This document shows positions 1 to 35,136 of a stretch of DNA of 35,136 nucleotides, piece after piece. The DNA lies in assembly GCA_025451375.1 (NCBI GenBank), contig JANWKL010000090.1, positions 1-35,136 of the forward strand. The letters run 5' to 3'. Source of the DNA: Steroidobacteraceae bacterium (lineage in GTDB: Bacteria > Pseudomonadota > Gammaproteobacteria > Steroidobacterales > Steroidobacteraceae). The translations under genes were made by a program, and so were the position numbers. Position 1 is the stretch's first letter. The number at the start of each line of letters is the position of its first letter. The notes below the pieces were generated by a model. The model made no database searches. It saw only the letters and a list, made by a program, of their open reading frames with translations, and was not told the origin of the DNA.

Positions 1-1328
1 ATCGTCGCCGGGTGCTCGAGGCATTCCTTCAGCGCCTGGATCAGCGCGGCCGCGTCGTAGCCATCCACGAAGCGGTGATCGAAGGACGAAGACAGGTTCA
101 TGGTGCGGCGGATGGCGATGGCGCCATCGATCACGACCGGCCGCTCGATGGCGCGGTTAACGCCGATGATCGCGACTTCCGGGGCGTTGATGATGGGCGT
201 GCTGGCGATGCCGCCGAGCTTGCCGAGACTGGTGATGGTGATGGTCGAACCGCTGAGTTCATCGCGCGTCGCCTTGTTGGTGCGCGCAGCCTCGCTCACG
301 CGGCGCATCTGCGCGGCCAGATCCCACAGCGGCAAGTCCTGCGCGTCGTGTACCACCGGCACTTTCAGGCCGTCGGGTGTCTGGGTGGCTACGCCTAAGT
401 GCACGGCGCCGTAGCGCACGATGACGCCGCGCTCAGCGTCGTAGTGCGCATTGCACTGTGGAAAGTCCTTGAGGACCCGCACCAGGGCGAGCGCGAGGAA
501 CGGCAGGTAGGTGAGCGTCGGCGCACCGCGCTCCTGCTTGCCATTCAGGTGCCGGCGCAACCCTTCGAGTTCGGTGACATCGAGCTCCTCGACGTAGGCG
601 AAGTGCGGGATGTTGCGCTTCGCTTCACTCATGCGCTGCGCGATGACGCGGCGCAGGCCGATCACCTTGATTTCCTGAGTGCCGGTGCTGCGCGCAGCCG
701 CCGGACGCGCGCTCGCGGGCACCGCCTTGGGAGCACCGCGCAGCGGGGTCGGCTGCGTCTGTGTGCGGCGCGCGACGTACGCCTCAAAGTCTTTCGGCAC
801 GATCCTGCCGTTGGGTCCGGAACCAGCCACCTGCTGCAAGTCGACACCCGCATCGTGAGCGCGGCGACGCACCGCCGGTGAGGTCGCGACGCGCCCACCG
901 GATGCAGCCGCGGCCTGTGACTCGGGGGCGTCGGCGGCGTGCGCACTTGCCACGCCATTGCCGCCAGCCGCGGCACTTCTTGCGGGCGCGACGCTGGCGC
1001 CGGGCGCTGCGGCTGCAGGTACCACGCGTGTCGGGGCTGGTGTTGGTGTCGCGGCAGCCGCCGCGGGGGCGCTGGCAGGAGCACCGGCCGCCGTTTCGAA
1101 CACGATCAGGGTCGCGCCGACCGCCACCATGTCGCCCGGCTCACCGGTGGTCGACACGACGCGCCCGCTCACGGGGGCCGGCACTTCCACGGCCGCCTTC
1201 TCGGTCATCACCTCCGCGACCACGTCATCCTCGGCAACGGTGTCACCCGGCTTGACCTTCCAGCTGACAATCTCCGCCTCGACCGTACCTTCACCCAGAT
1301 CCGGCAGCTTGAAGACGTACTGACTCAT
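1..1328 (-). CDS. bkdB: Branched-chain 2-oxoacid dehydrogenase E2 (dihydrolipoyl acyltransferase), partial
   Basis: E2 core of the branched-chain 2-oxoacid dehydrogenase complex, which moves the acyl group from lipoate to CoA. My translation from ATG 1328 starts MSQYVFKLPDLGEG and reads through to the window edge, giving about 442 codons with the last few missing. Domains in order: a lipoyl domain (residues 1-78, lipoyl-lysine K44 in MTEKAAVEV); an Ala/Pro-rich linker; a peripheral-subunit-binding domain (about 146-184, with SPAVRRRA and GPNGRIVPKD); then the catalytic acyltransferase domain ending in FDHRFVDGYDAA, which carries the active-site His and Asp. The start overlaps the E1beta stop as ATGA (1325-1328), so the genes are translationally coupled. 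The E1 partners upstream make this branched-chain E2 rather than pyruvate or 2-oxoglutarate E2. An E3 gene may follow outside the window. Confidence 0.93.
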   Translation of the reverse strand, partial: MSQYVFKLPDLGEGTVEAEIVSWKVKPGDTVAEDDVVAEVMTEKAAVEVPAPVSGRVVSTTGEPGDMVAVGATLIVFETAAGAPASAPAAAAATPTPAPTRVVPAAAAPGASVAPARSAAAGGNGVASAHAADAPESQAAAASGGRVATSPAVRRRAHDAGVDLQQVAGSGPNGRIVPKDFEAYVARRTQTQPTPLRGAPKAVPASARPAAARSTGTQEIKVIGLRRVIAQRMSEAKRNIPHFAYVEELDVTELEGLRRHLNGKQERGAPTLTYLPFLALALVRVLKDFPQCNAHYDAERGVIVRYGAVHLGVATQTPDGLKVPVVHDAQDLPLWDLAAQMRRVSEAARTNKATRDELSGSTITITSLGKLGGIASTPIINAPEVAIIGVNRAIERPVVIDGAIAIRRTMNLSSSFDHRFVDGYDAAALIQALKECLEHPAT

Positions 1329-2341
1329 TGGGGCTCCATGACTTCTTTGAGGGCGGCCGCGATGCGCGCCTGGCCCGGAAAGTATTCCCACTCGAAGGCG
1401 TGCGGATAGGGCGTATCCCAGCCGGTGACGCGCTGCACGGGCGCCTCGAGATTCCAGAAGCAGTGCTCCTGCACCGTGGCCACGAGCTCAGCACCGTAGC
1501 CGCCGAAGCGGGTGGCTTCATGCACCACGACGCAGCGCCCGGTCTTGCATACCGACGTGCACAGGACGTCCACGTCGAGCGGCGCCATGGTGCGCACGTC
1601 GATGATCTCGGCATCCACCCCTGCGATGCGCACGGCAGCCTCCGCTACATGCACCATGGTGCCGTAGGCGATGACCGTCACGTCTTTGCCCTCACGCACC
1701 AGCTGCGCGCGCCCGATCGGCACGGTGTAGTGTCCTTCCGGAACCTCGCCACGCGGGTGCGTGCTCCAGGGTACCGCCGGCTTGTGCGGATCTCCGTCGA
1801 ACGGTCCGTTGTAAATGCGCTTGGGTTCGAAAAAGACGACCGGATCATCGTCCTCAATCGAACTGATCAGCAGTCCCTTCGCGTCGTAAGGATTGGACGG
1901 CATCACTACCTTGATGCCACAGACGTGCGTGAAAATTCCTTCCGGACTTTGCGAATGGGTCTGGCCGCCGCGGATACCGCCGCCGCAGGGCGTGCGAATC
2001 GTGACCGGGGATGCAAACTCGCCCGCCGAGCGATAGCGCAGGCGCGCCAGCTCGCTCACGACCTGGTCGAAGCCCGGATAGATGTAGTCGGCGAACTGGA
2101 TTTCCGCCACCGGCTTCAGGCCGTTCACACCCATGCCGATTGCTGCGGCGATGATGCCGCCCTCGGCGATCGGCGTGTCGAGCACGCGGTGCTCACCGTA
2201 CTTGCGTTGCAGCCCTTCCGTGCAGCGGAACACGCCGCCGAAATAGCCGACATCCTCGCCAAGAATCACCACGCGCGGATCGCGCCCCAGCATCACGTCC
2301 ATCGCGGAGTTGAGCGCCTGCACCATGTTCATGCGCGCCAT
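1325..2341 (-). CDS. bkdA2: Branched-chain 2-oxoacid dehydrogenase E1 beta subunit
   Basis: Beta subunit of the thiamine-diphosphate-dependent E1 that decarboxylates the 2-oxoacids from Val, Leu and Ile. It has 338 residues, the usual length. Visible hallmarks are LGEDVG near residue 28, DTPIAEGGIIAAAIGMG (the glutamate that activates the thiazolium) and the GGGIRGGQTHSQSPEG loop. The C-terminal half, with VTVIAYGTMVHVA and IIDVRTMAPLD, is the transketolase C-terminal domain that binds E2. It begins 3 nt after the E1alpha stop and ends in a 4-bp overlap with E2, so the three genes form one operon. Closest remembered homologue: Pseudomonas BkdA2. Confidence 0.95.
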   Translation of the reverse strand: MARMNMVQALNSAMDVMLGRDPRVVILGEDVGYFGGVFRCTEGLQRKYGEHRVLDTPIAEGGIIAAAIGMGVNGLKPVAEIQFADYIYPGFDQVVSELARLRYRSAGEFASPVTIRTPCGGGIRGGQTHSQSPEGIFTHVCGIKVVMPSNPYDAKGLLISSIEDDDPVVFFEPKRIYNGPFDGDPHKPAVPWSTHPRGEVPEGHYTVPIGRAQLVREGKDVTVIAYGTMVHVAEAAVRIAGVDAEIIDVRTMAPLDVDVLCTSVCKTGRCVVVHEATRFGGYGAELVATVQEHCFWNLEAPVQRVTGWDTPYPHAFEWEYFPGQARIAAALKEVMEPQ

Positions 2342-2344
2342 GTG

Positions 2345-3628
2345 TCAGCCCTCTTTCGCTTGCGGCTGCGCCGCAGCAGCCGTCTTGGCCCGCGTCTCCA
2401 GGAGCTGGCGCAGCTCCTCGCGCTGGTGCACAAGATTCGGCGGTATTTCCTTGAACACGTCCTCAAACATGGTGAGCGGGTCGAGCGCCGGTCCGCCGCT
2501 GAGCGTGCCGTAGGTTTCCGCCTCTTTCCAGCAGGCGGTGACGTGCGCGTCGAGCTCCTTCTCGAGCTGCGTATGACGTTCCTCGGACCACTCCCCGAGC
2601 GCGATGAGATGCGCCTTCAGACGCAGCACCGGATCCCCGAGCGGCCACGCGCGCCACTCCTCCTTCGGCCGGTAACGCGACGGGTCATCGCTGGTGGAAT
2701 GTGCAGCGGCACGGTAGGTCACGTGCTCGATGAGCGTGGCGCCGCCACTTTGGCGCGCGCGCTGCGCCGCCCATTGCGTCGCGGCGTACACGGCCAGGAA
2801 GTCGTTGCCGTCGACCCGGATGCCCGGAATCCCATAACCCGGTCCGCGCTGCGCGAAGGTGCGATGCTCGCCGCCCGCGAAGCCCTGAAAGGTTGAGATC
2901 GCCCACTGGTTGTTGACGAGATTGAGGATCACCGGCGCCTGGTAGACCGCCGCGAAGGTCATGCCGTAGTGGAAATCCGCCTCGGCGCTCGAGCCCTCGC
3001 CGATCCAGGTCGCCGCAATATGGTCCTCACCCTTGATGGCGGCCGCCATCGCCCAGCCCACCGCCTGCGGGAACTGGGTGGCGAGATTGCCGGATATGGA
3101 GAAGATGTTGCCCTTGCCCCAGTGGTACATGATCGGCATCTGCCGGCCCTTGCAGAAGTCGCGCGTGTTCGACAGGCACTGGCACATGAGATCAACGAGG
3201 TTGCGGCCGCGGACTACGTGCAGACCCTGCTGGCGGTACGAAGGGAACAACATGTCCCCGGGCTGCAGCGCCATGCACTGCGCGACCGCGACAGCCTCCT
3301 CACCGGTTGACTTGATATAGAAGGAAACCCGGCCCTGCCGCTGGATTTTCTGCATCCGGTCGTCAAACAGGCGCGTGAGCAGCATATGCCGCAGCCCGAC
3401 CTGCAGCTCCGCCGGCTCCAGATGCGGATTCCACGGCCCGACGGCGCGATTTTCCTCATCCAGCACCCGCACCATCTGCACCGAAAGATCCTCGACGTCG
3501 CGCGCCGCGGCCATCACATCCGGCCGACCCACGGCCCCGGCCGGTGAGATCTGGACGTAGCTGAAATCAGGCTCCTGACCGGGCCGTGCCGGCGGGGAAG
3601 GAACGTGCAAGCGTGACCGTGGGGTCAT
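2345..3628 (-). CDS. bkdA1: Branched-chain 2-oxoacid dehydrogenase E1 alpha subunit
   Basis: Alpha subunit of the branched-chain E1, 427 residues. The thiamine-diphosphate motif is GEGSSAEADFHYG (about 210-222) closed by NNQWAIST (about 239-246). YRQQG (131-135) and the loop AAAHSTSDDPSRYRP are typical of the BkdA1/BCKDHA family. The N-terminus (RLHVPSPPARPGQEPDFSY) matches the Pseudomonas BkdA1 start as I remember it. ATG 3628 is chosen because AAGAGG lies 6 nt upstream and the homologue begins here. The frame is open back to 4024, but that part lies over the divergent yciH-like gene. First gene of the minus-strand operon. Confidence 0.95.
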   Translation of the reverse strand: MTPRSRLHVPSPPARPGQEPDFSYVQISPAGAVGRPDVMAAARDVEDLSVQMVRVLDEENRAVGPWNPHLEPAELQVGLRHMLLTRLFDDRMQKIQRQGRVSFYIKSTGEEAVAVAQCMALQPGDMLFPSYRQQGLHVVRGRNLVDLMCQCLSNTRDFCKGRQMPIMYHWGKGNIFSISGNLATQFPQAVGWAMAAAIKGEDHIAATWIGEGSSAEADFHYGMTFAAVYQAPVILNLVNNQWAISTFQGFAGGEHRTFAQRGPGYGIPGIRVDGNDFLAVYAATQWAAQRARQSGGATLIEHVTYRAAAHSTSDDPSRYRPKEEWRAWPLGDPVLRLKAHLIALGEWSEERHTQLEKELDAHVTACWKEAETYGTLSGGPALDPLTMFEDVFKEIPPNLVHQREELRQLLETRAKTAAAAQPQAKEG

Positions 3629-3722
3629 GAGGCGCCTCTTATGGAGTGGGCTGCCGCAAGGGTTGCGGGAACGTGTTCGAGTTCGGCAGGATTGTAGTCG
3701 CCTCACCGCGGTAACACTACGC

Positions 3723-4070
3723 ATGAAACCCAGGCCCACCTTCCGTGGCGTCGTATTACGCGACCTCGCGCAGCTCAAGGCGGTAACGCAACCCGCGCCC
3801 CGCGAGCAGCTTTTGCCCGCGCCGGGCCAGCCGGCGCGTGTACGTGTCGGCCGTGAGGTTGCCGGCCGCGGCGGCAAGGCGGTTTCAGTGATCCGCGGTG
3901 TGCCGCTCGCGGGTGAGGAACTCGCGCAACTCGCCGCGCGCCTGAAGAAACTCTGCGGCGCTGGCGGCGCCGTGAAAAATGACGTCATCGAGATCCAGGG
4001 CGAACATCGCGACCGCCTGGTCACTGAGCTATGTAAGCTCGGATTCGAGGCGCGGCGCTCCGGAGGCTGA
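3723..4070 (+). CDS. yciH: SUI1/YciH-family translation factor
   Basis: Small eIF1/SUI1-like protein of 115 residues (E. coli YciH is 108). The C-terminal SUI1 fold is clear: GRGGKAVSVIRGVPL, then LAARLKKLCGAGGAVKND, then VIEIQGEHRDRLVTEL. The N-terminal 45 residues are a basic, Pro-rich tail. In bacteria this family is thought to act on initiation fidelity at the ribosome, but its role is not firmly settled. ATG 3723 is preferred over the longer frame from 3627 because the family begins about here. There is no clear Shine-Dalgarno before it. It is divergent from the bkd operon, with 94 nt between starts, and is followed by the methyltransferase gene. Confidence 0.88.
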   Translation: MKPRPTFRGVVLRDLAQLKAVTQPAPREQLLPAPGQPARVRVGREVAGRGGKAVSVIRGVPLAGEELAQLAARLKKLCGAGGAVKNDVIEIQGEHRDRLVTELCKLGFEARRSGG

Positions 4071-4126
4071 AACGGCCGTTAATGAAGCTGCCGCAGTGCG
4101 ACAGTGGTCAGCGCCCGCTCGGTTGC

Positions 4127-4132
4127 TATAAA
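4127..4132 (+). promoter_or_regulatory. Extended -10 box (TGcTATAAA), likely leaderless start
   Basis: TATAAA preceded by TGc forms an extended -10. Only 8 nt separate it from the GTG start at 4141, so transcription would begin at or within 1-3 nt of the start codon. No good -35 is seen. Inference from sequence only. Confidence 0.45.
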
Positions 4133-4140
4133 GTGGGGCT

Positions 4141-4716
4141 GTGCAGCCCGACGGCAACGCTCTTCTGTTCGCCCGGAATTTCTTCCGGCACCCGCGGATG
4201 CTCGGCTCCATCGTGCCGAGCTCGCGTTTTCTGATCAGGCAGCTGCTGGCGCCGGTCAACTGGACCCAGGCGCGCGTATTCGTGGAATACGGCCCCGGCG
4301 TCGGTGGCATTACGGCGGAGGTCCTGCGTCGCATGCACCCGGACGCCATCCTGATCGCCATCGAGATGAACCCGGATTTCGTCAGCTATCTCGGCCGGGC
4401 GATTCCGGATCCGCGCCTCAAGGTGGTGCAGGGCTCCGCGGAGTCCGTGGATGAAGTGCTGCAGCGCTTCGGCCGCAACAGCGCCGACTACATTATTTCG
4501 GGCATTCCGTTCAGCACCATTCCCGCGCCGGTGCGCGAGCGCATCCTGCGCAAGACCTGCGATGTGTTGAAGCCGCGCGGTGCCTTCCTCGTGTACCAGT
4601 TCTCGACGCGCGTGTTAGAGGATCTGAAGCGCATCTTCGGCTACGTCGGGCGCAAGTTCGAACCGCTCAACGTGTTGCCGGCGCACCTGTTCTTCTGCCA
4701 GCCGGGAACGGCGTAG
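4141..4716 (+). CDS. PmtA-like SAM-dependent methyltransferase
   Basis: Class I SAM-dependent methyltransferase of 191 residues, related to phospholipid N-methyltransferases and rRNA dimethylase-like enzymes. The N-terminus FARNFFRHPRMLGSIVPSS is typical of this family. Motif I is VEYGPGVGGIT (about 48-58), motif II IAIEMNPDF, and the catalytic-region motif IISGIPFSTIP resembles the NxPY-type loop. No signal peptide or membrane span is visible; the PmtA group associates with the membrane and methylates phosphatidylethanolamine. GTG 4141 is chosen because the conserved N-terminal block starts right after it. The lipid substrate is an inference, and a small-molecule substrate remains possible. 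The lipoprotein gene follows after 14 nt. Confidence 0.8.
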   Translation: MQPDGNALLFARNFFRHPRMLGSIVPSSRFLIRQLLAPVNWTQARVFVEYGPGVGGITAEVLRRMHPDAILIAIEMNPDFVSYLGRAIPDPRLKVVQGSAESVDEVLQRFGRNSADYIISGIPFSTIPAPVRERILRKTCDVLKPRGAFLVYQFSTRVLEDLKRIFGYVGRKFEPLNVLPAHLFFCQPGTA

Positions 4717-4730
4717 CGTTCGGGTAGCCC

Positions 4731-5162
4731 ATGGCGCCCGTTCACCGACCCGCTGTTGCTATCGCCTTGGGGCTGCTGCTGGCAGGCTGCGCGACCTCTT
4801 CCCACGTGTTGGTGGGTACGGCGCGGGCCCCGATCTCCCCGGACCAGGTCAAGGTTTACCTGCAGCCGCCGCCGAGGTACGAAGAGATCGCCACCATCGA
4901 CGCCACCAGCCGTGGCTCGCTGACCATCACCAGCCAGCAGAACATGGACAAGGCGATCGCGCGTCTGAAGCAGGAGGCGGCGCGCCTGGGCGCCAACGGG
5001 ATCCTGCTGCAGGGGGTCGAGGATCAGCAGTCGGGCTCGATCGGCACGGGAGTCGGCAACTCGACGTTCAACGGCAACACCGCCATCGGCACCAGCCTCG
5101 GCGGTTCATTCGGAATCTACAACAAGGCGGCGAAGGGCCTGGCCATATACGTGGCCCCGTAG
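4731..5162 (+). CDS. Small outer-membrane-type lipoprotein, function unknown
   Basis: 143 residues. A signal peptide ends in the lipobox LLAGC (Cys about 22), so it should be lipidated. The residue after Cys is Ala, which does not signal inner-membrane retention. The mature part has a conserved-looking block, DKAIARLKQEAARLGANGILLQGV, resembling small lipoproteins that carry a GAN(G/A) motif, and then a Gly/Asn/Thr-rich tail. I do not recognise a function. It lies 14 nt after the methyltransferase and is probably cotranscribed. A double-hairpin element begins 8 nt after its stop. Confidence 0.8.
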   Translation: MAPVHRPAVAIALGLLLAGCATSSHVLVGTARAPISPDQVKVYLQPPPRYEEIATIDATSRGSLTITSQQNMDKAIARLKQEAARLGANGILLQGVEDQQSGSIGTGVGNSTFNGNTAIGTSLGGSFGIYNKAAKGLAIYVAP

Positions 5163-5170
5163 ACTATGTG

Positions 5171-5244
5171 GCGAAAATCGCAGGAAGCGATTTTCGCGGA
5201 CACTAGCTTCGTTTCCGCCGGCCAAAGGCGTGGCTTTGGCCGGC
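5171..5244 (+). repeat. Double-hairpin intergenic element, copy 1
   Basis: Two perfect palindromes. Hairpin A (5171-5197) has arms GCGAAAATCGC and GCGATTTTCGC around loop AGGAA. Hairpin B (5217-5244) has arms GCCGGCCAAAG and CTTTGGCCGGC around loop GCGTGG. A 19-nt spacer (5198-5216) separates them. The reverse complement of 16809-16883 has the same A-spacer-B layout, the same spacer length, 14 of 19 identical spacer bases and the same B loop. It sits between the convergent lipoprotein and DUF885 genes, 8 nt after the former's stop and 8 nt before the latter's. It could be a REP/REPIN-like repeat, a bidirectional terminator or a 3'-UTR structure. Confidence 0.85.
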
Positions 5245-5252
5245 TGCACTGG

Positions 5253-7283
5253 TCAGGGCTTCACCGACACGGGCAGCGCACTGGCCGCGCGCAGCTCCCG
5301 CAGCAGTTCGTCGCCGAAGTACCCCGCGGGAATCGTGCCCTGTTTCATGAACTCGAGGTGGAAGCGCTGCGGTGAGAAGCGCGCGCCGAGGGTCTGCTGC
5401 GCTCGCTTGCGCAGTGCGAGAATCTGCTCCTTGCCCAGACGATAGGTAATCGCCTGGGTGGGCCAGCGTGAATAGCGCGTGACCGCGCTGCGCGCGCCCT
5501 GACAGCTCGCCTGCTTGGCCTCCAACTTCACCGCCGCCGGGTCCTGGCACGAGCCGGGCAGGAAATCCACCACCTGCGAGAACAGCGTCACCGCATCCTC
5601 GAACGACAGGCGTCCGGTGTGGATGCCGATGTCGATTCGCACCCGCAGGTCCCGGTACAGCTTGCCGCGCAACTGATACAGGCGTTCCTCCGGGGTATAG
5701 AGGCCGTTCGGCGCCCCCGGCGCGGCTTCCGCGAGGAGCGCCTCCGAGTACAGCGCCCAGCCCTCCGCGGCCATCGAGTCCTCCCACATTGAGGAGGAAT
5801 CCTCCACGGCCCCGGGCGTTAGCCAGCGCACCGGTGAGATCTGCTCGCGGTAGTGGGTCATGACCTTGTAGTGCCAGTCGTGGCCGGGGAAGCCCTCGTG
5901 CCCGGCAAGATCGGGCATGGCGGCGTAGTTGTGCTCGGCACGCAGCTCCGCCGCGTCATCCCCGGTCGGCGTTACGTAAAAGCGGCCGACGCCGGTCGCC
6001 CTGAACGGCGGCGCCGGGTAATAGGCTGCACCCTCGATCGAGGCGCGCAGTGGCGGCGGCGTCACGGTGACGTCGAGCCGGTAGTCCGCCGGTACCTCGA
6101 ACAATCCCGAGTCCCGCCCGTAGGCCACCAGGCGCTGGCCGGTCTTGCGATACCCCTCCACCATTTCCGCATCGGTCCGCGGCGCGTTCTGGCTGAGCTG
6201 CGCGAATACCTCGCGCACCGCGTCCGCGCCGTCGGCGCCCGCCGGCCACTTGTGCGCGGCGGCAATCTGTTGCGCGAGCGTCGCCATCTGCGCCTGAGTG
6301 TTGGTCACGACCGGCCAGGAGGCGGCGAACAGCTCCGCCGCGGTGGCGGTGAGCCGCAGGTTGTTGCGCAGCGCCCAGTTGTATTCGGCTTCACCGAGTG
6401 CGAAATGATCGGCGCGGAACGCCGGCTTCAACACCGGGTTCTCCTCGCTCTCTCCATCCTCGAAGTAAGTTCGGGTGATGAACTCGCGCAGCTCGCGGTA
6501 GGCAAGCGCCGCATCGTCGCCCGCCGCCTGCAGATCGTGCAGCAGCGCTTCGCGCCTGGGAGAGCTGATATCGGTGGCAGCGATCTGCGGCAGGGTCTTG
6601 GCGAAGTAGTCAGCGTCGGCGGCGCTGCTTTGCAGCCCGTACTGACTGAGCACGCGCCAATCGGGCGTGTTGTGGGCGCGCACGCCGGCGCTGAGCTGCT
6701 TCTGCGCGGTGGCGAGAAAGGCCCGCACCGCCCGGGTACGCGCGATCACCGCCTGCCACTCAGCCTCGGTGCCATAGGTCGCAGGTCCGGTCGCCGTCAT
6801 GCCCTGGATCTGCCAGTCGACGCCGCGAAAGGGTTCGTCCACGTACGAGTCGAGCGAGCGTTCCTGGTAGCGACGCACCAGGTGCTGGTGCATGAGGAAG
6901 GCGATCTGCGCCAACGCCACCGAACGGTCGATGCGGCGGCGCGCCGAGAGCGACACCGGCGCGAGCGCGGAAAAGCGCGCGCGGAATTCCGCCAGGCGCG
7001 CGTCCTCCCGCACCAGCCCTGCGGGCGAATAGTCGCGCAGCGTGCCGTCAACACTCGCCAGCTGCGGATCGAAGGCGTCGCCCCCCAGATAGGTCGCGAC
7101 CACCGGGAAGCGGCGCAGGATATAGGTGACGTACTCGTGCTCGACCACGGCGAAGCGCGCGTCCGCCCGGTGCCGCACCGGCAGCGGCTGCGCGGTCGGC
7201 GGCGAGGCGGCCGCGTTCATGGCGCCAAGAAAAGCAACGCCGAGCGCGCACAGGCTGCGGGCAAATAAATAGCTGGGCTTCAC
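5253..7283 (-). CDS. Exported DUF885 family hydrolase (putative metallopeptidase)
   Basis: 676 residues from GTG 7283. That start is chosen because a signal peptide follows at once (KPSYLFARSLCALGVAFLG, then AAAS) and GAGGGA lies upstream. The frame is open to 7460, but the extra part is not family-like. The DUF885 signature is a zinc-peptidase-like GHEGFPGHDWHYK in the C-terminal third, followed by EGWALYSEALL. The length is usual for the family. The protein is probably periplasmic; members are predicted metal-dependent peptidases or carboxylases of uncharacterised substrate. It ends opposite the lipoprotein gene, across the double-hairpin element, and is divergent from the MoeB-like gene. 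Confidence 0.85.
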   Translation of the reverse strand: MKPSYLFARSLCALGVAFLGAMNAAASPPTAQPLPVRHRADARFAVVEHEYVTYILRRFPVVATYLGGDAFDPQLASVDGTLRDYSPAGLVREDARLAEFRARFSALAPVSLSARRRIDRSVALAQIAFLMHQHLVRRYQERSLDSYVDEPFRGVDWQIQGMTATGPATYGTEAEWQAVIARTRAVRAFLATAQKQLSAGVRAHNTPDWRVLSQYGLQSSAADADYFAKTLPQIAATDISSPRREALLHDLQAAGDDAALAYRELREFITRTYFEDGESEENPVLKPAFRADHFALGEAEYNWALRNNLRLTATAAELFAASWPVVTNTQAQMATLAQQIAAAHKWPAGADGADAVREVFAQLSQNAPRTDAEMVEGYRKTGQRLVAYGRDSGLFEVPADYRLDVTVTPPPLRASIEGAAYYPAPPFRATGVGRFYVTPTGDDAAELRAEHNYAAMPDLAGHEGFPGHDWHYKVMTHYREQISPVRWLTPGAVEDSSSMWEDSMAAEGWALYSEALLAEAAPGAPNGLYTPEERLYQLRGKLYRDLRVRIDIGIHTGRLSFEDAVTLFSQVVDFLPGSCQDPAAVKLEAKQASCQGARSAVTRYSRWPTQAITYRLGKEQILALRKRAQQTLGARFSPQRFHLEFMKQGTIPAGYFGDELLRELRAASALPVSVKP

Positions 7284-7464
7284 CTTCGATCCCTCACACC
7301 TGTCGCCGGCCGTTTCGGTTCGGCGCGCAGCATACGATGCCCGAGCACCCGTTGCGAAGCCCTGGAACGTGTAACCGTGTGTATCCGTTGACACCATCCA
7401 ACCGGCATCGGATGCTCGCTCGCATGGCGCATACACTGTGGATACCGCCTCGCGGGGCACGCGA

Positions 7465-8586
7465 GTGACCCTTTCGGCTGCGGAACGGGCCCGCTACCAC
7501 CGGCACCTCGCGCTCACCGAGATCGGCGCGGCCGGCCAGGAAAAACTCAAGGCCGCGCGCGTACTGATCATCGGCGCCGGCGGCCTGGGATCGCCCGCGG
7601 CGCTGTATCTGGCGGCGGCCGGATGTGGAACGCTGGGGCTCCTCGACTTCGATCGGGTGGATGTTTCCAACCTGCAACGTCAGGTGTTATTCGACACCCT
7701 CGCCGTCGCGAGACTCAAGGCCGAAGCGGGGCGTGAGCGACTCGCCGCCCTCAACCCCGAGATCCGCGTCAACGCCCACGCCCTGGAGTTGCAGGCCGCC
7801 AACGTGCGCGCCGTGTTCGCCGACTACGATGTCGTGATCGACGGCAGCGACCGGCTCTCGACCCGCTACCTGGTCAACGACGCCTGCGTGCTCTACGCCA
7901 AAGCGCTGGTGTCCGCGGCGATCCATCGCTTCGAGGGCCAGCTCATGACGTACGTGCCCGAGCGGGGGCCGTGCTATCGGTGTCTGTTTCCGGACGGTCG
8001 CGATGGCGTCGTCGCCAGCTGCGCCGAAGCCGGCGTCCTTGGGGTGCTGCCGGGCGTGCTGGGTACGCTGCAGGCTACGGAGGCCATCAAACTCATCACC
8101 GGCGTGGGTGAGCCGCTCCTCGGCAGACTCCTCACCTACGACGCGCTCGAGATGCGTTTCCAGGAGTTCCGCGTCAGCCGCCGGCGTGACTGTGCGGTGT
8201 GCGGCGATGCGCCCACCATCACCGCGCCGCGCGATCAGGATTCCGGGCCCGCGAGCGCTGCTCCCGGTGGCGTGCGGCGGCTGTCGGCGACGGACCTCAA
8301 AGCGCTGCTGCAAACGCAGACCCCGCTGCTCATCGATGTGCGTGAACCGTACGAATTCGCTGCCGGTCACCTCGAAGGCTCGCGCCATATTCCGCTGAAC
8401 CAGCTGCCACGGCGCCTTGCCGAGATCCCAAAAACCTCCGCTCCGGTGTTTATCTGCAGGAGCGGCGGGCGTTCACTGGCCGCCTGCTCGATGGCGCTGG
8501 AAGCGGGAATCACCTCGCCGGCGAACCTCGAGGGCGGGTTGCAGGGCTGGGCGCGCGAAGTGGATCCCACACTGGAAGTCGCCTGA
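7465..8586 (+). CDS. moeB: MoeB/ThiF-type adenylyltransferase fused to rhodanese domain
   Basis: E1-like enzyme that adenylates the C-terminal glycine of a sulfur-carrier protein (MoaD or ThiS type), with a sulfurtransferase domain at its C-terminus. 373 residues from GTG 7465. ATP-binding motif: LIIGAGGLGSPAALYL, then DFDRVDVSNLQRQVLF. Zinc-binding pairs are CYRC and CAVC. The likely catalytic Cys region is ASCAEAGVLG. The rhodanese domain (about 280-370) has LLIDVREPYEFAAGH and the active-site loop CRSGGRS. Start 7465 has GGGG 7 nt upstream and suits the usual family length. GTG 7438 is an in-frame alternative adding 9 residues but lacks a ribosome site. It is convergent with the LOG gene, 14 nt apart. 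MoeZ-like or ThiF-like roles cannot be told apart here. Confidence 0.88.
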   Translation: MTLSAAERARYHRHLALTEIGAAGQEKLKAARVLIIGAGGLGSPAALYLAAAGCGTLGLLDFDRVDVSNLQRQVLFDTLAVARLKAEAGRERLAALNPEIRVNAHALELQAANVRAVFADYDVVIDGSDRLSTRYLVNDACVLYAKALVSAAIHRFEGQLMTYVPERGPCYRCLFPDGRDGVVASCAEAGVLGVLPGVLGTLQATEAIKLITGVGEPLLGRLLTYDALEMRFQEFRVSRRRDCAVCGDAPTITAPRDQDSGPASAAPGGVRRLSATDLKALLQTQTPLLIDVREPYEFAAGHLEGSRHIPLNQLPRRLAEIPKTSAPVFICRSGGRSLAACSMALEAGITSPANLEGGLQGWAREVDPTLEVA

Positions 8587-8600
8587 AGCGCTGCAGTCCT

Positions 8601-9359
8601 TCAGGAGCGAGGATGGCAACGCGACTTGGCGAATCCCGGCTTCTGTGGCACCTGGCTGTCCAGCACGACACGCCGCTTGATCAGTTCCAGCGCCGCGCGC
8701 GGCTCGTCGACAAACTCGAATAGCTTCAGGTCCTCAGCGGCTATGGTGCCGTGGCGCACCAGCGCCTCGAAGTTGATGACTTCCTTCCAGTACGCGGAAC
8801 CGTAGAGGAACACCGGGATCGAACGATCGATCTTGCGCGTCTGGGCGAGGGTCAGAATCTCGAACAGCTCATCGAAGGTGCCAAAGCCTCCGGGAAAGGC
8901 GATGAGCGCGCGCGCCAGGTGCGCGAACCACAGCTTGCGCATGAAAAAGTAGTGGAACTCGAAGGACAGTCCCGGAGTGATGTAAGGGTTGGGACGCTGT
9001 TCGTGGGGCAGACCTATATTGAGCCCGACGGTGCGGCCGCCGGCGAGTGCGGCGCCTTTGTTGGCGGCCTCCATGATGCCGGGGCCGCCGCCCGAGCAGA
9101 CCACCAGCCGCTCTCCGGGAAGCGTCGCACTCCATTCGGTCACCAGCCGCGCAAGCTCCACCGCGTCGTCCACATAGCGCCCGAGCGGCCCGTCGGCACG
9201 CAGGCGCGCGGACCCGAAAAACACCGCGGTGGCCGTGACGCCGCAGTCGCTGAAGGCGCGCAGTGGCGCCAGATACTCCGAGACGATGCGCACCGGGCGC
9301 CCCTCATCGGAGTCGATGAACTTCGGATCGTGATAGGCCAGTGGGGGTGTGTCGCTCAT
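8601..9359 (-). CDS. LOG family protein (nucleotide 5'-monophosphate phosphoribohydrolase-like)
   Basis: 252 residues, TIGR00730-like LOG fold. The diagnostic motifs are both present: CSGGGPGIMEAANKGA and the catalytic PGGFGTFDE, with a Rossmann-like opening TAVFFGSARL. Such enzymes cleave the N-glycosidic bond of nucleoside monophosphates; cytokinin-activating members belong here, and older annotations as lysine decarboxylase are wrong. The natural substrate is unknown. The start ATG 9359 has no Shine-Dalgarno, but a TAGAGT box lies 6 nt upstream. It is divergent from the PIG-L deacetylase gene. Confidence 0.88.
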   Translation of the reverse strand: MSDTPPLAYHDPKFIDSDEGRPVRIVSEYLAPLRAFSDCGVTATAVFFGSARLRADGPLGRYVDDAVELARLVTEWSATLPGERLVVCSGGGPGIMEAANKGAALAGGRTVGLNIGLPHEQRPNPYITPGLSFEFHYFFMRKLWFAHLARALIAFPGGFGTFDELFEILTLAQTRKIDRSIPVFLYGSAYWKEVINFEALVRHGTIAAEDLKLFEFVDEPRAALELIKRRVVLDSQVPQKPGFAKSRCHPRS

Positions 9360-9365
9360 TCGCGC

Positions 9366-9371
9366 ACTCTA
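9366..9371 (-). promoter_or_regulatory. -10-like box (TAGAGT) 6 nt before LOG start
   Basis: On the minus strand TAGAGT ends 6 nt before ATG 9359. This is the -10 to start distance expected for a leaderless mRNA. No convincing -35 is seen. Confidence 0.35.
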
Positions 9372-9393
9372 ACGAATTCCCCTGCCCGCATGC

Positions 9394-9399
9394 GACACT
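9394..9399 (+). promoter_or_regulatory. Extended -10 box (TGcGACACT) before the PIG-L gene
   Basis: GACACT preceded by TGc, with 7 nt to GTG 9407. The arrangement nearly matches the TGcGACAAT box of the nitroreductase gene. It supports GTG 9407 as a leaderless start rather than ATG 9422. Confidence 0.38.
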
Positions 9400-9406
9400 G
9401 CATTTT

Positions 9407-10342
9407 GTGCACGCCCGAAAGATGACCGCGCGGCGAGCGGCGCTGGCGACCGCCCCGCTGGCACTCCTCGCCGCCCTCGCCACGGGTAACGTGACGGCTG
9501 CCGCCGGGCCTGTGATGACCGGCGGCATGCAGGACCTGCCGCCGCTTGGCGCCACTACGTCACTCCTGGTCGTGGCGCCGCATCCGGACGATGAGACCCT
9601 GTGCTGCGCCGGCATCATCCAGCGGGTGGTGCGCGCCGGCGGGCGGGTGAGCATCGTGTGGATCACCAGCGGCGATGCCTCCGAGCTCGACATGCTGCTC
9701 ATCGAACACCGTCTGTTCGCGCCCGCGAAGGCGCGCGAGCTTGGCGCGCGGCGCATGCGCGAGGCCCGGGCGGCGGCAACACTCCTCGGCGTGCCCACGG
9801 CGCGCCAGCTGTTCATGGGCTTCCCTGACCGCGGCGTCTTGCGGATCCTCAATCTCGATCGGACCAGCCGGTACACCTCCGGATTCACCGACGCTGCGGC
9901 GGTGCCCTATTCCGACGCCGTGTTTCCGGGTCATCCCTACACGCGCGATGGTCTTGAGCAGGACTTTGAACAGGTGCTGGCGCGCGTGGCGCCCACACTC
10001 ATCCTCGCGCCGACGCCGCGCGATGCGCACCCGGACCATCGGGCGGCGGGGCTGCTGGCGACCGCGGCCCTGGCGCGCAGCGCCGGGAGCGGCGCGCAGC
10101 TGCGCTACTGGATCGTGCACGGCGGTGAAGGATGGCCGAGTCCGCGCGGGCTCGAACCCGGTCTGCCGTTAACTGCGGCGCCGCGCATCCGCGGCGTGAC
10201 GCCCGCGGTTTTCACGCTCACCACCGCGGAGGAGGATGGCAAGCTTGCGGCGCTGCGCGCCTACGACACGCAGCTGCGTGGACTTAAGCCGTTTCTGCTC
10301 GCCTTCGTCCGCAGCACCGAGTTGTTCGCTGCGGAACCCTGA
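9407..10342 (+). CDS. Exported PIG-L/LmbE family deacetylase
   Basis: 311 residues with an N-terminal signal peptide (MTARRAALATAPLALLAALA, then ending near TAAAG). The zinc-binding LmbE motif APHPDDETLCCAG is followed later by the third ligand in DAHPDHRAAG. The family removes acetyl groups from N-acetylglucosaminyl or related substrates, here outside the cytoplasm; the true substrate is unknown. GTG 9407 is used because a -10-like box lies 7 nt before it. ATG 9422, five codons later, is equally in frame and leaves the signal peptide intact. It is convergent with the PLD-family gene, 17 nt apart. Confidence 0.85.
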   Translation: MHARKMTARRAALATAPLALLAALATGNVTAAAGPVMTGGMQDLPPLGATTSLLVVAPHPDDETLCCAGIIQRVVRAGGRVSIVWITSGDASELDMLLIEHRLFAPAKARELGARRMREARAAATLLGVPTARQLFMGFPDRGVLRILNLDRTSRYTSGFTDAAAVPYSDAVFPGHPYTRDGLEQDFEQVLARVAPTLILAPTPRDAHPDHRAAGLLATAALARSAGSGAQLRYWIVHGGEGWPSPRGLEPGLPLTAAPRIRGVTPAVFTLTTAEEDGKLAALRAYDTQLRGLKPFLLAFVRSTELFAAEP

Positions 10343-10359
10343 TCCATGGGCCGGCGGGG

Positions 10360-11496
10360 CTAAGGCTCCCGCCAGCGGTCGAGCCAGCGATCCAACGCGC
10401 CAGCGATGCTCTCGCGCAAACGATCGAGCCGCGCGCGCTCCCGCCAGTAGCGACGACTCAACTCAATCGAGACGGCAAAGTCCCCGGTAAACAACTCCGC
10501 CGCCGCGTCGCTCGCGCGCCGGTCGTCGATTTCCTGGTTGGCTTCCAGATTCCAGCGGAACGACCAGCGGTCAAGATTGCTGGAACCGATCGACACCCAC
10601 TCATCGCAGAGGATCATTTTCGCGTGCAGCATGCGCGGCTGGTACTCGAAAATCCGCACGCCGTTGCGCAGCAGCTTGCCGTAGAAGCGGCGCGCCGCCT
10701 GGCGCACCCACGGGTGATCGGTGCGCGGACCGGGGACCAGCAGGCGGACATCGACACCGCGGCGTGCCGAGCGCCGTAACGCCTTGCGAAAGCGACGCGA
10801 TGGCACGAAGTAGGCGCTCATCACCCAGGCACGCGCCGTTGCGACCTCCAGGCGCCGCACGACGTCGTTGGCAAGCAGTGAGCGGGGTCGCGCCTCGCTC
10901 AACGCGACCCGGCCGGCGGCCCCGTCAGGAAGCGGCACCGCCGTGGGCGGCTCGAGCGCGAGTTCATCCCCGCAGCGGCGCCAGGTTGAAGCAAAGGCCC
11001 GCTGCCAGTCCGCGACCACCGGGCCGGCAATTTGCACCATGATCTCGCGCCACGGCGGCTCACCAGCGATGCCGGCCGCGAACTCATCCGTAAGGCCCGC
11101 CCCGCCGACGAAGGCAAGACTCCCGTCGATGAGCAGCAGCTTGCGATGATCACGCCGCAGGTTCAGCAGTCGATTGCGCAAATCCAGTGGATTGAAGAAT
11201 CGCAGCTCGACGCCGGCGGCGCGCAGGCGGCCGCGATCCGCGCGCTTCAGTCCCAGCGCGCCGAAACCATCAAACACTGCGCACACCCGCACACCGCGCG
11301 ACCGGGCCAGCACCAGGGACTCGATGAAGCGCGTCGTGATCGTGCTGGAAGTAACGAGATAGAACTCCAGCAGCACATAGGCGCGCGCGCCGTAAATCGC
11401 CTCCAGCATGCGCGCAAAGAACAGCGCGCCGTCATCCAGGAACTGGAATTCGTTACCTGGTCGCCATGGCCACGCGCTGGCGGTGAGGTGCTGCAC
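10360..11496 (-). CDS. Cardiolipin synthase-like phospholipase D family protein
   Basis: 378 residues, two HKD motifs: HRKLLLID in the first half and HAKMILCDEWVSIGSSN in the second. FQFLDDGALFFARMLEAI near the N-terminus is typical of ClsB-type cardiolipin synthases that lack N-terminal membrane spans. The enzyme should transfer phosphatidyl groups at the inner membrane. It starts at GTG 11496, with AAGG 9 nt upstream. The tail after the second HKD (SRRYWRERARLDRLRESIAG) is basic and amphipathic. A nuclease role is possible within the superfamily but less likely given this architecture. Confidence 0.87.
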   Translation of the reverse strand: MQHLTASAWPWRPGNEFQFLDDGALFFARMLEAIYGARAYVLLEFYLVTSSTITTRFIESLVLARSRGVRVCAVFDGFGALGLKRADRGRLRAAGVELRFFNPLDLRNRLLNLRRDHRKLLLIDGSLAFVGGAGLTDEFAAGIAGEPPWREIMVQIAGPVVADWQRAFASTWRRCGDELALEPPTAVPLPDGAAGRVALSEARPRSLLANDVVRRLEVATARAWVMSAYFVPSRRFRKALRRSARRGVDVRLLVPGPRTDHPWVRQAARRFYGKLLRNGVRIFEYQPRMLHAKMILCDEWVSIGSSNLDRWSFRWNLEANQEIDDRRASDAAAELFTGDFAVSIELSRRYWRERARLDRLRESIAGALDRWLDRWREP

Positions 11497-11530
11497 GCGA
11501 GTGAGCCTTGCGTAAAGTCAGGAAGCAAGT

Positions 11531-11559
11531 CTGACACGCCGCAATCAAATCCGTAAGAT
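11531..11559 (+). promoter_or_regulatory. Sigma70-type promoter of the DUF4337 gene
   Basis: CTGACA (11531-11536) and TAAGAT (11554-11559) with exactly 17 nt between them. Transcription would begin near 11566, giving a leader of about 29 nt that contains GGGGAGAGGG before ATG 11595. Confidence 0.6.
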
Positions 11560-11594
11560 CATGCGACACCGCCACGGTATGCGGGGAGAGGGCC

Positions 11595-12122
11595 ATGGCC
11601 GAGATCGAAATACACGCAGGACCTGGGCATGAGATCGACGAGTTCGGACGCGGCGTGGGGGTCACGGTCGGAGTGCTCGGCGTGTTGCTGGCCGTGGTGA
11701 CGATCAGCGCGCACCGCGCACACACCGCCGCGGTCATCTCGCGCACCGAGGCTAACGACCAGTGGGCTTTCTACGCGGCGAAGAAAGAGCGCGAACACCT
11801 GGTGGATGTCGGTGCGCAGCTTGCCGCGGCGCTGAGCAACGACCCGCCGCGCGTGCAGCCCCTGATCGAGAAATTCCGCGCCGACCAGCAACGGTACTTG
11901 CGCGAGGCGCAGGAGATCCAGAACGAAGCCCGCGCCAGGGAGTCGGAAACCCAGCGCCAGGAGCACCGCGGACTACGGCTCGACATGAGCGAGGGATTCC
12001 TCGAGCTGGGCCTGGTGTTGTCATCGTTGTATTTTCTCGCCAAGCGCCGCTTCTTTCCGGCCTTCGGCGTGTGCGCCGGCGCGTTCGGCATCGCGCTTGC
12101 GGCCTGGGGGTTTTTCACCTGA
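11595..12122 (+). CDS. DUF4337 family membrane protein
   Basis: 175 residues. A transmembrane segment lies at about 22-38 (VGVTVGVLGVLLAVVTIS). A long charged, probably helical region follows (about 50-125, rich in Glu, Arg and Gln). Two further hydrophobic segments lie near the C-terminus (FLELGLVLSSLYFLA and the closing FGVCAGAFGIALAAWGFF). This layout and the HRAHTAAVISRTEANDQWAFYAAKK block match DUF4337; no function is known. It has a strong Shine-Dalgarno (GGGGAGAGGG) just before ATG. The last 8 bp overlap the end of the DUF4184 gene on the other strand. Confidence 0.8.
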   Translation: MAEIEIHAGPGHEIDEFGRGVGVTVGVLGVLLAVVTISAHRAHTAAVISRTEANDQWAFYAAKKEREHLVDVGAQLAAALSNDPPRVQPLIEKFRADQQRYLREAQEIQNEARARESETQRQEHRGLRLDMSEGFLELGLVLSSLYFLAKRRFFPAFGVCAGAFGIALAAWGFFT

Positions 12123-12885
12123 CGGTCGTGTCGCCGCCGTGCTCCAGTGTCAGCACCGCGCCCGCCACCATGTACATCGCAGCGAACCAGGCGAGGCCGT
12201 GAGTGAAGAAGGTTTCAAGTGCCCCGTAAACCGACAGAGCGTGCTCCAGCGAGCCGGTCGCCTGCACCGCGCCGATGAGTGTCGCCGCGGCGGCGCACAG
12301 GAGCAGGACCGGCCCTGCGCGGGGACGCCCGCTGCGCGCCTGCAGCGGCAAGGGATCCGGAACCGGCAGGCGCCAGTACCACACCGTGAGTACCGCCAGC
12401 CCCGCCACGGAACTCAAGTACTGGAGCACGCGGTTAACCGTGATCTCGTATGCGCCAACGGCGAAGGTCGCGTGCAATGGCGCGTAGTGTCGCACCATCC
12501 AGCCGTTGCCATGCGTGAAGGAATCCCAAAGCAGATGGGACCAGGCGCCGATGAGGATCGAGAACGGCGCGAGCAGCCACTCCACCGGGCGCCTGCCGAA
12601 CGGGCCGATCGCCGTCATGAACAGCCAGCGCGCCCGCGGACTCATGAGCGCCGTCAGGGGCGCGCGCAACAGGTAGCAGCCGCCGATGATGGCGAGGCAC
12701 AGCGGCACACACACCCGCCAGGAGGCGGCAAGGTTGTGGGTATCTGGAAACCAGGTACGCACGCTCCACGGCAGGTAGTGCGAGAAATCCGGTGCCATGG
12801 CACCCAACACCAGCGGCACGGTTCGTAACGGCTTCAGACGCCGGATTGGCAGGATCGCGGCCGGATGGGACAGCGTGAACGGCAC
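12115..12885 (-). CDS. DUF4184 family membrane protein
   Basis: 256 residues. The start PFTLSHPAAILPI and the segment LVLGAMAPDFSHYL are the DUF4184 signature. Several hydrophobic segments suggest an integral inner-membrane protein of about five or six spans, with conserved HLLWDSFTHGNGW inside. His and Asp residues in MAPDFSH and WDSFTH resemble metal-dependent YdjM-type membrane hydrolases, which is inference. It starts with GTG 12885, 10 nt after the glucoamylase stop, so it is the third gene of the ROK kinase-GH15 operon. A link to glucan metabolism is suggested only by position. Confidence 0.78.
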   Translation of the reverse strand: MPFTLSHPAAILPIRRLKPLRTVPLVLGAMAPDFSHYLPWSVRTWFPDTHNLAASWRVCVPLCLAIIGGCYLLRAPLTALMSPRARWLFMTAIGPFGRRPVEWLLAPFSILIGAWSHLLWDSFTHGNGWMVRHYAPLHATFAVGAYEITVNRVLQYLSSVAGLAVLTVWYWRLPVPDPLPLQARSGRPRAGPVLLLCAAAATLIGAVQATGSLEHALSVYGALETFFTHGLAWFAAMYMVAGAVLTLEHGGDTTVR

Positions 12886-12895
12886 GCGGCTCTCG

Positions 12896-15247
12896 TCAAC
12901 CCGCCGCGCGTGTCACGCGGATGCTGTAGTCCTTGCCCGCCCAGGCACTGCCGCGCCGGAACGTCAGATCGATGCGCCGCCCGGCATGCAGGCTCGCAGT
13001 GTCGAGCGTGACGACGTGCAACCCGAGTGAGTTCGCGGCGGTGTCCTGGTCGCGCACGTCCTGCCAGCCATCAACTCCCCAGTGCACCGAGCCTGGTGCG
13101 CGCAAGGCCACCGTGAGCGCGCATCCTTGCGGCAGTTCGCCCACCGGGGCGTGCTCGCACCACATCACCCGCTTGAGCGCCGGCCGTTCGCCTCGGTAGC
13201 GCTCCCACACCGCCGTCGGTCGGTCGAACGGGCGCTTCAGCCCGCGGGAAACAACCAGTTTCAGATACTCCGCGTGCGCCCATGCCAGGGGCATCGCGGA
13301 TCCGGTCGGCTTGCCCGGCTCGAGGCCGCGCGCCGCGATGGGCGGCGCATCCCAGATCTGCTCCGGCAACATGCCGCCGGGGGAAGCCATGCGGGCCATG
13401 GCGGCAATAAGCGGCAAAGGATCGCGGCCGGCGGCGATTTCGTAGTGGCCACGCTCACCCGTCAACAGCGGCCAGGGGCGCCCCCGACCGGTGCCGTCGT
13501 AGGCGCTGCCGTCATCATGCTCACCGTAACCGTCGTCGTTGTAGCGATGCCAGCACGGTCCCGCGGGCGTGTCGACCTTCAGGAGGGCATCCGCCACACG
13601 CACGGTGGCGACGATCAGCGGATCATCCGCGCGGCGCAGCCCGCAGCGCACGAGCTGCAGAAAATCCACTCCCACCTGCTCGGCGGCGCCCAGATTCGGA
13701 TCGTGGGCGAGGTTCTTGATCGCCAGCACACCGCACTTCGCGGCACGGTCGGTGATGGCCTGCGGCGGCGCGACGCGTACGTAGTAGCCCGGCACACCCA
13801 CGCGGCGAGCCAGCGCAGTGTCCGTGACACAAGTCCAGTCTTCGAGGCGCGCGTTCCAGTAGTCCGCGAACGCGAGTGCCAGCTCACGGCCGTCGGCGGG
13901 CAGGTAGCGGGCACCCGCGACCAGCGCCGCGATACACACCGCGAGGGTGAAGGTGTTGAGCCCCGCGTCCTCCTCCCAGCGGTCCTGATCGCTCACCGGT
14001 CCGGTGCGCACGAGAAACGCCAGCGCCCGCCGCACCATGTCCGTGACCTCGGTGCCATCCAGAGCATTGCGCTCTTCGAGCGCGGCGGCGAGCAACACCG
14101 GGAAGGCGGCTTCATCCAGCTGAATGCCAGACCAGTAACCGGCGCCGCCCAGCCATTGATTCTGGTGCCAGTGACCATCCGCGTTCTGCGTCGACAGAAG
14201 ATAACGCAGCGTGTTGCATGCCTCGCGCGTCGCGCCAACGGCGAGCAGCGCGCCGGCGCATTCAACCAGGTCCCGTGGCCATACCAGGTGATAACCCTCG
14301 CGCTCTTCGTGCGTGTTGCCCCAAGGAACGCTCAAGGAGGCGACCATGGCGCCCGGGTAGATCTTGTCGCGGTGCGCGCGCAGCACCATGGCGGAAATGC
14401 GCAACTGCTCGGCACATGCATCCGGCAAGTCCGCCGGCAGGTTGGTTTCGGGCTCGAGGTTGGCGTGCCAGTGGGTCCAGGCGGTCAGCTGCCGCTCCCA
14501 TGAGCTCTCGAACGGCTCACACAACGCGGTCAGGGCCAGCGTCGCCGCTGATTCGGCACTGCTGCCAAAGCCGAGTGCCATGACAGCCTGGCGGGGCAGT
14601 TCGCCAACGAGCGCCACGTTGCCGGGCCCGGCCTCGTCGTATTCCCAGGTCAGGGCGCCGTGTTGTGCGAAATCCTGCCAGGCATCGCTGTGGCCGCAAA
14701 CTCCGGCGCTCGCGCGGCCCCAGGCATCCAGCTGTTCGCCGGTCACGGCGGCGAGCGCGAGCCCGTAGGGGCCAGCTTCAGCCCACAGGAGCTTGCGATT
14801 GCGATGCTGCACGACCTGGGCGCGATTGTTAAGCCCGGAGCCGCCCAGGTGTGGCGCGAGCAAGGCATACGGGCGCAAGCCCGGCTCGCCGGTCAGGCTC
14901 ACTTCGATCAGGAGCACGTCGCGGTCCTCGCACGGTGTCACCCGCAGCGCGAGCTCAAAGCGCTCGTGCCGGTGCACGATGTGCACCGCCGGCGCTCCGG
15001 GCGCGCCGAGTTTCACCACGTGCTTCCACAGGCGCTTCACTTCCACCCAGAAGCCCGCGCCGTCCGCGACGATGAAGCCCAAGTCGCGGATCTGCGGCAG
15101 GTCGACGCGCGGGTAATACACCTCGTTGAGAATGCCGCCGCCGATGGTGAACCACAGCCGCGAGGAACCGAGCGAGCAGCCCACCATTTCCTTGGCGCTG
15201 CTGCTCCAGGTCGGACTGAGCCCGGGGGCCCCCGGCGCCGCGCCCAC
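12896..15247 (-). CDS. GH15 glucoamylase (glucan 1,4-alpha-glucosidase)
   Basis: 783 residues. It releases glucose from alpha-1,4-glucans or dextrins. The N-terminal beta-sandwich (about 1-260) begins APGAPGLSPTWSSSAKEMVG, typical of bacterial GH15. The catalytic (alpha/alpha)6 domain follows, with YHLVWPRDLVE (about 319-329), the general acid in DRWEEDAGLNTFT (about 420-432) and PEQIWD (about 627-632). GTG 15247 is chosen because the family starts here and it lies 5 nt after the kinase stop. The frame is open to 15478, but that stretch lies over the kinase gene. No signal peptide is visible, so it probably acts on intracellular glycogen or maltodextrin. Glucose made here could go straight to the neighbouring kinase. 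Confidence 0.92.
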   Translation of the reverse strand: MGAAPGAPGLSPTWSSSAKEMVGCSLGSSRLWFTIGGGILNEVYYPRVDLPQIRDLGFIVADGAGFWVEVKRLWKHVVKLGAPGAPAVHIVHRHERFELALRVTPCEDRDVLLIEVSLTGEPGLRPYALLAPHLGGSGLNNRAQVVQHRNRKLLWAEAGPYGLALAAVTGEQLDAWGRASAGVCGHSDAWQDFAQHGALTWEYDEAGPGNVALVGELPRQAVMALGFGSSAESAATLALTALCEPFESSWERQLTAWTHWHANLEPETNLPADLPDACAEQLRISAMVLRAHRDKIYPGAMVASLSVPWGNTHEEREGYHLVWPRDLVECAGALLAVGATREACNTLRYLLSTQNADGHWHQNQWLGGAGYWSGIQLDEAAFPVLLAAALEERNALDGTEVTDMVRRALAFLVRTGPVSDQDRWEEDAGLNTFTLAVCIAALVAGARYLPADGRELALAFADYWNARLEDWTCVTDTALARRVGVPGYYVRVAPPQAITDRAAKCGVLAIKNLAHDPNLGAAEQVGVDFLQLVRCGLRRADDPLIVATVRVADALLKVDTPAGPCWHRYNDDGYGEHDDGSAYDGTGRGRPWPLLTGERGHYEIAAGRDPLPLIAAMARMASPGGMLPEQIWDAPPIAARGLEPGKPTGSAMPLAWAHAEYLKLVVSRGLKRPFDRPTAVWERYRGERPALKRVMWCEHAPVGELPQGCALTVALRAPGSVHWGVDGWQDVRDQDTAANSLGLHVVTLDTASLHAGRRIDLTFRRGSAWAGKDYSIRVTRAAG

Positions 15248-15252
15248 AGTTT

Positions 15253-15966
15253 TCAGCCGCTGCGCCGGCGGCGCGTACGCTGCGCGCTCGGCCCGAGACC
15301 GGAGAAGCCGCCGCGCCACAGACGCAGTCCACCCGTTATGGCGTACTTGTTGTCGCCCAGGCGGGTTTGCGGCGGCAGGCGTTTCATGCGTACCGCGTTG
15401 CCGCCACCGAGCACGACGTAGTCGGCTTCGAAAGCCGCCTGCAGGTGCGCGATGACGTCGATCACGGACTTGCGCCATTTCTTGTTGCCGCGGCGTTCGC
15501 GGCCGCGCTCACCCACGTAATCCTCGTACGAGCGCCCGTGCCTGTAGGGCAGATGGCCAAGCTCCGTGGCCTCTACCTCGCCGTCGACAATGAGTGCGAC
15601 GCCGAGGCCGGTGCCGAGCCCGAGAAACAGCATGCGTCCGCCTGAGTAACTGCCGATGGCCTGCATGGCGGCGTCGTTCACGATCCGCACCGGCTTGCCG
15701 AGGGCCTTGGCGAAATCAAAGCCCACCCAGCGGCCACCAAGGTTATGGGGCTCGGCGGCGATCCGGCCCCGCAGCACCGGCCCCGGATAGCCCATCGAGA
15801 CCGCATCGTAGGGGGTGCCCCGGGTGAGCTTGCGGATGGCGCGCACCAGGTAAGCCGGCCCCATCCTGGGTCCGGAGGGGAATTTCCAGGCCTTGCCGCG
15901 GGCATCGATCCGCAACTTGACGTGCGTGCCGCCGACGTCGATCACGAGGATGCGCTGTGGAGTCAT
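15253..15966 (-). CDS. ppgK: ROK family glucokinase, probably polyphosphate-dependent
   Basis: 237 residues. The phosphate-binding motif ILVIDVGGTHVKLR opens the protein. SMGYPGPV, IVNDAAMQAIG (catalytic Asp), MLFLGLGTGLGVALI, ELGHLPY and YVVLGGGNA follow in the order of the PPGK subfamily of ROK kinases. The zinc-binding Cys cluster of repressor-type ROK proteins is absent, and so is a DNA-binding domain. The protein should phosphorylate glucose using polyphosphate and/or ATP; donor choice cannot be read from sequence. The start is ATG 15966 with GGGAGAG upstream. It leads an operon with the glucoamylase, which fits glucose as substrate. Confidence 0.82.
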   Translation of the reverse strand: MTPQRILVIDVGGTHVKLRIDARGKAWKFPSGPRMGPAYLVRAIRKLTRGTPYDAVSMGYPGPVLRGRIAAEPHNLGGRWVGFDFAKALGKPVRIVNDAAMQAIGSYSGGRMLFLGLGTGLGVALIVDGEVEATELGHLPYRHGRSYEDYVGERGRERRGNKKWRKSVIDVIAHLQAAFEADYVVLGGGNAVRMKRLPPQTRLGDNKYAITGGLRLWRGGFSGLGPSAQRTRRRRSG

Positions 15967-16066
15967 TGCCTGATTCTCTCCCGGAAACCGTGTGCTTGAC
16001 CACCGCCATCTCGTCGTGGCGTGCGAACGGTCCGCCGCAACGCGGCTGTGCGCGTGTTGTTCGTCG

Positions 16067-16072
16067 TATAAA
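16067..16072 (+). promoter_or_regulatory. -10 box (TATAAA) 8 nt before the repeat lipoprotein start
   Basis: TATAAA with 8 nt to ATG 16081, the same geometry as at 4127-4141. The mRNA would have almost no leader. No Shine-Dalgarno and no good -35 are seen. Confidence 0.45.
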
Positions 16073-16080
16073 CTGAGCAG

Positions 16081-16803
16081 ATGAATCACCGACATGTTCT
16101 TCTGGTCACGTTCGCCCTGGTCCTGTGTGGCTGCACCGGCGCGGACTTCAATGGCGGCAGCAGCTCTGCCAAGTCCTCATCAGATGGGTCGCCGCGCGCG
16201 CGCCACGCGGACGGCGACACCTCGCAGGTGATGGGCTCCGTCGACATCGGCGCGGGTGAACACGCCGGGGACGTCTCTACGGTCAATGGGGGCATTCACA
16301 TCGGCGAGAATGCCGTGGTCGGCAAGGTCGAAACCGTCAACGGCGGCATCACAGTTGAACCACATGCCACCGCCAGCGAGGTCGAAACCGTCAACGGCGG
16401 CATTAAAGTCGGGGACGGTGCCGGTATCAGCGGCACCGTGCAGACCGTCAACGGCTCGTTGTCGATTGCCGATGGCGCCGACGTGAAAGGCGAATTGACC
16501 AACGTCAACGGCTCGATCGGAGTTGCGGCCGCGCACGTCGGCGGTGATGTCAGTACCGTAAACGGCGACATCCGCATCGGCCCGAACGCGCATGTCGACG
16601 GCGGAATCCATGTGGAAAAGAACGGCAGTTGGTTCCACCTGGGCTCCGGCATCCCGAAAATCGTGATCGCGCCGGGCTCGGTCGTGAAGGGCACGCTCAG
16701 ATTCGACCGCGAGGTGCATCTGTACGTGAGTGACCACGCCACCATCGGCGCGGTGGTAGGCGCCACGATCAATAAGTTCTCGGGAGATGCGCCAACGGGC
16801 TGA
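16081..16803 (+). CDS. Repeat lipoprotein with bactofilin-like beta-helix units
   Basis: 240 residues. The signal peptide ends in the lipobox VLCGC (Cys about 18). A low-complexity Ser/Gly/Asp linker follows, then about six tandem units of 18 residues centred on TVNG(G/S/D)I, such as STVNGGIHIGENAVV and ETVNGGITVEPHATA. The units also show as DNA repeats: a 23-bp stretch at 16327-16349 recurs at 16381-16403. The spacing and Val/Ile pattern fit a right-handed beta-helix like bactofilins. The last part (IVIAPGSVVKGTLRF) keeps the same rhythm. Probably anchored in the envelope; function unknown. It is convergent with fhs across double-hairpin copy 2. Confidence 0.82.
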   Translation: MNHRHVLLVTFALVLCGCTGADFNGGSSSAKSSSDGSPRARHADGDTSQVMGSVDIGAGEHAGDVSTVNGGIHIGENAVVGKVETVNGGITVEPHATASEVETVNGGIKVGDGAGISGTVQTVNGSLSIADGADVKGELTNVNGSIGVAAAHVGGDVSTVNGDIRIGPNAHVDGGIHVEKNGSWFHLGSGIPKIVIAPGSVVKGTLRFDREVHLYVSDHATIGAVVGATINKFSGDAPTG

Positions 16804-16808
16804 GGGCA

Positions 16809-16883
16809 GGCGGCAAAACCCACGCGTTTTGCCGCCGTAAACGCAGTTGATGTCCGGCAAAATCGCCGCCCGGCGATTTTGCC
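16809..16883 (-). repeat. Double-hairpin intergenic element, copy 2
   Basis: Read on the minus strand, hairpin A (16883-16856) has arms GGCAAAATCGC and GCGATTTTGCC. Hairpin B (16836-16809) has arms GGCGGCAAAAC and GTTTTGCCGCC around loop GCGTGG, and the 19-nt spacer is 16837-16855. Against copy 1, every arm difference is paired with a matching change in the opposite arm: two base pairs in A and three in B. The B loop is identical and 14 of 19 spacer bases agree. Hairpin A begins 8 nt after the fhs stop, the same offset as in copy 1. Confidence 0.85.
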
Positions 16884-16891
16884 CAAGCAAA

Positions 16892-18574
16892 TCAGAACAG
16901 GCCGGTGATCCGGCCGTTGTCGTCCACGTCGATGCTGTTGGCGGCAGGTACCTTGGGCAGGCCCGGCATGGTCATGATGTCACCGCACACCATGATCACG
17001 AATTCCGCGCCGGCAGCGAGGCGCACCTCGCGGATGTTCACCACATGATGCGCCGGCGCACCCCGCAGCTTCGGATCGGTTGAGAACGAGTACTGCGTCT
17101 TGGCGACGCACACCGGGTAGTGTCCATAACCACCCTCCTGCAGAGCGCGGATCTGCGCGCGCACGCGGGTGTCGGCGGTGATATCGGTGGCATGGTAGAT
17201 CTGAGTCGCCACCGTTTTCATCTTCTCCCACAGCGGCAGGTCGTCGCTATACAGGTAGCGAAACTCGTTCGGCCCGGCCGCCAGCCGCACTACCTCGCGG
17301 GCGACTTCGAGCGCGCCCTTGCCGCCATCCGCAAAGTGCGTGGCTGCAATGACGCGCACACCGTGGGGGGCGATGCGATCGATCAGCAGCTGGATTTCAC
17401 GCTCGGTATCTTCGGCGCGGCGGTTGATGGCGACCACGCACGGCAGGCCGAAGCGGTTGTGGACGTTGTCGATGTGGCGCTCGAGGTTGACCACGCCCTT
17501 GTCGAGGGCCGCAAGGTTCTCCTTGCCGAGCTCTGCGAGCTCGATACCGCCCTGGTATTTCAGCGCCCGCACGGTGGCCACGATCACCGCCGCGCAGGGA
17601 CGTAAGCCCGCCTTGCGACACTTGATGTCGACGAATTTCTCCGCCCCGAGGTCGGCGCCAAAGCCCGCCTCCGTCACGACGTAGTCGGCGAGCTTCAACG
17701 CCGTGCGGGTAGCGATCGCTGAATTGCAGCCGTGCGCGATGTTGGCGAACGGGCCGCCGTGGATGAAAGCCGGATTGTTCTCGAGGGTCTGCACCAGGTT
17801 CGGCGCCAGCGCGCCTTTCAGCAGCGCCGCCATGGCACCGTGGGCCTTCAGATCGCTCGCCAACACCGGGGTGTTGTCGGCACGATAACCGACCACGATG
17901 CGACCCAGGCGCTCGCGCAGATCGCGCAGGCTGCTGGCGAGGCACAGGATCGCCATGACCTCTGATGCCACCACAATGTCAAAGCCGTCCTCGCGCGGTA
18001 CGCCGTTGCCACTGCCGCCGAGTCCGACGACGATCTCGCGCAGCGCCCGATCGTTGACGTCCATCACGCGCCGCCAGGTGATGCGGCGCACATCGAGCCC
18101 CAGCTGGTTGCCCTGGTGGATGTGGTTGTCGATGAGCGCCGCCAGCAGATTGTTGGCAAGCCCAATGGCGGCGAAGTCACCGGTGAAATGCAGGTTGATG
18201 TCTTCCATCGGCACGACCTGCGAGTAGCCGCCGCCGGCGGCGCCGCCCTTCATGCCAAATACCGGCCCGAGCGCCGGTTCGCGTAAACAGACGATGGCCC
18301 GATGTCCCAGGCTGTTCAGGGCATCCCCGAGACCCACGGTCATGGTCGTCTTGCCCTCGCCGGCCGGCGTCGGCGAAACGGCCGTGACCAGCACCAGCTT
18401 GCCGCTGGGTCGCGCGTCCAGCTGCGCGACATAGTCGAGCGATACCTTCGCCTTGTAGTGACCGAAAGGCTCCAGCGCGGCGAGCGGGATACCCAGGCGT
18501 GCCTGGGCCAGCTCCGCGATGGGGAGCATCCTGGCCCGCTGGGCGATGTCGATGTTGGAGGGGGTAGGAGCCAT
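16892..18574 (-). CDS. fhs: Formate-tetrahydrofolate ligase
   Basis: 560 residues, full length for the family. It makes 10-formyltetrahydrofolate from formate, ATP and tetrahydrofolate in the cytosol. The P-loop is [20 protein letters not shown] (about 64-83). Other family blocks are [26 protein letters not shown] (split here for length: [11 protein letters not shown] and LHFTGDF), [13 protein letters not shown] and [12 protein letters not shown]. It starts at ATG 18574, divergent from hemJ with 72 nt between starts. It supplies or drains the one-carbon pool. No odd residues were noticed. Confidence 0.96.
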
Positions 18575-18631
18575 GTCGCTTACGCGCCGCCCATGTTACC
18601 TGAAGCCCGCGCACACACGCCGGGCCACCGC

Positions 18632-18637
18632 TACAAT
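18632..18637 (+). promoter_or_regulatory. -10 box (TACAAT) just before hemJ
   Basis: TACAAT, five of six consensus bases, with 6 nt to GTG 18644 and 9 nt to ATG 18647. The transcript would start at or next to the start codon. No Shine-Dalgarno is present. Confidence 0.42.
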
Positions 18638-18646
18638 CCTCTCGTG

Positions 18647-19060
18647 ATGCTGTGGCTGAAGGCTTTTCATATAGTGTTCCTGGTGACCTGGTTCGCCGGC
18701 CTGTTCTATCTGCCGCGCCTCTTCATCTATCACGTGGCCACCCCCGATGCCCCGGGGCGAGCGCGCTTCGTAGTCATGGAGCGACGGCTGTTCGCGATCA
18801 TGAGCATCGGCGCGCTCTTCACGGTCCTCTTCGGCGCGGCGATGGTCACCACCGCCCCGGCCCTGCTCGCGACCCATTGGATGCACGCGAAGCTGCCGCT
18901 GGTGGCGCTGCTAGTCGGGTACCACGCCTGGGCGTACCGCCTGATGCTGGCACTGCGCACCGGTACCGCGAGCCACTCGCAACGCTGGTACCGCTGGTTC
19001 AACGAAGTCCCGGGCGTGCTTCTGCTCGCGATCGTGCTGCTCGCGGTCCTGAAGCCCTAG
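18647..19060 (+). CDS. hemJ: Protoporphyrinogen IX oxidase HemJ
   Basis: 137 residues, four hydrophobic segments. The first segment is LKAFHIVFLVTWFAGLFYLP with the conserved His, followed by RLFIYH. WMHAKLPLVALLVGYHAW carries the second conserved His/Lys region. This matches the HemJ family (UPF0093), an inner-membrane enzyme that oxidises protoporphyrinogen IX to protoporphyrin IX in haem synthesis. The start is ATG 18647, or GTG 18644 directly before it. It is divergent from fhs and convergent with the M13 peptidase gene, 11 nt apart. Confidence 0.9.
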   Translation: MLWLKAFHIVFLVTWFAGLFYLPRLFIYHVATPDAPGRARFVVMERRLFAIMSIGALFTVLFGAAMVTTAPALLATHWMHAKLPLVALLVGYHAWAYRLMLALRTGTASHSQRWYRWFNEVPGVLLLAIVLLAVLKP

Positions 19061-19071
19061 CCGCACAGCCG

Positions 19072-21153
19072 CTACCAGATCCTGACGCGCTCCGCGGGCG
19101 GGATGTACAACTTGTCGCCGGGCTGCACATTGAACGCCGCATACCAGGCATCGATGTTAGGCAGCGGACCGTTGACGCGGAACTGCGAGGGACTATGTAC
19201 GTCCGACAACACGATCTCGCGCAGCAGGCCGTCGCGATACTTCTCCCGCCACGCCTGGGCCCAGGAGAGGAAGAAGCGCTGATCACCGCTCAAGCCGTCG
19301 ATCACCGGGGCGCGCGCGCCCTGGAGCGAAATGCGGTACGCCTCGTGTGCCATGTTGAGGCCGCCCAGATCGCCGATGTTCTCGCCGATGGTGTTGGCGC
19401 CGTTGACCTTGAGGCCGGGCAAGGCCTCGAACGCCGAGAATTCCTTGATGAGCCGCGCGGTGCGCGCGCTGAAAGCCTGCACGTCGGTGGCGGACCACCA
19501 GTCCCGCAGCGCGCCATCGGGACCGAACTTGCGCCCCTGGTCGTCAAAGCCGTGGCCGATCTCGTGGCCGATGATAGCGCCGATGGCGCCGTAGTTGACC
19601 GCCGCGTCCGCGTTGGGGTCAAAGAACGGCGGTTGCAGGATGGCCGCCGGGAACACGATCTCGTTGTTCGACGGGTTGTAGTAGGCGTTGACCTCCTGCG
19701 GCGTCATCTGCCATTCGGCGCGATCCACCGCAGCGTCGATGCGCGCCACCTTGTAGTTCCACCGCCATTCGGCAGCGCGGCGCACGTTGCCGATCAGATC
19801 GTCGCGGCGCACGGTGAGCGCGGAGTAGTCCTTCCACTTGTCGGGGTAGCCGATCTTGGGCGTGAAGGCCGCGAGCTTCTCGTGAGCGCGCGTCCTGGTC
19901 TCGGGCGTCATCCAGTCGAGGGCGTCGATGCGCTCGCTGAGTGCGGCCCGCAGGTCCGCAACCAGCTGTTGCATCTTGGCCTTGGAAGCGGGCGGAAAGT
20001 ACTGTGCGACGTACAGGCGCCCGACCGATTCCCCGAGCGCTGCGTCGACCTGATCGACCCCGCGCTTCCAGCGCTCACGCTGCTCGGGCTGCCCCCGCAT
20101 CGCCTGTCCGTAGAACGCAAAATGCGCCGCGTCGAAACGCTGCGGCAGGTACTGGGCATGGCTGCTCAGGTACTGGAAGGTGAGCCACGCGCGTAGCGTC
20201 GGCAGCGGGGTATGGTTAAACAGCTGCGCGAGATCGCGGATGGCGGTCTGTTCTCCCAGCACCAGGTCCTGACGGTCACCGAGCTTGAGGGACTCAAGGT
20301 ATGGCTGCCACGGAAACCCGGGCGCGTAGGTGAGGAGCTGCGCCTTGGTGCGCGGATTCCAGTTCAGATCGACGTTGCGGCGCTTCTCGATCGGCCATTG
20401 CACCCGGGAGGCGGCGGTCTCGAACGCCATGACCGCGCGCGCCTTGCCTGTCGCGTCACTCTCCCCGGCGAGTTCCAGTAGCTGGCCGATGTAAGCCTCG
20501 TACTTCGCGCGCAGCTCCTTGAGTTTGGCGTCATCCTTGAGGTAGTAGTCGCGGTCGGGGAGCCCGAGCGAGGACTCGGACAAGTACACCGCATAGCGGT
20601 CGGGATTGTGGAAGTCCGCCGGCAGGTCAGCGTCGAACAGCGACGCGAAGCCCGGCGAGCCAAAGAGGCGCGCAATGCTTTCGCGGCTGTTGGCACTGGC
20701 GATGCTCTTAAGATCCGCCTGCGCCGGCGCCAACCCATTGGCCTCGATCGCGGCGGTGTCCATGAAGCTCGCGTAGTAATCACCGATCTGCTGCGCGGGC
20801 GTGCCGGGGGCCGCGTGCGCCGCCGCGGCACCCTCGATGATCCCGCGCACGCGCTGCTTGGAGAGGTTATCAAGCGTGTTGGAAGGGCCGAAGCTGGCGT
20901 GGTCGGCCGGAATCGCGAAGCTCTCGGCCCACGCGCCGTTGGCGTAGGCGAAGAAGTCATCACCGGGTTTGACGTGGCTGTTGCCAGCGGTCAGATCAAG
21001 CCCAAAGTCGCCGATCGCGGCGTGTGGCGCGGCAGGCGCTGGCGCAGCTGCTGCCGCACTGTTGGTTGCGGTCAAGGGTTTCTCCACGGCAGGCTTCGAG
21101 GCACAGGCGGCAACGGCAAGCAGCGCCACCGCCATGCACGGCAGGGATCTCAT
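19072..21153 (-). CDS. M13 family zinc metallopeptidase lipoprotein (PepO-like)
   Basis: 693 residues. A lipoprotein signal peptide ends in VAAC (Cys about 17) and is followed by an Ala/Pro-rich linker. The M13 (neprilysin) fold is shown by NAYYNPSNNEIVFPAAIL, the zinc motif IIGHEIGHGFDDQGR with GENIGDLGG supplying the third ligand, and the C-terminal HSPSQFRVNG. The last residue, Trp, after YIPPAERVRI, is usual for the family. It should degrade oligopeptides in the periplasm or at the outer membrane. ATG 21153 has AAGGAAGG upstream; a TTG 9 nt further up is in frame but less likely. It stands alone, with 137 nt back to the nitroreductase stop. Confidence 0.93.
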   Translation of the reverse strand: MRSLPCMAVALLAVAACASKPAVEKPLTATNSAAAAAPAPAAPHAAIGDFGLDLTAGNSHVKPGDDFFAYANGAWAESFAIPADHASFGPSNTLDNLSKQRVRGIIEGAAAAHAAPGTPAQQIGDYYASFMDTAAIEANGLAPAQADLKSIASANSRESIARLFGSPGFASLFDADLPADFHNPDRYAVYLSESSLGLPDRDYYLKDDAKLKELRAKYEAYIGQLLELAGESDATGKARAVMAFETAASRVQWPIEKRRNVDLNWNPRTKAQLLTYAPGFPWQPYLESLKLGDRQDLVLGEQTAIRDLAQLFNHTPLPTLRAWLTFQYLSSHAQYLPQRFDAAHFAFYGQAMRGQPEQRERWKRGVDQVDAALGESVGRLYVAQYFPPASKAKMQQLVADLRAALSERIDALDWMTPETRTRAHEKLAAFTPKIGYPDKWKDYSALTVRRDDLIGNVRRAAEWRWNYKVARIDAAVDRAEWQMTPQEVNAYYNPSNNEIVFPAAILQPPFFDPNADAAVNYGAIGAIIGHEIGHGFDDQGRKFGPDGALRDWWSATDVQAFSARTARLIKEFSAFEALPGLKVNGANTIGENIGDLGGLNMAHEAYRISLQGARAPVIDGLSGDQRFFLSWAQAWREKYRDGLLREIVLSDVHSPSQFRVNGPLPNIDAWYAAFNVQPGDKLYIPPAERVRIW

Positions 21154-21290
21154 GTAAGGCAACCTTCCTTAAGGTTTCTCAGGCAGGCGCCATGATACGT
21201 GGGGTGCCGCACCGGCGGGGAGCCACGCCATGCAACACCGGACGATTCGCCCTCGCTTCGTCGATCGGCGCGCTCGTCTGATCGCGTGCC

Positions 21291-21857
21291 TTAGGTCGCC
21301 TCGCCCCAGTAGCTCACCAGGTCCGCCCAGGGGCGCGCGCCGGGCGGCGGCGTGCGTGCCGCTTCCGTACCGATGTAGAGAAAACCGACAACCGCGTCAC
21401 CGGCGGCCAGACCCAAGGCCTGTTTGAGCGCCGGATCGTACGCGGCGCTGCCGGTCTTCCACATGGCGTTGAAACCCAGCGCGAAGGCGCCAAGCATCAT
21501 CGACTGCGCCGCGGCTGCCGCCGAGAGCTGCTGCTCGATCAGCGGAATTTTCACCTCCGGGTTGCAGTGCGCGGCCACCACGACCATGAGCGGCGCGCGT
21601 AACGCCTTGGCGCGCTCGCGCTGCAGGGTCTCCTCACTCGCCGCCGCGTGCGTGCGGCGCAGATGCTGTGCCAGCAGTTCCCCGAAGCGCTCGCGCGCGG
21701 CGCCCCGCACGACCACGAACCGCCACGGACGCAGCCGCCCGTGATCCGGCGCGCGCACTGCGCTCTCGAATATCAGCTGCAGCGCAGCTTCATCGGGAGC
21801 CGGTTCGAACAGGGCCTTTGCCGAGTAACGTGTGGTCAGGGCGTCTATGGTCTGCAT
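21291..21857 (-). CDS. Nitroreductase family FMN oxidoreductase (YdjA-like)
   Basis: 188 residues, the short YdjA-type nitroreductase. The FMN-binding N-terminal block is RYSAKALFEPAPDEAAL, followed by SAVRAPDHGRLRPWRFVVV. The C-terminal part has AAQSMMLGAFALGFNAMWKTG and VVGFLYIG. It would reduce nitro- or quinone-type compounds with NAD(P)H; the physiological substrate is unknown. ATG 21857 lacks a Shine-Dalgarno but has a TGcGACAAT box 6 nt upstream. It is divergent from the DUF938 gene, with only 28 nt between start codons. Confidence 0.88.
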   Translation of the reverse strand: MQTIDALTTRYSAKALFEPAPDEAALQLIFESAVRAPDHGRLRPWRFVVVRGAARERFGELLAQHLRRTHAAASEETLQRERAKALRAPLMVVVAAHCNPEVKIPLIEQQLSAAAAAQSMMLGAFALGFNAMWKTGSAAYDPALKQALGLAAGDAVVGFLYIGTEAARTPPPGARPWADLVSYWGEAT

Positions 21858-21863
21858 GCGCGC

Positions 21864-21869
21864 ATTGTC
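21864..21869 (-). promoter_or_regulatory. Extended -10 box (TGcGACAAT) before the nitroreductase
   Basis: On the minus strand GACAAT, preceded by TGc, ends 6 nt before ATG 21857. This suggests a leaderless transcript. The box lies inside the 28-nt gap shared with the divergent DUF938 gene. Confidence 0.4.
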
Positions 21870-21885
21870 GCAGACTTGCGGGGCA

Positions 21886-22527
21886 ATGCTGCCCGTGTCC
21901 GAAGCCTGTGAACGCAACAAGGGACCGATCCTTGCGGTGCTCGCCCGTGAACTCGCGGCACAGCACGCGGTGCTGGAAATTGCCAGCGGCACCGGCCAGC
22001 ACGCGGTGCATTTTGCCACTCACCTCCCGCATCTCACCTGGCAGCCAAGTGAGGTGCCGGCGCAGCTGCCGCCGCTCATCGAACGCATCGCGTGCGAAGC
22101 GCTGCCGAACCTGCGCGCGCCGGTCGCGCTCGACGTGCGCGATGATCCCTGGCCCGTCGCGCCTGTCGATGCGGTGTTCAGCGCCAACTCGCTGCACATC
22201 ATGGACTCGCGCGCGGTGCGCGAATTCTTTCGCGGCGCGGGGCAGCAGCTTCGCGCGGGCGGGGTGCTGTGCGTGTATGGTCCCATGCGCTATCGCGGCG
22301 CCTTCACCGGCGCGAGCAACGCGCAGTTCGACGCCTGGCTTAAGGCGCGCGACCCGCTAAGTGGCATCCGTGACTTCGAAGGGCTCGATGCGCTAGCCAT
22401 CGAACAGGGGCTGAAGCTACACGCCGATCACGCCATGCCGGCCAACAATCAGATCCTGGTGTGGCGGCGCCCTCGCCCGGGTGTTGCCGGCAGCGGACAG
22501 TCATCCGGCATCGACCAGTCCCCATGA
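21886..22527 (+). CDS. DUF938 family SAM-dependent methyltransferase-like protein
   Basis: 213 residues. The opening SEACERNKGPILAVLA and the SAM-binding motif VLEIASGTGQHAVHFA are the DUF938 signature, continued by WQPSEV and VDAVFSANSLHIM. The protein contains a full class I methyltransferase core, but no substrate is known for the family. ATG 21886 is chosen for its GGGG upstream and the family start; the frame is open to 21832, across the divergent nitroreductase start. The last 20 residues (PGVAGSGQSSGIDQSP) are a low-complexity tail beyond the usual end. Confidence 0.88.
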   Translation: MLPVSEACERNKGPILAVLARELAAQHAVLEIASGTGQHAVHFATHLPHLTWQPSEVPAQLPPLIERIACEALPNLRAPVALDVRDDPWPVAPVDAVFSANSLHIMDSRAVREFFRGAGQQLRAGGVLCVYGPMRYRGAFTGASNAQFDAWLKARDPLSGIRDFEGLDALAIEQGLKLHADHAMPANNQILVWRRPRPGVAGSGQSSGIDQSP

Positions 22528-22765
22528 GGTTCGATATTATCTTTATAAATCATGCTCTTATGGCCGCGAGAGACAGAACATTACGTCGCGGTCATACGGC
22601 GCTTGGTGGATGGATTTTCAGTGATAATACGCGCGCTTTGAAGCAGGGGGCCAGCCTTCGCTCATGGGCTTTGACGCCAAGGCGCATAAGCCGGTCAGGC
22701 ACCCAGGCACGCTAAAGCAGCGCACTCGTAAAATTTTCTATCTGCATTCTTCTGGAGATAAATCG
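22528..22765 (+). other. 238-nt gene-free region, AT-richer than its surroundings
   Basis: No convincing gene is seen. It begins with an AT-rich run (TATTATCTTTATAAATCATG at 22535-22554). It holds a -10-like GATAAT (22623-22628), an isolated -35-like TTGACG (22671-22676) and a TAAAAT box (22729-22734), the last placed to serve the small secreted protein with a leader of about 25-30 nt. GGCTT (22667-22671) and AAGCC (22688-22692) could pair as a hairpin. It is a possible regulatory leader or small-RNA locus, without direct proof. Confidence 0.35.
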
Positions 22766-22993
22766 ATGTTCAAGCACCTCGTTCCCGTTGTCGCCGTCGC
22801 CCTGATCGCAGGTCCGGCGTTCGCCCAGTCTGCTGCGGCTCCGGCCCCGGCCGCTGCCCCGGCTGCCGCGGCTGCTGCAATGCCTGCTGAGAAGGCCCCG
22901 GCCAAGTCCTCGACCCATCACAAGAAGCATCACCATCACCACAAGGCGAAGGCTGCCGCTTCGACCGCCGCGGACACCGCGCCGGCCAAGTAA
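22766..22993 (+). CDS. Small secreted Ala/Pro/His/Lys-rich protein
   Basis: 75 residues. A clear signal peptide (MFKHLVPVVAVALIAGPAFA, cleaved after AFA) is followed by an Ala/Pro-rich stretch. A basic His/Lys cluster (THHKKHHHHHKAKA) comes next, then an Ala/Thr tail. The mature product should be periplasmic, disordered and strongly basic. The His run could bind metal, which is inference. GGAG lies 9 nt before ATG 22766, and a strong intrinsic terminator follows the stop, so it is a stand-alone unit. It resembles small acid-shock or His-rich periplasmic proteins only in composition. Function unknown. Confidence 0.8.
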   Translation: MFKHLVPVVAVALIAGPAFAQSAAAPAPAAAPAAAAAAMPAEKAPAKSSTHHKKHHHHHKAKAAASTAADTAPAK

Positions 22994-23011
22994 GTCAGTA
23001 GCTGACGACTC

Positions 23012-23047
23012 AAGGCCCCGCCGTGCAAACGGCGGGGCCTTTTTATT
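23012..23047 (+). terminator. Intrinsic terminator after the small secreted protein
   Basis: A 12-bp perfect GC-rich stem, AAGGCCCCGCCG with CGGCGGGGCCTT, around loop TGCAAA, followed by TTTTTATTT. Classic Rho-independent form, 18 nt after the stop codon. Confidence 0.93.
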
Positions 23048-23091
23048 TGCGCAGGCTTGCGGGGCGGGCCAAACGGGTTCAGATTCCGGCC

Positions 23092-23379
23092 ATGGATGGG
23101 GCGCAGCAGGCCGCGGTACATCAGGCGCTTGTCGCTGTACAACATGCCGTCACGAGCATGACCTTTCCGAGCTGCGATCAGGACGACATGATCGAAGCTA
23201 TCGACCGCGTTGAAGAGCAGCTGCACAACAACCACCCGAATCTCGCCCTGATGTGCCGTTTCCTGAACTCCATTGCCCGCAGCCTGCGTGCGCAACCCGA
23301 AGCGCGCGACGCCTGCCTCGCGATCGAAGAGGCGATCGGCAAAGCCGGCATGCCGAGCACCTGGCAGTCCGGGATCTGA
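23092..23379 (+). CDS. Small conserved-looking protein of unknown function
   Basis: 95 residues from ATG 23092. Acidic and mostly helical in appearance, with no signal peptide or membrane span. Recognisable blocks are FPSCDQDDMIEAIDRVEEQL and MCRFLNSIARSLRAQP. I do not recognise the family. The codon pattern is strongly GC3-biased like its neighbours, which supports a real gene. It follows the terminator at 23012-23047, so it has its own promoter, and no Shine-Dalgarno is evident. Palindromic runs (for example GCGGTT/AACCGC at 23402-23416) lie between it and the antiporter gene. Confidence 0.65.
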   Translation: MDGAQQAAVHQALVAVQHAVTSMTFPSCDQDDMIEAIDRVEEQLHNNHPNLALMCRFLNSIARSLRAQPEARDACLAIEEAIGKAGMPSTWQSGI

Positions 23380-23460
23380 TTACCCGCGCACGGGCCCAAG
23401 AGCGGTTTTCAACCGCGCAGGCGTTGCCTTCGCCAACCGCCGCGGTCTAAGTTGGTGGTG

Positions 23461-25440
23461 ATGTTCGCCCCGCTCTCCCAGGGTCTGCTGCTGCTCGCCG
23501 CCTCGGTGTTCCTCGTGACACTGGCGAGGCGCCTGAGCCTGCCGACGAGCATGGCATACCTGCTCGCGGGCCTCATCCTCGGTCCGCACGCCCTCGCGGT
23601 GGTGTCGGATTCGGGAACTACGCGCCTGCTGGCTGAACTCGGGGTGGCGTTCCTGCTCTTCACGCTCGGGCTGGAGTTCTCCCTGCCGCGCATGCTCGCC
23701 ATGCGGCGCGAAGTCTTCGGGCTCGGTGCGGCGCAGGTCACGGTAACCACGGGCGTGTTCGCCCTCATCGGCTACGCGCTGGGACTGCCCTGGCTCACCG
23801 CCATCGTGTTCGGCGGCGCGGTCTCGATGAGTTCGACCGCCATCCTGCTGCAGCAGCTCACCGAGCGCGCGGAGCTCAACCGCACGCACGGGCGCCTGGC
23901 GTTCGCGATGCTGCTGTTCCAGGACCTGGCGTTTGCGCCGCTCCTGGCGCTCGCCTCGGCGTTGAGCGCCGGAGCGGCCTTCGACAAGAGCGAGAGCGCA
24001 GTGGCGGTCGTCGGCGGCGTGCTCGCCATCGTGGCGGTGCTGTCCGCGGGGCGCTGGCTGCTGCGTCCCCTGTTTCACGAGATCGCCCACAGCCGCCTGC
24101 GAGAGCTGTTCACGCTCACGGTGCTGTTCGTAGTGCTCACCTCGGCCTGGGTGTCGCACATCGCCGGCCTGTCGTTCGCCCTGGGTGCGTTTCTCTCCGG
24201 GATGATGCTGGCGGAGACCGAGTACCGCCACCAGATCGAGGCGGTGATTCGCCCGTTCCGCGACATCCTGCTCGGGCTGTTCTTCATCTCCGTCGGCATG
24301 CTTCTGGATGTGCGCCTGCTCGGCCGGCCGGGGGAACTGGCGATCGTGCTGGCGATGCTGCTCACACTCGTGATCCTCAAGGCGACCCTCGCCGCGCTGG
24401 TGACGCGGCCGTTCACCACCACGCGCTTCAAGGCGCTGCGCACCGGCATCGTGATGTCCATCGGCGGTGAGTTCGGGGTCGCACTGTGCAGCATCATGTT
24501 GCAGGCGGGACTGGCTCCGGAACGCTTAGGCGAACCGCTGCTGGTCGCGATCGTGCTCTCCATGGTCCTCAGCCCCTTCATCCTCAATAACAACAAGCGC
24601 GTGGCGCGCTTCCTGTTGCGCGAACGCGCGCCGGCGCCGACCGCCAGCGAGCGCGAGGACGCGGCAACCGGGCAGATCGCGCGCCGCGAACACGTGATCC
24701 TGTGCGGCTTTGGCCGCGTTGGCCAGAACGTCGCGCGCGTGCTCGAGTCGCAGGGCTTCGAGTACATCGCGCTCGATCTGGACCCGGCGCGCATTCGCGC
24801 CGCGCGCCAGGCCGGCGATCCGGTCGTCTACGGCGACTCCGCCGATGAGGAGCTGCTCACCACGGCGGGCCTCGCCAACGCCAGTGCAGTGGTCATCAGC
24901 TTCTCCGATCCGGCCACGTCGATCGGCATCCTGCGCAGCGTGCGCCGCATTCGCCCCGACGTGCCGGTGCTGGTGCGGACCCGGGATGACGCGCGCCTGA
25001 AGGAGCTCCAGGACGCCGGCGCGACCGACGTGGTTCCAGAGACCTTCGAGGCGAGCCTGATGCTCGTTTCGCACGTGCTGATGCTGCTGCACGTGCCGGT
25101 ATCCCGCGTCGTGCGCACGGTGGGCGACATCCGCAACAACCGTTACGCGGTGCTGCGAAATATCGTCGGGCCGGGCGCATCACGGCCCGCGGATGACTTA
25201 CGCGAACACCGCGAGGAGACCAAGTCGGTAGTGGTTCCTCCGGGCGCCTGGGCGGTTGGGCGCAGCCTGGACGAAGTGCGCAGCCACAGCGTTGCGGCGA
25301 CCTTCACCGGCGTGCGCCGCCAGGGCATTCTCGGTCGCGACCCCGCCGGCGACACCGTGCTGCGTGACGGGGATATTGTCGTGATCTACGGCCAGCCCGA
25401 GGAGCTCGAGCGCGCCGAAGCGGTCCTGCTGGCCGGATGA
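23461..25440 (+). CDS. Kef-type CPA2 cation/proton antiporter with TrkA-N and TrkA-C domains
   Basis: 659 residues. An N-terminal CPA2 exchanger domain (about 1-385) has a dozen hydrophobic segments, including SMAYLLAGLILGPHAL and LGVAFLLFTLGLEFSL. A cytosolic TrkA-N/RCK domain (about 410-525) carries the Rossmann motif HVILCGFGRVGQNVARVLES. A TrkA-C domain (about 570-655) follows, with PPGAWAVGRSLDEV. This is the KefB/KefC/YbaL layout for potassium efflux in exchange for protons, gated by nucleotide. The exact ion is not provable from sequence. ATG 23461 is preceded in frame by GTG, GTG and TTG, so the start is uncertain by up to three codons. Confidence 0.9.
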   Translation: MFAPLSQGLLLLAASVFLVTLARRLSLPTSMAYLLAGLILGPHALAVVSDSGTTRLLAELGVAFLLFTLGLEFSLPRMLAMRREVFGLGAAQVTVTTGVFALIGYALGLPWLTAIVFGGAVSMSSTAILLQQLTERAELNRTHGRLAFAMLLFQDLAFAPLLALASALSAGAAFDKSESAVAVVGGVLAIVAVLSAGRWLLRPLFHEIAHSRLRELFTLTVLFVVLTSAWVSHIAGLSFALGAFLSGMMLAETEYRHQIEAVIRPFRDILLGLFFISVGMLLDVRLLGRPGELAIVLAMLLTLVILKATLAALVTRPFTTTRFKALRTGIVMSIGGEFGVALCSIMLQAGLAPERLGEPLLVAIVLSMVLSPFILNNNKRVARFLLRERAPAPTASEREDAATGQIARREHVILCGFGRVGQNVARVLESQGFEYIALDLDPARIRAARQAGDPVVYGDSADEELLTTAGLANASAVVISFSDPATSIGILRSVRRIRPDVPVLVRTRDDARLKELQDAGATDVVPETFEASLMLVSHVLMLLHVPVSRVVRTVGDIRNNRYAVLRNIVGPGASRPADDLREHREETKSVVVPPGAWAVGRSLDEVRSHSVAATFTGVRRQGILGRDPAGDTVLRDGDIVVIYGQPEELERAEAVLLAG

Positions 25441-25455
25441 TGCGAAGATACGCCC

Positions 25456-25836
25456 ATGCACAAGAGCCGGCTCGCCGGATTCATCATTGATTGCCAGACC
25501 GACGACCTGGCAGCTGCTACCGGCTTCTGGAGCGCGGCGCTCGGGTTGAAGGTAGACGCCGCCGCTGCCTCGGAACTCAAGTATCGCACCCTCGCCACCG
25601 CCGAGGACCAGGTGCATCTGGAAGTGCAGATCGTCGAACACCCGAGCCGGGTGCACCTGGACATCGAGGCTGACGACATCGAAGCGGAGGTGCGGCGCCT
25701 GGAGAAACTTGGGGCGCGGCGCGTCGGCCCGGTCAGCACCTGGTACGTCATGGAGGCGCCGACCGGACAGCGCTTTTGCGTGGTGCGCGTGCAGCGCGAG
25801 GATTTCGCAGCGCGCGCCAACACCTGGAACGACTAA
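25456..25836 (+). CDS. VOC superfamily (glyoxalase/bleomycin-resistance-like) protein
   Basis: 126 residues, one VOC domain with two beta-alpha-beta-beta-beta modules. It opens RLAGFIIDCQTDDLAAATGFW, continues SAALGLKVD and VHLDIEADDIEAEVRRLEKLG, and ends WYVMEAPTGQRFCVVRVQ. This resembles the Glyoxalase_6 group rather than true glyoxalase I. The reaction is unknown. It lies 15 nt after the antiporter and 9 nt before ppc, so it is probably part of that plus-strand run. Confidence 0.82.
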   Translation: MHKSRLAGFIIDCQTDDLAAATGFWSAALGLKVDAAAASELKYRTLATAEDQVHLEVQIVEHPSRVHLDIEADDIEAEVRRLEKLGARRVGPVSTWYVMEAPTGQRFCVVRVQREDFAARANTWND

Positions 25837-25845
25837 AGGCCTGCA

Positions 25846-28575
25846 GTGAATCGCAGCGACATCCATTTTCCACCCAAGCACGCGCCGTTGCGCGATGACG
25901 TGCATGCGCTCGGGGCACTGGTCGGGGAAATCCTGCGCGAACAGGGCGGGCAGCAGCTCTACGAGCTGGTCGAGCTCGACCGCGTGGCAGCCATCAAGAG
26001 CCGTGGCGGCTCGAGCGAAGCGCGCGCGGAGCTGGCGGCGTGTGTGCGCGGCCGGCCGCCGGCGCTGGCGCGGGACCTGGTGCGCGCGTTCTCGACCTGG
26101 TTCCTGGTCGTCAACGTGGCCGAGAAGGTCCATCGCATCCGCCGCCGCCGCGAATATTTCCTCAAGGACAGCCAGCGCCCACAGCCCGGCGGCGTAGAGG
26201 ACGCGCTCGCGACACTCAAGGCGCGCGGTCTCACCCAGGCTGAAGTAATGGATCTGATCGGCAGCCTGTCGATCGAGCCGGTGTTCGCGCCACATTCGAC
26301 CGAGGCCAGCCGCCGAACGCTGTTGCGCAAGCAACAGCGCATCGCGCAGCGCCTGCTCGAGCGGCTCGATCCGAGTCTCACGCCGCACGAGGCACGCAGC
26401 GTCTGGAACAACATCCGCATGGAGCTCACCACCGCCTGGCAGACCGAAGAGCTGCCGCGTGAACGGCTGACGGTGGCGGACGAGCGCGAGCAGATCCTCT
26501 TTTACCTCACCGAGATCCTCTACCGCGTCGTGCCGGCGTTCTACGAGGAGATTGCGGTCGCGCTGGAGAAGGTCTACGGCACCCGCGCTGACGCGCTGCG
26601 CGTGCCGCCGCTCCTGCACCTCGGCAGCTGGGCCGGCGGCGACATGGACGGCAATCCGGACGTACACGCCAAGAGCATCCGCGAGGCCCTCGCGCGCCAG
26701 CACCAGGTGATCGTCAACAGCTACTTCGCGGAGTGCCAGGAGCTCGCGCAACGGCTCTCACAAAGCGCCAGCCGCGTGCCGGCGTCCGCCGAGCTCGTCA
26801 AGCGTGTCGAGGAATACATGCGCCTGCTGCCGGGCGCGCGCGCCATTACCCCGGCCCGCCACGACCGCATGCCGTATCGGGTGTTCCTCGCGCAGATCGG
26901 TGAGCGGCTGCGCAACGGCTACGAGGGCCGCGCCAGCGGCTACGAGAACGCGCGCCAGTTCCGCGACGATATCGCCCGCATCGCCGTCAGCCTCAAGGCG
27001 AACAAAGGAGTCAACGCGGGACTTTTCTACGTCGAGCGGCTGCTGCGGCGCATCGACACGTTTGGCTTTCACCTGGCGGCGCTCGATGTGCGCCAGCATG
27101 CCAGCATCCTGCACCAGGTCATCGCCCAGGGATTCGATGACCGCGACTGGCTGACACGCGACAGCCACGAACGCCGTGATCTGCTGGCGCAGGCGCTGGA
27201 GAAGGATCGCGGGCCGGCGGTTGAACTCGATGCGCTCGGCCGGCGCATGCTCGCGGTCTTCGATGCCATCATGCAGGGCCGGCATCGTTACGGCCCCGAG
27301 GCCATTGGTTATTTCATCGTCAGTGGCGCGAGTGGCGCGGATGATGTGCTGGCGGCCTTGCTGCTGGCGCGCTGGGCCTCAGCGTACGACAAGCGCAGCG
27401 GTGAAGTGGCGCTCGACATCGCGCCACAATTCGAGACGGCGGCCGCCCTGGGCGCCTGCGGCAACACCATGCACGAGTTGCTTACGGACCCGCTGTACCG
27501 CCGTCACCTCGCCGCCCACGGCCGGCGGCAATGCGTCCTGATCGGCTACTCCGACAGCAACAAGGAAACCGGCGCTTGTGCCTCGCGGGTCGCCATTCAC
27601 AAGGCGCAGGGGGATCTGGCGCGGGTGCTGGCAGCCGCCGGCGAGCAGCACGTCCTGTTTCACGCCCGCGGCGGCAGCGTGGCACGCGGCGGCGGCCGCA
27701 TTGAAGCGATCGTGAATGCCGCCCCGGCGGGAGCGGTGAACGGGGTGCTGCGCATCCGCGAGCAGGGCGCGACGGTCAAGCAGGGCTATGGACTGCGCCC
27801 CATCGCCATGCGCACGCTCGAGCGCGCCTTCAATGCGCTGTCGCTCACCACCGCGGCGCTGCGGCGTGGGGAACTGCAATCTGACTCCCCGGAACAGCTG
27901 CAGATCGGTGTGCTGCTGGCGACGGCGAGCGGCGCCGCCTACCGCAGCCTGGTGCACGAAGAGCCGCGCTTCTACGACTACTTCGAGGCCGTGACTCCGA
28001 TCGACGTGATTGAACGCATGCAGATCGGTGCGCGCTCGGTGCACCGCGCCACCAACGCCGGCATCGCGGGCCTGCTGCCGGTGCCATGGGTGTTCGCCTG
28101 GTCACAGTCGCGTTACATGCTCCCCGGCTGGTACGGCGCGGGCGCGGGACTGGCCGCGGTGGTTGAAAAGTTCGGTCTGCCGCGGGTGCGTGCGGCAAGC
28201 GCGGCCTGGTTTTTTCTGCGCAACCTAATCGATGACATCGAGACCATGCTGGCGCGCGCCGATCTTGATATCGCGCACTACTACGACGCACTCGCCCCGG
28301 CAGCGCTGCGTCATTTTGCCGACACCATCCGCGCCGAGTACCGCCTGGCGTGCGCCCAGGTACTCGCCATCAAGGACAGCCGCGAACTGCTGGACTCGGA
28401 CCCGACGCTGCAGCGCTCGATCCAGCTGCGCAACCCCTATGTCGATCCGATGAACCTCATGCAGGTGGACCTGCTGCAGCGCTGGCGCGCGGGCGGCCGC
28501 GAGGACCGCGACCTGTTCGAGGCGCTGCTGGCGAGCGTCGGCGGCATTGCCCAGGGCCTGCAGAGCACCGGCTGA
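25846..28575 (+). CDS. ppc: Phosphoenolpyruvate carboxylase (divergent)
   Basis: Converts PEP and bicarbonate to oxaloacetate, an anaplerotic cytosolic step. 909 residues from GTG 25846, with AAAGG 6 nt upstream. Conserved marks: His150 in APHSTEASRR, FHLAALDVRQ, GYSDSNKETG with Lys573, FHARGGSVARGG (Arg608, Arg614), and RNPYVDPMN (Arg862). Several normally invariant positions differ. HPTE is HSTE, GGDRDGNP is GGDMDGNP, SRPxKRR is ARSVHRA (730-735), the arginine of LRAIPW is Leu744, Lys of FAKADL is Arg804, and the terminal NTG is STG. E. coli R713, K773 and N881 are thus changed, by remembered numbering. The fold and key catalytic His/Lys/Arg remain, so activity is likely but allosteric control may differ. 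Confidence 0.9.
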   Translation: MNRSDIHFPPKHAPLRDDVHALGALVGEILREQGGQQLYELVELDRVAAIKSRGGSSEARAELAACVRGRPPALARDLVRAFSTWFLVVNVAEKVHRIRRRREYFLKDSQRPQPGGVEDALATLKARGLTQAEVMDLIGSLSIEPVFAPHSTEASRRTLLRKQQRIAQRLLERLDPSLTPHEARSVWNNIRMELTTAWQTEELPRERLTVADEREQILFYLTEILYRVVPAFYEEIAVALEKVYGTRADALRVPPLLHLGSWAGGDMDGNPDVHAKSIREALARQHQVIVNSYFAECQELAQRLSQSASRVPASAELVKRVEEYMRLLPGARAITPARHDRMPYRVFLAQIGERLRNGYEGRASGYENARQFRDDIARIAVSLKANKGVNAGLFYVERLLRRIDTFGFHLAALDVRQHASILHQVIAQGFDDRDWLTRDSHERRDLLAQALEKDRGPAVELDALGRRMLAVFDAIMQGRHRYGPEAIGYFIVSGASGADDVLAALLLARWASAYDKRSGEVALDIAPQFETAAALGACGNTMHELLTDPLYRRHLAAHGRRQCVLIGYSDSNKETGACASRVAIHKAQGDLARVLAAAGEQHVLFHARGGSVARGGGRIEAIVNAAPAGAVNGVLRIREQGATVKQGYGLRPIAMRTLERAFNALSLTTAALRRGELQSDSPEQLQIGVLLATASGAAYRSLVHEEPRFYDYFEAVTPIDVIERMQIGARSVHRATNAGIAGLLPVPWVFAWSQSRYMLPGWYGAGAGLAAVVEKFGLPRVRAASAAWFFLRNLIDDIETMLARADLDIAHYYDALAPAALRHFADTIRAEYRLACAQVLAIKDSRELLDSDPTLQRSIQLRNPYVDPMNLMQVDLLQRWRAGGREDRDLFEALLASVGGIAQGLQSTG

Positions 28576-28582
28576 GCCGCCC

Positions 28583-29068
28583 ATGGACGGCACCATAACC
28601 ATCCGCGCCGCCAGTGCACACGAAATGCCGGACGTGTTGGCATTCATCCGCGAGCTCGCCGTGTACGAACGTCTCGAACACCAGGTGGTGGCGAGCGTCG
28701 CTGACCTGTCAGCCGCCCTCTTCGGTCCGCAGCGCTACGCGGAAGTCGTGTTTGCGTGCCTCGACGGTGTGCCGGTGGGATTCGCGCTTTTTTTCCACAA
28801 CTTCTCGACCTTCCTCGGCAAGCCGGGCATTTACCTGGAAGACCTGTACGTGCGGCCCGCGGCGCGCGGCCGCGGTATCGGCAAGCGCGTGCTCGCCTGG
28901 CTCGCGGCCACCGCGCTCGAGCGCGGCTGCGCGCGCCTTGACTGGGCGGTGCTCGACTGGAATGAACCGGCGCTTGGGTTTTATCGCAACCTGGGAGCCG
29001 AGGCGCAGGATGAGTGGACGACCATGCGCCTGACCGGTACCGCGCTGCAGCGCCTGGCACGCAGCTAA
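28583..29068 (+). CDS. GNAT N-acetyltransferase, spermidine/diamine acetyltransferase-like
   Basis: 161 residues, one GNAT domain. The acetyl-CoA pyrophosphate loop is RPAARGRGIGKRVL, and GIYLEDLYV and WNEPALGFYRNLGA precede and follow it. IRELAVYERLEHQVVASVADL at the N-terminus and the WNEP block recall the eukaryotic-type SSAT (spermidine/spermine N1-acetyltransferase) group. The amine substrate is an inference. ATG 28583 lies 7 nt after the ppc stop and the gene ends 6 nt before the exporter, so they are probably cotranscribed. Confidence 0.86.
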   Translation: MDGTITIRAASAHEMPDVLAFIRELAVYERLEHQVVASVADLSAALFGPQRYAEVVFACLDGVPVGFALFFHNFSTFLGKPGIYLEDLYVRPAARGRGIGKRVLAWLAATALERGCARLDWAVLDWNEPALGFYRNLGAEAQDEWTTMRLTGTALQRLARS

Positions 29069-29074
29069 GCGCGC

Positions 29075-30592
29075 ATGAGCGCGGCCGGCAAGACGTGGGT
29101 GCTTACGGCCGCCACACTCGGCTCGACGCTGGCGTTCGTCGACGGGTCCGTGGTCAACGTGGCGCTGCCGAAGATCGAGAGTGAGTTGGGGGCGGCGTTC
29201 GCGGCGATGCAATGGGTCGTCAACGCCTACACGCTTTGCATGTCGGCGCTGCTGCTGGTTGGTGGTGCGGCGGCTGACCAGTTTGGCCGGCGGCGCATGT
29301 TCGTGATCGGCGTCAGCGTGTTCACGATCGCCTCGCTCCTGTGCGGCTGCGCACCGAACGCGTCAGCGCTGATCGCGGCGCGAGCGCTCCAGGGGGTGGG
29401 CGCGGCGCTACTGGTGCCGTGCGCGCTGGCGCTGATCAGCGCGGCTTTCGACGAGCGCGAGCGCGGCGCCGCCATTGGCGTCTGGTCGGGGGCATCGGCG
29501 ATCGCCGCCGGCGTGGCGCCGCTTCTGGGCGGGGCTCTGGTGGATCACGCTTGCTGGCGCGCCATCTTTCTGATCAACCCGCTGCTCGCGCTACCGACGC
29601 TGTGGATCACGCTGCGGCGAGTGCCGGAGAGCCGCAACCAGAACGCGGCCCCGGGCATTGACTGGCCGGGGGCGCTGCTGGCATTCGCCGGACTCGGCAG
29701 TCTCGTCTACGGGCTGATCGCCTCCTCCTGGCTCGGCTGGCAAAACCCGCGCGTCGCCGCCGCGCTGGCGACCGGAGCGCTGCTGCTGGTGGCGTTCGTC
29801 GTCGCCGAGCGCGGCAGCCGCGCGCCGATGATGCCGCTCGAGTTGTTCGGCTCGCGCGTGTTCAGCGGCATCAACGTGCTCACGCTGCTCCTTTACGGGG
29901 CGCTTGGTGGGGCATTCTTCTTCGTGCCATTCCTGCTCATCCAGGCACGCGGCTTTTCCGCCACCGCGGCCGGTGCCGCCTACCTGCCGTTCACCCTGGT
30001 GCTCGGCGTGCTGTCGCGCTGGGCGGGCGGGTTGCTCGATCGCGTCGGCGCGCGAGGCCCGCTCATCATCGGTCCGGTACTCACCGCGGTGGGCTTCGTG
30101 TTGCTCGCGAACGCGGCCGCCTACCGCGGGACTCTCGCCGCGATGACGGTGCTGGGGCTAGGCATGGCCGTCACTGTCGCGCCGCTCACAACGGCGGTCA
30201 TCAATTCGGTGCCAGCGCACCGCACGGGCGTCGCCTCGGGCATCAACAACGCGGTGGCCTCGCTCGGGAGCCTGCTGCTGATTGCGATACTCGGCAGCGT
30301 GGCACTCGGCGCCTTCAGCCGCGCGCTCGATCGGGAGCTCGCGCAGGGCACCCCGACGGCCGCGGTGCGCTCGGCGGTGGAGGGGGCGCGTGGTGGTTTG
30401 GTCATGCCGGCCATGCCCGCGAATCTCACTGAGTCGCAGCGGCAGCAGGCGCGCGCGATCGTCGTGAGTGCGCTGGTGAAAACGGTGCAGGGTGCGCTGT
30501 GGGTCAGTGCCGGCCTCGCGCTCGGCAGCGCACTGGTGGCGGCTTGCACCATTCCGCTGCACCGTCGGCCGCGCGAGCCGGCGCCCTTATGA
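29075..30592 (+). CDS. DHA2-family (14-TMS) MFS drug/metabolite exporter
   Basis: 505 residues with about 14 hydrophobic segments, as in the EmrB/QacA group. FVDGSVVNVALPKIESELG is the family's motif D1, AADQFGRRRMFVIG is motif A, and WRAIFLINPLLALPTL marks the expected loop after the fifth segment. It should export toxic compounds or metabolites by proton antiport; the substrate is unknown. No periplasmic adaptor (EmrA/HlyD) gene lies beside it. It starts 6 nt after the GNAT gene and is convergent with the amidohydrolase, 9 nt apart. Confidence 0.9.
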   Translation: MSAAGKTWVLTAATLGSTLAFVDGSVVNVALPKIESELGAAFAAMQWVVNAYTLCMSALLLVGGAAADQFGRRRMFVIGVSVFTIASLLCGCAPNASALIAARALQGVGAALLVPCALALISAAFDERERGAAIGVWSGASAIAAGVAPLLGGALVDHACWRAIFLINPLLALPTLWITLRRVPESRNQNAAPGIDWPGALLAFAGLGSLVYGLIASSWLGWQNPRVAAALATGALLLVAFVVAERGSRAPMMPLELFGSRVFSGINVLTLLLYGALGGAFFFVPFLLIQARGFSATAAGAAYLPFTLVLGVLSRWAGGLLDRVGARGPLIIGPVLTAVGFVLLANAAAYRGTLAAMTVLGLGMAVTVAPLTTAVINSVPAHRTGVASGINNAVASLGSLLLIAILGSVALGAFSRALDRELAQGTPTAAVRSAVEGARGGLVMPAMPANLTESQRQQARAIVVSALVKTVQGALWVSAGLALGSALVAACTIPLHRRPREPAPL

Positions 30593-30601
30593 AGGCATCC
30601 C

Positions 30602-31909
30602 TTACGGTCGGCGGTAGATGACGCCATCCTTCATGACGAACACGACGTGCGCGAGCGTGCCGATGTCGCGCGTCGGATCCCCGTTCACCGCCGTAAGATC
30701 CGCCAGCATCCCGGCGCGCAGCCGCCCGAGATCCGCCTCGTGACGCAGGATTTTCGCATCCGTGGCGGTAGCGGCGGTAAGCGCCTGCACCGGCGTCATG
30801 CCATCGCGCACCATCCACTGCAGCTCACGATAGTTGCTGCCGTGCGCGAACACGCCCACATCACTGCCGCAGCCTATGATTACGCCCGCCTTCATCGCCG
30901 TCGTAAACGCCCTCCGCGCCTGCTCCATGGCCGCGGTCGGCGCCGATTTCCCCGGCACGTACCCTTCGAAGTACTCCCCATAGGCCTCCTCAGCCGTCAG
31001 CGTCGGCAGATAGGCGACTGCGCGTGCGGCCATGAGCGCGAATACTTCAGGGGTGCCGTTGAAGCCGTGCTCGATGGTGTCGACGCCGGCGAGCACCGCG
31101 CGCCGCATGCCTTCGGCGGTGGTGGCGTGCGCCGCGACGGGCCGGCCGGATGAGTGCGCCGTCTCGATGAGCGCACGCAGTTCCTCTTCGCTGAAGGTGG
31201 GCCGCTGCGTGCCGCCCGGACCCCAGCGGTAATCCGCGTACACCTTGATCCAGTCGGCGCCCCGCCCGGCCTGCTCGCGCACGGCGCGGATCACGTCCGG
31301 GACACCGCTGGCTTCCTGCGCCCCCTGCGGGGTGCAACATACGTCCGGGCGAAACGCGCGCGGCGCCGGACCGTAGCTGCCGGTTGCGACAATGGCCCGG
31401 GTCGCGACGAACAGGCGCGGACCTTCGACGAGGCCATCCTCGATGGCGCGCCGCAGCGATACGTCGGCGTAGTCGGCGCCCTCGGTCCCCAGGTCCCGCA
31501 GCGTTGTGAATCCGGCCATGAGCGTCGCGCGCGCAGCCCTGGCGGCACGCAGCGTGCGGTACGGTACGGGTTCCTTAAGCACCTGCTCATCCCACGACGT
31601 TTCGTTGTAGGGATGCAGGAACAGGTGTGAGTGCGCATCGATGAGGCCAGGCAGAAGGGTCGCGCCCGGCAGGTCGATCACGGTGGCATCCGCGCTCGCA
31701 TGCACGGCATCAGGCGGTCCCACCGCCACAATGCGTGGCCCTTCTGTCAGCACCACCCAGCCGGCATGCACAGGTTCCCCGGCCGTCCACACCTGCGCCG
31801 GGCGCAGCAGCGTCGCGGTCGCGGCGCCGGCGTGGGCGGCAATGCCAGCAACAACAAGTGCAGCGGCGAGGGCGGCGCGCGTCAGTCCCCGCGAGGCGCG
31901 GATTCTCAC
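30602..31909 (-). CDS. Exported amidohydrolase (imidazolonepropionase-like)
   Basis: 435 residues with a signal peptide ([20 protein letters not shown] then GAAT). The amidohydrolase metal site is complete: [11 protein letters not shown] (HxH), the likely carboxylated Lys in [22 protein letters not shown] and [10 protein letters not shown]. This architecture is common in exported prolidase-like or imidazolonepropionase-related enzymes of environmental bacteria. The substrate is unknown; dipeptides ending in proline are one possibility. It starts at GTG 31909, overlapping the stop of the 118-residue gene by 4 bp (GTGA), so the two are translationally coupled. Confidence 0.9.
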
Positions 31910-32262
31910 GACATCAGCACAGTGGTGTCGTAGCTCTCGAATCCCTGGATGGCACGCCCGTAGGCATTGAACACCAGCCGCTCGGCGACCTTGTCCGCGC
32001 GCGGCGCCAGCAGCATCCGCAACACCACATCATCTGCCGGACGTGTGGCCTCTTCCGCCAGCAACTGCTCGATGACGCGGGTCAGGCGATGCGTCAGTTC
32101 GTTCACGAAGCGCAGGTGCGCGCCGTCGTGCACCTGGTCGGTGCCCGGCCCGTAGGTGGCACGCGCCTCTTCGGCGAGCTCATGCAGGAACAGGTTGAGG
32201 AGCCGCGCCTTGTCCATCAGCCGCAGCTCCACGAAGAACTGGATTTCGGAATTGAGGTTCAT
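31906..32262 (-). CDS. Conserved-looking protein of unknown function, 118 residues
   Basis: Mostly helical, charged, no signal peptide or membrane span. Blocks that look conserved are [53 protein letters not shown] and [22 protein letters not shown] do not recognise a named family. The start ATG 32262 has GGGGG just upstream. It lies 31 nt after the AgmX-like gene and overlaps the amidohydrolase by 4 bp. It may be the link between the Exb-type operon and the hydrolase, or simply cotranscribed. Confidence 0.75.
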
Positions 32263-32293
32263 GACACCCCCAAGGATGGCGCTTAGCTACGCG

Positions 32294-33214
32294 CTAGGCG
32301 GGGAAGAAGTCAATGGGTTTGGTGGTAGTGATGGTCTCGACATCCTTGGCATCGAAGTGCAGCAGGCGCACGAGTGCCACAATCTTGCTTTCCAGCTCCG
32401 GATTCTTCAGCTCGCTCGAGACCACCCTGCACATGGTTACATCTCCGCTCGGGGCGATGGTGAACTCCAGCACCAGCTTGCCCTGCAACTCCGCGTTGTC
32501 GCGCAGCGCCCGGGCATAGAGATTGTAGATGCGGCCCTTGTTGCGATCGAAGACCAGTTCGATCTCTTCGGGTGAGCGCGCCGCCTTGCCGCTGCCGCCG
32601 CTGCGCGTCGGCGGGCGGTTATTCAGACCGGAGCGGGCGATGCCCGAGGAGACGGCGGTGGTGTCATGGCCGGTGAGGGAACCGGCACCGGTGCCGAATC
32701 CGCGGCTGGAGTTCGCGGAAGTGATGCCGCCACTGCCGGCGCCCACCTTCGAAGTGATGAGCGAGCGCTCGGCGTGCGCGTCAGCGCCGACGGCGCCAGA
32801 AAGGTTCTTGGTCTCGAGCGGCGACAGGTCCATCACCTGGCGCAGGTCAGCCAGCTCGTCCTTCACCTGGTTCAGCTGTTTCTGTGCCTTCTCGTGTGCG
32901 CGCTGGCGCTGATCGACCGGCGGCGGAACCGGCACGGGCACCGGCTTCGTTTCAATCTTGGGTTTCACCTCCACTTTCGGCGCCGGCGGCGGGGGTGGCG
33001 GTGGCTTGGGTTTGTTCTCGAGCATCACGCGCGCGAGTCGCTGCGGGACATCCACGGCCGTCGAGCGCTTCGGCGTCGGCAACAGCGGGAACAGGATGCC
33101 GAACAGCGCCAGCAGAATCAGCAGGACCTTGAGGATGCGGCGGAAGCGTTGGCTCGCCTCCTCGTCGCCCTCCCAGGGCAGCTCGAACTCACGGTAATAC
33201 GGCGCGATGACCAT
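32294..33214 (-). CDS. AgmX/PglI C-terminal domain protein (TonB-like energy transducer)
   Basis: 306 residues. A short cytosolic start is followed by one transmembrane segment (about 30-46, VLLILLALFGILFPLL). A Pro/Lys-rich rod comes next (KPKPPPPPPPAPKVEVKPK, then PVPVPVPPP), and a Gln/Lys coiled region. A Gly/Ser-rich linker leads to a C-terminal TonB-like domain (about 215-300: IYNLYARALRDNAELQGKL, EFTIAPSGDVTMCRVV). This is the AgmX/PglI layout. With ExbB and two ExbD subunits upstream it should carry proton-motive energy to an envelope or outer-membrane partner, not identified here. It lies 4 nt after the second exbD. Confidence 0.86.
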   Translation of the reverse strand: MVIAPYYREFELPWEGDEEASQRFRRILKVLLILLALFGILFPLLPTPKRSTAVDVPQRLARVMLENKPKPPPPPPPAPKVEVKPKIETKPVPVPVPPPVDQRQRAHEKAQKQLNQVKDELADLRQVMDLSPLETKNLSGAVGADAHAERSLITSKVGAGSGGITSANSSRGFGTGAGSLTGHDTTAVSSGIARSGLNNRPPTRSGGSGKAARSPEEIELVFDRNKGRIYNLYARALRDNAELQGKLVLEFTIAPSGDVTMCRVVSSELKNPELESKIVALVRLLHFDAKDVETITTTKPIDFFPA

Positions 33215-33218
33215 GCTG

Positions 33219-33740
33219 TCAGCCCGGCTTGAACTGGCCGGCCACGACCGGCTTTTCTTTCTGGATGACGGCCAGCGACACCTTGCCGTAATCCGCGTCC
33301 GTGCAGGTGAGCATCACCCGCTTGATCACGTCGTAGGGTAGCGACTTGTCCGCCATGATGGTGATTTCGCGCTGCGCAATGTCACGCTCGCTCATTTCCT
33401 TGCCCACCAGCAGCGGACGCTTGAGGGCGTCACGCAGCGCGGCCACCAGGCCGGAGCCGGTGCGCATGTCGGCGACGCTGGCGATGCGCTCGCCCTGCAC
33501 GAACAGGTCATCCCTGGTGATCATCACGACCACCGACTGCTTGGGCGCCACCTGCGCGATCGATTGCGGGATCTCGATGCCCTTGGCGTTCTGGATGACC
33601 TCGACCTCGGTCGAGTACACCAGGAGGAACGCCACCATCACCGTGAGGATGTCGATCAGGGGGATCAGGTTCAGCTGCGCGTCGGCGCGATGGCGCATGT
33701 GGTGCGCCGCCATGCGACGGGCGCGATTCGACATGCTCAT
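33219..33740 (-). CDS. exbD: ExbD/TolR family protein, second copy
   Basis: 173 residues. A basic cytosolic start is followed by one transmembrane segment, LIPLIDILTVMVAFLLVYS, with the proton-path Asp in PLIDIL, then a periplasmic domain of about 130 residues ending IQKEKPVVAGQF. It pairs with ExbB to form the proton channel. ATG 33740 overlaps the first exbD stop by 4 bp (ATGA); a second in-frame ATG lies at 33734. It differs clearly from its neighbour, so the two are paralogues rather than a recent duplication. Confidence 0.9.
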   Translation of the reverse strand: MSMSNRARRMAAHHMRHRADAQLNLIPLIDILTVMVAFLLVYSTEVEVIQNAKGIEIPQSIAQVAPKQSVVVMITRDDLFVQGERIASVADMRTGSGLVAALRDALKRPLLVGKEMSERDIAQREITIMADKSLPYDVIKRVMLTCTDADYGKVSLAVIQKEKPVVAGQFKPG

Positions 33741-34273
33741 GGCGGCGCTCCCGCAGCTGGTGCAGGCGGGCCGGCCGCCGGTGCATCGCCCAGGGATATA
33801 TCCGGGAACAATTCTGCCTGCACTGTGTTCATGCCCTGACTTACTTCAAACACGCGCACGTGGTCCATGACCTGCACCACCGTGTCGTAGGGTGTTTCGC
33901 TTTCCAGGAGCACGCTGGCGTCGGTCTTTTCGGGAAACTTCGCCTTGACGCGCTTCAGGTACTCGGTGAGTGCGTCGTAGTCGTAGCCTTTGGCGGTGTT
34001 GGGAATCGTCGCCAGCGGACCTGAGTTGCGGTCGGCCACCTGCAGCAGATCCTTGCGCACCATCACCTCAAGCTGCAGGCCCGGCGGCGGCTCCTTGAAC
34101 GTGGTGTTCTGCGCCGGCAGGTTCAGCTGCAGGATCACGGTGCGGGAGAACACTGCGGTCATGAGCAGGAACGTGACCAGCACCGTGAAGATGTCGATCA
34201 TCGGCACGAGCAGCAGCTCGGCGGGTTTGCGCGAGTGACGCTCGAGCTTGCGGGATTGATATGAACGACGCAT
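33737..34273 (-). CDS. exbD: ExbD/TolR family protein, first copy
   Basis: 178 residues. Transmembrane segment VPMIDIFTVLVTFLLMTAVF with the conserved Asp in PMIDIF, then a periplasmic domain. The C-terminus is an Ala/Pro-rich tail (APAAGPPAPAAGAPP) absent from the second copy. It follows exbB after 46 nt, the largest gap in the operon, with only a weak ribosome site, and is coupled to the second copy by an ATGA overlap. Two different ExbD subunits with one ExbB suggest a mixed channel. Confidence 0.9.
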   Translation of the reverse strand: MRRSYQSRKLERHSRKPAELLLVPMIDIFTVLVTFLLMTAVFSRTVILQLNLPAQNTTFKEPPPGLQLEVMVRKDLLQVADRNSGPLATIPNTAKGYDYDALTEYLKRVKAKFPEKTDASVLLESETPYDTVVQVMDHVRVFEVSQGMNTVQAELFPDISLGDAPAAGPPAPAAGAPP

Positions 34274-34319
34274 AGGGACTACCGGCCCGTCAGGTCCTTG
34301 AAGCGCGGCAAGACTGCGG

Positions 34320-34973
34320 TCAGGCCGCGGCGGGCGCGGGCTGCTGCCGCTCGGTGATCGCGTTCAGGAACTTGACCGACGCCATCTCCAGGCTGTCGAT
34401 GAGCTCGGTGGTCTTGGTCTGCAGGAACGCGTGGATGAACAAGAGCGGCACCGCGGTCATGAGACCGAAGGCCGTGCAGTTCATCGCCACCGAGATGCTC
34501 GCCGACAGGAGATTCGCCTTCTCCGCCGGGTTGATGGTCGCCACGGCCGCGAAGGCGCGGATCAGGCCCATCACGGTGCCGAGCAAGCCCAAGAGGGTTG
34601 CCAGGTTCGCAAAGGTCGCGAGGTAGTGTGTGCGCTTCTCGAGTCGCGGCACCACCTCCATCAGGCTCTCTTCCATGGCCTTCTCGATGTCATCGCGACG
34701 GCGCGCGGACTGGATGCGCGCCAGTCCGTAGTTAAGGATGTGACCGATCGCGGAGTCAGACTTGGAGGTCGTCTGCGCCACCTGACGGAAGTTGCCCTGC
34801 GCCAGCAACGGTACGATCTCGTTCCACAGGCTGCGGTTACGCACCGCAGTGTGGGTGAGATAGATGTAGCGTTCGATGGCGATGGCAACACCCATCACGA
34901 ACACGATCGCGATGGGGTACATGAACCAGCCACCGCCCTGAAAGAATCGTACGATTAAATCCCAGAGAAACAT
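34320..34973 (-). CDS. exbB: ExbB/TolQ/MotA-type proton channel subunit
   Basis: 217 residues from ATG 34973, which has GGGAG 7 nt upstream; the open frame back to 35018 is not family-like. Three transmembrane segments: about 14-33 (WFMYPIAIVFVMGVAIAIE), about 120-140 (LATLLGLLGTVMGLI) and about 160-180 (FGLMTAVPLLFIHAFL). GTVMGLIRAFA and the Thr/Ala-rich third helix form the MotA/ExbB signature. It is the first gene of the minus-strand operon exbB-exbD-exbD-agmX-like-unknown-amidohydrolase. Confidence 0.92.
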   Translation of the reverse strand: MFLWDLIVRFFQGGGWFMYPIAIVFVMGVAIAIERYIYLTHTAVRNRSLWNEIVPLLAQGNFRQVAQTTSKSDSAIGHILNYGLARIQSARRRDDIEKAMEESLMEVVPRLEKRTHYLATFANLATLLGLLGTVMGLIRAFAAVATINPAEKANLLSASISVAMNCTAFGLMTAVPLLFIHAFLQTKTTELIDSLEMASVKFLNAITERQQPAPAAA

Positions 34974-35136
34974 CTGACACTCCCGCTCAAGTGATCGCTC
35001 AATGACTGCTACACACAAGCACTAATACAGTGAAAATTGAATGACATAAGCCTAAAAAGCTGCGACCCAGCTCTCATCCTTGCACGACCTGGGCCGGTAA
35101 TTCATGGCTTGTCGCCAGAAAGGGGCGCCGCGCCCG
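34974..35136. other. Upstream region of the Exb-type operon
   Basis: 163 nt with no gene seen. The stretch nearest the operon is AT-rich and should hold its promoter, but I find no convincing -35/-10 pair. On the minus strand a 5-bp hairpin (AGCTG with CAGCT, 35058-35072) is followed by TTTTA, and a GGGCG/CGCCC hairpin sits at 35123-35135. Either could end an upstream minus-strand gene outside the window. Confidence 0.3.

Follow-up and report, generated by a model that had tools for sequence, protein, structure and literature searches.

REP-like double-hairpin repeats at gene 3' ends in a Steroidobacteraceae genome: probable non-autonomous mobile elements with IS200/IS605-type ends

The window (the whole analysed stretch of 35,136 nucleotides, contig JANWKL010000090.1 of a Steroidobacteraceae bacterium) contains two copies of a double-hairpin element, one on each strand and both flanked by convergent genes. 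Copy 1 lies between the stops of the genes 4806-5162 (plus strand; an alternative ORF listing starts at 4731) and 5253-7460 (minus strand), and copy 2 between those of the genes 16892-18574 (minus strand) and 16081-16803 (plus strand). The features are as follows.

5160-5162, plus strand: TAG stop of the gene upstream of copy 1 (4806-5162); left border of copy 1
5171-5197, plus strand: copy 1 hairpin A, 11 bp, loop AGGAA
5198-5216, plus strand: copy 1 spacer, 19 nt
5217-5244, plus strand: copy 1 hairpin B, short form, 11 bp, loop GCGTGG; the right end GTGTTAACAC is absent after the hairpin
5253-5255, minus strand: stop of the convergent gene for a DUF885 protein (5253-7460), 8 nt past hairpin B of copy 1
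16801-16803, plus strand: stop of the convergent gene 16081-16803, 5 nt past hairpin B of copy 2
16836-16809, minus strand: copy 2 hairpin B, short form, loop GCGTGG; the right end GTGTTAACAC is absent after the hairpin
16855-16837, minus strand: copy 2 spacer, 19 nt
16883-16856, minus strand: copy 2 hairpin A
16892-16894, minus strand: stop codon TGA of the gene for formate-tetrahydrofolate ligase (16892-18574), where copy 2 has its left border

A sequence-only reading of this DNA had proposed that 5171-5244 (plus) and 16809-16883 (minus) share one double-hairpin layout, which our analysis confirmed. All 22 model pairs are kept in each copy; five of them differ between the copies (two in hairpin A and three in hairpin B), and every difference is matched in the opposite arm. 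The loop of hairpin B is the same in both copies, and the spacers are identical at 14 of 19 positions, as first noted. Each copy folds better than 200 of 200 shuffles (z -5.5 and -3.8, respectively). The motif pair GGCAAAA/TTTTGCC, to which the same reading had drawn attention in copy 2, is present, but only in some copies of the element.

The likeness of the two copies had been judged difficult to ascribe to chance, and the wider searches bear this out. A covariance model (A6), built from five other copies of the same genome with both window copies held out, recovered the latter at 90.9 and 78.0 bits (E 3.5e-25 and 2e-21). Many further copies were found in the genome and its relatives: a covariance model search of the 2.66 Mb assembly gave 86 matches scoring 33 bits or more, and of 36 other genomes of the genus 22 contained the element at E<=0.001, compared with none of 23 genomes outside it. 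A 111-base query around copy 1 gave zero matches in phage and plasmid collections. Counts out of 80 copies refer to the best 80 by rank among the 104 matches that were 56 nt or longer after deduplication; some of the weakest matches (L143, L146, L147 and L152) look like related families.

The stems stay paired across copies, so that the arm changes are compensated in the family as they are in the window. Among the model-aligned copies 98.8% of 1641 cells are paired (a level reached by 0 of 500 shuffles), double changes occur in 18 of the 22 pairs, and 98.4% of pairs are of the Watson-Crick type. The corresponding value for hairpin A scored at a fixed 11-bp arm in 80 copies is 88.8%, a difference to which shorter stems in some copies and the selection of good matches both contribute. 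G-U pairs are rare (6 of the 1641 cells); we set this aside as a sign of constraint at the DNA level, since a tRNA control, albeit of only 35 pairs, likewise contained none. Columns of hairpins A and B are associated with each other (z up to 7.7), an association confounded by subfamilies.

The element is modular in build, consisting of a CTRR border, TCCATTGG, hairpin A, the 19-nt spacer, hairpin B and TGCGG. Its left border is CTAGTCCATTGGC, with CTAG/CTRR as the border in copies of this genome (G000). The two hairpins are different stems in a direct, fixed order, not inverted, with a TTGG-like foot in hairpin A and TTCC at the foot of hairpin B. The latter is either short or carries an insert of approximately 65 nt (20 of 80 copies), and the long form shows a conserved inner domain (alignment of 33 of the 37 long forms, with L161, L162, L002 and L163 left out). 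Some copies reach a right end, GTGTTAACACGCC-CTAR, which is missing from most, including both copies in the window. There is a hairpin near each end, and comparison of the ends by eye revealed neither terminal inverted repeats nor any inverted relation between the left TCCATTGG and the right GTGTTAACACGCC.

These ends bear on two explanations that invoke other classes of transposase, for which we used a set of 40 transposase loci (115 kb; 10 Y1, four of them from outside the genus, 11 IS110 and 19 rve) that gave zero matches to the element consensus. According to the first, the element is a MITE that belongs to a conventional DDE insertion sequence; the hairpins would be internal and the target duplication 4 bp long (YTAR/CTAG). 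This would agree with the CTAR-like tetramers found at both borders of L026, L035 and L105, where the empty site has a single one; however, terminal inverted repeats are absent, the left and right tetramers are unequal in many copies (e.g. CTGG/CTAA in L153), and the 19 loci of rve, the sole DDE family covered, lack element ends, which makes the explanation decidedly unlikely. The second, an RNA-guided element resembling IS110, whose core would be CT and whose long-form insert would be part of the guide RNA, is extremely unlikely. It is consistent with CT at both borders, the lack of inverted repeats and the conserved inner domain, but PF02371 had no match in G000, G028 and G033 while matching in the copy-free genomes G001 and G030, and the 11 IS110 loci are without element ends.

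The position of the element relative to genes is highly non-random. In this genome the left border is the stop codon of the upstream gene in 41 of 80 copies. The same coincidence was observed in 17 of 24 copies in G027 (27 matches, less three that fell short of 56 nt) and in 9 of the 19 copies examined in G002 (38 matches, 18 listed and one further found), the random expectation being approximately 3%. TAG is over-represented among the border stops (26/41, compared with 126/559 background stops), and TGA sites have turned into TAG in 3 of 5 cases versus 3 of 11 control genes; the element may either bring TAG or land on it. Convergent gaps are enriched (25/72 copies vs 72/548); divergent gaps account for 6/72, a depletion that is not significant (p 0.09).

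The element has moved recently, and many orthologous sites are empty in the nearest relative, G027. The comparison covered 603 kb of about 3.2 Mb of that genome and hence 22 of the 80 sites; G027 is element-free at 14 of these 22 junctions, both window sites being among the empty ones. A YTRR target was recognised in most of the empty sites seen, and in the case of L026 the TAG-AATCC that follows the element equals the empty-site sequence in G027.

Such placement might also be expected of a 3'-end RNA element (a terminator or mRNA stabiliser) that is under selection at gene ends and is not chiefly mobile DNA. The very stable stems directly behind stops, the enrichment in convergent gaps and the conserved inner domain of the long form all speak for this reading, which we nevertheless consider very unlikely in view of the empty orthologous sites and of three further observations: (i) the hairpins are without a T tract or terminator-like site (a terminator scan gave none on the hairpins of either window copy, and neither of two weak sites close to copy 2 falls within it), (ii) the element occurs in either orientation at one gene end, and (iii) reverse-oriented copies exist (15/72 between two minus genes). 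Rfam gave 0 matches at gathering score in the window, and its best matches to the long form of L083 (E 0.69 and 1.4) were below gathering. The earlier suggestion of a conserved structured RNA is thus less supported by the Rfam, terminator and empty-site results, and may hold most of all for the long form.

The other suggestion of the sequence-only reading, a REP/REPIN-like mobile repeat, was retained in part. Dispersed copies, restriction to the genus, location at gene 3' ends and empty orthologous sites are in favour of it, whereas a RAYT, a GTAG foot and an inverted pair of hairpins are lacking. A true RAYT-type REP/REPIN family, moved by a REP-associated tyrosine transposase that cut at CT and has since been lost, is unlikely. 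CT at both element borders matches the activity of TnpA-REP, which is described in PMC8266576 as cutting at CT, 5' or 3' of the hairpin; moreover, PMC3733652 reports that GTAG REP ends often provide a TAG stop and that REPtrons can be lost. On the other hand, GTAG is missing from the stem foot, and an exact GTAG stands in the spacer of only 13 of the 65 scored copies; the stems differ from each other and are not inverted, and the Y1 proteins of the genus that were tested (n=4) score as IS200/IS605, below the REP-transposase cut-off. A RAYT gene, for which the sequence-only reading had suggested a search, did not emerge: PF01797 (Y1 transposase) had no match in this genome (G000, assembly 93% complete), and no RAYT gene flanked by element repeats was found by that search or among the 40 transposase loci. 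PF01797 also had no match in the other six genomes with at least 26 copies; it is absent from 21 of 23 copy-bearing genomes, and copies are absent from 8 of 10 genus members with PF01797.

Two observations on insertion sequences favour an IS200/IS605-like over a RAYT-like element. Locus L073 contains, approximately 240 nt upstream from an IS200 gene, a stretch of 18 nt that exactly matches the right end of a subfamily and is not joined to an element. In addition, an insertion sequence of the genus (L074 type), whose transposase scores 147 bits as IS200/IS605 (cut-off 55), begins CTAG|TCCAATAGG followed by a hairpin, and the consensus left border of the element, CTAGTCCATTGGC, is identical to its left end TCCAATAGG at 10 of 13 positions, a likeness that was found by eye and short pattern alone and whose level is reached by 6 of 70,246 13-mers of the window. 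Nine copies of this insertion sequence, from eight genomes, have different upstream DNA, with CTAG (6), CTAA (1), TTAG (1) or CGAG (1) at the border; a second IS200 type has TTTAG (3/4 copies) or TTTAA (1/4) at its left border. The right end of the L074-type sequence (hairpin-ATGGTTAC) is unlike that of the element, and this type was not found in G000, G027, G002, G021, G032 and G033, where it was sought.

Both features in the window probably represent a REP-like mobile element that is non-autonomous, bears IS200/IS605-type ends, has a CTAG-like target and is moved in trans. Supplied in this way, a HUH transposase of the single-strand (Y1) type would fold one DNA strand, recognise its hairpins and join the element to the 3' side of a YTRR target, preferably CTAG. 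If only foldable copies can be moved, the stems would remain paired. CTAG is presumably scarce within genes of this GC-rich genome; insertion at a target within a stop codon would keep a stop and so be tolerated, while insertions within genes would be purged. Taken together, scarcity, stop retention and purging could account for the placement at stops, and a dedicated stop sensor would be unneeded. The element may possibly affect mRNA 3' ends. A bolder, rather unlikely version is a mini-element that homes to stop codons: a borrowed IS200/IS605 transposase would join the double-hairpin DNA after CT/YT, supplying or keeping the AG of an amber codon, so that each insertion would fall where a gene ends, with the protein kept intact, and the long-form insert might be a recognition or guide RNA.

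Repeats of the REP-like sort are for the most part attributed to RAYTs, or no enzyme is assigned to them; here one such family is linked with an IS200/IS605 element of the same genus through the latter's left end and target, which provides a testable case for the origin and spread of such repeats without a dedicated transposase. The coincidence with stops, seen in three genomes against background, offers a simple reason why repeats gather at gene 3' ends, namely that insertion at a stop-like motif keeps the stop.

Like the non-autonomous derivatives of IS200/IS605 (palindrome-associated elements), the element is without terminal inverted repeats, has hairpins close to both ends and retains a short target motif at its left border; it differs from them in that neither this genome nor the other six copy-richest ones have the transposase. 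The IS200/IS605 member of the genus resembles it in the left border and the preceding CTAG, but not in its right end or stems, and the copy number of the element is far higher. GTAG REPs/REPINs, as portrayed in PMC3733652, are similarly numerous short palindromes at gene 3' ends that often supply TAG and whose sites vary between species, whereas the element has no GTAG at the stem and no RAYT that we found; its two stems, unlike each other, follow in a direct and fixed order, and it possesses a defined CTAR right end and an insert form. For CGTC-tagged REPs, no dedicated transposase is known according to PMC3733652. These have stems of 8-9 bp, compared with 11 bp in the element, which has no tag directly at the stem and a fixed pair of unlike stems; there is a weak likeness in that hairpin A, on the opposite strand, is preceded by TGTCC and ends CCA-like.

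The two double-hairpin copies of the window were confirmed with the positions and base pairs that the sequence-only reading had assigned to them:

5171-5244, plus strand: element near a DUF885 gene (5253-7460, minus strand)
16809-16883, minus strand: element near a formate-tetrahydrofolate ligase gene (16892-18574, minus strand)

Within the genome of the window (G000; 2.66 Mb in 173 contigs, 93% complete), hairpin A was found at 12 places with up to two mismatches, and five of these, none inside the window, served as the source of a covariance model (R1). The window copies, which are of the short form and lack the right end, scored 90.9 and 78.0 bits. At least 86 R1 matches of at least 33 bits were present in G000 among the 150 candidates scored out of 1241, and some of the weakest may represent related families.

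Conservation of the stems was analyzed across 78 matches, 77 of them distinct, drawn from G000 and its relatives. The alignment was built by the model out of its better matches, a choice biased towards intact stems, and its cells count sequences rather than events. Standard pairs occupied 98.8% of 1641 cells, compared with 85.4% after shuffling and 32.5 to 55.9% after sliding. Double-sided changes, totalling 197 cells, affected 18 of the 22 pairs, and none of 500 shuffles equalled the observed pairing and double-change values. In some copies a right end, GTGTTAACACGCC-CTAR, lies about 28 nt past hairpin B, while others carry the variant GTCCGACAGGCTGCTAG; 11 of the 12 right-end pattern matches in G000 adjoin an R1 match.

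The model matched (E<=0.001) in 23 of the 60 genomes searched, i.e. G000 and 22 of 36 other members of the genus; with up to 77 candidates scored per genome, no such match was obtained in the remaining 14 members or in any of 23 genomes outside the genus. The counts, which are lower bounds taken from at most 77 scored candidates per genome, were at least 77 in G027, 76 in G000, 61 in G028, 54 in G033, 38 in G002, 29 in G021 and 26 in G032. A 24-letter pattern searched against a collection of 84,980 species, which may omit the window's genome or near ones, gave 24 stretches, all in two MAGs (Gammaproteobacteria bacterium palsa_1201 and palsa_1213).

The nearest relative, judged by the ligase protein (90% identity), is G027, 603 kb of which allowed comparison of 22 junctions. 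The element was absent from G027 at 14 of them (copies 3, 6, 9, 13, 18, 23, 29, 34, 41, 49, 53, 59, 75 and 76), including both window sites (copies 9 and 18), and present at six (copies 12, 45, 52, 69, 72 and 73), in the opposite orientation at copy 45; two were ambiguous (copy 1 owing to N letters, copy 30 owing to a possible remnant). The ligase junction is also empty in G005 and oppositely occupied in G010, and in G017 an element of the other orientation lies 3' of the DUF885 gene beside a different neighbour gene. These comparisons favour insertion within the lineage of G000 over inheritance from a common ancestor, loss in other lines being formally possible. At L120:1426-1578 the element directly follows a GC hairpin and T tract resembling an intrinsic terminator, and the matching site of a relative (L246) carries it in the opposite orientation.

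The left border often coincides with a stop codon, as judged by a crude ORF caller that uses codon usage and for which five Pfam-matching window genes provided the training set. Of 80 G000 copies, 41 had the upstream gene's stop between -4 and +3 relative to the model start (31 at exactly +1); these are 41 of the 52 copies towards which a gene reads. The corresponding counts were 17/24 or, so restricted, 17/21 in G027, and 9/19 copies in G002 had a stop at the left border. About 3% would be expected if copies were placed at random in gaps that adjoin the 3' end of a gene. Border stops in G000 (TAG 26, TGA 10, TAA 5) differ from background stops of the window and 603 kb of G027 (TAG 126, TGA 343, TAA 90; p 2e-8), and those of G027 were TAG 11, TAA 4 and TGA 2 (p 2e-4). 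CTAG is rare, occurring 164 times in 638 kb of the window and loci L222-L261; only 53 of these occurrences fall in coding sequence (about 559 kb), where the scarcity is strong. Where the border was not a called stop (38 copies), CTAG and CTGG were commonest (7 each). Convergent gaps held 25 of 72 copies, compared with 72 of 548 gene pairs, and at three loci (L028, L105, L151) the right-end CTAG is the convergent gene's stop.

According to PMC8266576, subterminal hairpins are what IS200/IS605 enzymes recognise, the cut sites being selected by bases that lie 5' of each hairpin, and REP enzymes cleave at CT near a hairpin. The element has a YTRR target at its left border and a hairpin near either end, and it lacks inverted repeats; on these features the simplest account is that an enzyme of this kind mobilises it in trans and that selection then leaves insertions that keep a stop. 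The weak points of this account are the missing enzyme and the unmatched right end. The Y1 transposase family PF01797 had no match in G000, G002, G021, G027, G028, G032 or G033; it is present in 10 of the 36 other genus members: two that carry the element, G003 (7 copies) and G036 (21 copies), and eight that do not. Both the stop overlap and the missing enzyme have precedents in REP work (PMC3733652), where REPtron loss is on record; no account of this combination of features was found among the open-licence papers surveyed.

An insertion sequence of about 660 bp at locus L074 (query positions 294-956) has the left end CTAG-TCCAATAGG-AGA-hairpin and the right end hairpin-ATGGTTAC. It encodes a protein of 143 residues that scores as an IS200/IS605 transposase (147 bits against a cut-off of 55) and does not reach the cut-off for REP transposases (45 of 80 bits). 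Nine left-end copies of this type, in eight genomes and with unrelated upstream DNA, had the border tetramers CTAG (6), CTAA, TTAG and CGAG (1 each). The border consensus of 79 element copies, CTAGTCCATTGGC, is identical to this left end at 10 of 13 positions, a level reached by 6 of 70,246 window 13-mers, possibly including the window's own copies. This type was not found in G000, G027, G002, G021, G032 or G033, and G028 matched the query only outside the insertion sequence. The left border of a second IS200 type reads TTTAG or TTTAA. In G024, a genome that has no R1 matches, the right end of one subfamily, AGTCCGACAGGCTGCTAG, recurs as an exact 18-nt copy at L073:1244-1261, roughly 240 nt upstream of an IS200 gene.

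Hairpin B is enlarged in 20 of 80 copies by an insert, some 65 nt long, whose core is conserved. The inner domain of this long form, GGCTCGATGC...CACCTCAGCAGCCGAGCACTTC, seen at L083:5667-5819 and in 32 other copies (alignment A8), had no Rfam match and could be a structured RNA. Composite repeats (L146:1506-1595, L147:1517-1605, L152:1506-1594 and L162:1426-1577) join a different left hairpin, e.g. GAAATGGCC-TGC-GGCCATTTC, and a different spacer to a hairpin B of the type described here, which suggests several modular families in the genus.
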